Positions 1 through 64,000 of a DNA stretch of 64,000 bases are shown in pieces. The notes under the pieces were generated by a model. That model saw nothing but the letters and a program-made list of their open reading frames with translations, was not told where the DNA came from and searched no databases. The position numbers and the translations under genes were made by a program. Within the stretch, counting starts at the first letter, position 1. The number at the start of each line of letters is the position of its first letter. The stretch is taken from the NCBI GenBank assembly GCA_023954155.1, contig JAMLIO010000001.1, forward strand, positions 310,001 to 374,000. Reading direction: 5' to 3'. Source of the stretch: Pseudobdellovibrionaceae bacterium. GTDB taxonomy: Bacteria; Bdellovibrionota; Bdellovibrionia; Bdellovibrionales; UBA1609.

Positions 1-2
1 TG

Positions 3-131
3 TCTATGATCTTTCCTCGAGTGGTGAGCGCGCTTGAGGCAGGCCCCTTGCCTGTTGCAAAAGAGCTTTCGCCTTTGCTTAAAGATATGAAATTTGGCAG
101 TGGTGACGGATTACTATATTTTGATAAATAA
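3..131 (+). CDS. C-terminal fragment of an unidentified protein
   Basis: An open frame enters from the left edge and ends at TAA 129-131, giving the last 42 residues (ending GDGLLYFDK). The composition is soluble, with no membrane segment. I do not recognise the family from so short a tail. It converges on the outer-membrane barrel gene on the other strand with only 3 bases between the stops. The start lies outside the window. Confidence 0.55.
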   Translation, partial: SMIFPRVVSALEAGPLPVAKELSPLLKDMKFGSGDGLLYFDK

Positions 132-134
132 AAA

Positions 135-1424
135 CTAAAACTCTATTTTATAACCAACACCAGCATGTATGAGGTCATTGTTCTTTATACCACTGATGAG
201 TTCGGGTGTAGCGCCGTTAAATAAATTTATGTTGGCCTGAGCAAAAAGATGGTCTGTTATAAATAACTTGGAAGAAAATTGGGTTAATGCAATATCAATC
301 GAAAAGCTATAAATAAAGGCCAGGGAAAGTTCGTATCGAGGTTTCTTCCAAAGTAAAGCGGCCATAGCGGCTTTTCTAAGTGGGGGGAGAACTCCTAGGT
401 GATTCTCTTCTTCAGAGCTTACAGTATAAAAACCTTGGAAAAGACCGTATAAAATGTCACCCGCAAAAGGGATACCCCACTCCAGACCAAATACAGTAGA
501 GTATAAATAATCTTCGGCGACAAGATCATCAGGGTTACCAGAACTGAGTGTGTTCTCGAAGAACAGTCGCCATTTTATAGGAGTGATGTATCTCACTCCA
601 AATCCTACCTGTTGAATTTTATTTTGTACTGGGATGACAAAGATAGGATAAATCGTTTCAAAATTATTAAAATCAATATTTTGTAAATTGAGTTCTAAGT
701 GAAAGTTAGGAGCCACATCTAATCCGTTGTAGTAACCCCAACGCCACAACCAACTTTTGTTTTCATACTCTCCAATGATTGCAAAATTATTTTTATTACT
801 GTCACGGAAGACTTCGGTATCTTTCCACCCGTAAGTGGGGTTTTCAGGGAAGATGACATTTTGGTCAGTGGTTTGAATGCTTGCAGGTAAGTTTCTGGGC
901 AACCAGTACGAATCTTGCCCTGGGTAAACGGGCTTGAGTCTATAAGGGATATAGGTGACTCGCCATCGTACCTTTCCTGTTTTAAAACTAGTACGTAGGG
1001 AGAAGTCAGCCAGTCGCTCAGTGTGCAGGGGGTCCCAATAGTTCCTTTGATCTACATAATCTAAAGGTCCCATAAATTGAGAGATGGTGTAGTCATGGGA
1101 ATTAAAACCCATAGCAAAAACAACAGAGGAATTTCTGTAGATCAATCTCGTGCCTGTTGGGTTTATAAAATACCTTTGAGAATTGGAGTTCTCAAGATCT
1201 GCAAAGGAACCACTGACACCTAGATGAGCGATCCAATGTTTATTTAGTTCGATACGACTTTGTAGCGTGCTTCGTACAAAATAATTGATATCATCATTCT
1301 CAAAAAAACTAAAGGGAGTGGACTCTACAGTGAGTTGCGAAAAGGCCAAAGCCTTTGTGTAAATCAAAAGAAGAAAGAGGATCAGTCTGGCGGTTGGAAT
1401 GAAGTTCACAATGCGGGCATTCAT
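135..1424 (-). CDS. Exported outer-membrane beta-barrel-like protein
   Basis: The protein is about 429 residues. It starts at ATG 1424 (MNARIVNF), where a short positive stretch is followed by a hydrophobic signal peptide (LILFLLLIY) ending near AFS. The mature part is rich in alternating aromatic/polar segments (WRWGYYNG, FFENTLSSG, GVGYKIEF) and ends in phenylalanine, the usual C-terminal signature of BAM-assembled outer-membrane barrels. I chose this start because an in-frame upstream extension would run into dnaB and lacks a signal peptide. The gene begins 7 bases after the dnaB stop, so it is probably cotranscribed with dnaB, an odd pairing. No specific porin family was recognised; the function is unknown. 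Confidence 0.8.
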   Translation of the reverse strand: MNARIVNFIPTARLILFLLLIYTKALAFSQLTVESTPFSFFENDDINYFVRSTLQSRIELNKHWIAHLGVSGSFADLENSNSQRYFINPTGTRLIYRNSSVVFAMGFNSHDYTISQFMGPLDYVDQRNYWDPLHTERLADFSLRTSFKTGKVRWRVTYIPYRLKPVYPGQDSYWLPRNLPASIQTTDQNVIFPENPTYGWKDTEVFRDSNKNNFAIIGEYENKSWLWRWGYYNGLDVAPNFHLELNLQNIDFNNFETIYPIFVIPVQNKIQQVGFGVRYITPIKWRLFFENTLSSGNPDDLVAEDYLYSTVFGLEWGIPFAGDILYGLFQGFYTVSSEEENHLGVLPPLRKAAMAALLWKKPRYELSLAFIYSFSIDIALTQFSSKLFITDHLFAQANINLFNGATPELISGIKNNDLIHAGVGYKIEF

Positions 1425-1431
1425 ACCAAAA

Positions 1432-2868
1432 TCATGACCCAGGAGCGAAATTTTTTCGAGGGTTAGAGGGTGGTGGGAAACCGTCATCGGGCCCAAAGCT
1501 AGGTGAAGAAACAGGAGGCTCTGTTGGGAAAGGTGCATTTGGCCCTGTACGATCGTCAATATTATTTGAGAAGCGTCCCAAAGAAGGTTCCCAGCGTAAT
1601 TTCACTGTACCCACAGGACCGTTACGTTGTTTGCCGATAATGATTTCTGCGAGTCCAGTTGGATTCTCTCTTTCATAGTAATCATCACGATAAATCATCA
1701 TGATCACGTCTGCATCTTGTTCAATAGATCCCGATTCTCTAAGGTCGGATAACATTGGTCTTCGATCAGAACGTCCTTCCACGCCTCGATTGATTTGGGC
1801 AAGCGCCACAACAGGAATATTGAGTTCTTTGGCAAGGGCCTTTAGAGACTTTGAGATTTCTGCCACTTCTCGTTCGCGACTTTCCATCTTTTGATTCATG
1901 CTCATCAACTGTAAATAGTCGATCATGATCATATCTAGGCCATGTTTGGATTTTTGTTTACGGGCAATAGATCTAATTTCAAAAGGGCTGATATTACTGG
2001 TGTCATTGATAAACAACTTAGATTCACTAAGTTGAGCTGCTGTACTGATTAAGCGCCCCCAACTTTTATCATCAATTTGACCAATACGAATTTTATTTAG
2101 GTTGATTTTGGCTTCACTAGCTAGAATTCTCATCATCAATTGCTCTTGGGGCATCTCCACAGAGAAGAAAGCCACAGACTTTTTTTCTCTGAGTGCAGCA
2201 TGAGCCACAAGGTTTAGGCCCAAGGCTGTTTTACCCATAGAGGGGCGAGCGGCGACGATAATTAGCTCTCCACCGTGAAACCCTGCGGTCATATCATCTA
2301 GTTCTATAAAACCTGTAGGAACACCTGTGACGTTGCCCTTAAGGCTCATCATCTCTTCAATCTTTTTAATACTGAGTTGTACAAGTTCAGAAGGACCTGT
2401 TAGGCCTTTTTTAGCGGTTCCTGTTTGTGCAACATTAAAGATATCGGCTTCCGAGGATTCGAGATACTTCTCAACATCTTCATAAGACTCTGTAAGCCCC
2501 TCTTCGGTGATCTTTTGTGAGGCTGCGATCATCTTTCTAACAAGAGCTTTTTCGCGAACAATCTTGGCATATTGCTCGATGTAGGCTGTGGATGTGGTTC
2601 TTTCAATGAGTTCAGCTAGGTACTTGGTGCCACCAACAGCGTCCATTTCATTGATCTGTTGCAGATGGTTGGAAAGTACGACAATGTCAGCGGTCTGACC
2701 CTTACGGTAAAGAGATTTAATAGCTTCAAAAATTTTTTTATGTGCAGGTCGATAGAAGTCAGTCGTGTCGATAAGACCAGTGAGTTCGTCCCACAGTTCT
2801 GAGTCCAGCATCAGACCACCCAAAATGGCCTGTTCTGCCTCAATATTATGTGGAAGAGTTTTGTTCAC
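1432..2868 (-). CDS. dnaB: Replicative DNA helicase DnaB
   Basis: This 478-residue protein is the hexameric 5'-3' helicase of the replication fork. An N-terminal DnaB_N domain (NIEAEQAILGGLML near residues 8-21) is followed by a RecA-like ATPase domain with Walker A ARPSMGKT at about 207-214, a Walker B strand ending IMIDYLQLM, and the conserved segment SDLRESGSIEQDADV. Length and domain order match the family, and no intein is present. The C-terminal 40 residues are a proline-rich tail (FPTEPPVSSPSFGPDD) longer than in most DnaB proteins. The next gene downstream encodes the outer-membrane barrel protein. Confidence 0.97.
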   Translation of the reverse strand: MNKTLPHNIEAEQAILGGLMLDSELWDELTGLIDTTDFYRPAHKKIFEAIKSLYRKGQTADIVVLSNHLQQINEMDAVGGTKYLAELIERTTSTAYIEQYAKIVREKALVRKMIAASQKITEEGLTESYEDVEKYLESSEADIFNVAQTGTAKKGLTGPSELVQLSIKKIEEMMSLKGNVTGVPTGFIELDDMTAGFHGGELIIVAARPSMGKTALGLNLVAHAALREKKSVAFFSVEMPQEQLMMRILASEAKINLNKIRIGQIDDKSWGRLISTAAQLSESKLFINDTSNISPFEIRSIARKQKSKHGLDMIMIDYLQLMSMNQKMESREREVAEISKSLKALAKELNIPVVALAQINRGVEGRSDRRPMLSDLRESGSIEQDADVIMMIYRDDYYERENPTGLAEIIIGKQRNGPVGTVKLRWEPSLGRFSNNIDDRTGPNAPFPTEPPVSSPSFGPDDGFPPPSNPRKNFAPGS

Positions 2869-3022
2869 TTTTGCACCCCTAAATTTTGCGCGAAGAAAGA
2901 TAGTAGGCCAATAATCTTAGAGCATGGCAAGCACCATTCAAAAGTACATGCCACGTCATGGAGTTTCGCCTAAAACCTAGATTTGGCGCAGGGTATAAGC
3001 CACTAGGCTTAGCTAACGCGTC

Positions 3023-3331
3023 CTAGTTGAATCTTTGTTTAGAGCGAGTTTTGATATTGTAATTATCGATTTTTTTCTTAAGGGTATTGCGGTTAATACC
3101 TAGCATTTGGGCTGTGCGAACTTGGTTGCCATTATAGGCTCTAAGAGCAAGCTCAATAAGAGGTTTTTCGACTTGTTCAATGACTAATTCATACAAACCA
3201 TTGAGCTCAACTTGAGCTTCTTTTTGTTGATTAAAGAGCACTTCTAATTTGCTTTTTACTAATTGTTCTAAACTGATGTTTTGTAAGTTCGCAACAAGTA
3301 GATGATCTGGGTTATGAGTTAGTTCTTGCAA
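3023..3331 (-). CDS. fis: Fis-family DNA-binding protein
   Basis: A 102-residue protein whose C-terminal half carries the Fis-type helix-turn-helix (residues about 60-95: LIELALRAYNGNQVRTAQMLGINRNTLKKKI), also found as the DNA-binding domain of NtrC-type activators. The free-standing architecture with an N-terminal helical dimerisation region (LEQLVKSKLEVLF) matches nucleoid protein Fis. Upstream, CAAAAGGAGTCGG supplies a ribosome-binding site. It lies between dnaB and queE on the same strand. Its regulatory targets cannot be read from the sequence. Confidence 0.85.
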   Translation of the reverse strand: MQELTHNPDHLLVANLQNISLEQLVKSKLEVLFNQQKEAQVELNGLYELVIEQVEKPLIELALRAYNGNQVRTAQMLGINRNTLKKKIDNYNIKTRSKQRFN

Positions 3332-3371
3332 AGCCGACTCCTTTTAACTGTTCTGTACATTGAGCTTTGGG

Positions 3372-4013
3372 CTATACGCCCCGTTTGTGTTCTGACCAAA
3401 TATACTTATGTAGCTGCAATTGCAACCTTACTTTTGCATTATTTGATAAAATTTTTTGCGCCAGCCACTCAGGTGCAATTTTTCCATGGGAAGGGCTAAA
3501 TAAGACGGGATTTTTTTTCGCAAGGTCATGTCGCTTGACAAATTCAAAAGCCCACTCCAAGTCCCTTTCCGAACAAATAACAAATTTGTACTCCGTGTGC
3601 CCATCATCTTTGAATTTTAAATTATTTTCATGAAATTTATCAGCAGCCCCACTGTCAGGGGTTTTAACGTCAATGATCTTTTTCACTCTGGGGTCTACAT
3701 CGGCGCAGTTGATGTCACCCGAGGTCTCCATAGAGAGGATAAAGTCTTTCTCTAAGAGCCCATCAATCAGTTCATAGATTCTCTTTTGTAGTAAAGGCTC
3801 TCCTCCAGTAAGGCAGACGTACTTGGTGGGATACTGCTCGACTTTGGCAATAATGTCTTCCACGGAGACTCTGTGGCCTTCGTGGTAGGCGTATGTGGTG
3901 TCGCAATAGTGACAACGCAGATGACAGCCTGATGTTCTGACGAACACCGTAGGGAGTCCAGAGTAAGTGGATTCGCCCTGGATACTAAAAAAGATTTCGT
4001 TGATTTTTAGCAC
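3372..4013 (-). CDS. queE: 7-carboxy-7-deazaguanine synthase QueE
   Basis: A 213-residue radical SAM enzyme that converts 6-carboxytetrahydropterin to 7-carboxy-7-deazaguanine in queuosine (tRNA wobble base) biosynthesis. The N-terminus has the QueE opening (FFSIQGESTYSGLPTVFVR) and the cluster-binding cysteines C30, C34 and C37 (CHLRCHYC). The glycine-rich SAM motif TGGEPLL is also present. It sits alone between fis and the divergent ftsK; no other que genes are in the window. Confidence 0.94.
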   Translation of the reverse strand: MLKINEIFFSIQGESTYSGLPTVFVRTSGCHLRCHYCDTTYAYHEGHRVSVEDIIAKVEQYPTKYVCLTGGEPLLQKRIYELIDGLLEKDFILSMETSGDINCADVDPRVKKIIDVKTPDSGAADKFHENNLKFKDDGHTEYKFVICSERDLEWAFEFVKRHDLAKKNPVLFSPSHGKIAPEWLAQKILSNNAKVRLQLQLHKYIWSEHKRGV

Positions 4014-4075
4014 ATCCTTGCATCACTTAATCTGGGACTTTCGTCAAGAAGATTGGATGGATTCTGCTCTTTTCT

Positions 4076-6463
4076 GTGAATCAGTTTAAAATCAAAGTTA
4101 TGAAGAGAGTATTCAATATTAAGAGTGAAATTATAGGTAGTTTATGGTTGGCCTTATCTGTTTTTGTGCTTTGTTCTTTGGTCAGCTTTGACCCTAGCGA
4201 TCGGGTCCTTTTCGACACCTTTTCGGGTGCTGCAAGCCCAGTAAAAAATGCCTGTGGGCATGTGGGGGCGATACTTTCTGAGCTTTTATATAAGCTCTTT
4301 GGTGTGGCTTCATTTTTTATTGTTTTGCTCACCTTACATATGGCCATTAAGTCGTTCCGAAAGGAAAAAATTTCATCTGACAGGTATGGCTGGGCTCTTG
4401 TGCTGTTGTGCCTAGTGGCGATCAGCTTAAGTCTTTACACCAACCTGAATCTCTTTGGTGGAGTAGTCCAACAAGGGGGGTGGATTGGCTATGTTCTGTC
4501 TAAATATGCGCTAAGTGTTTTGAACCTTACAGGGACCAGTATTGTTTTGGTATTGGCCTATGTGATCTGTGTGATTCTTGCTGTGGAAAACCCTGCGGCG
4601 GTCTTCAACTGGGCAAAGGCGAGATGGAATAGAGGGTCGGAGGAGAGTGAAGACGAAGATGAGGATTGGGACATTGAAGAACCTCAAAGTGTTTGGTCCC
4701 AATGGGCTCTAAAAATAAAAAATATATTCGGGGTTAAGAATAAAGCCGTACGGACAGAGTTAGACACCATCGAAGAAGACTTTGAAGAAGAGTATGATGA
4801 GGAAGTGGACGAGGAAGATCATAGAATCATTCCTTTAAGCCCTGTTGCAAAAAAATCTCTTAAGAAAAAAATACAAAGAGAACAGGGTTTTAAAATTGAG
4901 TCCTTTAAGCGTGAGAATGTGAAGAAGGTGGCACGCAAAATCAAGGACGACGAATGGGAGATGCCGTCACTGGATTTGTTAAATGAACCTCCCTCTCAAT
5001 TTGAGGGAATGAGTGAGGATGAGATTCGTCAGAAGTCAGAACAGCTTGTCAGTAAAATGGAACAGTTCTCAGTAAAGGGTAAGATTGTTGGGGTGAAGTC
5101 AGGCCCTGCGGTGACACTCTTTGAATTTAGACCCAATGCGGATGTGAAATTAAGTAAGATCACGGATTTGGCAGAGGATCTGTGTTTGGCTCTGTCTAGT
5201 GAATCTGTCAGGATCATTGCTCCCATTCCAGGGCGTGATGTGGTGGGGATAGAAACTTCCAATGCCAATAGAGACACGGTGTTTATTAAAGATATCGTTT
5301 CAATGGATCTTTTTTGGAAAGACAGCATGGCCTTGCCCATTGGTTTGGGTCGTAGGGCTGATGGTTACCCCATGGTTGTGGATTTAAGAAAGATGCCTCA
5401 CCTTTTGGTGGCGGGATCAACAGGTTCAGGTAAATCTGTGTTTGTGGTTTCAATGATCACAGGGATGCTCTTAAGGCATAGCCCTAAAACTTTAAAGCTT
5501 ATTCTTGTTGACCCTAAGCAAGTGGACCTTGCGGCTTTCAACGATCTTCCTCATCTCTTGGTTCCACCTATTCGTGACAGCAAAAAAGCTGTGAATGCTT
5601 TAAGATGGGCGATTAACGAAATGGATAAGAGATATCGTTCTATGTCGAAGTTTCGTGCTCGTGACCTAGAAGGATTTAATGAATGTGTTTCCAAGTTTGA
5701 TGCAGAGACAAAAGAAGAACACGCACAGATCAATGAACAGATTGATTTAGAAGCCCCTATGAAGTCCTATTATTTTGAACCTTTGCCTTTTATTGTCATC
5801 ATTGTCGAAGAGTTTGGGGATTTAATGTCTGTGGATAAAGTCAATGTGGAGCAAGCCGTAGTCAGACTCGCACAAATGGCCAGAGCTTGTGGTATACATT
5901 TAGTTCTAGCGATGCAGTCTCCAAGAAAAGATGTGGTCACAGGTTTAATCAAAACCAATATTCCAGGTCGAATCAGTTTTAAGGTCGCAAGTAAAATGGA
6001 TTCTCGGGTGATTTTAGATGAAGGGGGTGCTGAAAGGCTTTTATCCCGTGGGGATATGTTGTTTCAGTCTCCAGGTGTGTCTAAGCCTATTCGTGCCCAT
6101 GCGGCTTATGTGTCAGAGGACGAAATAGAAAGCATCACTGAGGTGTGGAAGGAACAATCTGATCCCATGTATGACGCTAAGGCCATGCGTGCGGTGGAGG
6201 GCAGCTCTTCAGCTCTGGGTGAGGCTGACGATGATATGGATATGGGAGACGGCATAGACGAATTTGATGAAAGATATGATGAGATTCTAGCTGCAATTTC
6301 AGAAATGAAAGAGGTCAGCGCTTCCTTGCTTCAACGAAAGTTTAAGTTGGGATATCCCCGAGCGGCTCGCTTGATTGAAGTTTTTGAGTCCCAAGGTGTA
6401 ATTGGCCCAGCTAATGGTTCAAAACCACGCAAAGTTCTTGTGGGCTCCCTAAAAGATCTATAA
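4076..6463 (+). CDS. ftsK: DNA translocase FtsK/SpoIIIE
   Basis: A 795-residue septal DNA pump that clears and segregates chromosome termini at division. The N-terminal ~170 residues contain the FtsK membrane segments. An acidic linker follows (EDEDEDWDIEE, EEDFEEEYDEEVDEEDH), then the alpha/beta motor with Walker A AGSTGSGKS around residue 445. The C-terminal winged-helix gamma domain (about the last 60 residues, LLQRKFKLGYPRAARLIEVFE) normally reads polar KOPS-type sites. The start is either GTG 4076 or ATG 4100; neither has a convincing Shine-Dalgarno sequence. Divergent from queE. Confidence 0.95.
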   Translation: MNQFKIKVMKRVFNIKSEIIGSLWLALSVFVLCSLVSFDPSDRVLFDTFSGAASPVKNACGHVGAILSELLYKLFGVASFFIVLLTLHMAIKSFRKEKISSDRYGWALVLLCLVAISLSLYTNLNLFGGVVQQGGWIGYVLSKYALSVLNLTGTSIVLVLAYVICVILAVENPAAVFNWAKARWNRGSEESEDEDEDWDIEEPQSVWSQWALKIKNIFGVKNKAVRTELDTIEEDFEEEYDEEVDEEDHRIIPLSPVAKKSLKKKIQREQGFKIESFKRENVKKVARKIKDDEWEMPSLDLLNEPPSQFEGMSEDEIRQKSEQLVSKMEQFSVKGKIVGVKSGPAVTLFEFRPNADVKLSKITDLAEDLCLALSSESVRIIAPIPGRDVVGIETSNANRDTVFIKDIVSMDLFWKDSMALPIGLGRRADGYPMVVDLRKMPHLLVAGSTGSGKSVFVVSMITGMLLRHSPKTLKLILVDPKQVDLAAFNDLPHLLVPPIRDSKKAVNALRWAINEMDKRYRSMSKFRARDLEGFNECVSKFDAETKEEHAQINEQIDLEAPMKSYYFEPLPFIVIIVEEFGDLMSVDKVNVEQAVVRLAQMARACGIHLVLAMQSPRKDVVTGLIKTNIPGRISFKVASKMDSRVILDEGGAERLLSRGDMLFQSPGVSKPIRAHAAYVSEDEIESITEVWKEQSDPMYDAKAMRAVEGSSSALGEADDDMDMGDGIDEFDERYDEILAAISEMKEVSASLLQRKFKLGYPRAARLIEVFESQGVIGPANGSKPRKVLVGSLKDL

Positions 6464-6487
6464 AGCAGCAAATTAAGCACTGACGAT

Positions 6488-6515
6488 AAAGGGGAACCAT
6501 GTTAGGTTCCTCTTT
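6488..6515 (+). terminator. Hairpin between ftsK and the lptM-like gene
   Basis: Arms 6488-6498 (AAAGGGGAACC) and 6505-6515 (GGTTCCTCTTT) pair over 11 positions with one G-U, around a 6-base loop. The 3' arm ends immediately before ATG 6516. It could be the ftsK terminator or an attenuator of the downstream dap operon; the run of U residues after it is short (UUU AUG UUU AUA). Confidence 0.6.
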
Positions 6516-6740
6516 ATGTTTATAGGTTGGAAAAGTATTATAATAAGTATGGTTCTGTTGACCCTAAGTGGTCTTGTGGGCTGTGGAATTCGTGGGGCTC
6601 CTATTCCACCTTCTAAACCCAAACTGTATCATCAAAGCTACCAAGAATATATGAATGAGAAGGAAAAAGAAGATGAGCAAAAAAATAAGTTCAGGGGTGG
6701 TAACGGCACTTATAACTCCCTTCAAGAATCAGGACATTGA
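6516..6740 (+). CDS. Small LptM-like lipoprotein
   Basis: A 74-residue protein with a type II signal peptide (K6, hydrophobic IIISMVLLTLSG, lipobox LVGC with Cys at residue 23) followed by GIRGAPIPPSKP. This resembles the short GxxGPL-PP signature of LptM/YifL lipoproteins, which assist the LPS translocon LptD in enterobacteria and are often encoded beside diaminopimelate-pathway genes, as here. The rest is a charged tail. It has no Shine-Dalgarno: its ATG abuts the hairpin described above. Its 3' end overlaps dapA by 68 bases in another frame. The functional assignment is by motif and context only. Confidence 0.65.
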   Translation: MFIGWKSIIISMVLLTLSGLVGCGIRGAPIPPSKPKLYHQSYQEYMNEKEKEDEQKNKFRGGNGTYNSLQESGH

Positions 6741-7560
6741 TTGGGAGTCTTTAGAAAAGCTTGTTGAGGACCAAGTCCGACAAGGTGTGGATGGATTTGT
6801 TGTCAACGGAACAACAGCCGAGAGTCCATCACTCAGTGTGGACGAGGTGAAAAAAATTTATAGTTTTGTTAAAGAACGAGCTAAAGATAAAACATTGATT
6901 CTAGGTGCAGGGCTTAACTCTACTCATAAGACCATCGAACTTCATACGCAGTTTGCAAGTCTTAAACCTGATGCCTTTTTAGATGTGGTTCCGTACTATA
7001 ACAAACCCACGCAAGAGGGTTTGTTCCAACATTTTTCAGCCGTAGCAGGTAAATCTAGTGCGCCTGTTATTTTATATAATGTGCCTTCGCGAACATTAAC
7101 AAGTTTATCCACCGAGACGATTGCACGGTTAGCTCCTCATAAAAACATTATGGGAATTAAAGAAGCATCGGGAGACATTGCGTTTCTTAAAGAGATTAAG
7201 GCTAGTGTGCCTGAGCATTGGTCCCTTATGTCTGGTGATGATGAGACTTCAGTGGAGTTCGTGTCAAACGGTGGTGATGGATCTATTTCTGTCTTAAGCC
7301 ATATTTGCGGTGATCTGTTAAAAGCTTTATTCACTTTAGCTAAAGAAGCTCCTGTAGAAGCGCAAAAGAAGTTTGAGCCACTTTTAAGAATATCACGACA
7401 AATTTTTGTAGAACCCAATCCAACACCTGTAAAGTGGTCTTTATTGGAGATGGGAATTATCAACAGTGCCGAGTGCAGACTCCCGCTTTTGACTTTATCT
7501 GAGAAGTACAGAGCCGATTTATCTGCTGAAACACAAAAAGTAAAAACACTTAAGCTGTAA
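6673..7560 (+). CDS. dapA: 4-hydroxy-tetrahydrodipicolinate synthase DapA
   Basis: A 295-residue TIM-barrel enzyme that condenses pyruvate with aspartate semialdehyde, the first committed step to diaminopimelate (murein) and lysine. Visible residues are Schiff-base Lys163 (GIKEASGD), Tyr135 (LYNVPSRT), Thr47-Thr48 (NGTTAESP) and the PYYNKPTQEG loop. I chose ATG 6673 (MSKKISSG) because AAGGA lies 8 bases upstream; the longer frame from 6655 adds only MRRKKK. It overlaps the preceding lipoprotein gene and is followed by dapB after 10 bases, forming an operon. Confidence 0.96.
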   Translation: MSKKISSGVVTALITPFKNQDIDWESLEKLVEDQVRQGVDGFVVNGTTAESPSLSVDEVKKIYSFVKERAKDKTLILGAGLNSTHKTIELHTQFASLKPDAFLDVVPYYNKPTQEGLFQHFSAVAGKSSAPVILYNVPSRTLTSLSTETIARLAPHKNIMGIKEASGDIAFLKEIKASVPEHWSLMSGDDETSVEFVSNGGDGSISVLSHICGDLLKALFTLAKEAPVEAQKKFEPLLRISRQIFVEPNPTPVKWSLLEMGIINSAECRLPLLTLSEKYRADLSAETQKVKTLKL

Positions 7561-7570
7561 TAGGGCAAGA

Positions 7571-8278
7571 ATGATCAAAGTAGGTTTAGTCGGTCACTCA
7601 GGCAGAATGGGAGAAGAGATTAAAAAAATGATCTCCGAAGATTCTCGTTTTGAATTGGCAGGGACATGGGACAGTCGCGAGCAGAAACTTTTATCTGACA
7701 AGGGAACTTGGACAAGTGCCACGATTGATGGCGTTATTGATTTTAGTTTGCCTGATAATTTTAAAAAAGTAGTGGATTGGTGCCAAGAACACCAAGTGCC
7801 TTTGGTGAGTGGAGTTACGGGGCTTGAGGTGGAGTTTTCCGAAAAAGTGAAATCTTTGGGGTACTCCCAAGCTAATGCCCCTCTATTTTGGGCCTCAAAT
7901 ATGAGTCTAGGAATTGCGACTGTTCGTGAGATGTTAAAAGCTCTTAAGGTTTTTAAAGACGAAAAATTTGTGATCAGCGAAACTCACCATATACATAAAA
8001 AAGATAAGCCTAGTGGAACAGCGGTGACTTTACAAAAAGACCTTGAAAATATCATAGGCCAAGGGCGCGTTCAGGTAGAGGCGTATCGCGAAGGTGAAGT
8101 TTTTGGTATTCATGAGATTAAAGTCATCACGCCTAACGAAGAGATTGTTGTTAAACATACAGCTTTAAATAGAAAAGTTTTTGCACAAGGCAGTCTTGAG
8201 GTCTTACACTGGATTGTGGGTCAAACCCCAGATTTTTATTCAGTAGGAGATTTCTTACAAGATGTTACAAAGTCTTGA
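7571..8278 (+). CDS. dapB: 4-hydroxy-tetrahydrodipicolinate reductase DapB
   Basis: A 235-residue NAD(P)H-dependent reductase for the second step of the DAP/lysine branch. The Rossmann motif GLVGHSGRMG is at residues 5-14, and the catalytic/substrate loop ETHHIHKKDKPSGTA is at about 137-151. The motif SNMSLGIA precedes it. The coding region overlaps the next gene by 17 bases, so translation is probably coupled. The length is slightly short for DapB (usually 240-270 residues) but all core motifs are present. Confidence 0.95.
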   Translation: MIKVGLVGHSGRMGEEIKKMISEDSRFELAGTWDSREQKLLSDKGTWTSATIDGVIDFSLPDNFKKVVDWCQEHQVPLVSGVTGLEVEFSEKVKSLGYSQANAPLFWASNMSLGIATVREMLKALKVFKDEKFVISETHHIHKKDKPSGTAVTLQKDLENIIGQGRVQVEAYREGEVFGIHEIKVITPNEEIVVKHTALNRKVFAQGSLEVLHWIVGQTPDFYSVGDFLQDVTKS

Positions 8279-8810
8279 TTTTGCACTTATTGGCGTAGTT
8301 TCAGAAAAAAGATGGGGCACAAGCTTTGGGCAACAGTTCATTAAGACACTTGGCTTTCTTGGGATCATAGAAAATATTTCTGCCGTGTATCAATTTAAAC
8401 CCAAAGGGGTAAGGCTGGGCATTCCTGGGGAACTGGGCATGACACACATGACGTTTTGCATTTTGATCCAACTTAAGGATGCTGAAGACTGGGGCCAGGA
8501 CTTTGGTCGACAAGTAAATACAATCGCTAAAGAGTTAAGTGAAGACCTTGGCGCAAAGGGTGTTGAGGTGCAAATTCTAGATTTTCGCTCTCAGTTTACA
8601 ATGTGTAAAACGGTGATTTTGCCTTACCCGCATTGGCTAGATCGCGAGGAGTTTTTGTACCCCAGCCTTGAGGTTTTACCTAAAGATTACATTCACCCAG
8701 TATTAAATAGACCCTTGCTCGACTTTGTGACCGATGAAAGTCAGTGGGAAGATTCAGCCTTTTTAAAAACGGGACACAGTCTGTTGGCTGTAGATGTTGA
8801 GCTGGATTGA
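8262..8810 (+). CDS. Degenerate HPPK (FolK)-like protein
   Basis: This 182-residue protein has the overall layout of 6-hydroxymethyl-7,8-dihydropterin pyrophosphokinase: an early VYQFKP segment, a central FCILIQL strand, and a C-terminal PYPHWLDREEFLYPSLEVLPKDYIHP that mirrors the family's PHP..L..R.F.L.PL.E..P motif. The Mg-binding DxD of true HPPK is reduced to LDFRSQ, and the N-terminal GSN..D motif is absent (GVVSEKRW). It may therefore be a non-catalytic or altered paralogue. The gene overlaps dapB by 17 bases and probably shares its transcript. Confidence 0.6.
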   Translation: MLQSLDFALIGVVSEKRWGTSFGQQFIKTLGFLGIIENISAVYQFKPKGVRLGIPGELGMTHMTFCILIQLKDAEDWGQDFGRQVNTIAKELSEDLGAKGVEVQILDFRSQFTMCKTVILPYPHWLDREEFLYPSLEVLPKDYIHPVLNRPLLDFVTDESQWEDSAFLKTGHSLLAVDVELD

Positions 8811-8863
8811 TAGTAAAGTAGACATAGGGTATTGCATTAGTAATAACCCCACGTGGAGGAACC

Positions 8864-9511
8864 ATGAAGTTTTTCATAGATACAGCAGACATTAGTGAAA
8901 TTAAAGATGCCCACAATAAGGGATGGATGGACGGAGTCACTACCAATCCTAGTTTGGTGGCCAAGACAGGTAAACCCCACAAAGAAGTGATTGCCTCCAT
9001 TTGTGAAATTGTGAAAGGTCCAGTATCTGCGGAGGTCTTAGCCTTAGATTCACAAGGTATGATCAAAGAAGGTAAAGAACTGGCAAAGATCGCTGATAAT
9101 GTTGTCGTAAAGATTCCCATGACCGAAGAAGGCATGATTGCGGTGAAGACTTTTGCGGCTGAAGGCATCCAAACCAATGTTACTCTTGTGTTTTCTCCCA
9201 TGCAGGCACTGCTAGCTGCTAAGGCAGGTGCGACGATGGTGTCACCTTTTGTAGGTAGACTAGATGACATTTCACATATTGGAATGGACATCATCTCTCA
9301 GATCCAGAGCATCTACAGAAACTACGATTTCCAGACTGAAGTCTTGGTGGCTAGCATAAGACACCCCATTCATTTATTGGAAGCCGCAATGATCGGAGCA
9401 GATATTGCGACTATTCCTTATAAGGTTTTCCCGCAGCTCACAAGACATCCTCTTACAGACAAAGGTCTAGAACAGTTCCTTGCGGATGCGCAAAAGGTTC
9501 CCAATGCCTAG
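8864..9511 (+). CDS. tal: Transaldolase, small FSA/TalC type
   Basis: A 215-residue TIM-barrel aldolase of the short transaldolase/fructose-6-phosphate aldolase family, transferring dihydroxyacetone units in the pentose-phosphate pathway. The N-terminus [13 protein letters not shown] and [12 protein letters not shown] are signature segments; the Schiff-base lysine is Lys83 in [10 protein letters not shown]. The C-terminal core ([29 protein letters not shown]) is intact. GGAGG at 8856 gives a strong ribosome-binding site. The stop overlaps the start of the next lipoprotein gene. Confidence 0.95.
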
Positions 9512-9977
9512 TCATAAAGTGGTCAAGGCGACCTTTTTGTTACTCATCTGGACGTTGACTAGTCAAATGCTGGGGTGTGCAGCCAGTGGAGTGCAACTTC
9601 AGAACGTGGATAAGTCAACTATTGAGATTAAAAGAGGGATAGTCAAAGCTTTGCCTGTGAACTTACATTCCTCATCTGAGGATAACCGAGAGTTTATTTC
9701 TGTACCGTTTGTGCGTTACGGAAAAAAGATGAAACCTGCACGCAATGAACTCCAACGTGCCTATGCAAGAATCCTGATCAAAGGGGATAGAAGGCCCTAC
9801 ACTATTGAAGTGATCGTCCCTGTTGAAGAAGCCACAACACCCAACAGTGTTCAAAAGAATTTCCAAATTGTGGGGTATGATGAGCGAATAGCCAAGATTA
9901 TTCTGGCTAGGCTAAAGGCCTACCTCGAACAACGTCGAGGTGATACGAATCTCGTTGACGACTTCAGAGCATTTTAA
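9504..9977 (+). CDS. Putative lipoprotein, unknown function
   Basis: A 157-residue exported protein. ATG 9504 (MPSHKVV) is preferred because AAAGG lies just upstream and it opens a proper type II signal peptide ([17 protein letters not shown], lipobox MLGC). The mature part has no family I recognise; it is basic and ends [13 protein letters not shown]. The start codon lies inside the last codons of the transaldolase gene, so translation is probably coupled to it. Confidence 0.75.
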
Positions 9978-10031
9978 CACAATAGAACAAGTTGGTTATT
10001 CAAAATAACTTTAACTAGTTTAAGAAGGTTA

Positions 10032-12161
10032 ATGAGATATTCAGCAGGGTTATTAGCATTTTTGGTTACATTAACTGGTCACGGTTTATCTGATATAGAG
10101 TACCGTGGTCTTGGTGTTAAATTGCAAATCTCAGCACAAAGAATGTCACCTGCCTTTGCCGCTCTTGAAGATACTCATAGTGTACCTGCGAGTATTCAAC
10201 TCGACTCCTCAGATAATTCAAAAAAGTTTAAACAAGAGCACCTTTACGCGGGTCGCCCTGAAACTGTTAAGGTTCAACTTCCCAAAGTTGTGATCGCAGC
10301 TAATACGACTTCACCACTCAATGAAGCCATTCAAAAAGCACATGAAGTTTTTGTAAACAGTGCTCCTATTTTAGTAGGAACAAATACAAGACAGCAGCTT
10401 GAGGGTTTTGTTGATACGACTCGCAAGATTAAAAAAAGCTTTAATATTCAACCTCCAATTCTTACTGCTCATACTTACGGGTTTAGAAAAGAGATCAATA
10501 ATAATAGGACAACAGAAGTTCAAAACTCAAAGTCGATCAATGTAGATGGTGTTGAAGTGCTTGTTGGTGGTGAGAACTTCCTGGCGTCAAATGTAAACTC
10601 TAAGAGTGCTACTCGCGAAACCTCTTCTGTGGGGATGCTGGCTTCTGCTTCGTTTAATCCTAATCTTATTTCTCAGCAGGCTGCAAAGTCAGTTTTAAAT
10701 CATGAAGTGGAGCGTGCTGTATTAAAAGGACAGATCATCTTGGCTGATGGTGCTGTTTACCCTGGTGAAACATTTAACTTTTATATTCAAAGAATCTTCG
10801 ATGGCATGACCCAAGAACGTGGTGCTGTTGATCCCTATACGGGTGAGTTTGAGATAGATGTGAATGCCCTAAGAGGTAAGCTCACTGTAGAACTTAGACA
10901 TGAAACAGGAGCTGCGATTGCCTATGGTGAATTGCAGCTAAACAAGCTCGGCAACCAAAATCAAAATATGGCAGAGCTTAAACTAAAGATGGTTCCTACG
11001 GATGAAATCTCTGTCATCGGGCAAGTCCTCTCTTATGAAAGTTTTGATGACATTGAAGTTGCGGTTGCAGGAGAACCAAGTCGTATTCATCTTGATGGTG
11101 ATGAAGAGTCTTTTAGAACAGATCGACAAGGTAAGTTTGAAGAAGCTCATGTGACATCAGGATCACAAATATTAGTAACTGCTTCACACCGTGGGTTTTG
11201 GAATACTATTGAATTAGCTGAATCAGGTAAACCCATACAACCTATCTTGCACTCTGATAACAGAATGCAAGTGATGATGGAACTGCTTGAGCCTTACCTT
11301 CCTAGATCAAAGATTTATTCTATCATTTGGGGAAGGGTCTCTCATGATGGAGCCCCTCTGGCAGGCGCTACAGTGACACTACAAGGTTATGAAGATCTAC
11401 AGCCTTTATATTTTAACTTTAGAATTCCCAATCCTAAGGCGACTCGTACAAGTGAAGATGGGTACTTTGCATTTATAAATCCTCCAGAGGGTTTGCATAT
11501 CCTTAAGGCCACCCATGCTAAAGTCAAAATCCCTTATGAAAGTACAATCGTAAAAGCACATCACACCAGTATAGCGCAACTAGAAACAGCACCCTTAAAA
11601 CCAGTGAATGTGAATATTAAAGAAGCCTTTAGAGCCACAGACGCTCATATTGCGGCTCGAGTTTCAGCTCCAGGAAGTACGTCTACCTGGTGGCTTTCTG
11701 CAAGAAAAAATAATGTGATCAATTTTTATGACCGCTCTACACCTATGCCTATGGATATTGACGCAGGCCCAGAGTTCGTCAGTACAAGTACATTTATCAA
11801 TCGAAGGCGAACTCATCTAGATGTACCACTTGTCAGAAAGAATTGGTTAGCAGGTGTCCTAGCAAGTAAAAAAGTTAATGTTTTACCATCAGCGGGCATG
11901 ATTATGGGTATGATCGAAGACGGTGCGCACAGCGTGGATCTAAGTCAAAAGACTCATGCCACCGCAATCATATACTTTGATAAAGCAGGCAGAGTTGTAG
12001 ATCGGATTCAAAAAGGTGGTGGCTTTATTGCAGTGAACGTCCCTCATGGGGTAACGACGGTTTCAGTCACCAATTCAATGGCAAAGACCTTTAAAACTTT
12101 ATCTCTTGTAGAATATGGAAGACTCAGCCTAGTGAGTGTTCCGCAAAGTCATACACATTAG
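10032..12161 (+). CDS. Large exported protein with carboxypeptidase-regulatory-like domains
   Basis: A 709-residue protein with a weak signal peptide (MRYSAGLLAFLVTLTG). After a long low-similarity N-terminal part it shows several beta-sandwich-like segments of the carboxypeptidase regulatory type: GQIILADGAVYPGETFNFYI (around 235), GQVLSYESFDDIEVAV (around 335), and the clearest, WGRVSHDGAPLAGATVTLQG...SEDGYFAFINPPEG (around 435-500). Such domains usually mediate adhesion or surface presentation. AAGAAGG precedes the ATG. The 3' end overlaps the convergent minus-strand gene by 4 bases. The function is unknown. Confidence 0.75.
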   Translation: MRYSAGLLAFLVTLTGHGLSDIEYRGLGVKLQISAQRMSPAFAALEDTHSVPASIQLDSSDNSKKFKQEHLYAGRPETVKVQLPKVVIAANTTSPLNEAIQKAHEVFVNSAPILVGTNTRQQLEGFVDTTRKIKKSFNIQPPILTAHTYGFRKEINNNRTTEVQNSKSINVDGVEVLVGGENFLASNVNSKSATRETSSVGMLASASFNPNLISQQAAKSVLNHEVERAVLKGQIILADGAVYPGETFNFYIQRIFDGMTQERGAVDPYTGEFEIDVNALRGKLTVELRHETGAAIAYGELQLNKLGNQNQNMAELKLKMVPTDEISVIGQVLSYESFDDIEVAVAGEPSRIHLDGDEESFRTDRQGKFEEAHVTSGSQILVTASHRGFWNTIELAESGKPIQPILHSDNRMQVMMELLEPYLPRSKIYSIIWGRVSHDGAPLAGATVTLQGYEDLQPLYFNFRIPNPKATRTSEDGYFAFINPPEGLHILKATHAKVKIPYESTIVKAHHTSIAQLETAPLKPVNVNIKEAFRATDAHIAARVSAPGSTSTWWLSARKNNVINFYDRSTPMPMDIDAGPEFVSTSTFINRRRTHLDVPLVRKNWLAGVLASKKVNVLPSAGMIMGMIEDGAHSVDLSQKTHATAIIYFDKAGRVVDRIQKGGGFIAVNVPHGVTTVSVTNSMAKTFKTLSLVEYGRLSLVSVPQSHTH

Positions 12162-12706
12162 TGGAAGTTTGCTCCATAAGCATAACCAAATTGGCAAATA
12201 GATTTTCCATCATCACCTAATACCGAGATTTCAGCACTGTAGGGGATGGTATGAAGAGAAATCTTTGCGCGTTCGGCCTTATCAAGATTGATATAAATAT
12301 CAAAAGGCTCGTTTAAGTTCTTGTGGATGAACTTCTGGAAATTAAACTTAGCATAAGACAGTTCACGAAAATGAGAATGGTCGGCCCATTTATCAAATTT
12401 AAAGGAATTGATGGCTTTGCCACTGCTATTGAGAATCTTGATTTCAACAACAGGACTTATTTTTCTTTGCAAAGCTTTATTAACTGCAAAGTAGTGAAAG
12501 AAAGTTTCGTCACTTTGGGCAGAATAAAGTGGAGTTTTGGTGTAGTTGATAAATTCAGAGCCATCATTTCTAAAGTCTTGCATCTCACGAATTCCCACTA
12601 CATCTTTACATTTTGCGGGTTTGGATGGCGCATGGGCATAAGCAATTTGCAGAGTGGTTAGACTTACAAGTAAAGTTTTAAATATAAAAATGAAATACTT
12701 ATTCAT
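12158..12706 (-). CDS. Exported protein of unknown function
   Basis: About 182 residues with an N-terminal signal peptide (YFIFIFKTLLVSLTTLQIAYA|HAPSK). I chose ATG 12706 over the TTG two codons upstream because GAGAGG sits 6 bases before it. The mature protein has three cysteines (one early, in AKCKDVVG, and one near the end, in SICQFGY) and a predicted all-beta character; no family was recognised. The gene lies 17 bases after the LAS-peptidase reading frame on the same strand, suggesting one transcript. Confidence 0.7.
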   Translation of the reverse strand: MNKYFIFIFKTLLVSLTTLQIAYAHAPSKPAKCKDVVGIREMQDFRNDGSEFINYTKTPLYSAQSDETFFHYFAVNKALQRKISPVVEIKILNSSGKAINSFKFDKWADHSHFRELSYAKFNFQKFIHKNLNEPFDIYINLDKAERAKISLHTIPYSAEISVLGDDGKSICQFGYAYGANFH

Positions 12707-12723
12707 TATCAACCTCTCGTATT

Positions 12724-13362
12724 TTATTTCTTAAATTGTTTCATCAAAGGTGCATCAAAAAAAGATCTTAACTCTGGACACACTTCATAGTCGGGTGAGT
12801 AGTTAGAGCAAGAGTTCTTCGCCTTTGTGGTTCCAGACTTAAAGCATACATGAATATGATTGTGATGGCCACCCGCATATCCAGAATGCCCTTCTTTTCT
12901 TAAAACAGGATCATTAAACAAGATATTAGTACCACCTAGTTCTTTTAACAATTTTAGAAGTTCACGCGTCTTGGCTCGGTCATAAGAGTCCGCGTTATAA
13001 TCAAGAGGACCAACTCCACTTTTTCTCATTGGTCTGATATCGACGCATTCCCCATCAGTATGGGATTTGTGACCATCAAATTTTCTATGCGTTCTATGAG
13101 AGATATCCCCAGTACTTAGGCGACAGCCATTGCTATTCCCGCCATCTTTACAATGATACTTCTTCCAAGTTTGTGTCAGCCTTGCAATTACACATGCGGT
13201 GAGAGGCTTAGCGTAGGTCTGAATTTCATCAGAAGCTCCTACCTTTGGATTGTCTTCAGTGGCGTAGTGGTAGCTTCCGCAGAAACCGCGTCTATCGTTG
13301 TGCATGCGTATTAAACCTCTGTTGGTTTCATATTTTACTGGTTTAGGCATTGTCCTGATCAT
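12724..13362 (-). CDS. LAS-type murein endopeptidase domain without its own signal peptide
   Basis: Up to 212 residues from ATG 13362. The zinc-binding LAS fold (M15/M74 families, murein or D-Ala metallopeptidases) is indicated by HKSHTDGECVDIRP (HxxxxxD spacing with acidic residues) and the C-terminal HHNHIHVCF. Six or more cysteines suggest an oxidising compartment, yet no signal peptide is encoded here. Coding-like sequence continues in frame upstream to codon 13429-13431 (YTQRFTEEERESHQRLFE) until TAA 13432-13434, and no Shine-Dalgarno precedes either ATG 13362 or ATG 13350. The gene upstream, in the same frame, supplies a signal peptide and SH3-like part, so this is probably the C-terminal half of an interrupted gene. 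Confidence 0.75.
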   Translation of the reverse strand: MIRTMPKPVKYETNRGLIRMHNDRRGFCGSYHYATEDNPKVGASDEIQTYAKPLTACVIARLTQTWKKYHCKDGGNSNGCRLSTGDISHRTHRKFDGHKSHTDGECVDIRPMRKSGVGPLDYNADSYDRAKTRELLKLLKELGGTNILFNDPVLRKEGHSGYAGGHHNHIHVCFKSGTTKAKNSCSNYSPDYEVCPELRSFFDAPLMKQFKK

Positions 13363-13464
13363 TTCAAAAAGTCTTTGATGAGATTCGCGTTCTTCTTCTG
13401 TAAAACGTTGTGTGTACCAGTCGTTATTATTTTAAAGAACACTGTCGCCATCGCCAACACCAAG

Positions 13465-14595
13465 TTAATCAGAGTCGGCCGAGGTGATCACTGATCCGCC
13501 ACTTTGACCGCCAGCAAGGTGATATGTGGGATTTACAGTGGTTTGCTGTTCATCAATCCAGCCGACAAACTCACCATCAGTATCATCACTGAATTCGACT
13601 TCAACAAAACACTTTTTACTGTCTCGATCACACTTACGATTTCCAGTGGCGATCAGTTCTGACCCTGAATTTAAAGGTTTCACACCATCCATAGGCTCAG
13701 AAGCGAGGAAAGGTTGAGTTTTAGGAATAAGAGCATCAATCCCTCTTAGGATATTGATCTGCTCACCTGCTTTGGGAATATTTGGATTATCTATATTAAA
13801 CTCTTCTGCTGCAATTGGAGCTGCAGGAGTGGACTTTTCAGAAGCGCCTACAGAGGTATCAACAGCAGGTGTTCCTCTGGTGGTATCGTCTCCTGTGTAA
13901 ACCACACCTCCAGAGGCAGCGGGTTTGATCACTTGATCATAATTGATGATCGCTTCGGGACTGATCCATGCGTCTACAGATTCACTGCGACCTCGAGAGT
14001 TCAGATAGTTGTATTGCACACTGACCAGACCATCGGCATTGACGATGGGTGTGTTAGGAGCCGAAAGTTTAACTTGAACATTCTGTTTACTGGCATCAAT
14101 ACCAAAAGTACTTCCTATACGGTCACCGTTTGCGTTTCTAATATTGTAGTTAGATTTTAGGGCAAGTTGGTTTGTCAGAGTACCTGGTTCACTTAATCTT
14201 GGAGCATCACCACTTAAATTATCAACTCCTTCTGCATCGGCCTCTTCAGTTGTAGGATGTGGTTCATCTACATTTGACTGTTGCACAGGTGCCGTGGTTT
14301 CGGCATCCACAGACACATATCGCCACTTACCGTTGATAAGAATGCGATGATAATATCTGTCTTTAATACAAGTATAAGTTCTATCTTTTGTTGATCCTGT
14401 TGAGTAGTCACGTTTTCCAAGCTTTCCATTTTTTAAGATATAATAAATCTTAAATCCAGATTTAATATTACAAGTGGTTCTATTTGAGGCATCAGCAGGG
14501 CTTGAATCCAGAAAAGTTAACGTAGCAGTCACACACACTATAAAGATGAATGACCAAACCATATTACTTATGCTTTTAAAGGCTTCGTGTTTCAT
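13465..14595 (-). CDS. Exported SH3-like domain protein, probable N-terminal part of an interrupted hydrolase gene
   Basis: A 376-residue protein with a signal peptide (MVWSFIFIVCVTATLTFL...ADA). The mature part has repeated SH3-like segments: FKIYYILKNGKLGKRDY..., LALKSNYNIRNANGDRIGS (around 145) and the C-terminal INILRGIDALIPKTQPF...FVGWIDEQQ. These are separated by acidic/Pro-Thr linkers. SH3-like domains commonly target murein. The frame ends at TAA 13465 and resumes after a second in-frame TAA (13432) as the LAS peptidase domain. Taken alone it has no catalytic domain. Confidence 0.75.
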   Translation of the reverse strand: MKHEAFKSISNMVWSFIFIVCVTATLTFLDSSPADASNRTTCNIKSGFKIYYILKNGKLGKRDYSTGSTKDRTYTCIKDRYYHRILINGKWRYVSVDAETTAPVQQSNVDEPHPTTEEADAEGVDNLSGDAPRLSEPGTLTNQLALKSNYNIRNANGDRIGSTFGIDASKQNVQVKLSAPNTPIVNADGLVSVQYNYLNSRGRSESVDAWISPEAIINYDQVIKPAASGGVVYTGDDTTRGTPAVDTSVGASEKSTPAAPIAAEEFNIDNPNIPKAGEQINILRGIDALIPKTQPFLASEPMDGVKPLNSGSELIATGNRKCDRDSKKCFVEVEFSDDTDGEFVGWIDEQQTTVNPTYHLAGGQSGGSVITSADSD

Positions 14596-14736
14596 GCTTA
14601 GTCTTAAGCAATGAGTGGACCAATTTTGTCACTGTTTAAAAATCAATAATATCAATAGGTTAACCATATTTTAAAATTCTGACTATGTTTAAAGTTTGGA
14701 CAGGACCTTAAAACTTTATCGTTTTACGACGTGTTT

Positions 14737-14742
14737 TATAAT
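14737..14742 (+). promoter_or_regulatory. Candidate -10 element (TATAAT)
   Basis: A perfect TATAAT lies 79 bases before the small gene at 14821. The matching -35 region is poor (TTTATC with a 16-base spacer). A TAAAGTTT, identical to the FliA -35 consensus, lies at 14690-14697, but no CCGATAA follows at the right distance. Confidence 0.35.
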
Positions 14743-14820
14743 GAGACACTACGTATAAGGGTGACTTGACTGGCAGGGCTTTATAAATCCAAAACAGAAC
14801 AAGTTTGAGGTGACAACATT

Positions 14821-15048
14821 ATGGATAAAAAGAAATTGATAGGCAGTCCAAGTGCAAATTTCCGAAGTGTAACTGATCTGATGCAAACGTCGGTTTTAAA
14901 TAAAGAGGAAAAATTAGCTGCTCTCTACAACTGGAAGTCCATGTGTGAATTGCAAAAAGCATCCACATCTGAAGGAATGGGTGGTGAGCGCACAACGCCC
15001 ATCGCAGATGTTCTTAAAGCCATTCGAGAGTTAGAGAATCAAAATTAA
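14821..15048 (+). CDS. Small conserved cytoplasmic protein
   Basis: A 75-residue soluble protein (MDKKKLIGSPSANFRSV...). Its layout, with 'LNKEEKLAALYNWK' in the middle and a C-terminal PIADVLKAIRELE, resembles short proteins widespread in Alphaproteobacteria in which an 'xLxxEQKxxILxxWE' motif precedes an ADVLxAxxxL tail. Their function is unknown. GTTTGAGGTGACAACATT upstream contains a ribosome-binding site (GAGG) at somewhat long spacing. It is a monocistronic-looking gene with about 130 bases before the next gene. Confidence 0.75.
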   Translation: MDKKKLIGSPSANFRSVTDLMQTSVLNKEEKLAALYNWKSMCELQKASTSEGMGGERTTPIADVLKAIRELENQN

Positions 15049-15179
15049 AGAGTTTTTTAAATAAAAGGCACATCCCGTTTTATTGAATGAATCTGGGAGA
15101 ACAACGTCAGTGAAGCTTGGTCAAATGTATGAACTATCCGATAAGACAAAAGCAACTCAAGGATTATAAGGTAGACTAT

Positions 15180-15791
15180 ATGAAATTTTTTTTAGTATTA
15201 CTTTGCGTATTTGTATTTGCGGCCGAGGCGAATTCACAGATCACTAGAGATGAAATCTTAGACCCAGAAATCCCGTTATTAGAGTTTAGTGTTAAAAAAT
15301 GGGGGGCTACTGGTGATGGTGAAACAGATGATTATGCTAGCATCCAAACGGCCATCAAGGCCCAAGAATCTTCGGGCAAAGTGATTTTGTATTTCCCTCC
15401 TGGAAGATATAAAGTCAGCCAAACTATAAGAGTGTCTGCACCCAAAGAAAGTTTTCATAAATTTAAATTTTTAATTCAAGGCGCAGGAGTTCGCGCAACC
15501 GAAGTTTTTGTGACCGACAAGAATAAGGATACTTTTTATATTGAGGGAAGAAGCGATAAGGACTATGCACAAGGTCTTTTTTCAGATTTAACATTAGGAC
15601 CAGAACGAAGTAAGGAGGACTTGGGTTGGCCCTTACAGGTTAAAAAAGTACAAAAGTCAGTGTTTAAAAAATTTGCAACCAAAGGCAGTAAATGTAGTGT
15701 TCGCAATACTGGAGAAGGCGGGGGCAACTCATTTAACTTTGATCCAGGACGAGTAGGAAAAAGTGCACGCTCTGGCTGCTTAGAGTTTTAA
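15180..15791 (+). CDS. Exported pectate-lyase-superfamily protein (short)
   Basis: About 203 residues from ATG 15180, which has AAGG 9 bases upstream and opens a signal peptide (FFLVLLCVFVFAAEANS). The mature N-terminus is the classic entry to a right-handed beta-helix of the pectate lyase 3 type: FSVKKWGATGDGETDDYASIQTAIKA, then ILYFPPGRYKVSQTI. The protein stops after about 200 residues, much shorter than the 350-600 usual for the family, so only the first few coils of the helix are present. Two cysteines near the end may close the fold. The substrate is unknown. Confidence 0.75.
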   Translation: MKFFLVLLCVFVFAAEANSQITRDEILDPEIPLLEFSVKKWGATGDGETDDYASIQTAIKAQESSGKVILYFPPGRYKVSQTIRVSAPKESFHKFKFLIQGAGVRATEVFVTDKNKDTFYIEGRSDKDYAQGLFSDLTLGPERSKEDLGWPLQVKKVQKSVFKKFATKGSKCSVRNTGEGGGNSFNFDPGRVGKSARSGCLEF

Positions 15792-15829
15792 TCCTGTTCT
15801 TGTATATCAGGTGACACGAAACAATGTTC

Positions 15830-15858
15830 AAAGGCCCATCAAAAAATGCAGGGCCTTT
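15830..15858. terminator. Bidirectional terminator-like hairpin
   Basis: AAAGGCCC (15830-15837) and GGGCCTTT (15851-15858) form a perfect 8-bp stem around 13 bases, between two convergent genes. T-tracts on both sides are short, so strength is uncertain. Confidence 0.55.
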
Positions 15859-15873
15859 CATGACTCAGAAACT

Positions 15874-16359
15874 CTATTTCACAATATATTTGCAGGAATA
15901 ATAAGGATCATCCTGCCAGTTGATGAGTGCTTGAGTTGTTACAATTTTTGATTGCTTATCATATAAAAATTCACTCACAGGCTCTGTAGAGTAGGGGTCG
16001 CAGTTCCAACGAAAGACCTCTCTGGTGCATGAGCGAGCTTCTGCTTTTATGGAGTACTGGTCTTCAACAAGATCAGAGGCATAACATCTAATTCCCCCAA
16101 AGATGTAACTAGAGTTTAGATCTCTACATACGGTTCCTTGATTTAACTCCCCAATGCGGAATTGATAGAAGCCACCAGTCTCTGTAGGTGTTGTAGCTGT
16201 CAACGTGAGTTCTTCGTTAGTGATGTTTAACGTTACATCTTGAGGGCAGTCCCAACTGTCAGGACCAGCTAGTTTTTGAACTAAACTCAGCTCAAGTGCA
16301 TGGGCAGTTGAAAATGAAAATAGTGAGACAGAAAGAAATAACCATAAAAATTTAAACAT
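15874..16359 (-). CDS. Exported cysteine-containing protein, unknown function
   Basis: About 161 residues from ATG 16359, preceded by AAAGGGG five bases upstream. A signal peptide (FKFLWLFLSVSLFSFSTAHA) is followed by a beta-rich domain with seven cysteines, likely in disulphides (SWDCPQD, TVCRD, IRCYA, RSCTRE, WNCDP, YSCKY). No family recognised. It is flanked by other exported-protein genes. Confidence 0.72.
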   Translation of the reverse strand: MFKFLWLFLSVSLFSFSTAHALELSLVQKLAGPDSWDCPQDVTLNITNEELTLTATTPTETGGFYQFRIGELNQGTVCRDLNSSYIFGGIRCYASDLVEDQYSIKAEARSCTREVFRWNCDPYSTEPVSEFLYDKQSKIVTTQALINWQDDPYYSCKYIVK

Positions 16360-16476
16360 ATAAACCCCTTTAAGCCCACAAAGGCTTCCTTGAGCCTTCA
16401 TACTATTAAAGAGTTTCTATTTTCAATTTTATTTTCTCAATAAAGAGGATTTGACGCAAGAATAACAAAGTGATCT

Positions 16477-17241
16477 TTATCTGGGTCTAATGTTGGGATC
16501 AAAAGGTGGTCTTACGGGTTCTAGAACTTCATGGGCGGGAATAAGGTCTGAGATCATTCCAGATTTTTCGTCGACCAATCGTTGTCCCGTAATCCAAAAA
16601 TAACCTGGGGTTGTAAAAACCCCATCTTCCCATTTTTGTTCGATCCATTCTTCCGAAACACCTGCACGAATAAAGAGTTTAAGATAGTCCCGAGTTCGAC
16701 TTTCATTGGGAATATTCGTAAAGGCGTTGGGGACCACTCCGTGTAACATAAAGACAGAAACCGCACCTGCTGTACGTTTTTGACCTTGTAAAAACAGTGG
16801 CACACACATGCTGCCACATGTCTCTCCATTAAGGACGGTGCTATCAAACTGGTAGCCGTTTAATTTAAGTTCATCAATCGCTTCAATGATTTTTAATCCT
16901 TCTTGTACAGAGCCCCCGCTTCTTGAGTTGAGTTTAAATAGAATGCGATGAGGAGCAGGAGGTAATGTGGATGCGATCTCTATAAATTTATCTGCCATAG
17001 GTGGAGCGATAAAGCCCTGCAAGTCGATATGAGTTTCAGAGGAATCTTTCATCTCGACTAATTTGGATTTGATTGTACCTGTTTCAGGTAGAAATAAAGC
17101 ATAGGATTCAGGGCTTGTCAGTAAGAAGGCCCCAGTTACAAATAGTGCGGATAAGAATTTATAAGTGCCGTTTTGTGGCCCTTGAAAGCATCTAGAAATG
17201 TTATAGCGTGGGGAACGTCTCATAGGCTCTGTAAACAGCAA
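16477..17241 (-). CDS. Periplasmic ClpP/crotonase-fold protein
   Basis: Up to 254 residues; the start is either 17241 or ATG 17223 (MRRSPRYN). After a hydrophobic export segment (FLSALFVTGAFLLTSPESYA), the protein has the ClpP-like layout of predicted periplasmic proteins in COG3904: NSRSGGSVQEGLKIIEAI, then CGSMCVPLFLQGQ with a serine in the nucleophile position, then SVFMLHG with the histidine position. It could be a serine peptidase or a non-proteolytic relative. Cysteines flank the putative nucleophile serine, which is unusual. Monocistronic by spacing. Confidence 0.72.
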   Translation of the reverse strand: MLFTEPMRRSPRYNISRCFQGPQNGTYKFLSALFVTGAFLLTSPESYALFLPETGTIKSKLVEMKDSSETHIDLQGFIAPPMADKFIEIASTLPPAPHRILFKLNSRSGGSVQEGLKIIEAIDELKLNGYQFDSTVLNGETCGSMCVPLFLQGQKRTAGAVSVFMLHGVVPNAFTNIPNESRTRDYLKLFIRAGVSEEWIEQKWEDGVFTTPGYFWITGQRLVDEKSGMISDLIPAHEVLEPVRPPFDPNIRPR

Positions 17242-17382
17242 ATATTAAGCCGAGTTTGAAAAGCGGACCCTCAAGTTTCTTAGTTCACCTAATCCATAAT
17301 TTGGCTATCAAACTCTGATTAAGATTTGGATTGCAGAACGTCTAGAGAAGTAAACTGCTTAGACCTATACCTTGATCCAGTT

Positions 17383-17399
17383 TGTATTTTTAAAATACA
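17383..17399. promoter_or_regulatory. Perfect palindrome, operator-like
   Basis: TGTATTTT-T-AAAATACA has two perfect 8-base arms around one base, lying 99 bases before the LysM lipoprotein gene. It could be a regulator site; no regulator is identified. Confidence 0.4.
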
Positions 17400-17497
17400 T
17401 ACCTTTGGATAGATCACTTATTTAACAGAAGGGATTTCAGTCCTGTATTTGGGTTCAGGCATTGTTCCATCTGGTAAAATCACAGATAATAAGAATT

Positions 17498-18295
17498 ATG
17501 AAAGCAACGAGAAACATTTTAAATGTTATTGTTTTATCTTTAGCATTTTCCAGTTTTGTAGCATGTACATCTGCACCAAAGAAGTCCGAAGTGGCAGCCA
17601 CTCCTAATGACAGCTATTTTAATACAGACACTAGTGAAAGTTATTCAGACAGTGATGCCTTCGATGCAGAAAGTGACGATTCATATAGTAATGCCGAAGA
17701 ATCTGGAGACACTTCAGCATACACATCTTATGAAACTTCTGATGTTGATTTGCCAGAAAGCCTTCCAACAAAAGAGGAAGAAGTTTCATCTTCTGCTTAT
17801 CAAAGCCCAGACGAAAGCCTAAGTGCGAGTTCCTATAATCATAATAATATGGGTGCCACAACCACTTATAAGGTGAAGCGTGGTGATACATTGATGAAGA
17901 TTGCTTTTGAATTTTATGGTGACTATTCAAAATGGAGAAATATTTATAATACCAATCGTGCGTTAATTGGGACTCCTGAGACTATGCCTACTGGGATCAC
18001 CCTAACAATCAATGATGTTAAAAATGATGTGCAAGTGGCTCGTAACGGAAACGCTTATGTGATTCAGCCCGAGGACACCCTTAAATCTATTTCTATGGAC
18101 CTTTATGGAACAACAGCAAAGTGGCAAAGCCTATGGCACAACAATCCCCAGCTGATCAAAGATCCTAATAGAATCTACCATGGGTTTACGATGTACTATG
18201 TTCCTGATCACAAGACTCGTCAGCTCTCAACGGAACATTACGAAGAGCCAGCTTCTGAACAGACTCAAGAAAGTGAAAGTAACTATTACGAGTAA
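17498..18295 (+). CDS. LysM-domain lipoprotein
   Basis: About 265 residues from ATG 17498 (MKATRNIL). The type II signal peptide ends in lipobox FVAC. An acidic Ser/Asp/Glu-rich linker (~100 residues) precedes a canonical LysM motif, YKVKRGDTLMKIAFEFYGDYSKWRNIYNTN, and a second LysM-like segment, YVIQPEDTLKSISMDLYGTTAKWQSLWHNN, so it probably anchors in the outer membrane and binds peptidoglycan. A weak hairpin with AAAGTGC/GCAC arms follows the stop. The acidic linker is typical of surface-tethered proteins. Confidence 0.85.
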   Translation: MKATRNILNVIVLSLAFSSFVACTSAPKKSEVAATPNDSYFNTDTSESYSDSDAFDAESDDSYSNAEESGDTSAYTSYETSDVDLPESLPTKEEEVSSSAYQSPDESLSASSYNHNNMGATTTYKVKRGDTLMKIAFEFYGDYSKWRNIYNTNRALIGTPETMPTGITLTINDVKNDVQVARNGNAYVIQPEDTLKSISMDLYGTTAKWQSLWHNNPQLIKDPNRIYHGFTMYYVPDHKTRQLSTEHYEEPASEQTQESESNYYE

Positions 18296-18440
18296 AAAGT
18301 GCTGCGGCACCTTTGTAATGCCCGCATAAACTTTGGCTAAAATTTTAAAAGATTCCATCTAAGTGAGCCAAACTCTGCCTTCAGTATACTGGTCTGAATT
18401 CGGAATACAGTTAACGGTATTCTGGGTGCTGTATTTTTAG

Positions 18441-18532
18441 TGGCGGAAGGGGGGGGATTCGAACCCCCGGTACGGTGTTACCCGTACGACAGATTAGCAA
18501 TCTGCTGGTTTAAGCCACTCACCCACCCTTCC
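18441..18532 (-). tRNA. tRNA-Ser (GCU)
   Basis: On the minus strand the acceptor stem GGAAGGG pairs with CCCTTCC, followed by G and an encoded CCA. The anticodon stem-loop is CAGAT-TGCTAA-TCTG with anticodon GCT. A long variable arm (GTACGGG...CCGTAC) marks it as class II serine tRNA, and the T arm is GGGGGTTCGAATCCCCC. Confidence 0.96.
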
Positions 18533-18610
18533 ACTTTGAGAAGAAAAAGTAATATCTCATACTTGGCTTAAAGTCTTTTGTCTCAAATTCAATATATAAA
18601 ATCAATGACC

Positions 18611-19252
18611 TTATTCGTAATTTTCGGGAAAAAAGTGGCGCTCCACAACTTCGATGACGGTGTGAATAATTTTGATATGCACTTCCTGAATGCGTCCTGA
18701 GTCATTTGCAGGCACGATAATGGCAAGGTCCGCAAGGTCTTTGGCTTGCCCCCCATCTTTGCCTAATAAAGCGACAGTTTTGATGTTGCATTTCCGAGCC
18801 ACACGCAGAGCCTCTAGTATATTTGCCGAATTTCCACTTGTAGAGAGGCCCAAGAACAGATCGCCCTCTCGGCCAAGCCCCTCAAGCTGACGTGAAAAGA
18901 TAAAATTAAAGCCATAATCGTTAGAGACACAGGTCACATGACTTGGGTCTCCCAAAGCTAGGGCCCCTAAGGGTCTGCGGTCTTTTTTGTATCGCCCTGT
19001 GAGCTCTTCAGCGAAGTGCATGGCATCACAATGACTGCCCCCATTTCCTGCTGAAAAGACCTTGCCCCCATTGGTGTAGGTCTGAATGAGTAACTCCGCA
19101 AAGCTCTGGCACTTTTCAAACTGTTGGGGGTCACCCATAAACGCACTTAAGGTCTCTTGGGCGGCATTGAAGCTTTGTTTCCATACGTCAATCATGGGCT
19201 TAAAATATTCAAGATTGGCGGATTTTACAATAGCAAAGTCTTTAGCTTGCAT
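18611..19252 (-). CDS. gmhA: Phosphoheptose isomerase GmhA (SIS domain)
   Basis: About 213 residues from ATG 19252 (MQAKDFAIVK). It converts sedoheptulose 7-phosphate to D-glycero-heptose 7-phosphate for the LPS inner core. The SIS-domain motifs are clear: GKVFSAGNGGSHCDAMHFAEELTGRYK, LGLSTSGNSANILEAL and the C-terminal EVHIKIIHTVIEVVE with the metal/substrate His-Glu pair. The longer frame from 19390 is rejected because it runs antisense through the tRNA-Arg gene. The symbol is given by family match; a DiaA-type SIS protein is the main alternative. Confidence 0.85.
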   Translation of the reverse strand: MQAKDFAIVKSANLEYFKPMIDVWKQSFNAAQETLSAFMGDPQQFEKCQSFAELLIQTYTNGGKVFSAGNGGSHCDAMHFAEELTGRYKKDRRPLGALALGDPSHVTCVSNDYGFNFIFSRQLEGLGREGDLFLGLSTSGNSANILEALRVARKCNIKTVALLGKDGGQAKDLADLAIIVPANDSGRIQEVHIKIIHTVIEVVERHFFPENYE

Positions 19253-19296
19253 TTTACTAGGTTTTTTTGATAAACCTTGATCTTCCAATCTTTTGC

Positions 19297-19373
19297 GCGC
19301 TCGTAGCTCAGTTGGATAGAGTACTTGACTACGAATCAAGTGGTCGGAGGTTCGAATCCTTCCGAGCGCGCCA
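19297..19373 (+). tRNA. tRNA-Arg (ACG)
   Basis: Acceptor stem GCGCTCG pairs with CGAGCGC, then discriminator G and encoded CCA. The D arm is GCTCAGTTGGATAGAGT, the anticodon loop CTACGAA (anticodon ACG, presumably edited to ICG), and the T loop GGTTCGAATCC. It starts 44 bases upstream of the gmhA start, on the opposite strand. Confidence 0.96.
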
Positions 19374-19417
19374 TTTTCAGCTCGATCCATTTCAGCCAGT
19401 GTACAGAAAGGGGAGGA

Positions 19418-19777
19418 ATGGCCTTAATCAAAGACACATTATTAGTATTGATCGCATTACAACATTTAGGGTTTTTATACTTAGAGATGTTTTTATGGAC
19501 CAAACCTTTTGGCCGTAAAGTCTTTAGGCAGACCGAAGAGCAAGCAGAGCAAAGCAAAGTACTTGCGGCCAATCAAGGGCTTTACAATGGGTTTTTAGCT
19601 GCGGGGTTAATTTGGTCGACCTATGCTGATCCGACATATTCACACAAACTAGCTATTTTCTTTTTAAGTTGTGTTGCTGTTGCGGCTCTATATGGAGGTT
19701 ATTCCGTAGGGCGTAAGATACTTATGATTCAAGGTGGACCTGCTTTAGTTGCATTGCTGATGTGGCTATTTTTATAA
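19418..19777 (+). CDS. DUF1304-family membrane protein
   Basis: A 119-residue integral membrane protein (MALIKDTL...) with four hydrophobic segments. The pattern 'LxLIALQHLGFLYLEMFLW..P.GRKVFR', then NQGLYNGFLAAGLIW, then a closing GGPALVALLMWL, is typical of DUF1304. GGGAGGA just upstream of ATG 19418 fixes the start; a longer frame would read through the tRNA. The function of the family is unknown. Confidence 0.85.
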   Translation: MALIKDTLLVLIALQHLGFLYLEMFLWTKPFGRKVFRQTEEQAEQSKVLAANQGLYNGFLAAGLIWSTYADPTYSHKLAIFFLSCVAVAALYGGYSVGRKILMIQGGPALVALLMWLFL

Positions 19778-19931
19778 ATTTAAATTTCTTACGAAGAGCG
19801 TTAAACAGTTTCTTGTCAGTGCATGATCAACTCACTTTCAACTTGAAAGATTGTTTCAATAAAAATGGAATTCTCTAGACCTGCTTGGTGATTTTGAATA
19901 GGAGTAAATCACCAAATCAATAGGGGGTTCT

Positions 19932-20924
19932 ATGAAAGGTATTTTAATTATACTTGCGTCTCTTTTAGTAGCAAAAGCATCATTTGCAGAATTAGTAGTT
20001 TATGCCGACAGAAATCTTCAACTATTTGTTGAAGCTGCTAACGAATTTAAAGCCCAAACAGGCGAAGAAGTGGTGTTTGTGGGTGGTAATGACTATTTCG
20101 CACTCAGAGATCAACATATCGCTGCAACGGCTCAAGGTGTTGTGGGTGATCTATTCATTACAAAAGACATCATGTTCTTTAGCGATTTAAAAGCTAATAA
20201 CTTAACACAAGCGTTCCCAGTTAGTTTAGATATCAGCAAGGTGATTCCTTCACTTCAAGATACAGACAGAAACTATGTGGCTCTTACATACAGATCAAGA
20301 TCTGTAGCGTTTTCGCCAGAGGCTTTGGATAGATCTGAATTGACAACTTACGAAGATCTTGCGGATCCAAAATGGCAAGGACGTCTTTGCTTAAGAAAAG
20401 GTTTCCACAGTTACAATATCTCATTGGTGTCTTACCTTTTAGATAAGCATGGTAAAGACAAGACAACTCAAATCTTAGAAGGCTGGCTAAATAATTTAGC
20501 AGCTCCTATTTTTTCAAATGACAATGCTATTTTAAATGCAATTGCCAATGGTACTTGTGATCTAGGGATTGTAAATCACTACTATCTTGCAGGAGCCATT
20601 GCGCCAAACCCTGGCTTTCCAGTGGAAATGGCCTTCTTAGAGCAAGGTACTGGCGGCGTGCACACCAACGGAATGGGTGTAGCTTTACTTAAAACATCTA
20701 CACAACAAGAATTGGCAGCGCAATTTGTGCAAATCTTATTACAAGAAAAGCACCAGCTCGCTATTTCTGGATCACACTTTGATTTCCCTGTTTTACAAGG
20801 TTTAAATGCAAACACATTTGTAGACACTTGGGGTCCATTTGAAATGACCACAGTTCCTTGGTCTACAATTGGTAACAATATCACTACTGCCATCGAAGTG
20901 ATGACAGAAGTTGGATATAACTAA
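19932..20924 (+). CDS. Periplasmic iron-type substrate-binding protein (FutA/FbpA-like)
   Basis: A 330-residue class II solute-binding protein with signal peptide (ILIILASLLVAKASFA|ELVVYADRN). The opening VYADRNLQLFVEAANEFKAQTGEEV and later TYRSRSVAFSPEAL, LADPKWQGRLCLRKG and GTCDLGIVNHYYLA match ferric-iron binding proteins, with the YY ligand-type tyrosines present. GGGGGTT precedes the ATG. No ABC permease or ATPase gene follows; instead an imelysin and a TonB-dependent receptor gene are adjacent, so it may hand iron to a transporter encoded elsewhere. No clear Fur box was seen. Confidence 0.85.
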   Translation: MKGILIILASLLVAKASFAELVVYADRNLQLFVEAANEFKAQTGEEVVFVGGNDYFALRDQHIAATAQGVVGDLFITKDIMFFSDLKANNLTQAFPVSLDISKVIPSLQDTDRNYVALTYRSRSVAFSPEALDRSELTTYEDLADPKWQGRLCLRKGFHSYNISLVSYLLDKHGKDKTTQILEGWLNNLAAPIFSNDNAILNAIANGTCDLGIVNHYYLAGAIAPNPGFPVEMAFLEQGTGGVHTNGMGVALLKTSTQQELAAQFVQILLQEKHQLAISGSHFDFPVLQGLNANTFVDTWGPFEMTTVPWSTIGNNITTAIEVMTEVGYN

Positions 20925-20947
20925 ATCCTAAATGTATTGAGGACAAA

Positions 20948-22177
20948 ATGGTTCAATTAAGATTAGTATTTTTGATGGGCGCGCTATTTGTAACAATGGC
21001 GGCCCTAACTGGTACAAGATACCAACAGTTGGTGAGTCAGCTGGGCGAAGGTGAATTCAGCAAAGAGAAACTTGTTCTGAATGTTGCTCTGAATGTGGTT
21101 TACCCAAATGTACAGGCTTTTTACTCTGAAACCGAAAGCTTAAGTCAAACGATCAAGGGTTATTGTGGGGAGTTAAAGGCTGATCCTACGACAGCAAATT
21201 TGCAAGCCGTTCAAGAGCAATGGAAGAAGGCTATGCTTGTGTATCACAAGCTTGATGCAGTTGCTTTTGGTCCGTTAATAGATAACGGCAAATTTTTAGC
21301 TGACAATATTTATTCTTGGCCATTGATGAACACCTGTGGTGTAGATAGAGCCGTCGAGGAATTAGATCGAACTGGAAAGTACAACCCACAAACTATTTTT
21401 ACATCAAAGGGACTTACATCGCTTGAGTATATGTTTTTTGAAGAGACCTATTCTTCTGAGTGTAACCTTACAAGCTCTAGAAATAAAAATGTGGTGGAGT
21501 GGCTTAAAAAACCAGCTGTGGAAAGACAAGTGGATCGTTGTGCGTATGCTGAAATCATCTCTGATGAGTTGGTGGGAACAGCACACAAACTCTTGGAAGC
21601 TTGGGATGAGGCCAGTGGGAACTATCCACAACGATTGGTGGATGGCACACAAAAGATTGATGCGGTTATAAACCAAATCAGTGATGGTCTATTTTCTATT
21701 GAAAGCCTTAAAGACTTTAGATTAGCAAAGATCATTGGACTTCACAAAGAGTGCATCAGCCCCAATAAAATTTGTCCTGAACTGGCGGAACACCAGTGGT
21801 CAGGAATGTCTTTTGAGGCCATGGAGGCCCAAGCGTTGGGATACAAAGAAGTTTTCTTTGGTTCATTAGATCCACAAGTAAAAGCCTTTGGGTTTGATGA
21901 CTATTTAACAGTTGTAGGACATGGCAAGGTGGCACAAGAGGTCTTATTCTACGTCGATAAGGTGTTAGCAGACATTGCAACACTAAAAACACAAGGTTCC
22001 CTTCCTGAGCTGATCCATCAGCAAGGATATAAGTCTTGTGCTGGCGAAGAAGGAACAAGTGGGACCTTGTGTGCTCTTTTTCATAATGTTCGTGGAATCA
22101 CGACTTTAATGAAGACAGATGTGATCATTGCATTGTCTCTTCAAGCACCACCCACGTTCCAAGGGGACAACGACTAG
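20948..22177 (+). CDS. Imelysin-family (M75-like) periplasmic protein
   Basis: A 409-residue protein with an N-terminal hydrophobic anchor/signal (LRLVFLMGALFVTMAALTG). The imelysin fold is recognised by NIYSWPLMNTCGVDRAVEEL (around 120) and the helix-bundle motif SKGLTSLEYMFFEETY, the COG3489-type version that lacks the histidine of the GxHxxE motif of insulin-cleaving imelysins. Many of these proteins take part in iron uptake rather than proteolysis. It lies 23 bases after the binding-protein gene and 9 bases before the TonB receptor gene, in one operon. Confidence 0.85.
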   Translation: MVQLRLVFLMGALFVTMAALTGTRYQQLVSQLGEGEFSKEKLVLNVALNVVYPNVQAFYSETESLSQTIKGYCGELKADPTTANLQAVQEQWKKAMLVYHKLDAVAFGPLIDNGKFLADNIYSWPLMNTCGVDRAVEELDRTGKYNPQTIFTSKGLTSLEYMFFEETYSSECNLTSSRNKNVVEWLKKPAVERQVDRCAYAEIISDELVGTAHKLLEAWDEASGNYPQRLVDGTQKIDAVINQISDGLFSIESLKDFRLAKIIGLHKECISPNKICPELAEHQWSGMSFEAMEAQALGYKEVFFGSLDPQVKAFGFDDYLTVVGHGKVAQEVLFYVDKVLADIATLKTQGSLPELIHQQGYKSCAGEEGTSGTLCALFHNVRGITTLMKTDVIIALSLQAPPTFQGDND

Positions 22178-22186
22178 GTCAGGTTA

Positions 22187-24406
22187 ATGAAAAAGTATTT
22201 TGGAAATATTACTATTGTGGGGCTGTTATTTATAATGACAGCCCCTGTTTTTTCTTTAGCACAGGATAGGGTGAATTCTGCTTCATCTGCACAGACTGAA
22301 AAATTAGATGATATTGTGGTTTTTGGCACAAGCATGGGCCAAGTCGAAGAGGCCTTTAATCCCAAAAAAATCTCAAATGAGGTGATAGAGTCCTTTCAAT
22401 TCACTGACGTCAACCGTGCACTTAAGCACACTTCAGGTGTATATATTAGAGAGGAAGAGGGACTAGGTTTGCGCCCTAACATTGGGCTGCGTGGGACAAA
22501 TCCTGATCGTTCAAAAAAAGTGGTCATTTTGGAAGATGATATTTTAATTGGACCAGCTCCGTACTCTGCTCCAGCCGCTTACTACGTCCCAGACATGAAT
22601 AATATTTATAGTTTAGAAGTTTGGAAAGGGTTCTCTGCCATTCATATTGGGCCAAATTCTATCGGGGGGGCGGTCAACTATGTCACCATTCCTATCAGCA
22701 ACACGCAGGGCGGGGAGCTTAAAGCCACTGGCGGGTCTTTTAATACTCTGAACACAAAACTTAATTACTCTGCGCCTACAAGTTTTGGTGGATACCTCAT
22801 TCAAGGTGCGTACTTGCGAAGCGATGGTTTTAAAAAGATTGATGGTGGGGGCAATGCGGGTTTCGAAAAGATTGATCTTTCTGGAAAATTAAAGTGGGAC
22901 TTATTTTCTGCCAAAGGTTACGAGCATTATCTACAAGTCCATCTTGGTTATTCTTATGAAGACTCCAACGAAACCTATGTTGGGCTTTCCCGTACAGATT
23001 TTAATGCAAGTCCTTTTAGAAGATATTCATCCACGGCTTTAGATGAGATGCTTTGGAATCATCAAAAATACCAATTGCATCATGTAATGCAATTAAGTGA
23101 CGTGGCAATTTTAAAGACCTCACTTTATCGCAATGACTTTCACCGCAAATGGTATCGCGCAGACCGTTTTAGAGGGGGACAGGATTTCAGAAGCCTACTT
23201 GCAAATCCATCGAGTGCTCCACTTTTTTATGAAGTTTTAACTGGAGCAAGAGACACTGAAGATCTTGGTCCCGATGCCGAAATTGTCATTGCTGGCAATG
23301 ATCGACGATTCTATAGCCAAGGGATACAAACAAATTTCTCTTCAGAATATCAAGTTAATAACTATAAAATCTCACCAGAAATTTTTGTAAGGTTTCACCA
23401 AGATCAGATTAAGAGAGACCACACTTCAGATCGTTATGAAATGTTTGACGGTAAATTAGAAAGAACAATGACGCCTACTCAGACAGACGCTTTAGAGAGT
23501 CAAACCTCTCAAGCCTTCACTTTATCTGCACGATCCAGCATTGAGTTTGGCAAATGGAATGTGACTCCAGTTTTAAGATATGAATGGGTAGGGATGGATT
23601 TGGATGACACGCTCACGCCCAGCCGCAATGCCAAAAGAAGTGATAATATTTTTATCCCAGGTTTATCGACACTTTACCGATGGCACCCTATGTTTTCAAC
23701 AGCGATAAGCTACAACCGTGCGGCAACGTTATCGGGCATTTCTGTGGCAGGAACAGAAGTTAAAGAAGAGGCAGATAATTTTGAAGCTCAGCTTAAGTAC
23801 AGAGATGCTAAACGTTTTATTGAAGCTGATCTGACGGGTTTTTTCACCCACTATCAGAATATCACAGGGACATGTACGGTATCGTCAGGATGTACGGGGA
23901 CGCCTCTGGGAGTGGCATTCAATGGAGGTAAGGCCAGCATTTTTGGTATTGAAGCCAGTGCCACAAAGGGCTTTATATTTGAGTCTTTTTATTTACCTTT
24001 ACAGGCAAACCTAACCCTTCTTTCAGCTGCGTTTGATTCACAGTTCAATTCTACAAATCATGAATGGGGAATAGGCACGGTGTCTAAGGGAGATCCTTTG
24101 CCTTACGTTCCTGAAGCCCAGATGTCGTTGACCGTAGGTGTAGAGACCAAACTCACTAAAAATTATTTGTCTGTAACCTATCAATCTTTTATGTACGATC
24201 AGTCTATTGATAATACAGATCGTATTAAAATCCCAGCCTATACGGTGGTGGATTTCTCTGGCCGTTATATCTTTAGTGAGAATTGGGATATGACCTATAA
24301 AGTGGATAACGTGTTAGCCGCAGAATATATGGTGGCGGCTAGACCCGCAGGATTCAGATCAGGTAAAAGACAGTCTTTTCATTTGGGTGTCACTCACAAG
24401 TTTTAA
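22187..24406 (+). CDS. TonB-dependent outer-membrane receptor (FecA-like)
   Basis: A 739-residue gated barrel. A signal peptide is followed by a TonB-box-like LDDIVVFGT. The plug domain (about 55-170) reads VNRALKHTSGVYIREEEGLGLRPNIGLRGTNPDRSKKVVILEDDI, close to FecA-type ferric citrate receptors. The barrel ends QSFHLGVTHKF with C-terminal Phe. As the third gene of the iron operon it would import a ferric chelate across the outer membrane. The ligand is an inference from similarity and neighbours. Confidence 0.9.
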   Translation: MKKYFGNITIVGLLFIMTAPVFSLAQDRVNSASSAQTEKLDDIVVFGTSMGQVEEAFNPKKISNEVIESFQFTDVNRALKHTSGVYIREEEGLGLRPNIGLRGTNPDRSKKVVILEDDILIGPAPYSAPAAYYVPDMNNIYSLEVWKGFSAIHIGPNSIGGAVNYVTIPISNTQGGELKATGGSFNTLNTKLNYSAPTSFGGYLIQGAYLRSDGFKKIDGGGNAGFEKIDLSGKLKWDLFSAKGYEHYLQVHLGYSYEDSNETYVGLSRTDFNASPFRRYSSTALDEMLWNHQKYQLHHVMQLSDVAILKTSLYRNDFHRKWYRADRFRGGQDFRSLLANPSSAPLFYEVLTGARDTEDLGPDAEIVIAGNDRRFYSQGIQTNFSSEYQVNNYKISPEIFVRFHQDQIKRDHTSDRYEMFDGKLERTMTPTQTDALESQTSQAFTLSARSSIEFGKWNVTPVLRYEWVGMDLDDTLTPSRNAKRSDNIFIPGLSTLYRWHPMFSTAISYNRAATLSGISVAGTEVKEEADNFEAQLKYRDAKRFIEADLTGFFTHYQNITGTCTVSSGCTGTPLGVAFNGGKASIFGIEASATKGFIFESFYLPLQANLTLLSAAFDSQFNSTNHEWGIGTVSKGDPLPYVPEAQMSLTVGVETKLTKNYLSVTYQSFMYDQSIDNTDRIKIPAYTVVDFSGRYIFSENWDMTYKVDNVLAAEYMVAARPAGFRSGKRQSFHLGVTHKF

Positions 24407-24473
24407 GCTCAGTCGGTAAAGATTAGGTGGTAAAATAGGGCCCAATCCGCTATGTATGCTCTAGGTAGAGGCT

Positions 24474-25430
24474 ATGGGCGAGATTTCATTTGATATCAAA
24501 AAATGGTTAGACCTGGTTTTGGCTCCTGTGGATGAGCCAGGCTCACGCCTTTTTCATTGGAACATTTTAGTCGCATTTTTATTGATTGTGGTGTGGGTGA
24601 TTTTCACCTATGGCTTTAAAAACACACCATCTCAGGTTTCACGTTTGGTTTTTAGAAAGAAATATTGGTGGAATAGATCAACAAAGTTTGATTACTATAT
24701 CTATTTTATGAACTCTTTATTTAAAGTAGCTTTGTTCATTCCTTTTCTGGATTTTAGCTTCTGGATTGCCAAGAACTTAGCTAAGCTTCTAAATACAAAT
24801 TTTCCTGACCATGCTTCAGCAGCCATTACTCCGTTGCCTCTATTTGTTTTTACAGTAGTTGCGTTTATATGGGATGATTTTTTAAGATTTTTCCATCACA
24901 TGATCATGCACAAAGTACCACTCCTATGGAAGTTTCACTCTGTGCACCATTCGGCAAAGATTCTCACACCCGTTACGTTGTATAGGGCTCATCCTGTGGA
25001 ATCTGCTATTGCCACCTTGAGGAACAGCTTAAGTCTGGGTGTGGTTACAGGTCTTTTTGTATTTTGGTTTTCAAGGCCTTTAACACTGTGGACCTTGTTG
25101 GGTGTGAATATTTTCGGGTTTCTTTTTAATTTACTTGGCGCCAACCTAAGGCATAGCCACATACCTATAGGATTTGGTAAGTGGATTGAGACAGTGTTTA
25201 TCAGTCCAAGGCAGCACCAGATCCATCATTCTTCTGCTCTAGAGCATAGAGATAAAAACTTTGGTGTGTCTTTGTCCATTTGGGATAAAATCTTTGGTTC
25301 ATGGGTCTCTTCATCTGAGATTAAAAATAGAAAACTTCAGTTTGGTCTTGGCGATCGTCAAAGTCGAAGCTTTTGGTCAGAAATGGGTTTTGTGGATAAG
25401 AGACAGAGTCCAAAGGTACCTAAAGGATGA
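24474..25430 (+). CDS. Sterol desaturase / fatty-acid hydroxylase family membrane protein
   Basis: A 318-residue integral membrane di-iron enzyme with the histidine boxes HHMIMH (around 142), HSVHH (around 157), HRAHP-like RAHPVE and the C-terminal HQIHHS. Six or so transmembrane helices surround them. Members hydroxylate or desaturate lipids and carotenoids with O2. It lies 67 bases after the iron receptor gene on the same strand; iron is its likely cofactor, though cotranscription is not shown. The substrate is unknown. Confidence 0.88.
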   Translation: MGEISFDIKKWLDLVLAPVDEPGSRLFHWNILVAFLLIVVWVIFTYGFKNTPSQVSRLVFRKKYWWNRSTKFDYYIYFMNSLFKVALFIPFLDFSFWIAKNLAKLLNTNFPDHASAAITPLPLFVFTVVAFIWDDFLRFFHHMIMHKVPLLWKFHSVHHSAKILTPVTLYRAHPVESAIATLRNSLSLGVVTGLFVFWFSRPLTLWTLLGVNIFGFLFNLLGANLRHSHIPIGFGKWIETVFISPRQHQIHHSSALEHRDKNFGVSLSIWDKIFGSWVSSSEIKNRKLQFGLGDRQSRSFWSEMGFVDKRQSPKVPKG

Positions 25431-25495
25431 TTTAGTAAAAAGAGACTTTACCTCTTAAGAAACTTAAGAAAAAATAAGAGATAAGGGGCAGATGT

Positions 25496-26221
25496 GTGGG
25501 CAGTCGTATCAGATTACATTGGGTTTTAATAGGGTTAGTTGTAGTTTTATTTCTTTCTGCGATAGCTTTAAAGATTTTCAAAAATCGTCTTGATGCTCAA
25601 AACACTTTTCACTCCGAACGGACACAAGAGCAAATTATAAAAGAGCTGTCACAATCTGTTCCCGAACGCCTAGAGCGTGAAGGTAAGGGTTATCTGCTTT
25701 CTAAAAATGAAGGCACGGCATACCTCAGTATTTTCAAAAAAGAAGCTGAAATGGAATTATGGCTTCCCCAGCAAGAACAAAGGACGCGGTTGAAGTTTCT
25801 GTTTCGGAGTGAGGGTCATGGATTACGAATGAAAGTTACAGATTCTTCCTTTCCTGAGGGTATTTATAAAGTTCAGAATGTAGGTTGGGATAGAGATGCG
25901 GGTTATTTTATTCAGTTAGATTATCCTTCTGCACAGGCCTTAAAAGATCAGAAGATCAAAGCTGAAACTTTTAGATACGATGCCATTCTGATCACTAAAA
26001 CCCCTATTTTTTATTCTTTTATACTTTTAGATGACGAGACACTTGAAACCCTTGTGTATTTACTGCTGAAATGGGGTTATGATGACGTACGGGTAGCTTC
26101 ATTTCCGAGTCGTCCTCCACTTAAAATGGCTATTGATGGAACGATGACATTGGCAGAAATATATACAGAATTGACCGAGCTTTATGGTCAAATGACAGGA
26201 GAGTTGCATGGATCCCAATAG
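25496..26221 (+). CDS. Degenerate YafK-like L,D-transpeptidase homologue
   Basis: A 241-residue protein with one N-terminal membrane anchor (WVLIGLVVVLFLSAIAL). The region YLSIFKKEAEMELWL (76-90) and SSFPEGIYKVQNVGWDRDAGYFIQLDYPSA (117-146) match YafK-type YkuD domains. Where the family has a catalytic HG...GC motif before the DExxE helix, this one reads LITKTPIFYSFILLDDETLETL (165-186), with neither His nor Cys. It may be a catalytically dead murein-binding protein. The start is GTG 25496 with AAGGGG upstream. It overlaps the next gene by 14 bases. Confidence 0.6.
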   Translation: MGSRIRLHWVLIGLVVVLFLSAIALKIFKNRLDAQNTFHSERTQEQIIKELSQSVPERLEREGKGYLLSKNEGTAYLSIFKKEAEMELWLPQQEQRTRLKFLFRSEGHGLRMKVTDSSFPEGIYKVQNVGWDRDAGYFIQLDYPSAQALKDQKIKAETFRYDAILITKTPIFYSFILLDDETLETLVYLLLKWGYDDVRVASFPSRPPLKMAIDGTMTLAEIYTELTELYGQMTGELHGSQ

Positions 26222-26516
26222 AGAGCACCTCAAAAAAATAGTAGATAAGCATCACCGTGATTTTAGTTTTTGGGCGTGGGTTTTGCGAGTGATCACTTTG
26301 TGTTTAGCTTTTGGCTCTATCATTTATTATTTAGCAAACAACAATGGCCCACACGATCCCTATGAGGAATCAAGTCTTATTGAAGAGGTGTTCTTTGGAG
26401 ATGAAGACGATGAGGAGAATGCCAGAGCAGAAGATAAAGGCTCGCAGCATAACGAGGGCACCGACAAGGAAAAAAGGCCAGATATGCAAATCCCAGTTTT
26501 TAGAAGTGGTGAGTAA
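26208..26516 (+). CDS. Small single-pass membrane protein, acidic tail
   Basis: A 102-residue protein with one transmembrane helix (FWAWVLRVITLCLAFGSIIYYLA, about 21-43) and a strongly acidic C-terminal tail (EEVFFGDEDDEENARAEDKG). It starts within the end of the YafK-like gene (14-base overlap), implying translational coupling and a shared role. GACAGGAGAG upstream gives the ribosome-binding site. Family not recognised. Confidence 0.7.
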   Translation: MDPNREHLKKIVDKHHRDFSFWAWVLRVITLCLAFGSIIYYLANNNGPHDPYEESSLIEEVFFGDEDDEENARAEDKGSQHNEGTDKEKRPDMQIPVFRSGE

Positions 26517-26619
26517 TCTTCAGACTTAAATCATAGACTAGATTCTGAAGTCTATGTTCATATTCAGAGTGTGTGTGGCAAGATTGCAGTGAGGGGACGA
26601 TAAGCCCCCTTTGGTTAAA

Positions 26620-27075
26620 TCACTTTGTGGCTTGAGGAGTGGCGGAAGTTTTCTCTGCTGCTTTAGTTTTGCAACACTCATTTTTCTCACCACCAGGTTT
26701 CTTAGTCTTACAGCATTCTTTCTTGTCGCCATCAGGCTTTTTGGTTTTACAACAATCTTTTTTTTCGCTGTCAGCTCTTTTTGTCTTACAACACTCTTTC
26801 TTTTCACCTTCGGACTTTTTGGTTTTGCAGCACTCTTTTTTGTCATGCTTATGGTCTTTGTCATGGCTGTGGTCGCAGGCTTCCCCATCTTTATGATGAT
26901 GGTGGTGATCGTGGCCTTCATGGGCATGGTGATCTTTCTTGGTCTTGCAGCATTCTTTTTTGCCATGGGCAGAGGCCTTGGACGAGGAACCTCCATGTGA
27001 GCATGCGCTCAATCCTAGACAGAAAAATAGGGTTATTAACGCAACGAACAAGCCCTCTCGTCTTAGTTGAATCAT
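26620..27075 (-). CDS. His-rich lipoprotein with six Cys-Cys repeats
   Basis: A 151-residue lipoprotein (MIQLRREGLF...lipobox LSAC). The start at ATG 27075 has AAGGA 8 bases upstream. The mature part holds six copies of a unit around KKECCKTKK; between copies 1 and 2 lies a His/Asp-rich stretch (HHAHEGHDHHHHHKDGEACDHSHDKDHKHD). Units 2-6 are separated by 5-6 residue spacers such as SEGE, ADSE and KPDGD. Such paired cysteines and histidines suggest binding of soft or transition metals (Cu, Zn, Ni). No known domain is matched; an outer-membrane metal store, scavenger or sensor is an inference. Confidence 0.8.
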   Translation of the reverse strand: MIQLRREGLFVALITLFFCLGLSACSHGGSSSKASAHGKKECCKTKKDHHAHEGHDHHHHHKDGEACDHSHDKDHKHDKKECCKTKKSEGEKKECCKTKRADSEKKDCCKTKKPDGDKKECCKTKKPGGEKNECCKTKAAEKTSATPQATK

Positions 27076-27197
27076 TTTCGAGTCCTTTCTTTTGTGTAAG
27101 TGCTGTTTTTTTAGTCTTTTTATAAAATAAAGCCCAGGCCTTAATTTGTCCATGTGATTGACACAATTCTAGTCTTCATCTAAAAATAAGGCTTCGT

Positions 27198-27273
27198 TCA
27201 GATGTAGCTCAGTCGGTAGAGCAGGTGACTGTTAATCACCCTGTCGGGGGTTCGAATCCCTCCATCTGAGCCA
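27198..27273 (+). tRNA. tRNA-Asn (GUU)
   Basis: Acceptor stem TCAGATG pairs with CATCTGA, followed by G and encoded CCA. The D arm is GCTCAGTCGGTAGAGC, the anticodon loop CTGTTAA (anticodon GTT), and the T arm GGGGGTTCGAATCCCTC. Confidence 0.96.
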
Positions 27274-27512
27274 TTTTGCATCATTTTTCTACAGACCAAA
27301 CTAAGAATAATAAAACATTTTGATCTATGTTAAAAAGAGTCTACGATGGGGCGCTAAGTGCTGTGCATTTAGGCACGCTCAAAAAGTGTAGATGCTGTCC
27401 CTTCTGTAATAAGATGTAAACGAAGTGTCAGGAAGAACAAACTACATGTGCTTAAGTTGTATTGAAACTGGTGATTTACATTAGAGTTTTAGGATAAGAA
27501 GTGGGGGAAGAC

Positions 27513-27851
27513 ATGAAATATTTTATTTTAACACTGTTCACACTGGTGGGGTTTAACGCTCATGCTGGAAAGATCAACTGTTTTGCAGATAATGGCTCTT
27601 GGACAGAAGTGGGCTTTGACGAAGACAATGAGATTGAATATGCCGTGATGCAAATCGGTCTTACAGATATGCAGATCATCAGAAAACCTGCTGTGGACAT
27701 TTTAGAAGTCACACCCCAAGGCCATGCTTTAAAGATCGATTTTTTTATTTTGCTAGATGAAACCGAAGAGATCGTTCTGATTATTGATGGGGACTACTAC
27801 ATGGACAAGTCGGGAATTTATAAGGTCACGTCCTGTATATATGTAGATTAA
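27513..27851 (+). CDS. Small exported protein, unknown function
   Basis: About 112 residues from ATG 27513 (MKYFILTL), preceded by GGGGGAAG. Signal peptide YFILTLFTLVGFNAHA; the mature part has two cysteines (KINCFAD and TSCIYVD) bracketing a beta-rich acidic domain, probably a single disulphide. About 240 bases separate it from the tRNA-Asn gene; that spacer contains an imperfect GTGC/GCAC hairpin but no gene I can support. Confidence 0.7.
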   Translation: MKYFILTLFTLVGFNAHAGKINCFADNGSWTEVGFDEDNEIEYAVMQIGLTDMQIIRKPAVDILEVTPQGHALKIDFFILLDETEEIVLIIDGDYYMDKSGIYKVTSCIYVD

Positions 27852-27934
27852 AGAGGAACTCTTTTGAGAGCGCGCGCTGGTGCTAGCACGAAAGATAAAT
27901 AAATGTTTAAATTTAGGGATGTTTTAAGGTGAGT

Positions 27935-29203
27935 ATGACAATAAGTGCATTTGTTCCTATTCTGTTAGTTGCGGTTTTTCTGTTGGGGTTAGTCATAGGC
28001 TACCTGCTTTCTAGGCTCAAATTTTATAAGAGCACGCAGGAAATAGACAAACTGAAATCAGAACTAGCACAATCACAATTTGCTCACGAGTTCTTGCAGA
28101 ATGAGCTGTCTGAAAAAAAACAACTGGTACTAGATATCAAGCGTGAACTTGAAGATAGCTTTAGAACCACTTCGGCAGAAATATTAGAAGAAAAATCAAA
28201 GAAGCTATTAGAAATGGCTCAATTGAGCTTTAAGAATGAAGTGGCCTCGCAAGATAAAGTGACAGAGCGAAGGGAACAGCATCTGCAAAAAGAGTTCAAA
28301 GATCTTTTTGCTCAAATACAGACTTATCAAAATAAACTTAATGAGTTTGAAAAAGAAAGAGAAAAGACTCTGGGTCTTGTCGAAGGGCAATTAAAGTACG
28401 TTGCTGAGACAGGAACCTATCTAAGCCAACAGACTCAATCCTTAAAAGAAGCTCTGACTAAACCCAACATTCGTGGACGCTGGGGAGAGCTGCAACTTAA
28501 AAACTGTGTTGAATTTGCAGGGATGTCAGAGTTTTGTGACTTTTCTACGCAAGAAGAATTCATTGAAGATGACAAGTCTCTAAAACCAGATTTGATTGTA
28601 AGGCTTCCATCAGGAAAAAGAATCATTGTGGATTCTAAAACACCGATGGACTCTTATTTGAAATCTGTTGACGAAAACAATGAAGATCTTAAAAAACAGC
28701 ATATCAAAGATCATGCACAACGGCTCAAAACACATATTCGCGAATTAGGTTCGAAAAAATATTTTGAAGCTGTAGGTTTTGAAAGTTTAGATCAAGTGAT
28801 TATGTTTTTACCTAATGAATCTTTTTTGTATGCCGCACTAGAAGCTGATAAAGAGATCATAGAGTACGCTCTTAAAAACAAAGTTTTGATTACCACACCA
28901 CCTACGTTTATTGCCCTACTTCGAGCCATACACATGGGTTGGGGTGAGCATAAGGTGTCTCAAAATGTTCGTCAGATTTATAATCAATCCAAAGAGCTAC
29001 AAAAAAGACTGCAAACATTTACCGAAACCTTTTTAAAAATTGAAGATCATCTACAAAAAAGTTTAGACACCTTTAAAAAAGCTAGAAATTCATTTGAAAG
29101 CCGAGTGCTAGTACAGGCTCGAAAGATCGAAAGTTTAGACCAAGGCATGGGCGAGCTGGTGTTAGACAGCGAGGATACGGTGACCTCTCCTCTCGAGAGT
29201 TAA
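27935..29203 (+). CDS. rmuC: DNA recombination protein RmuC
   Basis: A 422-residue RmuC homologue: N-terminal membrane anchor (FVPILLVAVFLLGLVIGYLL), a long coiled coil (about 35-150), then the nuclease-like RmuC core LTKPNIRGRWGELQLKNCVEFAGM, VDSKTPMDSYL and TTPPTFIALLRAI. The family limits illegitimate recombination and phage DNA in some bacteria. ATG 27935 is favoured by AAGG six bases upstream; GTG 27929 is possible. Confidence 0.92.
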   Translation: MTISAFVPILLVAVFLLGLVIGYLLSRLKFYKSTQEIDKLKSELAQSQFAHEFLQNELSEKKQLVLDIKRELEDSFRTTSAEILEEKSKKLLEMAQLSFKNEVASQDKVTERREQHLQKEFKDLFAQIQTYQNKLNEFEKEREKTLGLVEGQLKYVAETGTYLSQQTQSLKEALTKPNIRGRWGELQLKNCVEFAGMSEFCDFSTQEEFIEDDKSLKPDLIVRLPSGKRIIVDSKTPMDSYLKSVDENNEDLKKQHIKDHAQRLKTHIRELGSKKYFEAVGFESLDQVIMFLPNESFLYAALEADKEIIEYALKNKVLITTPPTFIALLRAIHMGWGEHKVSQNVRQIYNQSKELQKRLQTFTETFLKIEDHLQKSLDTFKKARNSFESRVLVQARKIESLDQGMGELVLDSEDTVTSPLES

Positions 29204-29214
29204 GAAAGGCTTTT

Positions 29215-29365
29215 GCGACCTGCGCGGAGCGAAGAGATAGGAGCAACACGCGGCCCAAGTTCCCTTTAGGGTCTGGTTTCCCCCGACCCTCGCAATGCCT
29301 AGATAGGAGCGGCTTTCAAGGGGTCTTTAATCTGTAAGGCAGCACCCCGATAATGCGACGCAATA
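29215..29365. other. GC-rich non-coding segment, possible structured RNA
   Basis: The 361-base gap between rmuC and groES holds no credible gene. Its first ~150 bases are visibly richer in G+C than the surroundings and contain AGGGTC/GACCCT and GGGGT/ACCCC stems and a direct repeat, GATAGGAGC, occurring twice. TTGCG near the start and CGCAA near the end could close the whole. I could not match it to 6S, SRP, tmRNA or RNase P signatures. The strand is undecided. Confidence 0.3.
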
Positions 29366-29473
29366 TACATGGTGTAAGCAGTAGAAAAATCAAGAGAAAC
29401 ACGGGCCTAGGTTTGAGTCAGTGTGAGCCCTTTTGATGGGCCGTAGTTTTTATAGAAAAATTTTCTGGGCTTA

Positions 29474-29501
29474 CTTGACTCTCATGACACAGGCTCCATA
29501 T
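29474..29501 (+). promoter_or_regulatory. Sigma-32-like heat-shock promoter of groES-groEL
   Basis: CTTGACT at 29474-29480 and CTCCATAT at 29494-29501 are separated by 13 bases. They match the sigma-32 consensus (CTTGAAA, 13-15 bases, CCCCATNT) with three mismatches in all. It lies about 60 bases before the groES start; no CIRCE repeat is present. Confidence 0.6.
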
Positions 29502-29564
29502 TGACCACATAAAAATAAAAAAATTTAGCCATTATAATGAGTTATTAAAATAGGAGGTCTATTC

Positions 29565-29864
29565 ATGGCAAAGGCAGTTAATGTTCGCCCGCTCAACGAT
29601 CGTATTTTGGTCAAAAGAACAGAGCAAGAAGATAAAACAGCTGGTGGTCTAATCATCCCTGATTCTGCAAAAGAAAAACAATCCAAAGGTGAGGTCGTTG
29701 CGGTGGGAGTCGGTCGCGTTACAGATGATGGAAAGACAATTCCATTAGAAGTTAAAGTGGGCGATAAGATTCTTTTTGGTACTTACGCTGGTACAGAACT
29801 TAAGATAGATGGTGTTGAATATCTAATGATGAGAGAAAACGAAGTTTTCGGTGTGATCAACTAA
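29565..29864 (+). CDS. groES: Co-chaperonin GroES
   Basis: A 99-residue protein forming the heptameric lid of the GroEL folding cage. [44 protein letters not shown] is the standard start with the mobile loop, and the C-terminus is [20 protein letters not shown] eight bases upstream. It is followed by groEL after 32 bases and preceded by a heat-shock-like promoter. Confidence 0.98.
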
Positions 29865-29896
29865 TTAAAAAATTAAAATACGTTTAGGAGTATTAA

Positions 29897-31537
<1,641 letters not shown>

Positions 31538-31587
31538 TGTCCTTTTATAGCGGTAAATTTGGTTTGCCGTATTTGAGTGACATAGAG

Positions 31588-31616
31588 AGCCCAGACACAA
31601 AGTCTGGGCTTTTTTT
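31588..31616 (+). terminator. Rho-independent terminator of groES-groEL
   Basis: AGCCCAGAC (31588-31596) and GTCTGGGCT (31602-31610) form a perfect 9-bp stem with loop ACAAA, followed by TTTTTT. Confidence 0.93.
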
Positions 31617-31698
31617 ATACCTAAGTCCAATCAAGAAAGATCCGACAGATCTACTTTTTAAAACTGACACCTGTTAATATGAAAAAAGGTGGTGTGTT

Positions 31699-32196
31699 AT
31701 GAGCGTGACATGGTTTATGATCAAAAGCATCTTTGTGACCTTTGTGATCATTTCGATTTTACAGTTGCGAATAGGTAAAGAAAATAGAACCCTGGAAGTT
31801 CATTTTACAAGTTGGATGAAGTCTTTGTCGGCATCGCGTAGAATTCAAAATATTGCTGAAGGGGGCCAGATGCTCACTTCTGACATTATTAAAGAATTCA
31901 CAACAGAGGATGGCTCTCGGGTGATCATCACTCGTCCTGTAGTTCAGCAACATTTGAAGGCGGAAGGCGAACGAGTAAAGCAGGTTTTACTTAAAGATAA
32001 TTCCAGTGTCGCACGCTTTTTACAGGGTCTAAAATTAGAAGTGGGTGATTTGACAACAGAGGCCCAAGAAAAACTCAAAGAGGAATTGCGCAAAGAGACT
32101 TTAAATACGTTGAAAGAAAATAAAAAAGGCCTTAGCTCTGAAGCCAAGGCTTTGAACAATGGTAAGTCTCAACCAAAGAGAGAGGAACTAAATTAA
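31699..32196 (+). CDS. Membrane-anchored protein of unknown function
   Basis: A 165-residue protein with one N-terminal transmembrane segment (MIKSIFVTFVIISILQL) and a soluble, charged remainder with coiled-coil-like content (EAQEKLKEELRKETLNTLKENKK). No family recognised. Its 3' end overlaps the convergent gene by 4 bases. Confidence 0.65.
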   Translation: MSVTWFMIKSIFVTFVIISILQLRIGKENRTLEVHFTSWMKSLSASRRIQNIAEGGQMLTSDIIKEFTTEDGSRVIITRPVVQQHLKAEGERVKQVLLKDNSSVARFLQGLKLEVGDLTTEAQEKLKEELRKETLNTLKENKKGLSSEAKALNNGKSQPKREELN

Positions 32197-32423
32197 GAAC
32201 CTTTCTTTTGAGAATAATCTGCACCTCTAGCGCCATCAGGTGATTCTTTTACTTTTCCTGCACAAGACGGATATAGAGAAGAGAAATTAAAGTTACAAGT
32301 AGAAACGCTGACATGGCGATCTTGTTTAGCTTGCTTGTCGCAATTAGGTGTATTTGCTGTTAAGGCAGCAAAAGAAATTTGGCTACTAAATAAGATAGCA
32401 ACTGTAATAGTGATAAGTTTCAT
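32193..32423 (-). CDS. Small exported Cys protein
   Basis: A 76-residue protein with a signal peptide (MKLITITVAILFSSQISFA) and a ~57-residue mature part with three cysteines (TPNCDKQ, STCNF, PSCAGK). GGGGG lies just before the ATG. A strong FliA-like promoter lies 147 bases upstream. Such small secreted proteins under a motility sigma factor could belong to a motile or attack stage; the function is unknown. Confidence 0.7.
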   Translation of the reverse strand: MKLITITVAILFSSQISFAALTANTPNCDKQAKQDRHVSVSTCNFNFSSLYPSCAGKVKESPDGARGADYSQKKGS

Positions 32424-32569
32424 TTTAAACCCCCATTGTTAGCATTTGTGTTGCGAGAGTTATGCCACATATTTTGTCGTCTAGTGCTGTTAAAATCGTT
32501 TTTAAACCTCTTTTAAGCAGCAAACTTGTTAATGGTCTTTGATGCTGTCAAAAATATTAACATACAATA

Positions 32570-32597
32570 CTATCGGCAAATCAGGATGTGTGCTTTA
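32570..32597 (-). promoter_or_regulatory. FliA (sigma-28)-like promoter
   Basis: On the minus strand TAAAGCAC (32597-32590), 12 bases, then GCCGATAG (32577-32570). This matches the sigma-28 consensus TAAAGTTT-N11/12-GCCGATAA at TAAAG and GCCGATA. It reads toward the small exported protein gene ending at 32193. Confidence 0.55.
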
Positions 32598-32632
32598 AGA
32601 TAAATGGGTCACAGAGAGCGGCTTTAAGCTAG

Positions 32633-33337
32633 ATGGATAAAAGTAGTATAGTTGAGTTTATGGAATTACAAAAGAAGATTCTCATTACAGGTTTTGAAGC
32701 GTTTGCGGATTATGAGCATAATCCTACACAGCGGTTGATAGAAGATCTATCTCAACTGCACTTGTCTCATATTGAAACACTTTTGCTACCAGTAAGTTAC
32801 AAACAAGCATTTGCAAAACTCAAAGAAGCTTTGGATGAACAACAAGTGGACTATGTGATTTGCACTGGGTTGGCTTATAACAGAGAAGTTATCAATATAG
32901 AAAGAATCGCGATAAATTGTGAATCTGCACACATCGCAGATAATGATATGGATATGGCATTAGAAAGACCTATTGTGTTTAATGGACGGGAGGCCTTTTT
33001 TTCCACCCTCCCTATTGTTGAAATCGTTGAGCATTTAAATCAAAAGGGATTTGAGGCAAAAATCTCTAATACGGCAGGCACTTATGTGTGTAACTCTTTA
33101 ATGTATCAGCTCCTAGATTACATAGCTAATAAGAGCACAGTGGGGAGGGAAGCATCTTTGGTCTCTAACAGCGCTCCAAGGCAAAGACCAGATTTAGAAA
33201 AAAATAGGACTCCAATACGTGCGGGCTTTATACACTATCCTCCTTCCACATTAAATTTTGAAAAATCCCAATGGCCTCCACAACGAATTTTGCAAGCCAC
33301 ACTTGAAATACTAAAGTGCTGCGAAAAAGAAATTTAA
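32633..33337 (+). CDS. pcp: Pyroglutamyl-peptidase I (Pcp)
   Basis: Up to 234 residues; the true start may be ATG 32660 (MELQKKIL). A cysteine peptidase of family C15 that removes N-terminal pyroglutamate. The triad regions are visible: Glu in GLAYNREVINIER, Cys in NTAGTYVCNSLMY and His in AGFIHYPP. The fold entry ILITGFEAFADYEHNPTQ is typical (ITGFEPF..NPS). It is longer than most Pcp because of an insert around SAPRQRPDLEKNRT. Cytoplasmic; role in peptide catabolism inferred. Confidence 0.88.
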   Translation: MDKSSIVEFMELQKKILITGFEAFADYEHNPTQRLIEDLSQLHLSHIETLLLPVSYKQAFAKLKEALDEQQVDYVICTGLAYNREVINIERIAINCESAHIADNDMDMALERPIVFNGREAFFSTLPIVEIVEHLNQKGFEAKISNTAGTYVCNSLMYQLLDYIANKSTVGREASLVSNSAPRQRPDLEKNRTPIRAGFIHYPPSTLNFEKSQWPPQRILQATLEILKCCEKEI

Positions 33338-33474
33338 TAGAAATCCTGAGCGTCTTCACGATCTAAAACTCCACTTTGTTTTAAGTGTTATGGATGAGTG
33401 ACCACGAGGGTTTGCTTTGGCCTCTCAATCATGATCTTAAGCCTCCTCATTGTTTTGGAATTTGTGAAACAGAT

Positions 33475-35082
33475 TTAATAAAAGGCTTTATGGGCGATAG
33501 GGAATCTTCTGCCTCTACCAAAAGAATGCCCTGTCACCTTTAGAATAGGTGGGGCTTGCCATCTTTTAAATTCACTTTTCATTAAGGCATTTAAAGTCCA
33601 TTTGTCAGTAGGTGTTGTGGGCTTTAAACAGTGTTCAACAATTTTAGTGACAGATTTATCCAGAAGAACGTACTCAGGCAATGAATCTTGGTCTTTTTGA
33701 TTTTCTCGTAACTCTGCAGAAGGAGCGCGAGTGATGATCTCATCAGGAATCACCTCCCGAGATGCGTTCATGTCTCTTGCCAGTTTATAGACTTGAGTTT
33801 TTGTAAGGTCGGCAATCGGAGAAAGACCACCGCACATGTCTCCATATAGTGTGGTGTAGCCTACAGCCATTTCAGTTTTATTGCCTGTGGATAAAAGCAT
33901 AGAACCAAATTGATTAGAGTAGGCCATTAAGATATTGCCTCGAATACGAGCTTGGAGATTTTCATGCACCAAACTGAAAGAATTTAAATTCAAATGTTCA
34001 TCAAGATGTTTAGAGAAGGTTCCAAAGATTTCATCAATAGGAAATTGTAAAAGAGGTTGGCCCATATTTTTACAAAGTCTCAAAGAAAGATCTGCGCTGA
34101 GTTTGGCATTAAACTTTGTAGGCATATAAATCGCTGTAACATTTTCTGAGCCTAATGCCTTGCAGGCGAGGACATACACAACTGCCGAGTCAATGCCACC
34201 GCTTAGACCAAGATGCGCTTTCGTAAACCCAGTTTTTTTAAAAAAGTCTTTAATACCTAAAATAAGGGCATCTTCAATGCAGCCACTTTTAACAGAGATT
34301 TCCTTAGTATTTGAAATCTGTGAAAGATCAATAGAAGATAAATCCTCTTTAAATATAGAGAGCTGTTTAATAATCTGGCCCTTCTTATTTGCAACTAACG
34401 AGCCTCCATCAAAGATAGTTTCGTCTTGTGCTCCCACTTGATTGACATAGATCATTGGCGCCTTAACGGCGTTACATGTTTTTTCGATGATCAATTTTCT
34501 CTGTTTGCTTTTAGTAAGAGTGTAAGGTGAAGCACTTAAATTTATAATAAGGTCGCATTTGTTTTTTAAAGAGAGAAGAGGATTTTTACTATACAGTGCC
34601 CTTTGTTGTGTTTCCCAAGCCCATATATCTTCGCAAAGAGTGACAAGAATCTTTTTACCCTTAAAGGATATAAAATTTTTATTCATATCCCCAGATTCAA
34701 AGTGACGACTCTCATCAAAGATGTCGTAGGTAGGTAACAACTGTTTGTGGAAAACTTTGTGTATTTTGTGAGTAGAAATCAATGCCGCAGAATTTCGAAA
34801 CCTTTTACCTCGGCGATCCGTGTTGAGGTCAATAAAACCAATAAGTGCGGCGATACCCTTCGGCATTTTCTTTTTTATAACGTCGATATATTTCAGTTGC
34901 TCTTTTACGATGGACTCACGCTCTAATAAATCTGCGGGGTAGTATCCAAATAGGCAACATTCTGGGAACACTACTAAGTCACTGCCTTCTTCATAAGCCT
35001 CTTGAATCCGAGCAAGGATCTGTTGGCTGTTAAACTGGAAGTCTCCTAGAGTGGGGTTGATTTGGGCTAAACTCACTTTCAT
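33475..35082 (-). CDS. nadE: Glutamine-dependent NAD+ synthetase
   Basis: A 535-residue two-domain enzyme that amidates nicotinic acid adenine dinucleotide. The N-terminal nitrilase-type glutaminase domain has Glu in VVFPECCLFGYYP, Lys in FHKQLLPTYDIF and catalytic Cys in VTLCEDIW. The C-terminal ammonia-dependent synthetase has the PP-loop LGLSGGIDSAVVY and STGNKTEMAVGYTTLYGD. Start ATG 35082 gives the usual N-terminus MKVSLAQINPTLGD. Monocistronic by spacing. Confidence 0.96.
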   Translation of the reverse strand: MKVSLAQINPTLGDFQFNSQQILARIQEAYEEGSDLVVFPECCLFGYYPADLLERESIVKEQLKYIDVIKKKMPKGIAALIGFIDLNTDRRGKRFRNSAALISTHKIHKVFHKQLLPTYDIFDESRHFESGDMNKNFISFKGKKILVTLCEDIWAWETQQRALYSKNPLLSLKNKCDLIINLSASPYTLTKSKQRKLIIEKTCNAVKAPMIYVNQVGAQDETIFDGGSLVANKKGQIIKQLSIFKEDLSSIDLSQISNTKEISVKSGCIEDALILGIKDFFKKTGFTKAHLGLSGGIDSAVVYVLACKALGSENVTAIYMPTKFNAKLSADLSLRLCKNMGQPLLQFPIDEIFGTFSKHLDEHLNLNSFSLVHENLQARIRGNILMAYSNQFGSMLLSTGNKTEMAVGYTTLYGDMCGGLSPIADLTKTQVYKLARDMNASREVIPDEIITRAPSAELRENQKDQDSLPEYVLLDKSVTKIVEHCLKPTTPTDKWTLNALMKSEFKRWQAPPILKVTGHSFGRGRRFPIAHKAFY

Positions 35083-35166
35083 GTGTCTGTTGTATTATAA
35101 TCACGTTAGACAGGCAATGAGTTCCTATATGTAAGGGATCTCATTAAAGCAAAGGGTCTTTAAATT

Positions 35167-36093
35167 CTAATCTCCGCCTGACATGCTCTTTCTTAAGCTA
35201 TTGAGCTGCAAGACGACCATCAGAACTAAAGCAAATATGATCCCCCCGATGATGAGGTATCGAATATATTTACCGAAATCTAGTCCAAGATCGACATTTT
35301 CGTTAGTTATCCCACCCATTTTTTGTGGAGCAGGCATTTGAGCAGTGAAGCCACTTTTTCTTAGGCCCTCAACCTGATTATCTCGTTTAGCCTTAGGTGG
35401 TTCTGTGGGATTGCGTACGGATGCTAGTTTTTCTTCTTCGGGCTTTCGCTCAACAGGAATAGTACCAGAGATACCACGACCAAGATCTTGATCGTATTTA
35501 TAAAAGGCATTTTGGCCACGCTGAATGCCATCGCCGTTCCCATCGACATTGATTTTGGCAGCAAGTTTTTGGCCTCGGTTAGAGCCACTAGACCCACCAC
35601 CTCCACCAGAGCCGCTTCCACCGCCTGATTCTGTAAGGGCCCCACTTCTGTTTTGGCTAAGGCCATTATTGCCAGAGTTACCGCTTCCTGAATTGTTGGA
35701 ATTGTTACCTGAGTTGCCACTTTTATTATTAGCCCCTCGTCTAGAGTCAGAGTCTGAATCACTGGAACTACTACTTCCTGTATCACCTGAAGAACCGCTG
35801 CCTCCACTTGTGCCACTAGACTCTGCAAGACTAGAGGCTTGGAGCCCTTCAAGATCACATTCGCTACTGGGATTATTGACTAGAATAAAAGGGAGCTGAC
35901 CAGTTTCAAGTAAGCACTGAATGTATTCCCCGACATTGTGTTTTAAATAATCCCCTAATGGCTTAATAAAATGTATAGACAGACCTACGATGAGGGAAAG
36001 TGTCACAATCAACATAAGAACGTATTCAAAGACCGCTTGCCCTGACTGAAATGTGGACTGTCTTATTTTGGAACGTATAGATTTTTTATACAC
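35167..36093 (-). CDS. Tad-associated pilin-like protein with Ser/Gly/Asn-rich stalk
   Basis: About 308 residues if begun at GTG 36093; ATG 36153 is possible but would read through the divergent gene's start. The N-terminus has a type IVb prepilin-like site, SG|QAVFEYVLML (Glu at +5), followed by a hydrophobic helix. Then come an ~100-residue Ser/Gly/Asn-rich low-complexity region, a Ca-loop-like DGNGDGIQ, a basic linker and a second transmembrane helix near the C-terminus (YLIIGGIIFALVLMVVL). It is divergent from, and adjacent to, the main tad locus. Confidence 0.7.
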   Translation of the reverse strand: MYKKSIRSKIRQSTFQSGQAVFEYVLMLIVTLSLIVGLSIHFIKPLGDYLKHNVGEYIQCLLETGQLPFILVNNPSSECDLEGLQASSLAESSGTSGGSGSSGDTGSSSSSDSDSDSRRGANNKSGNSGNNSNNSGSGNSGNNGLSQNRSGALTESGGGSGSGGGGGSSGSNRGQKLAAKINVDGNGDGIQRGQNAFYKYDQDLGRGISGTIPVERKPEEEKLASVRNPTEPPKAKRDNQVEGLRKSGFTAQMPAPQKMGGITNENVDLGLDFGKYIRYLIIGGIIFALVLMVVLQLNSLRKSMSGGD

Positions 36094-36103
36094 TTGCCGA
36101 TAA
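36076..36103 (+). promoter_or_regulatory. FliA (sigma-28)-like promoter before the tad locus
   Basis: TATAGATT (36076-36083), 12 bases, GCCGATAA (36096-36103): a perfect -10 and six of eight -35 positions. It is directly upstream of the TPR gene, whose ribosome-binding site GGAGGG starts at 36111. Confidence 0.6.
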
Positions 36104-36124
36104 GTGTTTGGGAGGGTGAGTAAA

Positions 36125-37378
36125 ATGCAGAAAGTCTTTAATATGTTCCACATATTAAAACATATCGGGAAGTTGGCTTGGAATATTAAAGAAAGCTTTC
36201 TTTTTCTCTGTATTTTATTTGTTCCTGTCTTCGGCTTAAAGGCCCAGACCCTTGAGCAGTTATTTCATGAAGAAGCTTATAAAGAAATGGTCGAAAAGTA
36301 CGGCGCTGGCTTCAGAGATCTGGGTCTTAAAGAGTTAATCTTATTAAGTACGGCCTACGACAGAATAGATAACAAAGAAGAGCAGGTTAAAGTTTTAGAA
36401 CAGATACTAAGAATTAAACCGAAATATTTTAAGGCTCACTATCAACTGGCAGAAGTCAGTAAAGAGATCGCTTATGGCAGAATAAAAAGTGGTAAGCAGT
36501 ACGAAAATTATGAAGACTACTTAAATAAAATGATGGAAAACTATAAGGCGGCTATTCAAATAGAGCCTCGTAATGTCCTTCCTTATAGAGGGATGATGTC
36601 AGTGATTAAAGACCAAGAGAATGTCAATGAAGGCATTGCGCTCTCAAAAGAGATGATCAAAATCTTTAAAGAAACTCCAGAAACCATTATGAATCTGTGT
36701 TATTGGAACAGTAAGTTTGGTTTAGTAGAACAGACACGAAGTGCTTGTCAGAAAGCCTCGGAGCTTAATCCAGACAATGCAGAACCTTTGGTTTTTGTAG
36801 CCAGAACCTATCAGGATTCAGGTGAAAAAGAAAAATACGAAAAGATGATGTTGGATCTATTTAAACGTTATCCCAACGATACGGAAGTGATCCAAAGAGT
36901 GGGGATGATTTATTATGACAACAAAGATTTTTATCATGCTGAAAAGGTCTTAAAACGGAACTCTGATCCACAAAGAGAACTATCTTTAGTGTATTTGGGT
37001 CAGTCGTATTTTCAGAACGAAAAATATAACGATGCGCTTGGTTTGTTGAACAGCTCTTGTGAAAATTTAGAAGATCACAAAAAGGACCTTTTACGTTTTT
37101 ATGAGGGAAATTTGAGACGCCTAGAGCAGAATGAAGATCAAGGATTAAGATTTAAATTTCAGAGGGCCATAAATAACTGTAAAACATTTATTGCTAAAGA
37201 GAAAGAAATCAGAGTCAGAGCAGGTCATTTTGAAAGAGGAATCAGATTGCCCAACAGTGCACGTTCTTTAAGCGGGAGCACTATACGAGAAAAGCGGGAG
37301 TCCTATGAGCAACAGATGCGCAAGGGCAATGAATTTAAACCCAGTACAGGTGCCAGCAAACAAATGAGTGGGCAATAA
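36125..37378 (+). CDS. Exported TPR protein at the head of the tad locus
   Basis: About 417 residues from ATG 36125 (MQKVFNMFHILK), with GGAGGG 8 bases upstream. A signal peptide-like stretch (FLFLCILFVPVFGLKAQ) precedes tetratricopeptide-like repeats throughout (e.g. HYQLAEVSKEIAYGR, NLCYWNSKFGLVEQTRSACQKASELNPDNAEPLVFVARTYQDSG). TadD-type TPR lipoproteins help assemble the Tad secretin; this protein has no lipobox but is positioned like them. Transcribed toward flp with ~105 bases between. Confidence 0.75.
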   Translation: MQKVFNMFHILKHIGKLAWNIKESFLFLCILFVPVFGLKAQTLEQLFHEEAYKEMVEKYGAGFRDLGLKELILLSTAYDRIDNKEEQVKVLEQILRIKPKYFKAHYQLAEVSKEIAYGRIKSGKQYENYEDYLNKMMENYKAAIQIEPRNVLPYRGMMSVIKDQENVNEGIALSKEMIKIFKETPETIMNLCYWNSKFGLVEQTRSACQKASELNPDNAEPLVFVARTYQDSGEKEKYEKMMLDLFKRYPNDTEVIQRVGMIYYDNKDFYHAEKVLKRNSDPQRELSLVYLGQSYFQNEKYNDALGLLNSSCENLEDHKKDLLRFYEGNLRRLEQNEDQGLRFKFQRAINNCKTFIAKEKEIRVRAGHFERGIRLPNSARSLSGSTIREKRESYEQQMRKGNEFKPSTGASKQMSGQ

Positions 37379-37423
37379 TTTTTGTATCAAAATAAGAAAA
37401 TTTAAAAAACTAAGAGGAACTTA

Positions 37424-37451
37424 TTTAGTTTTCTATTTGAGAACCCGATAT
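37424..37451 (+). promoter_or_regulatory. FliA-like promoter of flp
   Basis: TTTAGTTT (37424-37431), 12 bases, CCCGATAT (37444-37451), immediately before the strong AAGGAGG ribosome-binding site of the Flp pilin gene. Both elements match 6 of 8 consensus positions. Confidence 0.5.
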
Positions 37452-37483
37452 TTAATTATGTCTTCATAAGGAGGAAGCTAGTA

Positions 37484-37678
37484 ATGAAAAACTTTAAAAA
37501 ACTAATGAAAGATTTTGCTAAAGATGAGTCAGCACAAGGAATGGTAGAGTATATCTTAATTCTAGTGGCTGTAATTGGATTTGTGATGTTAGTTAGAAGT
37601 AGATTGAAAGAAACTTTAAATAAAGGTCTAAGTACAGTTGATAGCGGCGTGAGTGGTTTCCAAGTTGACGGACAGTAA
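37484..37678 (+). CDS. flp: Flp-type (type IVb) pilin
   Basis: A 64-residue pilin: basic leader (MKNFKKLMKDFAKDES), prepilin peptidase site A|QGMVEY with Glu+5 and Tyr+6, then one hydrophobic helix (ILILVAVIGFVMLV). The residue before the cut is Ala17 rather than the usual Gly. The major subunit of the Tad pilus; AAGGAGG upstream suggests high expression. Downstream are the peptidase and assembly genes. Confidence 0.92.
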   Translation: MKNFKKLMKDFAKDESAQGMVEYILILVAVIGFVMLVRSRLKETLNKGLSTVDSGVSGFQVDGQ

Positions 37679-37721
37679 ATCACAAGATTTTTAGCTCTAT
37701 CACATATAGAGGTAATAACTT

Positions 37722-37925
37722 ATGAGTCTTGAATTGACTGTATTACTAGCTTTTGTGGGTCTGATCACTATCCGTGTTATGGCGGGTAGTGAGGGGCCTA
37801 TTGGTGCTTTTAAGGAATCTGGCCCTAGTCTTGCGGCTAGAGTTGAAGTGCAAATGACCACAGGGCGCTGTTTTACAGTGCCAGCAAGTGGTACTCCCTG
37901 TGCTAATCCCATTACATGGAAATAA
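37722..37925 (+). CDS. Small pilus-locus protein with C-terminal Cys loop
   Basis: A 67-residue protein. An N-terminal hydrophobic helix (LELTVLLAFVGLITIRVM) with no leader peptide is followed by a short exported-looking domain ending in a loop closed by two cysteines, GRCFTVPASGTPCANP. That C-terminal disulphide-type loop resembles the D-region of type IV pilins, but the usual leader is missing. GAGG lies 9 bases before the start. Located between flp and the prepilin peptidase gene; function unknown. Confidence 0.65.
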   Translation: MSLELTVLLAFVGLITIRVMAGSEGPIGAFKESGPSLAARVEVQMTTGRCFTVPASGTPCANPITWK

Positions 37926-37930
37926 TTTTC

Positions 37931-37958
37931 TTATCAATTTGAATCAAATTACCGATAA
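37931..37958 (+). promoter_or_regulatory. Possible FliA-like promoter before the prepilin peptidase gene
   Basis: ACCGATAA at 37951-37958 matches seven of eight -10 positions; the -35 region (TATCAATT at 11 bases) is weak. It lies 23 bases before ATG 37982. Confidence 0.4.
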
Positions 37959-37981
37959 GTAAGTAGGCAGGTGACGATCGT

Positions 37982-38461
37982 ATGTCTATGATTTATTTAT
38001 GGGTTTCAGTCTTTTTATCAATCTGTGTAGTTATGGATTTGCTTTATGCTAAGGTTTTCAATTCTTATATCTTAGCCTCTTTGGGAATTTCTATTCTTTT
38101 ACTTTTGTTAAATCTCCACTCCATTTCACATTGGAGTCATCCTCTGCTTTCTTTTGCCCTTGTTTTTGTTATAGGTTTAGCATTATTTAAATTTAAAATA
38201 CTCGGTGCAGGTGATGTAAAGTCCATGTTGGTGGTGGCTCTGTTTTTAAATCCTAATCAAAGCATTATGTTTTTAGCTTATTCTATTATTTGGGGTGGAG
38301 TATTTTCTCTAGTTTATTTTTTAGCACAAGGCTCACTATTTAGACTTATTTTTACAACAGCAGCAGTGTTCAAAAGAGCTGCGTATGCAGTACATAAAAT
38401 ACCATTTACTGTTGGGATACTTTTTGGGTGGCTTTCTTTAAGAGTACTGGGGTTATATTAA
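37982..38461 (+). CDS. cpaA: Prepilin peptidase CpaA/TadV
   Basis: A 159-residue A24-family aspartic peptidase of the inner membrane, processing Flp and pseudopilin leaders. Catalytic aspartates are D19 (VVMDLLYAKVFN) and D78 (GAGDVKSM) in the family pattern. Several hydrophobic helices fill the rest. AGGTGA precedes the ATG. It stops one base before the next gene, within the tad operon. Confidence 0.9.
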   Translation: MSMIYLWVSVFLSICVVMDLLYAKVFNSYILASLGISILLLLLNLHSISHWSHPLLSFALVFVIGLALFKFKILGAGDVKSMLVVALFLNPNQSIMFLAYSIIWGGVFSLVYFLAQGSLFRLIFTTAAVFKRAAYAVHKIPFTVGILFGWLSLRVLGLY

Positions 38462-38462
38462 A

Positions 38463-38729
38463 ATGAACAAGAAAAATAAAAAAGGTATTACAAATAACCA
38501 AGTAGGACAATTAGCTATTGAAGCTGTCCTTATTGTAATTTTGCTTTTATCGCTTTCATTATTTGTAACCAAGTACATGCGAGACAATCAAGTCTTATCA
38601 AAGATGGTGGCGGGGCCATGGAAGAGATTAGCAGGCGTGATGGCTACAGGGAATTGGGTGCCTGAGGATCAAGCCTATGGATCGACATTGCATCCACACA
38701 CTAGCACTATGACGAGAACGGGGGACTAA
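38463..38729 (+). CDS. TadE/F-like pseudopilin, short
   Basis: An 88-residue protein with a prepilin-type leader and cut site G|QLAIEAVLIVILLL (Glu+5), a hydrophobic helix, and a short polar tail (HPHTSTMTRTGD). Minor pseudopilins of this type sit at the base or tip of Tad pili. Its stop overlaps the next ATG (TAATG). Confidence 0.75.
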   Translation: MNKKNKKGITNNQVGQLAIEAVLIVILLLSLSLFVTKYMRDNQVLSKMVAGPWKRLAGVMATGNWVPEDQAYGSTLHPHTSTMTRTGD

Positions 38730-39325
38730 TGAGTTTAAAAAAGAAAAGGCAAAAAGGAATTTTGACTTTTGATTTTATATTTTCATTTATGATCGTCATT
38801 GGTCTTATGCAGGTGTATTACCATCTGGCATTCACTATTTTAGGGGCCCAGGCAACACAGTATGTGATGTTTTCCTCTGCAAGAGCTTATTTTGCAGGAC
38901 ATAAAGATGTACAGGCGCAAACCACATTAGCCCAACAAAAGTTTCAGCATCTTACCGAAAATACCTCTTTGGCTGTATTTTTTAGATCGAGAATTAAACT
39001 TAGTGATTTTGAAGCCAGACCTTTTGATGAGTTACCTGTAAATGAAGAATGGAGACAGAAGTTTGTAGGAACTTCAGTGGTATTTGATGCCAAAATGTTA
39101 AGTTTTAGAGTCCCATTTTTGGGATCAACGGATGCGGCCTTAGAGGGCCAAGGCTTTACAGCTAATATCAGTGCATTTTTATATAGAGAACCAAGCGCTA
39201 TTGAGTGCTTAGGCTTTAACAATGATAGAGGCAATGCGATAAAAGCACTCAGTGGAAAATACAATCAGGCCACGTCACATGGATTTAATAATGATGTGGG
39301 AATCTTTTCAGATAATGGATGTTAA
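38729..39325 (+). CDS. TadE/F-like pseudopilin
   Basis: A 198-residue protein with leader KKKRQKG|ILTFDFIFSFMIVIGL: Gly at -1 and Asp rather than Glu at +5. The body is polar with cysteines near the end (AIECLGF, DNGC). It overlaps its predecessor by one base and ends one base before the next gene. Confidence 0.75.
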   Translation: MSLKKKRQKGILTFDFIFSFMIVIGLMQVYYHLAFTILGAQATQYVMFSSARAYFAGHKDVQAQTTLAQQKFQHLTENTSLAVFFRSRIKLSDFEARPFDELPVNEEWRQKFVGTSVVFDAKMLSFRVPFLGSTDAALEGQGFTANISAFLYREPSAIECLGFNNDRGNAIKALSGKYNQATSHGFNNDVGIFSDNGC

Positions 39326-39326
39326 A

Positions 39327-39839
39327 ATGAAAGATAAGAAAAAAGATATTAAAAATCCAAATCGTAAAAATCAAGAAGGCATGGCTATTTTAGAAACAGT
39401 ACCCATGATTCTTATTTTTATTGCACTGACGGGTTTTACATTAGGTTTTTATGGAGTAACACAAAGAATGATTTTGGCATCCATTGCCGCAAGATCTTAC
39501 GGATATGAATTGATCAGACATAGAACAAATATTAACTATTTGCGTGATGTGGGAACTACAGGACCAGTGCACAGTTATCACAATACAAAATCTAGACTTT
39601 TTGCCTCTAGAAGTTCGTCTGGGGGCGCTAACGATTTTATTGCAGAAAAGATGCCTATCGAATTTCCTCCCAGAGCCCCCGCTGGACTTGGGTCTGAGGA
39701 CGCGCATAACACTTCAGCCTACGAAGATTTAAGCCGAGGAGCATTACAGAATAGGAGAAACACGAAGCATTTATTTGATCAAGTTTGGATTAAGAATTCT
39801 TACGGAATATGTATAGATGCAGCGTGTGGACACAGGTAG
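39327..39839 (+). CDS. TadE/F-like pseudopilin
   Basis: A 170-residue protein from ATG 39327 (MKDKKKDIK). Leader NQEG|MAILETVPMILIFIALTG with Gly -1 and Glu+5. The remainder is polar, ending in a two-cysteine segment (GICIDAACGHR). It starts directly after the previous stop, so this is the third of a translationally coupled pseudopilin set. Confidence 0.75.
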   Translation: MKDKKKDIKNPNRKNQEGMAILETVPMILIFIALTGFTLGFYGVTQRMILASIAARSYGYELIRHRTNINYLRDVGTTGPVHSYHNTKSRLFASRSSSGGANDFIAEKMPIEFPPRAPAGLGSEDAHNTSAYEDLSRGALQNRRNTKHLFDQVWIKNSYGICIDAACGHR

Positions 39840-39860
39840 GCCAAATTAGAGGAATGAACA

Positions 39861-40811
39861 ATGAATTCTAATGACACAAAAACACTTTGGATTGCAGTTG
39901 GATCAGCATTATTTGCGGTGTTCCTCTTGTACTCTTGGATTCAAGAAAAGAACAAAGAGATGACAGATAAATTTGGAAAAAGACAGTCTGTGGTTGTGGC
40001 TAAAAAAGACATCAACGAAATGACACCTTTAGATGAAACTGCGGTAGAGATGATTGAAGTGCCAGAAGAGTATGTGGCTCCTCAAGCCATCACTGACCCT
40101 ACAGAACTTAGAGGATATGTCGCTCTTAACCCTATTATTAAAGGGGAACAGATTTTAAAAACGAAGATTTCTAAGCCAGGTGCATTGACAGGCTTATCTT
40201 TCCAAGTGTCTCCAGGGAAAAGAGCCTTAACTATTCCTATTGATGAGATGCGAAGTGTGGCCAGACTGTTAAAGCCAGGTGATCGAGTAGATATCGTTGC
40301 ATCTGTCGTTTCTGGTTCAGGATTGAATACAAAAAAAGAAGTTAAAGTTTTGATGCAAAATACAATCATCTTAGCCACAGGTACAAATGTTCATAACCAG
40401 CTTCCAGCCAGTGTTGAGATGAGTAATGATGGTACAGCTTACGTTGTAAAATCTATGACCCAAGATACAAGCTTCAGTTCGATCACCATTGAAGCTTCAC
40501 CTGTAGAAGCACAAAAGTTGATTTATATTTTATCCAATAGCCCTACGGACCTTTTCTTAATATTACGACATCCATCAGATACAGGTGCTGTGGCCAAAAC
40601 AGCTGTAGATGTAAATGACATTTTAGGCCGTGGAGCGCCAGGAGCTGCGCCAACTGCCCCTGCACCGCGTGCCCCTACGGCAGAAGCTGGTGGATCTGCC
40701 CCTGCACCTAGTTTTGATAGTAGAAGTAATCTTGCGCCTTCTGCCTCAGGTTCTTCTGCTCCAAGAAGAGGCTCGGGTGGAAACAAGAGTGGAAGATTTA
40801 AATCGTTATAG
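39861..40811 (+). CDS. cpaB: Flp pilus assembly protein CpaB/RcpC
   Basis: A 316-residue inner-membrane-anchored periplasmic protein. One N-terminal helix (LWIAVGSALFAVFLLYSWI) is followed by a SAF domain (RQSVVVAKKDINEMTPLDETAVEMIEVPEEYV) and the CpaB core (PGKRALTIPIDEMRSVARLLKPGDRVDIVA). The C-terminal 75 residues are Ala/Pro/Gly-rich and low-complexity. CpaB works with the secretin CpaC encoded next, 11 bases downstream. Confidence 0.92.
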   Translation: MNSNDTKTLWIAVGSALFAVFLLYSWIQEKNKEMTDKFGKRQSVVVAKKDINEMTPLDETAVEMIEVPEEYVAPQAITDPTELRGYVALNPIIKGEQILKTKISKPGALTGLSFQVSPGKRALTIPIDEMRSVARLLKPGDRVDIVASVVSGSGLNTKKEVKVLMQNTIILATGTNVHNQLPASVEMSNDGTAYVVKSMTQDTSFSSITIEASPVEAQKLIYILSNSPTDLFLILRHPSDTGAVAKTAVDVNDILGRGAPGAAPTAPAPRAPTAEAGGSAPAPSFDSRSNLAPSASGSSAPRRGSGGNKSGRFKSL

Positions 40812-40822
40812 GAGCTCATAAG

Positions 40823-42373
40823 TTGTTACAAAGATTGGTTTTCTTTATTATTTTTATAGTCCTCAGCTTCCCGCTCAATGCAAGAGCGCAGGAGCCTCTA
40901 TTGGGTTATGAAGATAATTCTTTTGAAAACCATCAAAAGGTAGACCTGATGTTAGGCATTTACAGAGACTTAGAGCTTTCTGATTTACCTGATGAGACTC
41001 AATTTAAAATTGCAGACAGAAAGTTTGCAAGTCGTGTGGATATATCTTGGGACAACAAAAGAAAAGTTTTAAGACTTGTACCCAAATCTTCAGGAAGCGC
41101 ACTGATTACATTTTTGGATAAAAAGACAGATAGAGTGATCAAGCAGCTCCGAGTTTTTATTAACAAAAATGATTTGGATAGAGTTGCTAAAGAGATTAAA
41201 AATTTACTGGGCAATATTGAAGGTATTCAAATTCGAGTTATGAGCGATAGAGTTGTTGTAGATGGACAGATCATTCTTGTGAGTGACTTTAACCGTATTG
41301 TTTCCGTACTTGGTCAATATGGACCATCTAAAGCCGTTTCACTTGTACAGTTAAGTCCTCTTGCCATGACTAAGATTGCATCTTTGATAGAAAGAGACAT
41401 CAATAACCCACAAATTACAGTTCGAGTTGTGAATGGTTTCTTTATATTAGAAGGTGTTGCTAGAGATCTTGATGAACGCGACGAAGCCTTAAGAATTGCT
41501 CAAGCTTATATGCCACCTGGTGTGTCTGACTACGCCACAGCATCCCCTTTTCCAGGCATGAGCATTGTAAAGAAGAAGATTGCTTCAGATGGTGAATTCG
41601 TACTTGGTAACGTGATCAACCATCTTAGAATTCAACCTGAGCCGCCAAGTCAACCACCTAAAGTGGTTCAGATTCTTATACATTATGTAGAATTACAGAA
41701 GAGTTATTTACGAGGATTCAACTTCCAGTGGATACCCACCTTGGGGGACGGAAGCCAAATGGAAGTGTCTTCTAACGTGTCTTCTGGAGCTTCGACTATT
41801 GGCGGAACAATCACTGCGATCATTCAGAATTTATTACCAAAATTAAACTGGTCCAAAGAGCACGGTCACGCACGAGTTCTACAAAGTGTAAGCGTGATTG
41901 TTGAAAATGGAAACCCAGGGAAGTTTGTTTCGCAAAGAGAGATTCCATTTCAGGTGACAAGCCCTACGGGCGTGGCAAGTTCTGAGAATCGCAGTGTGGG
42001 TATCAATGCCACAGTCACCCCTACAATCACAGGAGCGAGATCTGATATTGTGAGTATGAAGATTGATTTTTCAGTTGGTGAAATGTTAGAGCCGACAGAG
42101 TTTGGACCCGTGACTTCGAATAACCAAGTTGTAACAAACATCACGGTGCGATCAGGACAAAGTGCTGCTATCGGAGGTCTAGTTACAAGCAGATCTTCTA
42201 CGGGCTATAATAAACTCCCAGCCGATAGTCCTAATCCATTGATCAAACTTTATGCTTCTAAAGAGTTTTCTCGTGGTCAGTCACAATTTGTGGTGTTTGT
42301 AACACCTATGATCAAAAGTAGTGCTAGTGCAGGCTCTGAAAATATCAAACGTAAGTTCAGACTTCAAAAATAA
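40823..42373 (+). CDS. cpaC: Tad secretin CpaC/RcpA
   Basis: A 516-residue outer-membrane secretin with a signal peptide (FFIIFIVLSFPLNARA). Start TTG 40823 follows GGAGCTC. An N-terminal pilus-assembly domain and BON-like region (GIQIRVMSDRVVVDGQIIL, NPQITVRVVNGFFILEG) precede the secretin core (VQILIHYVELQKSYLRGFNFQW, and C-terminal GQSAAIGGLVTS, FVVFVTPMI). Forms the gated outer-membrane channel of the Tad pilus. Confidence 0.93.
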   Translation: MLQRLVFFIIFIVLSFPLNARAQEPLLGYEDNSFENHQKVDLMLGIYRDLELSDLPDETQFKIADRKFASRVDISWDNKRKVLRLVPKSSGSALITFLDKKTDRVIKQLRVFINKNDLDRVAKEIKNLLGNIEGIQIRVMSDRVVVDGQIILVSDFNRIVSVLGQYGPSKAVSLVQLSPLAMTKIASLIERDINNPQITVRVVNGFFILEGVARDLDERDEALRIAQAYMPPGVSDYATASPFPGMSIVKKKIASDGEFVLGNVINHLRIQPEPPSQPPKVVQILIHYVELQKSYLRGFNFQWIPTLGDGSQMEVSSNVSSGASTIGGTITAIIQNLLPKLNWSKEHGHARVLQSVSVIVENGNPGKFVSQREIPFQVTSPTGVASSENRSVGINATVTPTITGARSDIVSMKIDFSVGEMLEPTEFGPVTSNNQVVTNITVRSGQSAAIGGLVTSRSSTGYNKLPADSPNPLIKLYASKEFSRGQSQFVVFVTPMIKSSASAGSENIKRKFRLQK

Positions 42374-42376
42374 GAC

Positions 42377-42404
42377 TTATATTCTCGTTCTGAGTCGCCG
42401 ATAA
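42377..42404 (+). promoter_or_regulatory. FliA-like promoter inside the tad locus
   Basis: A perfect GCCGATAA at 42397-42404 lies in the gap between the secretin and the fused ATPase gene. The -35 region (TATATTCT at 11 bases) matches five of eight positions. It could start an internal transcript of the ATPase and platform genes. Confidence 0.5.
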
Positions 42405-42437
42405 GAAAGAGTGTAAAACTGGGACGTGGAGGTCTTT

Positions 42438-44660
42438 TTGGCAGTACATTCGGGTTGTCATCTTATAGCAGTGTTAGGTGGTAAAGGTGGTGTAGGCAAA
42501 AGTATTTTTGCTGCCAACTTTGCTATTGCTGTAAGTAATGAGTTAAAGGGTAAAACTTTACTTATTGACCTGGATGGACGGAGTTGTGGAGACCAAAATA
42601 TTATTTTAGGATTACGACCCGAAAAGACAGTTACAGATTTATGTAAACATAGCAGCGCTTTGACTGTTGCGGCCTTCGCAGGATATATCACCAAACATGC
42701 TTCTGGAATAGATTATTTGGCTTCAGTTGTTGATCCCACATCAAGTATAAATATTGATGCGGTAGAATTTGGAAAAGCTTTAAATACATTCAGTCAATTT
42801 TATAAGTACATCATTGTTGATATTGGAAACTCAATGGATACGGTGCAGTACACGATTTTAGAAAATTGCAGTGCTGCACTCATGGTCACTACTCCTGATA
42901 TTTTAACCGTGAATCAAACCAGAAAAGCGATCAATGATTTGGTCACAGCAACTTTTCCCGTGGATATCTTCCAAATTGTAATTAACAAAGCTCATTCCAG
43001 TGGTCTAAGTCCTAAAGCGATTAGTGATAGTTTAAGACGTCCCTTATTATCTGTGATCCCTCAGGATGACAATTTAGTGTATTCCTCTTTGGCAAATGGT
43101 GCCCCTTTCTGTCATGCAAACCCCAGACATCCTGTGGCGCTGGCACATAATGAAGTTATAAGAAAACTCACAGGGGGAACATTACAAAGGTTAAAAGCAC
43201 TTGCACAAAGTGCCTCGGCGGGAAAAACCAAGGAAGAAAAGGGTTCATCGGTTTCTTTAAACCAACCGAAGCTTGATCCTAATATTCAACTTAAGATTCA
43301 GATTCATAGTGAATTGATTCATAAGATGGATTTAAAGAAAGACATCCACTCTACACGTGGTGATGCTCAAAAAGAAAAAGAACTAGAACTAAAAACTCAA
43401 AAGACCATTACAGAACTTGTGGATCAAATGGCAAAAGGGCTTAATCGTGATGATCGCAGTAAGATCATTAAAGAAGTTTTGGACGAAGCCCTAAAGTTAG
43501 GAGCATTGGAAGACTTACTTGCGGATCCAACTGTAACGGAAATCATGGTCAATGGTTGTGAAAAGATCTTCATTGAAAAAAATGGTAAGATTCAAAGAAG
43601 CCCAACTCGTTTTACCAGTAATGAACAGCTACGTAACGTTATTGAAAGAATTGTGACGCCCTTAGGACGTTTGATCAATAACAAAACCCCTTATGTTGAT
43701 GCTCGTTTACAAGATGGGAGTCGTGTGAACGCGGTGATTGAACCTCTGGCGATTGACGGACCGTCTTTAACCATTCGTAAATTTTCTAAGGATACGATTG
43801 GACCAGAAAATTATCTTCAGTGGAATTCACTCAACCAACAGATGGTGGACCTGTTAAAGATCTGTGTTCAACAAGGTTTAAATATTATTATTTCTGGGGG
43901 TACAGGGTCAGGTAAAACGACTTTGTTAAATATGCTCTCGGGATTTATTCCTGCAAATGAAAGAATTGTAACGGTAGAGGATGCGGCGGAATTGCAAATG
44001 AAACAAGATCACGTTGTGAGATTGGAAACTCGACCTGCAGGTATGGATGGGTCAGGGGCCGTCACTATTAGGGACCTTGTAAAAAACTCGTTAAGGATGA
44101 GACCTGATCGAATTGTGGTCGGGGAGTGTCGTGATGGTGCAGCATTAGATATGTTGCAGGCGATGAACACGGGTCACGACGGGTCTATGACTACTGTGCA
44201 TGCGAACTCTCCAAGAGAGGCTGTAGCGCGTTTGGAAACACTGTGTTTGATGGCAGGTATGGATTTACCTGTAAGGGCGATTAAAGAACAGATTGCAGGT
44301 GCCGTGAATTTATTTGTTCAGATTGGACGCTTGAGTGATGGAAGCAGGAAGATCAAATACATCACTGAAGTGGAAGGTATGCAAGGAGATGTGATCACCT
44401 TGAGTGATATCTTTAGATTTAAAGAAGAAGGTTTTGATAAAAATAGAAAGATCATTGGGAGCTTTCAATCTACAGGTACAATCCCTACATTTATTCAAAA
44501 ATTTAAAGATCGTGGAGTACATATTCCAGATTCAATATTTTCTAACGATAAACCAGCTCCTGTCGCAGATAAAAATCCTAAAAGGAATGCGGCTATGGCA
44601 GCAAGAAGAAGACCTAATGTTCCACCTGTACCAGGTCAAAAGAAAACGGGGAATGAATAG
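42438..44660 (+). CDS. Fused CpaE (TadZ)-CpaF (TadA) ATPase
   Basis: A 740-residue protein. I chose TTG 42438 because GGAGG (42428-42432) is 5 bases upstream; GTG 42426 would overlap it. Residues ~1-240 are a ParA/MinD-like domain (IAVLGGKGGVGKS, deviant Walker A) as in CpaE/TadZ, which localises the machine. A ~60-residue linker follows, then a complete secretion ATPase CpaF/TadA: N-terminal LADPTVTEIMVNG, Walker A IISGGTGSGKTT near 486, and VVGECRDGAALDMLQAMNTGHDGSMTTVHAN. In most Tad loci these are two genes. Confidence 0.92.
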   Translation: MAVHSGCHLIAVLGGKGGVGKSIFAANFAIAVSNELKGKTLLIDLDGRSCGDQNIILGLRPEKTVTDLCKHSSALTVAAFAGYITKHASGIDYLASVVDPTSSINIDAVEFGKALNTFSQFYKYIIVDIGNSMDTVQYTILENCSAALMVTTPDILTVNQTRKAINDLVTATFPVDIFQIVINKAHSSGLSPKAISDSLRRPLLSVIPQDDNLVYSSLANGAPFCHANPRHPVALAHNEVIRKLTGGTLQRLKALAQSASAGKTKEEKGSSVSLNQPKLDPNIQLKIQIHSELIHKMDLKKDIHSTRGDAQKEKELELKTQKTITELVDQMAKGLNRDDRSKIIKEVLDEALKLGALEDLLADPTVTEIMVNGCEKIFIEKNGKIQRSPTRFTSNEQLRNVIERIVTPLGRLINNKTPYVDARLQDGSRVNAVIEPLAIDGPSLTIRKFSKDTIGPENYLQWNSLNQQMVDLLKICVQQGLNIIISGGTGSGKTTLLNMLSGFIPANERIVTVEDAAELQMKQDHVVRLETRPAGMDGSGAVTIRDLVKNSLRMRPDRIVVGECRDGAALDMLQAMNTGHDGSMTTVHANSPREAVARLETLCLMAGMDLPVRAIKEQIAGAVNLFVQIGRLSDGSRKIKYITEVEGMQGDVITLSDIFRFKEEGFDKNRKIIGSFQSTGTIPTFIQKFKDRGVHIPDSIFSNDKPAPVADKNPKRNAAMAARRRPNVPPVPGQKKTGNE

Positions 44661-44663
44661 AAG

Positions 44664-45563
44664 ATGGACGCATTGATAGTAGACTTACAGAGCTTTTTTT
44701 CTAATACATGGATATTTATTCCATTTTTTGGAGTAAGTATTTTTATAGCGGCTCTGTTAGGCGGTCCCTACGTCTACAACTATTTTTCAGCCAAGACCTT
44801 AGCTTCTAAAGCGGAAATCGAAAGATATTTAGACCTTATGTATTCAGATCTAGAGCCTAAAAAAGTGCTTTGGATGCTTGTGCTGATGAGTTATGGCTTA
44901 GGGCTTGTCGCCTTTTTGGCATTTTGGCCTAATGTTCAAATTGGTTTCCCTGTGGCCATTGCTATGATTTTTGCGGGCAACAGTATTCCAGTTAAAGTCT
45001 TTCAAAATATGTATGAAAAACGATGTACCAGAGTTGTAGACCAAATGGTCGATGGAATGACGATCATGGCTAACGGTATCAAATCTGGATCAGGTGTGAT
45101 GCAGAGTATGGAAGCGGTGGTAGAAAACATTAAAGGTCCGCTCGCACAAGAGTTCAGTATGATCTTAAATAAAATTCGTCTAGGTATGTCGATGAATGAT
45201 GCCATGAATGATTTTGCTGACAGAGTGCCAAAACAGGATGTGCAGATGTTTGTCACCTCAGTCAATATTCTGAGTGATACGGGTGGTGACTTGGGTCAAA
45301 CGTTTGAAACTATTAACAGTGTGGTACGTGAAAGACAAAAGATTGAAAAGAAAATTGAGGCCATGACAGCTCAAGGAAAAATGCAAGGGATTATTATTTC
45401 AATGGTTCCTTTTGGATTATTACTCATGTTTAGAGCAATGGACCCTGAGTTTGTAGCGCCACTGTTTGAAACTACTATGGGCATGATGGCCTTATTGGTA
45501 GTTTGTGTTCTGGTGATTGTTGGTGGTTTTGTAATTAAGAAGATTGTGACGATTAAGGTTTAG
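44664..45563 (+). CDS. tadB: Tad platform protein TadB (T2SSF family)
   Basis: A 299-residue inner-membrane protein with two N-terminal and two C-terminal helices around a T2SSF domain (QMVDGMTIMANGIKSGSGVMQSMEAV...GQTFETINSVVRERQKIEKKI). It forms half of the pilus assembly platform. It starts three bases after the ATPase stop. The expected TadC gene does not follow. Confidence 0.9.
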   Translation: MDALIVDLQSFFSNTWIFIPFFGVSIFIAALLGGPYVYNYFSAKTLASKAEIERYLDLMYSDLEPKKVLWMLVLMSYGLGLVAFLAFWPNVQIGFPVAIAMIFAGNSIPVKVFQNMYEKRCTRVVDQMVDGMTIMANGIKSGSGVMQSMEAVVENIKGPLAQEFSMILNKIRLGMSMNDAMNDFADRVPKQDVQMFVTSVNILSDTGGDLGQTFETINSVVRERQKIEKKIEAMTAQGKMQGIIISMVPFGLLLMFRAMDPEFVAPLFETTMGMMALLVVCVLVIVGGFVIKKIVTIKV

Positions 45564-45574
45564 GAGAAGGCAAC

Positions 45575-47257
45575 ATGATCATAAAATATTTTAAAACAGC
45601 AATGGTGACATCCCTAATGGCGATCACTTGCTCTTTTAATGCATGGGCAATTGTAGATATGAAAGATGCCAACTACTCAGAAACATGGACAGACTTAGAT
45701 TTGGGTGGCCCTGGCTACATCTTAAAAGTTACAAGGACCTATAATAGCCGTTCTATCCATGATGGAATATTTGGCTTTGGTTGGTGTTCGGATTTTGAAA
45801 CTAAGTTAGAAATCACGCCAGAATCTAACATTAAAGTCACCGAATGTGGTGGAGGTATGGAAACTGTTTTTGAAGATGGTTCCAATAACTTGGCTCAAAG
45901 AAATGCCCTAATTGATAAAATTGTAAAAAAAGTGAGAGAAGATAAAAAAAATTCGAGCTTAAAAGAGAATTATTTTGAAAACTTCAAAAAAGAACTGATC
46001 AACAACAATTATCTCAGAGAGGCCTTTGCCACCGAACTTGGATTTAAAGGAAGTATCACTAAGGGTAAATCCTATAAAGCTATTGGTAAAAACGAGGTTG
46101 TAGAAGTTGAGGCCAATTCCTATAAGAGAAAACTTTCTGATGGAACTTTCCAAAGGTTTGATTCCCAAGGTCGACTGGTAGCAATGTATGATAAGAGTTT
46201 AAATTTCATTAAAATCACATACGCTAACAATAAAATTGTGAGTGTGGTGGACAATAAAAGCCGTAGACTCAGTTTTAAATACCATAAATCCAACGGCAAA
46301 GTGAGTGCCATCATTTCAGCTCCTACCAAGAAAGCTGTGAGTTATACCTACAGTTCACATGATCTTGCGACTGTGAACAACGCGTGGGGAAGTAGGTTTT
46401 CTTATCTATATGATGATATGCACAACTTAGTAAAGATCATTCACCCAGATAACACGACTAAAGAAATTGCGTATGATAAGGACAAAGATTGGGTGGTTGG
46501 TTTTAAAGACCAAAAGGGCTGTAAAGAAACCTATCTTTATCGTGATTCAGAGGACGATCCAAGAAACCATTATTGGTCTGAAGTGACTAAAATGTGTAAT
46601 GGTAAAGTGACAAATAAATCTAAATATGAATTTTGGCACAAAGATCGTGCGGATAAGTCAGGAAAGTATCTTGCTCGTGTAAGATCAGAAATCAATGGTA
46701 TGGTTACAGATATTAAATACCATGAAACAATTGGTAGACCAGTATATAAACAAGATGGCACTGAGATTGTCACATATTCTTATTATGCCAATGGCAGTCT
46801 TAAAACAGAAAAAAATGAAAGAGTGAGTACAACGTATTTTTATGATGGTGTTTGCAGTAAGATTTCTAAAATGGTGCAAGAGAATCTACTGGAAAGACAA
46901 GTGGCTTCTAGAAAAGACACCACAGTTTTTCAGTACAATAAGCCTTCATGTAATTTAAAGAAGGCCATGAATAGCAAGGGAGAATCGGCGGAACTCCACT
47001 ATGATGCTGCAGGAAGAATTATAAAAGTGGTAGATCACACAGCCAAACAGTTGAATATTGCTTATAACTCTCAAACAGGGAAGCCTGCTCGGTTGACTCG
47101 TCCTGGCCTAGGTTCTATAGATGTCGTTTATGATCAACAAGGTCAAATGGTCTCTGTAAAGAGTAGCCAAGGCGCAGAAGTGGCGACTCAGGTGGCAAAT
47201 GTATTTAACAATATTCTAAGGGTCATTGGTCCAGCCTCAAATGACATTAGCATATAG
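45575..47257 (+). CDS. Exported RHS/YD-repeat protein in the tad operon
   Basis: A 560-residue protein with a signal peptide (AMVTSLMAITCSFNAWA). The N-terminus (NYSETWTDLDLGGPGYILKVTRTYNSRSIHDGIFGFGWCSDFET) is the usual DUF6531-type opening of RHS proteins. YD-type repeats follow (FQRFDSQGRLVAMYDKSL, FSYLYDDMHNLVKIIHPDNT, LHYDAAGRIIKVVDH, DVVYDQQGQMVSV). It lacks the long shell and a toxic C-terminal domain of polymorphic toxins, being only ~560 residues. It starts 11 bases after tadB and is followed by a small exported protein gene. Confidence 0.85.
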   Translation: MIIKYFKTAMVTSLMAITCSFNAWAIVDMKDANYSETWTDLDLGGPGYILKVTRTYNSRSIHDGIFGFGWCSDFETKLEITPESNIKVTECGGGMETVFEDGSNNLAQRNALIDKIVKKVREDKKNSSLKENYFENFKKELINNNYLREAFATELGFKGSITKGKSYKAIGKNEVVEVEANSYKRKLSDGTFQRFDSQGRLVAMYDKSLNFIKITYANNKIVSVVDNKSRRLSFKYHKSNGKVSAIISAPTKKAVSYTYSSHDLATVNNAWGSRFSYLYDDMHNLVKIIHPDNTTKEIAYDKDKDWVVGFKDQKGCKETYLYRDSEDDPRNHYWSEVTKMCNGKVTNKSKYEFWHKDRADKSGKYLARVRSEINGMVTDIKYHETIGRPVYKQDGTEIVTYSYYANGSLKTEKNERVSTTYFYDGVCSKISKMVQENLLERQVASRKDTTVFQYNKPSCNLKKAMNSKGESAELHYDAAGRIIKVVDHTAKQLNIAYNSQTGKPARLTRPGLGSIDVVYDQQGQMVSVKSSQGAEVATQVANVFNNILRVIGPASNDISI

Positions 47258-47277
47258 CCTCAAAAAAGCAGGAAAAG

Positions 47278-47547
47278 ATGTATTTAATAAATAAAATAAT
47301 ACTACTTATCATGTTGAGCATCTCAAGTTTTGCTTATGCAAACGAAGATGATACTGAGGCTGTAGCGTTGTCGAGTGGACATCAAGCAGGAATTACGAAA
47401 GGTAATAGTATTAACAGCCCTCCCGCTGCCCCTTTTGGTGGGTACTCTAATGTTCGCCGTGGCGACAGAGAAAAAGCAGAAGAACTATTAAATGAAATTC
47501 GCGGGTTAAATAAAACTTCGGATGCTCAAAGTAAATCTACAGACTAA
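47278..47547 (+). CDS. Small exported protein after the RHS gene
   Basis: An 89-residue protein with a signal peptide (YLINKIILLIMLSISSFAYA|NEDD). The mature part has no cysteine and ends KAEELLNEIRGLNKTSDAQSKSTD. It is placed 20 bases after the RHS gene and overlaps the convergent exonuclease gene by 4 bases. It might be a partner of the RHS protein; no immunity family is recognised. Confidence 0.65.
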   Translation: MYLINKIILLIMLSISSFAYANEDDTEAVALSSGHQAGITKGNSINSPPAAPFGGYSNVRRGDREKAEELLNEIRGLNKTSDAQSKSTD

Positions 47548-48158
47548 ACTGAAAAAAGATCTAGTTGCTTAAGTTGTTTTTCAATTATCGGAAATTTTAA
47601 CTCAGGCCTTCCCGAGAAACGAATCAGATCTTGCCAGTCAGGAGTTGAAGCCTCTCCATATAGACGTGTTAGAATCTTATTAAAAACATGTCCACAATAC
47701 TCGGCGTCTTCATCCGCTCTATGTAGTGTTCCAGTTTCAATATTCAGATGCTTGGCAATGGATGCAAGCTTGTAGTTCATCAGTCCTGGAAAAATTTTTC
47801 TAGAAAGTGGGAGTGTATCAAATACTGTTCCTGTGGGAGCTGCAAACTCATGTTTTTTATAGTCTGCCAGTAGAAACTGAAAATCAAAGGTTGCATTATG
47901 AGCGACAAGCATATCGTTGCCACAATACGTAGTCAGTGACTCAAGTAGTGTCTCAATTGTGGGCTTACCTTTAACCATATCATCAGTAATGCCATTCACC
48001 CTAGAGGCTCCAGTTGGAATAGGCATTTGAGGGTCTACTAAACACGCATAACGGTCTTGTGGTTTTCCATTTACAAATCGGACAAATCCAACCTCAACAA
48101 TCCGATCAATGCCAGCCAGTGTTCCAGTGGTTTCTAAGTCAAATGCTATAAAATTCAT
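47544..48158 (-). CDS. DnaQ-like 3'-5' exonuclease
   Basis: A 204-residue DEDDh exonuclease of the DNA polymerase III epsilon family. ExoI FDLETTG (residues 6-12), ExoII HNATFDFQFL and ExoIII HRADEDAEYCG are all present. The long C-terminal polymerase-binding tail is short, so it could be epsilon or a stand-alone proofreading/repair exonuclease. A sigma-70-like promoter and a structured 130-base leader lie upstream. Confidence 0.9.
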   Translation of the reverse strand: MNFIAFDLETTGTLAGIDRIVEVGFVRFVNGKPQDRYACLVDPQMPIPTGASRVNGITDDMVKGKPTIETLLESLTTYCGNDMLVAHNATFDFQFLLADYKKHEFAAPTGTVFDTLPLSRKIFPGLMNYKLASIAKHLNIETGTLHRADEDAEYCGHVFNKILTRLYGEASTPDWQDLIRFSGRPELKFPIIEKQLKQLDLFSV

Positions 48159-48292
48159 ATAATAAATCTGCCATCTATAAGTGGAAGCGGCAATGAAATG
48201 CCATAACTAACGCCTTGCGCGGCTATGCACTTGAAAAGCTTGATACGTAAGGCTTTGCGGCCGTGATGATGGGGCCGTAAAGATAGCGAAGG
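48159..48292 (-). other. Structured 5' leader or small RNA upstream of the exonuclease gene
   Basis: About 130 GC-rich bases lie between a promoter and the exonuclease start. On the minus strand they contain short stems CGGCC/GGCCG, GCCTT/AAGGC and GGCA-ATTTCA-TGCC. No known riboswitch signature was seen, and no small reading frame could be supported. Confidence 0.35.
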
Positions 48293-48295
48293 GCT

Positions 48296-48325
48296 TGTAT
48301 AAATGAGCACTGAAGTCTGTGTCAA
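48296..48325 (-). promoter_or_regulatory. Sigma-70-like promoter
   Basis: Minus strand TTGACA (48325-48320, perfect -35), 18 bases, TATACA (48301-48296). It would start an RNA near 48290 reading toward the exonuclease gene. Confidence 0.55.
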
Positions 48326-48389
48326 CGGGGAGGATGCTTCATTTATGGACGTCTATCTAAGGTTAAACTCTGTTGTGACAGGCTTAGAA

Positions 48390-49589
48390 TTACTCGTTGA
48401 TATAAATGAAGTTAGAGATAATCCATGGAATTTTAAAAGCTTTAAGGGGCCATGGGCGTTTAACTCGTTTTGTCATGATTAAACTGTATGATCCAGTTTG
48501 TGTGGGCTTAAAGCACTTTGCCTCTTTGAGGGTCATATATTTTTGACCGTCAAGATAGAGAGTCCCTGATACTTTTTGATTATTGATGGGAAAGTCGATG
48601 CAAAACTCTAAATTTGGATTGGCCTTTAGAGTCGAGCCCATGGGGTAAATGTGGCTTTTATTTTTGGCATAAAATTGGAAACCAACAGGATCACCTACAA
48701 AATCCAAAGAAAAGTACATGGAGCCACTTGTGATACCATCAAAAACTTTTTTACTATCGTTGTGAGTGTTTCCTGTAAGCTCAGTTCTGATTAAGATATG
48801 GTTAGAGCCTAAGCTGAAAAGCTTTTTATAACTGGGAAAGCGTAAATATTTATGTTTGTAGATTCTTAATTTGGATTTTGCATCGCTGCCAAGTAAACCC
48901 ACTGTTGGGCGAGTTTTATTGAGTTTGTTCCACAATTTTAAATTTGCAGTCGGGTGCTGAAATAAATTAAGAAAAGCATAGTCTGCGTTAAAAGGGTAAA
49001 TCAAAAGTGATCTTATAAAATTAAGCTTTGATTTATCCCAGGCTTCCGACCAATTGGCACGAAGGTTAATGATTTCTAATGCGCTCAAATTAGCCGATAC
49101 TTCATCACCCCACTCATAGCCTGGTTTTGTGGGATGATTCAAAATAATGAAGGCACTACCAGGGTTTTCTAAAAGGTCTGAAATATAAAGTTGTGCAGCT
49201 GCCGCACTCGTGATTTTACTAAAATCATGGCTGTTGTCTAATAAGATAAGTCGGGATTTGAGATATGAATACTCTCGTCCATGAAGTACTAGAAGGCCAC
49301 CAGCATAAGAGGGTGGCTCAATGGGCTTCTCGTAGACCAAACTTTCTGTAAAAATAATAAAATCCAACTTAGAAAGATAGGCATCCTTAAGAATTTCTGG
49401 AACACTCCCTTGCCCGACGCCTTGATTGCTATGGACATTGATAACCCCTTTATAGTCATTAAAGAGTCTGGGCATGTCTTGTGTGATTGTGGTCTGTGTA
49501 GATGTAGGATTGAGGTCGATTTTACTGATTAAGAAGCCATAAAAAAGGTAGAAGGCAACGATGCTAATAAAGACATAAATATACTTCAT
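48390..49589 (-). CDS. PHP-like membrane-anchored protein
   Basis: A 399-residue protein with one N-terminal membrane helix (YIYVFISIVAFYLFYGFLI). The body resembles a PHP metal-dependent phosphoesterase: YKGVINVHSNQGVGQGSVPEILKDAYLSKLDFIIFTES (the HxH is reduced to HSN), ILNHPTKPG and VGLLGSDAKSK. The missing first-motif histidine makes activity doubtful. Its start overlaps the end of the rodZ-like gene (ATGA-type overlap of 4 bases), so both share a transcript. Confidence 0.7.
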   Translation of the reverse strand: MKYIYVFISIVAFYLFYGFLISKIDLNPTSTQTTITQDMPRLFNDYKGVINVHSNQGVGQGSVPEILKDAYLSKLDFIIFTESLVYEKPIEPPSYAGGLLVLHGREYSYLKSRLILLDNSHDFSKITSAAAAQLYISDLLENPGSAFIILNHPTKPGYEWGDEVSANLSALEIINLRANWSEAWDKSKLNFIRSLLIYPFNADYAFLNLFQHPTANLKLWNKLNKTRPTVGLLGSDAKSKLRIYKHKYLRFPSYKKLFSLGSNHILIRTELTGNTHNDSKKVFDGITSGSMYFSLDFVGDPVGFQFYAKNKSHIYPMGSTLKANPNLEFCIDFPINNQKVSGTLYLDGQKYMTLKEAKCFKPTQTGSYSLIMTKRVKRPWPLKAFKIPWIISNFIYINE

Positions 49590-50470
49590 TGCTTCTTGGT
49601 TTTAGTATCAGGGAATTCCAGATCAAGGGATTGACCTAATATGCCCAACACTCCTAAGTCTTTTCTATTGTAGATGATATTTACTGCACCAGCGTCACTA
49701 ATGCTTAATTTAATTCGTTTTTTGGCTTGGAAGGTACGGTTCACATCGGGGCGAAGAATGATCTTTTGAACCTCTTCATCGTCAATCTGAATTTGAACCA
49801 ATGTTTTTGCTGAAGGCTCAAGTGTAAGTCTTTGGGTGATCTCAGCTTCAGGTATTGTGGACTCGGCAGGCTTCACGTTGGGTGTAGTAGTAACAGCAGA
49901 AGTTGTGGTGGAAGGCGCTTTAGCAGCCGTGTTTACAGACTTATCGGTTTTGTCAGCATTAGACTTAGTTTCTATAGCAGTAGGAGTATCTGCCCCTTCA
50001 GTGTCTGTGGTGTTCTCGTTAGCAGTATGAATAGCTTGGATGTCATCGGTCTTAACAACGCTCACTTCATTCTGGTATTTTTGTGTTACAAGAAAAACAC
50101 CGTAACCAGCGGCAATAAGTGCTCCAATGATAAAAAGCGGAATGAGAGTTTTTGAAACAAGTAAAAAGAAGGGGGTCCTACCTGCGGTCGTGTCGTCTTC
50201 AATTTCAGCTCGTTTGGCCGTGTTATTTGTGAAGTTGGTTTGATCATCAAATTTTTTTAAGATCACTTCTTCGTCAAGGTCTAGATATTTGCAATAGGTT
50301 TTTACAAATCCACGAGTGAAAACAGGTTTAGGTAGTTGGTCGAAATTTTCTTTTTCGATATTTTCAATTACTGCGGCGTTGATTTTAATCGCCACGGCAA
50401 CTTGTTTTAAAGAGAGCCCATGTTGCTCTCGTGCTTTTCTAAGACTATAACCGAAACCTTCTGAATCCAT
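49586..50470 (-). CDS. rodZ: RodZ-like HTH membrane protein
   Basis: A 294-residue protein with an N-terminal cytoplasmic HTH_25 domain (LRKAREQHGLSLKQVAVAIKINAAVIENIEKENFDQLP), a transmembrane helix (LIPLFIIGALIAAGYGVFLV, ~105-125), a Thr/Ala-rich periplasmic linker, and a C-terminal DUF4115-like beta domain (LVQIQIDDEEV...KRIKLSISDAGAVNIIYN). RodZ links MreB to the cell-wall elongation machinery. It lies directly after the PilW-like gene. Confidence 0.85.
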   Translation of the reverse strand: MDSEGFGYSLRKAREQHGLSLKQVAVAIKINAAVIENIEKENFDQLPKPVFTRGFVKTYCKYLDLDEEVILKKFDDQTNFTNNTAKRAEIEDDTTAGRTPFFLLVSKTLIPLFIIGALIAAGYGVFLVTQKYQNEVSVVKTDDIQAIHTANENTTDTEGADTPTAIETKSNADKTDKSVNTAAKAPSTTTSAVTTTPNVKPAESTIPEAEITQRLTLEPSAKTLVQIQIDDEEVQKIILRPDVNRTFQAKKRIKLSISDAGAVNIIYNRKDLGVLGILGQSLDLEFPDTKTKKQ

Positions 50471-50476
50471 ATCAAC

Positions 50477-51223
50477 CTACATGTTTTGTGGTTTTTGTGC
50501 CAACTTGATTTTGAGTTGATTAAAACTCTGCCATTGCTTTACCAGACCTAACTCTTTGGATAAAGGAATAAGTTGGTTGAGCGCAAGTTCTTTGTCTCCG
50601 CGCATAGAGCAGTAGTTTAATGATTTTTTAAGCAATACAAAGGCCTGCTTGTTTTTTTTCTCAGCCTTATAAACACGACCAAGATTATACAAAGCACCAC
50701 AGTGATTAGCGTTGTAACTGAGGGTGGAAATAAAAGAACGTCGAGCACCAGATAGAAGCCCCTTGTTCTTCTTGCTTAACTCCATAAGTGATATGCCAAG
50801 AAGGTAGTGGCTTCTTGCAGGATCAGGGTAAGTGAGATCGTTTGCCGCAATCTTTGCCTGTTCAGCAGCTTCAGCATAAAGTTTATTTTCATAATACACG
50901 AGTGCCAAATCTAAACGCACAGCTGTGGCTTTAGGATCATAGGTCAAACTCTCTTTGAAATGGTGGATAGCTTGCCCTGTGCGCCGTCTTTCATATAAAG
51001 AGACCGCCATCTTATAGTGTGCTTGTGCATTGGAGGGGTCTAAGTTGATGGCGTTTTGTAGCTCTTGAATTGCGGCAGGATTTTTTCCTGCTTTAAGGAG
51101 ATTGTCAGCAAGTTCTATATGGTAATCCGCTTTGAGCTTATTTTTCTCTGATGTTTTAGTTACAGACTGGCAGGCTGTAAGAGACACAAAAATACAAAAA
51201 ATAAAAAGGGTATAGTGGTTCAT
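50477..51223 (-). CDS. PilW/PilF-like TPR lipoprotein
   Basis: About 248 residues from the ATG 51223 (MNHYTLFIF). Lipobox SLTAC is followed by at least four TPR units (ELADNLLKAGKNPAAIQELQNAINLDPSNAQAHYKMAVSLYERRRTGQAIHHFKESLTYDP...). The pairing with rodZ matches the rodZ-pilF gene order seen in many proteobacteria, in which PilF/PilW pilots the type IV pilus secretin to the outer membrane. A role for the Tad secretin is possible but inferred. Confidence 0.8.
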   Translation of the reverse strand: MNHYTLFIFCIFVSLTACQSVTKTSEKNKLKADYHIELADNLLKAGKNPAAIQELQNAINLDPSNAQAHYKMAVSLYERRRTGQAIHHFKESLTYDPKATAVRLDLALVYYENKLYAEAAEQAKIAANDLTYPDPARSHYLLGISLMELSKKNKGLLSGARRSFISTLSYNANHCGALYNLGRVYKAEKKNKQAFVLLKKSLNYCSMRGDKELALNQLIPLSKELGLVKQWQSFNQLKIKLAQKPQNM

Positions 51224-51293
51224 ATCTATATAATGCCAATCGTCGGGTTCAGTGTCTATTCTAGAGCAGAATGAGGCAGAGAAACGCAACGCA

Positions 51294-52505
51294 TCAGTTT
51301 GTGCGTTTTAAAACAGCGATGGCTTCAAAGTGCATAGTTTGAGGAAACATATCAAAACCTTGTAAGGACATCAGTGAAAAGTGGGGGCTTAAAACTTTTA
51401 AGTCTCGAAATAAAATAGGAGGATTACAGCTGATATAAATAAGATCGTGGATCTGTGAGTGGTCTGTAAGCTGGGTCAAGAGCTGGGCTTCGCACCCTGT
51501 TCTTGGGGGATCTAAGATGACAAGAGTTTTCTGATTACCAAGCACCTTAAAGTTAAACTTTTCACAAGGCATTTGGTGCCAATGAATATTAGAAAAAGTA
51601 CGAAGTTGGGCCTGGCCTTCTTGCACTAAATTTTGACTGAGTTCGACGCTGTGAACATCACGATGAGGGGAAATAGCCGCAATCAGAGAGCTAAAGTTTC
51701 CAGAACCCGCGTATAAATCTAGGGCACAGTCCCACTCTAAGGCTTTAAGAAGTTCAGACACGGCGGTCTTCAGCTTTTGATTTACGCCTTCATTGACCTG
51801 CGAAAAGACCCCTTGCAAACCTCTTTTACGTCCATAGTCCACAAGGACCTTGGGACCATCATTAAGATTAGTAGTCATATCTGTTTTGTTATCGTGTGGG
51901 ATATCACTATGGAGTTCTTTATTGGTTGTTGTCCCAAAAGAAGTTGTATGTTCAGAGGGTTGGGACGTGCGAGCTTCAGCCACGTGGACATGCCCTTCTT
52001 TAAGGTCCAATTCATTAAGGGCTTTATTGAGCGCAGGTTTAGCAATATGGCAGTAATTGGTAAAGACCAGATCGTGGGTGCGGCGTTTGTAAAAGCCCCA
52101 TTGGGAGTTTTTAAAGTGGGCTTCAAGACGATTGCGATACTCCCAAATCTGTTCAGAAACTTCAAACTCAAGCAATTGAGTTTGAGGTGAAACCTTATCA
52201 ATATATCTTTGAAGAAGAGCCTGTTTTGCTGCGATTTGTGCCTCGTACTGAAGGTGTTGAATCTGACAACCACCACACTCTTCGTAAATAGAACACTTAG
52301 GCAAAATACGAAAAGGAGAAGGCGTGAGGATCTCGACGACTTCTCCCTGACAGAAAGTTTTTTTGTTTTGAGTGATTCTAACTTTAACAGTGTCACCTGG
52401 TGCTGTTCGAGGGACAAAGATCACTTTTCCCTCGGGCAGCTTGCCGACACCTTTGGCTCCATCAAAGGAGATTTCAAAAATATCGACAATGGCAGTAGTT
52501 TCCAA
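51294..52505 (-). CDS. TRAM-domain 23S rRNA/tRNA uracil-5-methyltransferase (RlmD/TrmA family)
   Basis: A 403-residue SAM-dependent methyltransferase making m5U in RNA. An N-terminal TRAM domain (residues ~5-60, VDIFEISFDGAKGVGKLPEGKVIFV), a [4Fe-4S] cysteine cluster (CSIYEECGGCQ), the SAM motif DLYAGSGNFSSLIAA, DPPRTGC and the catalytic loop YISCNPP. Extra low-complexity sequence (about 175-215) sits between the cluster and the methyltransferase. Target base not deducible. Confidence 0.92.
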   Translation of the reverse strand: METTAIVDIFEISFDGAKGVGKLPEGKVIFVPRTAPGDTVKVRITQNKKTFCQGEVVEILTPSPFRILPKCSIYEECGGCQIQHLQYEAQIAAKQALLQRYIDKVSPQTQLLEFEVSEQIWEYRNRLEAHFKNSQWGFYKRRTHDLVFTNYCHIAKPALNKALNELDLKEGHVHVAEARTSQPSEHTTSFGTTTNKELHSDIPHDNKTDMTTNLNDGPKVLVDYGRKRGLQGVFSQVNEGVNQKLKTAVSELLKALEWDCALDLYAGSGNFSSLIAAISPHRDVHSVELSQNLVQEGQAQLRTFSNIHWHQMPCEKFNFKVLGNQKTLVILDPPRTGCEAQLLTQLTDHSQIHDLIYISCNPPILFRDLKVLSPHFSLMSLQGFDMFPQTMHFEAIAVLKRTN

Positions 52506-52512
52506 ATACGGT

Positions 52513-53541
52513 CTACCTTAAACCCACAGTCACACGGGCGCGACTGCCTTTGATATTGGGTGAGTATCCATCCACAGTTACTGCACGCACAGATACACCA
52601 TGAGGTACGTCAAATACTAAAGAGTTTCCATCTTGTACCGTTTGTTTTCTTGAACTTAAAACAATTGAGTCCACATAACCATATCGGTCTAAATATTCTA
52701 CTTTCACTTTTGTGGCCACAAACTTATTACCAACAACATCAATCACGATTTGACGGTGACCAGGATATGAAATCACAGCATTACGAGGGTCATAGTTTCT
52801 AAAAATAACTGTTTGTGAGTTATGAGAAACAGGTCTTTTGTCGTAAATTTTAGTTTTACCTAGCTGTACATAACCGTGAGGGTAGTGGTGAGGGGGAGGA
52901 TAAGGCATCCAACCGCCACCAGGATTTGTGTTTACAAGAGGTGCAAGAAACACAGTGATGTTTTGCAATCTGATCTGACCTTGAAAATAAAGATTAAGAG
53001 GCCAGTTTAGCAGATTCATATTTCCTACAGCATTATATAAAATGACAGAGTTCGGATAATTGTAAACAAAAGCAGAGGCAATCAGGTGATTCTGACTAGC
53101 TAGGGCCACTTGGCTTTGAATTCTAGGATTGTCAGACACGGCATTCACACGAATGCTTTGTACACCATAAAGTGCAAGGTTCGTATTGTAACCTTGTTTA
53201 CTCAGTTCATACTGCACAAACTGCATCAGATCAGTGATGGGTGTAAGATTGGGGCTTGCTAAACGAGCGTTGGCGTTGATCACAACAGGCACAAGGCTTC
53301 CAAATCTTGGAATGGGTGCTCCATTGTCATAGTAGTAATTCACATTATTGGCCCATTGCACACCCACATTGTTAGGCGTGTAGGCGGGTTGAACGTTCAC
53401 ATCCACTGTGACATTCGTGGTTACACTTTTATCAACATACAGTTGAACGGGCTCATCTAAGGTAGGGTCGTGGTCCGCATCTGCAAAGGCATTAAACGAA
53501 AGCAATGTGGCGCACATGAGTCCAAGAAGTTTTTGTGTCAT
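52513..53541 (-). CDS. Exported protein of unknown function
   Basis: A 342-residue protein with a signal peptide (LLGLMCATLLSFNAFA|DADHDP). The mature protein is Asn/Tyr-rich in the middle and has a His/Pro cluster, PYPPPHHYPHGY (around residue 220), and a beta-strand-rich C-terminal half (AVISYPGHRQIVIDVVGNKF). No family recognised; it is 8 bases upstream of the methyltransferase gene on the same strand, which suggests a shared transcript. Confidence 0.72.
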   Translation of the reverse strand: MTQKLLGLMCATLLSFNAFADADHDPTLDEPVQLYVDKSVTTNVTVDVNVQPAYTPNNVGVQWANNVNYYYDNGAPIPRFGSLVPVVINANARLASPNLTPITDLMQFVQYELSKQGYNTNLALYGVQSIRVNAVSDNPRIQSQVALASQNHLIASAFVYNYPNSVILYNAVGNMNLLNWPLNLYFQGQIRLQNITVFLAPLVNTNPGGGWMPYPPPHHYPHGYVQLGKTKIYDKRPVSHNSQTVIFRNYDPRNAVISYPGHRQIVIDVVGNKFVATKVKVEYLDRYGYVDSIVLSSRKQTVQDGNSLVFDVPHGVSVRAVTVDGYSPNIKGSRARVTVGLR

Positions 53542-53727
53542 AAATCCTCCTGATTTAAAGAAAAGGTTTTAAATCCTTTAATAACTCAGCAGTCATATAC
53601 GAAAGTGCCCAAAATTGTAAGTTTCTTTGTAAAAATTCCCATATCCAAGGGCATTAGAGGCAATATATTTGAGATGACGAATTCACTTTTTTACACTCCA
53701 AAGCGAGGTTTCCTTTGGGACAAATAA

Positions 53728-53754
53728 AAAGGCCCTTCAACATGAAGGGCCTTT
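53728..53754 (-). terminator. Rho-independent terminator of mdh-sucCD-ndk
   Basis: AAAGGCCCTTC and GAAGGGCCTTT form an 11-bp perfect stem with loop AACAT; read on the minus strand it is followed by a T-rich tail (TTTTTATTTG). Confidence 0.88.
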
Positions 53755-53786
53755 AAATGTATTTTGTAGATCAAAGAGTCTAAAAA

Positions 53787-54203
53787 TTAAAACACAACCT
53801 CTTCGTTTTTGAAGAAGATTTTAATTTCTCTTGCGGCACTTGCAGCACTATCACTACCGTGAACTGCATTTTCTCCAACGCTATCACCGTGTTTCTTTCT
53901 GATAGACCCTTCCGCAGCATCCGCAGGGTTTGTCGCACCCATGATTTCGCGGTTTCTCATGATGGCATTTTCGCCTTTAAGAACCATCAACATCACTGGT
54001 CCAGAAGTCATGAACTCAACAAGTTCGCCAAAGAAAGGGCGTTCTTTGTGTTCAGCATAAAACTCTTCGCATTGTGCACGAGGAATAGTTGTAAGTTTGG
54101 CGGCAGCGATCTGTAGACCGTTGTCTTCAAATTGTTTAATGATGTCACCGATCACATTTTTCTTGATAGCATTAGGTTTGATGATGCTAAACGTTTTTTC
54201 CAT
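53787..54203 (-). CDS. ndk: Nucleoside diphosphate kinase
   Basis: A 138-residue enzyme equilibrating NTPs and NDPs through a phosphohistidine. Entry [19 protein letters not shown] and active-site [16 protein letters not shown] with the phospho-His are intact. It lies 33 bases after sucD, a neighbour often seen because both enzymes can pass phosphate between GTP and ATP. The stop is followed by the terminator above. Confidence 0.97.
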
Positions 54204-54236
54204 TTGTATTTCTCCTATGTTTTAAATTTATGAAAC

Positions 54237-55118
54237 TTATTTTTTACCTTTAGTCATTGCCTCTTTCATGGCCACACCCAAGTCGCCAGGAGACCTTGCG
54301 ATCACACATCCCGCGGCTTCAAGAGCGGCGAATTTGGCTTCAGCAGTACCTTGTCCACCACTGATGATGGCACCAGCGTGGCCCATGCGTTTTCCTGGAG
54401 GTGCAGAAGAGCCAGCGATGAAAGCGGCCACAGGTTTTTTAAATTCATTTTTAATATACTCTGCCGCCTCTTCTTCAGCGGTACCACCAATTTCACCGAT
54501 CATAATGACACCTTCTGTGTCAGGGTCAGCATTGAACAGCTTTAGGACATCAATAAAATTAGTACCATTAACAGGATCGCCACCGATACCTACACATGTA
54601 CTTTGGCCCATACCTACGGCTGACAGTTGAGCCACAGCTTCATACGTTAAAGTTCCAGATCTTGAAACCACACCGATCTTGCCTGGGTTATGAATGTAAC
54701 CAGGCATAATGCCGATCTTGCATTGTTCTGGGGTGATCACGCCTGGGCAGTTAGGTCCCACAAGACGAGTGTTGCGTCCTTTGAGATATTCTTTCGCCTT
54801 CACCATATCAAGCACTGGAATACCTTCAGTGATACAGATGATAAGTTCAATACCTGCATCTGCAGCTTCCATAATGGCATCTGCGGCAAATGGAGGTGGC
54901 ACATAAATCACAGAGGCATTGGCTCCAGTTGCTTTTACGGCTTCTTCTACTGTATTGAAAACGGGTAGGCCCAGATGTGTAGTGCCACCTTTTCCAGGAG
55001 TTACTCCTCCTACCATTTTTGTTCCATAAGCAAGAGCCTGTTCAGAGTGAAAAGTACCTTGTGCGCCTGTAAAACCTTGGCAAATTACTTTTGTATTTGA
55101 ATCCACTAATATCGACAT
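54237..55118 (-). CDS. sucD: Succinyl-CoA synthetase alpha subunit
   Basis: A 293-residue subunit binding CoA and carrying the phosphohistidine ([14 protein letters not shown]). N-terminal CoA-binding [18 protein letters not shown] and middle [16 protein letters not shown] are standard. It catalyses, with SucC, succinyl-CoA to succinate with NTP formation in the TCA cycle. Begins three bases after sucC. Confidence 0.98.
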
Positions 55119-55121
55119 CGT

Positions 55122-56288
55122 CTATTTTCCTTTCACAGCTTCTACGATTTTGCGTGCAGCATCGTTGAGATCATCAGCAGGGATAATATTGAGCCCGCTA
55201 TTTGCGAGTAGCTCTTTCCCTTTTTCTACATTGGTTCCAGCAAGTCTCACCACAAGAGGGACTGTGAGTCCTAACTGTTGAGTGGCCGCAATCACGCCCT
55301 CGGCAATGATGTCACACTTCATGATTCCACCAAAGATATTTACAAGGATGCCTTTTACGTTTTTGTCATTAAGAATAATCTTAAACGCCGCAGTCACTTT
55401 TTCTTTGTTGGCACCACCACCGACATCTAAGAAGTTTGCGGGCTCGCCGCCATTAAGTTTGATGATGTCCATAGTCGACATGGCAAGACCCGCACCGTTC
55501 ACAAGACAACCAATGTTTCCGTCGAGTTTAATAAAAGCGAGATCATATTTGCTGGCTTCAATTTCGGAAGGTTCTTCTTCTGTCAGATCACGAAGCTCAA
55601 GAATCTCGGGGTGACGATAAAGTGCATTGGAATCAAAGTTCATTTTTGCATCCAATGTGATCACATCACCTTGTTTGGTTTCTACAAGAGGATTGATCTC
55701 GGCCATTGAAGCGTCTTTTTCTACAAAGGCTTGGTATAAAGACATAAAAGACTTAACAGCCTTGTTGACAACTTTATCTTGCATACCAATTTTAAATGCC
55801 AACTTACGACATTGAAATGCGGTTAATCCCGTCACAGGTTCGATGACCTCGGTGTGGATCTTTTCAGGTGTCTTAGCAGCAACCTCTTCGATGTCCATTC
55901 CACCTTCAGAGCTAGCCATAATGACAGTTTTACTGCTGTGGCGATCTACAAGAATTGCAACATAGTATTCTTTAGCAATGTCACAGCCCTTTTCGATGTA
56001 AACCTTAAGAACCTCTTTGCCCTCTGGACCCGTTTGGTGTGTCACCAAAGTTTTACCAATCATTTCTTTTGTTAAAGACTCAACTTCATCCACGGATTTT
56101 GCAAGCTTCACTCCACCTGCTTTACCACGTCCCCCAGCATGGATCTGTGCTTTAACTACCCACACTGGTCCACCTAATTTTTCGGCCGCTTTGCGAGCTT
56201 CGGCAGGTGTGGTGGCGAGCACCCCATCTAAAATGGGTGTCCCATAAGATTTTAAAACTTGTTTGGCTTGATATTCATGAATATTCAT
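55122..56288 (-). CDS. sucC: Succinyl-CoA synthetase beta subunit
   Basis: A 388-residue ATP-grasp subunit ([60 protein letters not shown]). The length is typical. It starts three bases after mdh, forming mdh-sucC-sucD-ndk. Confidence 0.98.
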
Positions 56289-56291
56289 CTA

Positions 56292-57233
56292 TTAAAACTC
56301 CAACTTTTGTAATGCATCTACTAATTCTTTAACGGCAGAAACAGAATGGTCGAGGCCTTTTCTTTCTGTTTCGTTAAGTTCAATTTCAACAACTTTTGCG
56401 AGTCCCTTACCATTAAGCTGACATAAAACACCTACGAAGAGATCTTTGACTCCATATTCGCCTGTTAAATATGCGGCACAAGGAAGAATACGGTTTTGAT
56501 CTTTTAAAATGGCTTCAGCCATTTCAACGGCACTAGCAGAAGGGGCATAATATGCTGACCCTGTTTGGAGTAAGGCCACAATTTCAGCACCACCCTTACG
56601 AGTACGATCTACTAAAGCTTCGATTCTATCAGCAGGTAACATTTCTGTTAAAGGCACTCCACCCACAGCACAGTGTCTTGGCATTGGAACCATAGTGTCT
56701 CCGTGTCCACCAAGCACGAAAGCTTGAATGTCTTTTACAGATACGTTGAGTTCTTCCGCAATAAAAGATTTAAAACGTGCACTATCAAGGATTCCAGCCA
56801 TACCGATGACTCGTTCTTTGGGGAAGCCGAGCACTTGTTTAGCGACAAAGGCCATAGCATCAAGTGGATTGCTCACGACAATCACAACGGCATTGGGGGA
56901 AGTCTTTTTGATGTTTTCGCACACCGTACGCATGATCTTGGCGTTAGTAGAAAGTAAATCGTCACGGCTCATACCAGGTTTTCTTGGAAGTCCAGCTGTG
57001 ATGATGACCACATCAGAGTCTTTTGTGTCATTATAATCAGAAGTCCCAATCACTTTAGAATCAAAACCCTCAATCGGTGAAGCTTCAAATAAGTCTAAAG
57101 CCTTGCCCTTGGCTGATCCCTCGTTAATATCTACTAAAACAACATCCCCAAGCTCTTTGCTTGCTGCCCAATGAGCGCAAGTTGAGCCTACGAATCCTGC
57201 ACCTACAACAGTAATTTTCTTTCTTTTATGCAT
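56292..57233 (-). CDS. mdh: Malate dehydrogenase, LDH-like type
   Basis: A 313-residue NAD-dependent dehydrogenase from ATG 57233 ([11 protein letters not shown]), with AAGGAG upstream; the longer frame to 57299 adds a poor leader. NAD fold VVGAGFVGS, substrate loop [13 protein letters not shown] and catalytic histidine in GGHGDTMVP. The LPRKPGMSR loop with two arginines indicates malate rather than lactate specificity. Likely the first gene of the TCA operon; a weak -10 (TATAAT, complement of 57301-57306) is seen upstream. Confidence 0.96.
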
Positions 57234-57299
57234 GGAGCATCTCCTTATGGGTTGGAAACAGCCAAAACGGCCAAAAAATATATAAATTTTTGAGATCAT

Positions 57300-57577
57300 T
57301 ATTATAGTTTTTTGGGGAATACGTCACCATTTGCCCTCTATTTTATCAATATAATATAGATAAAATTGGGGGGTATGGAGAGTACATAGATGGACCTGCA
57401 ATCTTGCTCATGGCTATTGGGGTGCGTTATAGGAGGTTGAGATTCTAGAGCTCAATACAAACCCTGACTTCAAGAGAGGGCAGACCTCATAACAGGGTGA
57501 GAGAGCTAAGACATTCCTAGGTAAAGAGAGAGTTTTCATGCAACTTGAAGCGTATGTCTTAAGCTTAAAAACAAAAA
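57300..57577. other. Gap without a supported gene between mdh and the histone-like gene
   Basis: This stretch holds the mdh upstream region and about 170 bases with short inverted repeats (TTGAG/CTCAA, CCCTG/CAGGG) but no credible coding frame or recognised RNA. A TATAAT at 57350-57355 on the plus strand is the only promoter-like element; its -35 is poor. Confidence 0.5.
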
Positions 57578-57599
57578 AGCCCCTGGTATCCCAGGGGCT
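57578..57599 (-). terminator. Rho-independent terminator of the histone-like gene
   Basis: AGCCCCTGG (57578-57586) and CCAGGGGCT (57591-57599) form a perfect 9-bp stem with a four-base loop; on the minus strand it is followed by TTTTTGTTTTT. It is 31 bases after the stop of the lysine-rich gene. Confidence 0.92.
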
Positions 57600-57630
57600 C
57601 AAAGCCATTACGGCTGGACTAAAAATCAGA

Positions 57631-57792
57631 CTACTTCTTTTTTCTAGTTGTTTTCTTAGCAGCTTTCTTAGTAGCTTTTTTCTTAGTTGTTTTCTTAGCA
57701 GCAGCTTTCTTAGTAGCTTTTTTCTTAGTCACTTTTTTCTTAGTTGTTTTCTTAGCAGCTTTCTTCTTAGTTGCTTTTCTTTTTGTTGCCAT
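57631..57792 (-). CDS. Lysine/alanine/threonine-rich histone H1-like protein
   Basis: A 53-residue protein read on the minus strand from ATG 57792 to TAG 57631-57633. AGGAGG is just upstream. It consists almost only of Lys, Ala and Thr in short repeated units (KKATKKA, KKTTKKK), with two Arg and one Val, like the C-terminal tail of histone H1 and the bacterial AlgP/HC1-type DNA-binding proteins. It is likely a nucleoid-compacting protein. A strong terminator and promoter make it a single-gene unit. Confidence 0.88.
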   Translation of the reverse strand: MATKRKATKKKAAKKTTKKKVTKKKATKKAAAKKTTKKKATKKAAKKTTRKKK

Positions 57793-57821
57793 TATGACCT
57801 CCTAAAGTTGTTCTTGCCTAT

Positions 57822-57844
57822 GACTACAATTTAATTCTGTAGTC
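57822..57844. repeat. Inverted repeat upstream of the histone-like gene
   Basis: GACTACA (57822-57828) and TGTAGTC (57838-57844) are perfect 7-base arms around 9 bases. A second repeat, TTGAC-TCTAATC-GTCAA, follows at 57846-57862. Confidence 0.5.
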
Positions 57845-57862
57845 GTTGACTCTAATCGTCAA
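57834..57862 (-). promoter_or_regulatory. Promoter of the histone-like gene, overlapping a divergent promoter
   Basis: Minus strand TTGACG (57862-57857), 17 bases, CAGAAT (57839-57834). On the plus strand TTGACT (57846-57851) with TTTAAC 19 bases away could serve the divergent TadB-like gene. Both -35 elements lie in the small inverted repeat. Confidence 0.45.
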
Positions 57863-57905
57863 TAGAAAAATTTAACTTGAGCTTGATTTTTGCAGTAAAG
57901 CCTCC

Positions 57906-58646
57906 ATGAACAATGATCGAAATTCCAAAATGCGATTTCAAAAATTCAAAATGTCGATGAGTAAATTCATTTATCGAAACAATTTAAAGATAACAAATGG
58001 ATTTGTAATTTGTGTTGAGGTCATAATTTTGACGCTTCTTTTTAATTTTTTGTATGAGTGGAATAAAAAATCGTACAACTTTTATCTTCTGCTCCTGCTC
58101 TACATTTGCTGTTATTACTTTTGGATTCGATATTCGGAACATGCAAAGAGAAAAAAAGTTCTTGAATCCATTCCGCAATTTTTAAGTCTACTTATTATGA
58201 CCATGGGTATGGGAAAGTCGTTTAGATATGCCTTTGAAAAGGTTTTAGGTGCTCAAAAAGGTGTAACAAGTGATTTTTATCATGAAATTTTTAAAAAAAT
58301 ATTCGTACTACGTGAACAAAAGTCCTGTTTTGACGTCCAGAATCTGGATGCTTTTTACGAAAATTTGTTTCAAATCAGCACAAAAACGTCATATCAAATC
58401 CAATCTCTCAAGAATTTTTATGATCAGTGGTTGCTTGAAGATAAAAATCACAGAAAAAAACAAGCCATCATGTTGCCAGTTTGGATTCAAATGGGAGTTT
58501 TGTGTCTATTGTATGCCCTCGTGCAGGTCTGGAATGTCATCAATGGGAGCTTCTTCATAAAAGACTTTGGTATCACAGCGGCGTGGTACGGAGTCGGAAT
58601 CTATATTTTATTCCAACAACAATCTTTAGCCGATAAACGTATTTAA
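57906..58646 (+). CDS. TadB-like membrane protein (second, divergent)
   Basis: A 246-residue protein with two N-terminal helices (GFVICVEVIILTLLFNFLY; YLLLLLYICCYYFWI), a T2SSF-like central part (ESIPQFLSLLIMTMGMGKSFRYAFEKVLG) and two C-terminal helices. The central part is the recognisable half of a Tad platform protein, but overall similarity is low. The strong Cys/aromatic content and AT-rich codons differ from the main tadB. It is followed by the TadC-like gene. Confidence 0.65.
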   Translation: MNNDRNSKMRFQKFKMSMSKFIYRNNLKITNGFVICVEVIILTLLFNFLYEWNKKSYNFYLLLLLYICCYYFWIRYSEHAKRKKVLESIPQFLSLLIMTMGMGKSFRYAFEKVLGAQKGVTSDFYHEIFKKIFVLREQKSCFDVQNLDAFYENLFQISTKTSYQIQSLKNFYDQWLLEDKNHRKKQAIMLPVWIQMGVLCLLYALVQVWNVINGSFFIKDFGITAAWYGVGIYILFQQQSLADKRI

Positions 58647-58720
58647 ATTCGGCCATCATGACCAGACATTTAAAATATTGAGTGCTCTCATCCACCACTT
58701 CCTTGCACACAGATGAAGTT

Positions 58721-59146
58721 ATGAAGACCACCACCACAACAGATATGCTTGAGATGTTGATTGCAGATCTAAAGAGAGGCAAAGCGTTAAGAGATGCTAT
58801 TCAAGATGCCACTCAGGTCAGTAAAGGTCCGCTTCAAGCGGCACTTAAAGAGTGGCATAAAGAGTATTCCTCGGGCAAAGAGGTGGGGCATATCCACCAA
58901 AGATTTCATTATGTGGAGAATATAAGTCTGTTCACTTTACTAGAGTACGGTTTACAAGGTTATCCAATATCGCAAAATTTAGAGGCGTTAAGGATAGAAG
59001 TGGCCGAAAGAGTTCGGATGCGGACAGAACAAAGACTTTTGGCTTTACCTTATAAGATGATGATCCCACTTTTTATTTTCTTTTTTCCAGCACTCATGTG
59101 GTCGTTTTTGGCTCCATTTTTAAGGGAGATGCTCAATGGTTTTTAG
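58721..59146 (+). CDS. TadC-like membrane protein (T2SSF half)
   Basis: A 141-residue protein from ATG 58721 (GTG 58682 is possible). LEYGLQGYPISQNLEALRIEVAERVRMRTEQRLLALPYKMMIPLFIFFFPALMW is the characteristic end of TadC/TadB proteins (REx..E..A..LP.KM..PL..F..PA). The N-terminal domain is soluble and short. Its stop overlaps the next gene start by 11 bases. It could supply the TadC missing from the main locus. Confidence 0.7.
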   Translation: MKTTTTTDMLEMLIADLKRGKALRDAIQDATQVSKGPLQAALKEWHKEYSSGKEVGHIHQRFHYVENISLFTLLEYGLQGYPISQNLEALRIEVAERVRMRTEQRLLALPYKMMIPLFIFFFPALMWSFLAPFLREMLNGF

Positions 59147-59597
59147 TCGCTCTTTATCTTTATTTATGTGCGTGTGCAGTGTGGCTGTTATACCAGCAAC
59201 TACAATAGCAAAAGGCGTGGATTTATCACCGTTACAGTGGTCCACGTGCGAGCAGGAGATCCTTACGGAGAGGCTTCCGCGGACTTGCTTTGTTCTTGCT
59301 GTGGGCGCACTGCGATCGGGCCATAAAAGTCTTTATCATAAGATTGAAGGTCATTGTCTGAAATATGTTTCAGGCTGGCTGCCCTTGGACCCTGCGGATC
59401 GGGTGATTTTGGAGAATTATTTCCCCAAATGCTTCTATAGAAGCCAAGTATTGGCAGAGGCGCAGACACAAAAACTGAGCATTTGGGATGAACGCAGCGA
59501 TTTGGTAAGGTTTTTGTATATGGGTCATATAGATGGGAATTCAAATACAAACGAAAAAAGACTACCAAATACTCTCAAGGCTCGGTCAGGGCCTTAG
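59136..59597 (+). CDS. Exported Cys-containing protein
   Basis: A 153-residue protein with a signal peptide (SLSLFMCVCSVAVIPATTIA). The mature part contains four or more cysteines (WSTCEQE, PRTCFVL, GHCLKYV, PKCFYRS) suggesting two disulphides. It overlaps the TadC-like gene by 11 bases at its start and the kinase gene by 65 bases at its end, a sign of tight coupling. Function unknown. Confidence 0.65.
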   Translation: MVFSRSLSLFMCVCSVAVIPATTIAKGVDLSPLQWSTCEQEILTERLPRTCFVLAVGALRSGHKSLYHKIEGHCLKYVSGWLPLDPADRVILENYFPKCFYRSQVLAEAQTQKLSIWDERSDLVRFLYMGHIDGNSNTNEKRLPNTLKARSGP

Positions 59598-60714
59598 TAG
59601 TGATTTATACAAGTGTATTCGTCGTGATCCAGAGTCGAATTTCCAGCAGATTGTGACACTTAAACAGTACAAGTCAGACAGTTTTAGAAAAAAATTTCAC
59701 AATGAATTGGAAAATCTTTCCAGAATGAACTGTGAAGGCATACCTAAAGTCTTGGATTGGAGTTACGAATCTGACCAATTGACTATTGTTACAGAGTACG
59801 TGGATGGATGTGATCTACACCAATTTATACAGATGGTTCAAAGCCACAATATGAAGGTTTCCGAGAATCTAAAAAGATACATCGTCGAATCTATTTTTCA
59901 GAGCCTCAAAGCTCTACATGAAGCGGGCATTTGCCATGGGGACTTAAAGCCATCCAATATCCTTTTATCTGTAGAGGGCAAAGTAAAGATCATTGATATC
60001 TGTTTAGGTGATCATGGCCTTATCTATGCCACTCCTGAATTTTCTGCCCCAGAGGTTTTAGCAGGTCATAGACCTGATTTTCGTTCGGACTTATATAGCT
60101 TAGGTCTTATCGCACAGGTGCTAGAGTTTGCGGGCTGTAACGACCTTTTACAAATCAAACCAGGGCTGCGTAGATATAAAAAAATAGGACAACTAAATTT
60201 GGGTCAAGCCACCTCAGAATTAAGCGCTCATGTTTGGCAAATCAAATATGAATTTGATTCTTGTGAGCCAGATCATAAAAGTATCAAGTTAAATAGGAAG
60301 CCCATCGATCAAGTGGCGATGAGCACAGTAGAGTATCATGTGCCGATAACACAAGAAGGGTCTATGCCCAGTATGAAGACAGTATCAGAAGAGCTGTTGA
60401 AGATCTATCAGGCTGTGAAGCTCTTCAACCCTAGGTGGTTCAAGCTTGTTGGTGTGGGCGCATGCTTTCTTGTGGTGATGTCTTCCCAAATGCAACGCCC
60501 ACTTCTTGGAATGACCACTGTAAGGTTTCGTTCGCTCAAAGCCTTTGAAGTGTGGGATGCTGGACGCTGGAATAGCGTTCCCTATGATTACAGAGTGTCC
60601 CTTGAAAATCCGAAGACACTTTTATTCAAGTTGCGTTCACACAATAAAGTGAGCAAAGTCAGCGTTGAGGGTAAGCCCTACAAAAGTGAAATAGTCGAGA
60701 TTGACGCGCTTTAA
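59533..60714 (+). CDS. Membrane-anchored Ser/Thr kinase-like protein
   Basis: A 393-residue protein. The kinase domain (1-~270) has a G-loop LGQGLSSDLY (17-26), Lys44 (VTLKQY), Glu58, catalytic HGDLKPSN (H135-D137), APE at 172-174 and RSDLYSLG. The DFG motif is replaced by DIC (D155). A transmembrane helix (FKLVGVGACFLVVM, ~302-318) leads to a ~75-residue extracytoplasmic domain. It is the last gene of the TadB/TadC-like cluster, so it could regulate that machinery. Activity is uncertain. Confidence 0.82.
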   Translation: MGIQIQTKKDYQILSRLGQGLSSDLYKCIRRDPESNFQQIVTLKQYKSDSFRKKFHNELENLSRMNCEGIPKVLDWSYESDQLTIVTEYVDGCDLHQFIQMVQSHNMKVSENLKRYIVESIFQSLKALHEAGICHGDLKPSNILLSVEGKVKIIDICLGDHGLIYATPEFSAPEVLAGHRPDFRSDLYSLGLIAQVLEFAGCNDLLQIKPGLRRYKKIGQLNLGQATSELSAHVWQIKYEFDSCEPDHKSIKLNRKPIDQVAMSTVEYHVPITQEGSMPSMKTVSEELLKIYQAVKLFNPRWFKLVGVGACFLVVMSSQMQRPLLGMTTVRFRSLKAFEVWDAGRWNSVPYDYRVSLENPKTLLFKLRSHNKVSKVSVEGKPYKSEIVEIDAL

Positions 60715-60774
60715 CGATAAAGTCCTTAGAAATTTAACATTGAACTCTTCTATATAATGGGTGATCTTGAATGG

Positions 60775-61590
60775 ATGAGTGTATTTGAATCTATCATATT
60801 AGGAATCATCCAAGGCTTGACTGAGTTCTTGCCTGTTTCAAGTTCAGGTCATTTGGTGATTGCACAAAAGTTGATGAATCTGCCATCAGAAGACCTGACG
60901 GCATCGGTCTTGGCCCACTTCGGCACTCTTCTAGCCGTAGTGTTTTTCTATAAAAAAGAGTTCGCATATATTTTAAGAACACTTTTTGATCGCAAGACGA
61001 ATTTTTTAGTGAATCCAAGTCTTAGATTGATAGTGCTTGTGGTGATTGCTGTGATCCCTGGTGGTTTGGTCGGGTTATTTCTCAAAGATTTTTTTGAGCA
61101 GTATTTGTTCTCTTCCACGCATTGGGTGGGGGTTTTTCTATTAGTGACTGCTGTGATTTTATGGGCTTCAAAATCTAAAACCAAAGATATGGAGTACAGA
61201 GAAAATTTTATTAAATCGTTATCCCATGAAATGACTTTTACCAAAGCATTGATCATTGGTTGTTCACAGGCTTTGGCAATATGTCCAGGGTTGAGCCGCT
61301 CGGGTACGACGATCACCACCAGTTTATTTTTGGGTGTTCAGCGCGAGCAAGCCGCGTTCTTCAGTTTCTTGATTTCAATACCATTGATTCTTGGCGCTCT
61401 GATATTAGAGTTGGGACAGGTAAAGATAGACGCATCACAAGTGCCAGCATTGTTGGGTATCTTTATCTCTGCACTGATTTTTGGTCTTATCGGTCTATTG
61501 GGTGTCACGAGAATACTTAATCGTGGGTTACTTTATATATTCTCTTTCTATCTTGTTCCCCTGGGGATACTGGTGCTGTTCTTTCTATAA
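60775..61590 (+). CDS. uppP: Undecaprenyl-diphosphatase UppP (BacA)
   Basis: A 271-residue integral membrane enzyme recycling undecaprenyl pyrophosphate for peptidoglycan and LPS synthesis. Signature motifs LTEFLPVSSSGHL (residues ~15-27) and PGLSRSGTTI are intact, and the helices fit the family. I favour ATG 60775 (MSVFESIILG), which matches the usual N-terminus; ATG 60757 adds six residues. A bidirectional terminator follows immediately. Confidence 0.94.
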   Translation: MSVFESIILGIIQGLTEFLPVSSSGHLVIAQKLMNLPSEDLTASVLAHFGTLLAVVFFYKKEFAYILRTLFDRKTNFLVNPSLRLIVLVVIAVIPGGLVGLFLKDFFEQYLFSSTHWVGVFLLVTAVILWASKSKTKDMEYRENFIKSLSHEMTFTKALIIGCSQALAICPGLSRSGTTITTSLFLGVQREQAAFFSFLISIPLILGALILELGQVKIDASQVPALLGIFISALIFGLIGLLGVTRILNRGLLYIFSFYLVPLGILVLFFL

Positions 61591-61591
61591 A

Positions 61592-61617
61592 AAAACCGAA
61601 CCCTTGGGTTCGGTTTT
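61592..61617. terminator. Bidirectional terminator
   Basis: AAAACCGAACCC and GGGTTCGGTTTT form a perfect 12-bp stem around TT, serving uppP (plus) and the convergent lipoprotein gene (minus, with a long T-tract). Confidence 0.93.
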
Positions 61618-61644
61618 AGATTCTCATTATAAAGATTTCTATCG

Positions 61645-62706
61645 TTATTGTTTTACATTAAGTGCAGCAAGAGTTTCTAGAGTTAGACCGCCTGTTGCTA
61701 AGCCTTTTTGTGTTTGGAATTCTTTGACTGCAACAGCTGTTTGTCCGCCATAGTTGCCGTCAATGACACCAGGGTCAAGACCTTGAGCCTTTAAGGCTTT
61801 TTGTAAATCTGTGATTACTTTTTTAGTCATATTAGTTTGACATAAAACGGGTTTCCACTCGGTTTTGCTAGGCTCTAAAACCACTTGTTTTTTAACCTTT
61901 TCCACTTTTGCTGGAATAAGTTTTTCCTCGATCTTGGCTTCTGAAGCGATCTCACGAACTTTCATTTTTTGTTTTACTTCAGGGATCGGGATCTTGTTCA
62001 CAGATGCTGGTGAAACCACAACACTCTTTTTAACGATTTGATATTCAGCAGGAATGATCTCTTCGCGAGTGGTTTCAGCAGAAACTAGAACGTTCTTTTT
62101 CACAGTTTTGTAAACAGCAGGTTCTTTAACTAAACATAAGATATCACCTGTAGCCTCGTCGACTTTAGTGATGGGACCATCGCCACGTTTCCAAACTTCA
62201 CGCTCAGGAGAAACCAAAACTTTTTCAGACACAGTCTTATATTTAGCAGGAATACGAATCAGTTTTTTCTCTTCAGGTTTTATAAGAACTCTTTCCTCAA
62301 CAATCTTATATTGAGCTTCAACAGGGACCATCTTTTCGGAGGCCTCTTTAATGATGACGTCTTTTTCAACCTCTTTAAAAGTAGCAGGTACAGTGATTAG
62401 TTTTTTGTATTCTTCTCTGAGAACAACAACATCTTCTTTCCATTCTGTAACTGGTGGGACAATGACTCGAGCGTAGCACTCGCCAGCTTGAGCGTTGGGT
62501 GGAAACTCGGTTCCTTTTTTCATTGCAGGCACACGCTCCACGTTCTTGTCTGCTTTGTGCGCAGCTTCTTTGGCTTCCTGTTTATCCGCATGTTCTTGTT
62601 TATGTTGTGAATGTTGCTCCTCGAATGACTTTTCAGATGAAGCACAGGCAGAAAGTGAGACAGCACCCATTATTGCTAATAAGCTCACAATATTGCGACT
62701 ACGCAT
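61645..62706 (-). CDS. Lipoprotein with VPAxYK-type repeats and a peptidoglycan-binding domain
   Basis: A 353-residue lipoprotein (lipobox LSAC). After a His/Lys/Glu-rich stretch it has about seven degenerate repeats of the type xIPAxYKxVxEKVLVSP (e.g. RIPAKYKTVSEKVLVSP, IIPAEYQIVKKSVVVSP, LIPAKVEKVKKQVVLEP). The C-terminal ~60 residues (VITDLQKALKAQGLDPGVIDGNYGGQTAVAVKEFQTQKGL) are a PG_binding_1 domain. It probably bridges the outer membrane to murein. The repeat family is not one I know. Confidence 0.85.
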   Translation of the reverse strand: MRSRNIVSLLAIMGAVSLSACASSEKSFEEQHSQHKQEHADKQEAKEAAHKADKNVERVPAMKKGTEFPPNAQAGECYARVIVPPVTEWKEDVVVLREEYKKLITVPATFKEVEKDVIIKEASEKMVPVEAQYKIVEERVLIKPEEKKLIRIPAKYKTVSEKVLVSPEREVWKRGDGPITKVDEATGDILCLVKEPAVYKTVKKNVLVSAETTREEIIPAEYQIVKKSVVVSPASVNKIPIPEVKQKMKVREIASEAKIEEKLIPAKVEKVKKQVVLEPSKTEWKPVLCQTNMTKKVITDLQKALKAQGLDPGVIDGNYGGQTAVAVKEFQTQKGLATGGLTLETLAALNVKQ

Positions 62707-62886
62707 GTTGAGACCCCTTTATTTTGATGGTTTTTGTTAAATCACAGCATAGACATCGGAATTGGGGCTTAAAACTTAACGCCAAAACCAGTCTTAAATC
62801 GAGATGCTCCTGGACACTACAGACCTTGTCTTATGGAGCGAAATGGTTAATCTCATTGTTAAACGCTGAGAAATAAGGTGGGCGAG

Positions 62887-63084
62887 ATGGACACAGAAAA
62901 GCAAGACAAATTGCAGGCATTTGTTGAAAGTTTTTTGGAAAATAAACTGTCTGAAAATGAAATAAAATCAGAAATGGAAAACTTGGGACTAAAGTACACA
63001 AGCGATCCTTTAGCTCGACTCAATTTACTTTTACAGCACTTACACCCTCAATTGGAAACGCAGGAGAAGACCCATGAGCAATAA
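62887..63084 (+). CDS. Small soluble protein coupled to the CBS-like gene
   Basis: A 65-residue all-helical protein from ATG 62887 (MDTEKQDKLQ) with AAGG ten bases upstream. Two helices, one with heptad-like LLLQHLHP. It overlaps the next gene by 11 bases, implying coupled translation. No family recognised. Confidence 0.6.
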   Translation: MDTEKQDKLQAFVESFLENKLSENEIKSEMENLGLKYTSDPLARLNLLLQHLHPQLETQEKTHEQ

Positions 63085-64000
63085 ATTTACAAATATCTTA
63101 GACACCATTGGCAACACACCAGTAGTCCAGTTGCAAAGATGTGTTCCCAAAAATTCAAAGCATAAATTTTGGGCCAAGTTGGAATTTTTTAACCCAGGTT
63201 TGAGTGTCAAAGATAGAATTGCGCTTGCCATTGTGGAAGGAGCAGAAAAACGTGGAGACTTAAAACCTGGTGGGACCATTGTGGAGGCCACATCAGGAAA
63301 TACAGGTGTAGGTTTAGCGATGGTTGCCGCAATCAAAGGTTATAAATCTGTCTTTGTTATGCCTGAAAAGATCAGTGAGGAAAAAAGAGCCACACTGCGA
63401 GCTTATGGTGCAGAAGTGGTGATCACTCCTACAGGTCTCGAGCCTGATGATCCGAATAGCCACTATTCTGTGGCCAGAAGGATTGCCTCGGAACGACCAG
63501 GCGGATATTTTACAAATCAATATGACAATCTGGATAACAGGGACGCTCACTATAAAAAAACAGGCCCAGAGATTTGGGAACAAATGGAAGGTGAGATTGA
63601 TGTCTTTATTGCAGGAGTAGGAACTGGGGGCACCGTTTCAGGAGTGGGGAAATACCTTAAAGAACAAAAGCCTGACTTAAAGGTTGTGGTTAATGATCCT
63701 ATCGGTTCGATCTTGTATGATCTTTTTTATTTTAAAGAGGTCAGAGAACCTGCGCGGCCCTATTTTGTGGAAGGGATCGGGGAAGACATGGTGCCTGAAT
63801 GTTTGGATTTTTCGGTGATTGATGATTTTGTAAGGGTCAATGACAAAGAGTCCTTTGAAAAATGCGTGGAGCTTGCTAGAGAGGAAGGGTTGCTTGTGGG
63901 CCCCTCTTCAGCTGCGGCTTTAGTCGGTGCGATCAAATATTCTGAGACGTTAGATAAACCTTCAAATATTTTGATCATGTTTCCAGACAATGGCAGCAAG
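63074..64000 (+). CDS. Cystathionine beta-synthase / cysteine synthase family enzyme (3' end missing)
   Basis: 309 residues to the window edge. A PLP fold-type II enzyme of sulphur amino acid metabolism. PLP-lysine Lys46 (NPGLSVKDRIA), substrate loop EATSGNTGVG, and phosphate loop GVGTGGTVSG are visible. EGIGEDMVPECLDFSVIDDFVRVNDKESF near the end, and the DPIGSILYD segment, favour cystathionine beta-synthase over CysK. The start ATG 63074 follows GGAGAAG and overlaps the previous gene; a C-terminal CBS domain, if any, is outside the window. Confidence 0.9.
   Translation, partial: MSNKFTNILDTIGNTPVVQLQRCVPKNSKHKFWAKLEFFNPGLSVKDRIALAIVEGAEKRGDLKPGGTIVEATSGNTGVGLAMVAAIKGYKSVFVMPEKISEEKRATLRAYGAEVVITPTGLEPDDPNSHYSVARRIASERPGGYFTNQYDNLDNRDAHYKKTGPEIWEQMEGEIDVFIAGVGTGGTVSGVGKYLKEQKPDLKVVVNDPIGSILYDLFYFKEVREPARPYFVEGIGEDMVPECLDFSVIDDFVRVNDKESFEKCVELAREEGLLVGPSSAAALVGAIKYSETLDKPSNILIMFPDNGSK

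Follow-up and report, generated by a model that had tools for sequence, protein, structure and literature searches.

Nearly all Bdellovibrionales genomes searched encode, besides the normal Tad machinery, a second pair of T2SSF-type membrane proteins, a real and conserved variant of the Tad platform. It lies in a 64,000-nucleotide stretch of a Pseudobdellovibrionaceae genome (hereafter the window, meaning the whole stretch analysed), where it heads a run of four ORFs for which we coined the names satB, satC, exp and kin. The homology and fold of the pair, its near-obligate pairing, its operon structure and its coexistence with a complete TadB and TadC set could all be shown computationally. 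Tad/Kil-type machines serve prey killing in Myxococcus and are implicated in Bdellovibrio prey entry. The operon, which ends in a kinase gene, is a candidate for how a signal could switch a Tad-type machine, and provides a candidate kinase for such switching in relatives of Bdellovibrio. B. bacteriovorus itself has the platform pair, and there, as elsewhere, the libraries used here (NCBIfam included for B. bacteriovorus) give it no name. Searches of the openly readable literature for kinase-Tad links and for locus tags yielded nothing useful, and the pair may already have been described elsewhere.

Homology and fold of SatB and SatC

The relationship of the two proteins to the Tad platform was assessed with sequence profiles and with structure. 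In profile-profile comparisons SatC matches TadC (E = 3.7e-8) better than TadB (0.005), while SatB matches TadB (1.9e-7 over 180 columns) better than TadC (1e-4). The window SatC scores slightly under the cut-off against PF00482 (E = 5e-5); the same domain was found in 17/24 SatC orthologues and 5/24 SatB orthologues. Whole-genome searches with the SatC profile return full-length TadC as the second match in most relatives. A Pfam search of SatB alone gave no credible match, its weak hits to DUF2070 and exosortase being rejected as not common to the orthologues. Searches of PDB sequences with the SatB, SatC and Exp profiles gave chance matches or none.

For SatB an AF2 model was obtained (pLDDT 84.8). 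Foldseek alone found no significant match to it, and its candidates were realigned structurally. The best seven rows were then occupied by EpsF, OutF, PilC, SpoIIIAB and TcpE, the T2SSF-superfamily rows having Z-scores of 7.7-9.0 over residues about 84-195, values that helical proteins may reach by chance. These top rows belong to a single superfamily, are well separated from the others and are consistent with the sequence profiles.

SatC proteins are only 141-154 aa long and their alignment covers just the C-terminal half of TadC, so that both the length (about 300 aa) and the N-terminal TM region of a full-length TadC are missing. Taken together, the profiles, the fold and the PF00482 matches of orthologues place both proteins in the T2SSF family: SatB is a diverged homologue of TadB, and SatC a homologue of TadC cut down to its T2SSF domain. 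Both sequences change much faster than those of TadB and TadC.

Operon structure and distribution

The four reading frames of the initial annotation were confirmed, at 57906-58646, 58682-59146, 59136-59597 and 59533-60714, as were the 11-base satC/exp and 65-base exp/kin overlaps in the window. In the window they follow a divergent mdh-sucCD-ndk block and are themselves followed by uppP; since the identical gene order is found again in dozens of genomes, all four are real genes. Features are collected in Table 1. A short Lys/Ala-rich, histone-H1-like protein (MATKRKATKKKAAKK...) is encoded at window positions 57631-57792 on the minus strand, divergent from satB.

Table 1. Position and character of the sat operon features in the window, and of the orphan CpaF-like ATPase elsewhere in the genome
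Feature	Position	Strand	Description
satB	57906..58646	+	TadB-like membrane protein, 246 aa; N-terminal TM helices, one T2SSF-type domain, C-terminal TM helices
satB, T2SSF-type cytoplasmic domain	58155..58490	+	Residues about 84-195, from structural realignment
satC	58721..59146	+	TadC-like, about 141 aa; one T2SSF domain and C-terminal TM
satC, open frame	58682..59146	+	Opens at GTG 58682
exp	59136..59597	+	Predicted exported protein; four conserved Cys (38, 51, 74, 99)
kin	59533..60714	+	Membrane Ser/Thr-type kinase, 393 aa
kin, kinase domain	59563..60114	+	PF00069 match; K44, H135-G-D137, N142, D155; DFG reads DIC
kin, TM segment	60439..60486	+	Probable
kin, stretch after TM	to 60711	+	Aligns with PEGA-like domain of orthologues; decayed in window
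Orphan CpaF-like ATPase	G000:C2:81233-82351 (L139 9234-10355)		About 373 aa; near enolase

Comparison with orthologues puts the conserved start of satC at the ATG, 58721, rather than at the GTG, and satC and exp most often overlap by 4 nt. The exp/kin overlap of 65 bases is confined to the window genome, where the exp frame runs some 40 codons beyond its conserved end; the exp-kin spacing has a median of +12 over 33 loci.

Of 59 Bdellovibrionales genomes, 57 gave a strong satC match, as did all members of the order in a phylum-wide draw. Genomes of other orders mostly give TadC-level scores with the satC profile, a few short, intermediate-scoring ORFs excepted. These ORFs (G083:C48:2881-3261, G062:C9:7630-8043 and G070:C9:10488-10883) may be satC outside Bdellovibrionales. 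Throughout the order, B. bacteriovorus included, satB-satC adjoins mdh/sucCD/uppP/cysK. At 59 of the 60 loci examined in context, satB immediately precedes satC, the commonest overlap being 13 nt; at the sixtieth (L038) the two are naturally fused into a protein of 397 aa. The near-obligate pairing, the overlapping frames and the natural fusion suggest that the two proteins work as a single T2SSF unit with two domains. The fusion gene, at L038 8521-9714 on the minus strand (genome G009), and kin have no exp between them.

The initial annotation had named a lack of joint conservation of the four genes as evidence against its reading; all four are in fact present as an operon at 33 of the 60 loci. 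Of the remainder, 7 have satBC with kin, 5 satBC with exp and 14 satBC alone, while one is at a contig edge; in this set the loci from the mdh scan are biased towards the mdh neighbourhood and some contigs stop before the region. The exp gene is probably under-counted, since it evolves fast and a more permissive context run revealed exp-like ORFs at some of the loci scored as satBC alone (L152). Bdellovibrio bacteriovorus (L117) and the family Bdellovibrionaceae have satBC alone, both exp and kin being absent, so that the pair can do without the kinase. In a tree of mdh and sucC, loci with kin branch on either side of the Bdellovibrio clade, which itself has only satBC. This leans towards loss of kin rather than gain, the two-gene tree and a basal small-genome group making the history uncertain.

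Where satC and the CpaE-CpaF gene of the main tad locus are on one contig, their distance is usually 15-51 kb; it is 15 kb in the window, and 116-207 kb in the four genomes of family f8. This closeness is weak evidence of common function, the mdh-sucCD-ndk block being conserved there in its entirety, and it may only reflect the conserved synteny block. In many relatives, including B. bacteriovorus, an Mla-type lipid transporter that is absent from the window is inserted between mdh and satB; at L031 10701-14554 (minus strand) it comprises two ABC ATPases, two MlaE proteins and MlaD, and similar runs occur in L039, L041, L042 and L048. A run of five ORFs of about 255 aa between mdh and satB in relatives, considered as possible members of the system, were rejected when the scan of L031 revealed them to be this transporter.

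The third gene, exp, encodes a fast-evolving protein with a hydrophobic N-terminus and four conserved cysteines, features that would suit a disulfide-stabilised periplasmic protein. No known relative was found for it; its model is helical and of low confidence (pLDDT 68.9), and a fold search with that model was empty. The kinase domain of Kin, in contrast to Exp, is readily recognised (PF00069, E = 9e-32 for the window protein). Across 29 orthologues the residues K44, H135-G-D137, N142 and D155 are invariant, providing the catalytic Lys, HxD, Asn and DFG Asp of a Hanks-type kinase; the DIC of the window copy retains the Asp, and the L067 orthologue has an intact DFG. The orthologues continue with a C-terminal TM helix and a PEGA-like domain. 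PF08308 (PEGA) weakly matches 6/29 of them, with a best E of 0.0022, and does not match the window protein. Judged by its sequence, the Kin of most lineages is likely to be an active membrane kinase, and the window copy is probably active too.

The main Tad machinery and the question of the motor

The main tad locus, 12 kb from the operon, had been described as lacking tadC, and it had been suggested that the cluster supplies TadC to the main apparatus, a true tadC elsewhere in the genome being named as the evidence against this. The absence is real locally, and it is what would favour such a supply, but the genome does encode a 303-aa TadC (G000:C1:578291-579199), at a distance of about 223 kb from where the main tad locus ends. 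Furthermore, a full-length TadC, mostly 48-62% identical, was found in 57 of the 59 relatives searched. Since tadC is present, supply of TadC as the main role is refuted; with SatC lacking the N-terminal half of TadC and being far more diverged, it is hardly conceivable that the cluster gives the main Tad apparatus a missing subunit.

The tadC gene sits in an operon that also encodes a DUF192 protein and three FHA proteins, an arrangement kept in six genomes (that of the window and five relatives, Bdellovibrio included, from three families). In the window genome this operon occupies L058 4456-10200 (minus strand; G000:C1) and two of the three FHA-domain proteins have TPR. Four of the 10 FHA matches in the genome are at the tadC locus, which makes phosphothreonine signalling at the Tad machine plausible. 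Encoding of FHA proteins with Tad core genes, as seen in Kil-type systems, is thus a property of the tadC operon and not of the sat operon.

Known T2SSF platforms work with a secretion ATPase. Genes for an ATPase, a pilin, a prepilin peptidase and a secretin are all missing from the sat operon. In the whole genome six T2SSE proteins score over the cut-off, two of them CpaF-type: the CpaE-CpaF fusion and an orphan near enolase. The fused CpaE-CpaF was matched in 59/59 relatives. In the window, CpaE and CpaF form one fused protein of 744 aa (42426-44660). As the matching frames are of similar length, about 720-800 aa, in almost every one of the 59 relatives, the fusion probably characterises the order. 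The main tad locus also has, immediately after tadB, a gene (45575-47257) for an exported YD/RHS-type repeat protein, possibly a Tad-linked surface protein.

The orphan is flanked by a protein of about 93 aa and one of about 324 aa, of unknown family. It is the sole CpaF-type ATPase that has no platform beside it, its surroundings showed no T2SSF gene, and it is present in 59/59 relatives; together with SatB and SatC it might form a minimal secretion motor that is entirely separate and has nothing to do with pili. However, its orthologues (50-57% identical) occur phylum-wide, including in orders without satBC, and none was found in the satBC genome G252. The phylum-wide occurrence argues against a dedicated partnership and, no specific link having emerged, the orphan was rejected as the dedicated SatBC motor. 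We consider a separate motor of this kind very improbable. The motor of SatBC is probably CpaE-CpaF or a shared ATPase.

Possible roles and comparison with known systems

With somewhat less than even confidence, we favour the explanation that SatBC is a second, accessory or alternative TadB/TadC-type inner-membrane platform besides the normal Tad machine, tuned by a membrane kinase in some lineages. SatB would contribute its N-terminal TM helices and one cytoplasmic T2SSF domain, and SatC a second T2SSF domain and the last TM, the two forming a PilC/GspF-like two-domain unit. This platform would be driven in trans by a cellular CpaF-family ATPase, and might either serve some of the Tad-like pilins or pseudopilins or swap with TadB/TadC in the main machine. 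In the four-gene lineages, the exported four-Cys protein could be a periplasmic partner, while Kin, anchored in the membrane with its small PEGA-like domain outside, could sense an envelope signal and pass it on by phosphorylating the platform, the ATPase or the FHA proteins of the tadC operon. Of these steps, those concerning the platform and the operon have good support; the motor, the cargo, the signal and the kinase target we infer. With SatBC far more diverged than TadBC, it is doubtful that the pair builds pili under strong constraint.

The same data can be read with SatB and SatC as accessory subunits of the main Tad machine, which would bind its CpaE-CpaF motor and its TadB/TadC platform and regulate or brake them, for instance by switching between extension and retraction, with no platform of their own. 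The full main Tad set is indeed present in every relative examined, the operon has no second pilin or secretin, and most genomes with both on one contig have the sat genes close to the main tad locus. Nevertheless, the pair retains the two-subunit architecture of a complete platform, its one natural fusion fits a unit of its own, and it evolves much faster than TadB/TadC, all of which makes the accessory-subunit role rather unlikely in our view. A separate doubt concerns kin and exp, which could be unrelated passengers in a conserved block, serving perhaps cell-envelope control with no coupling of kinase and platform. The conserved gene order does extend to the functionally unrelated mdh, sucCD, ndk, uppP and cysK, and satBC is found without kin, in whole families even. 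On the other hand, satC and exp overlap in the modal case and exp-kin spacing is short, uppP is often replaced or missing, kinases of this type were seen only behind satBC in the loci examined, and the unit moves together whether the Mla operon is present or absent. That the two genes are mere passengers is accordingly possible, if doubtful.

The initial annotation had proposed an independent platform controlled by the kinase, and the separate, conserved platform-type module, with a four-gene operon in many lineages, bears out the first half. Control, however, can at most be lineage-specific, satBC being without the kinase in Bdellovibrio and others. What ties kinase to platform is conserved operon linkage, and control by the kinase is putative. 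Kin is not the general switch, since Bdellovibrionaceae lack it, but is a candidate kinase for Tad signalling where present. The boldest form of the proposal, an order-wide second minimal Tad-type platform switched in many lineages by the kinase of the same operon and read out by the FHA proteins of the tadC operon, with direct phosphorylation control of T2SSF proteins, strikes us as unlikely.

Among known systems, the closest to SatBC is the TadB/TadC pair of Tad/Flp pili (CpaG/CpaH; KilG/KilH in Myxococcus), likewise encoded by two side-by-side T2SSF genes, with SatB best matching TadB and SatC best matching TadC. Unlike that pair, SatBC is encoded without ATPase, pilin or secretin genes and beside complete TadB and TadC, its SatC is without the N-terminal half, and its sequences change faster. 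PilC/GspF of type IVa pili and type II secretion carry two T2SSF domains per unit, the same domain count as the L038 fusion, and the SatB fold matches EpsF, OutF and PilC. SatBC differs from them in being normally two genes (59/60 loci, with a single polypeptide only in L038), in the extra N-terminal TM helices that SatB shares with TadB and in having no cognate PilB/GspE adjoining it. The Kil system of Myxococcus xanthus is Tad-like, its core being split over several loci and its FHA proteins linked to platform genes (PMC8460266, PMC12075869); from the FHA proteins Seef et al. proposed a phosphorylation/signalling cascade with no kinase in hand (PMC8460266). The split Tad-type core and the linkage of FHA proteins to the platform are common to Kil and the genomes studied here, whereas the sat operon has no FHA gene, and neither a kinase nor a second platform pair is named for Kil in PMC8460266 and PMC12075869. 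Finally, Kin resembles the Hanks-type kinases with TM and PEGA in its cytoplasmic kinase domain, single TM and small outside domain, and is set apart from them by a compact C-lobe (330-450 aa in total) and by the position of its gene behind a T2SSF pair.
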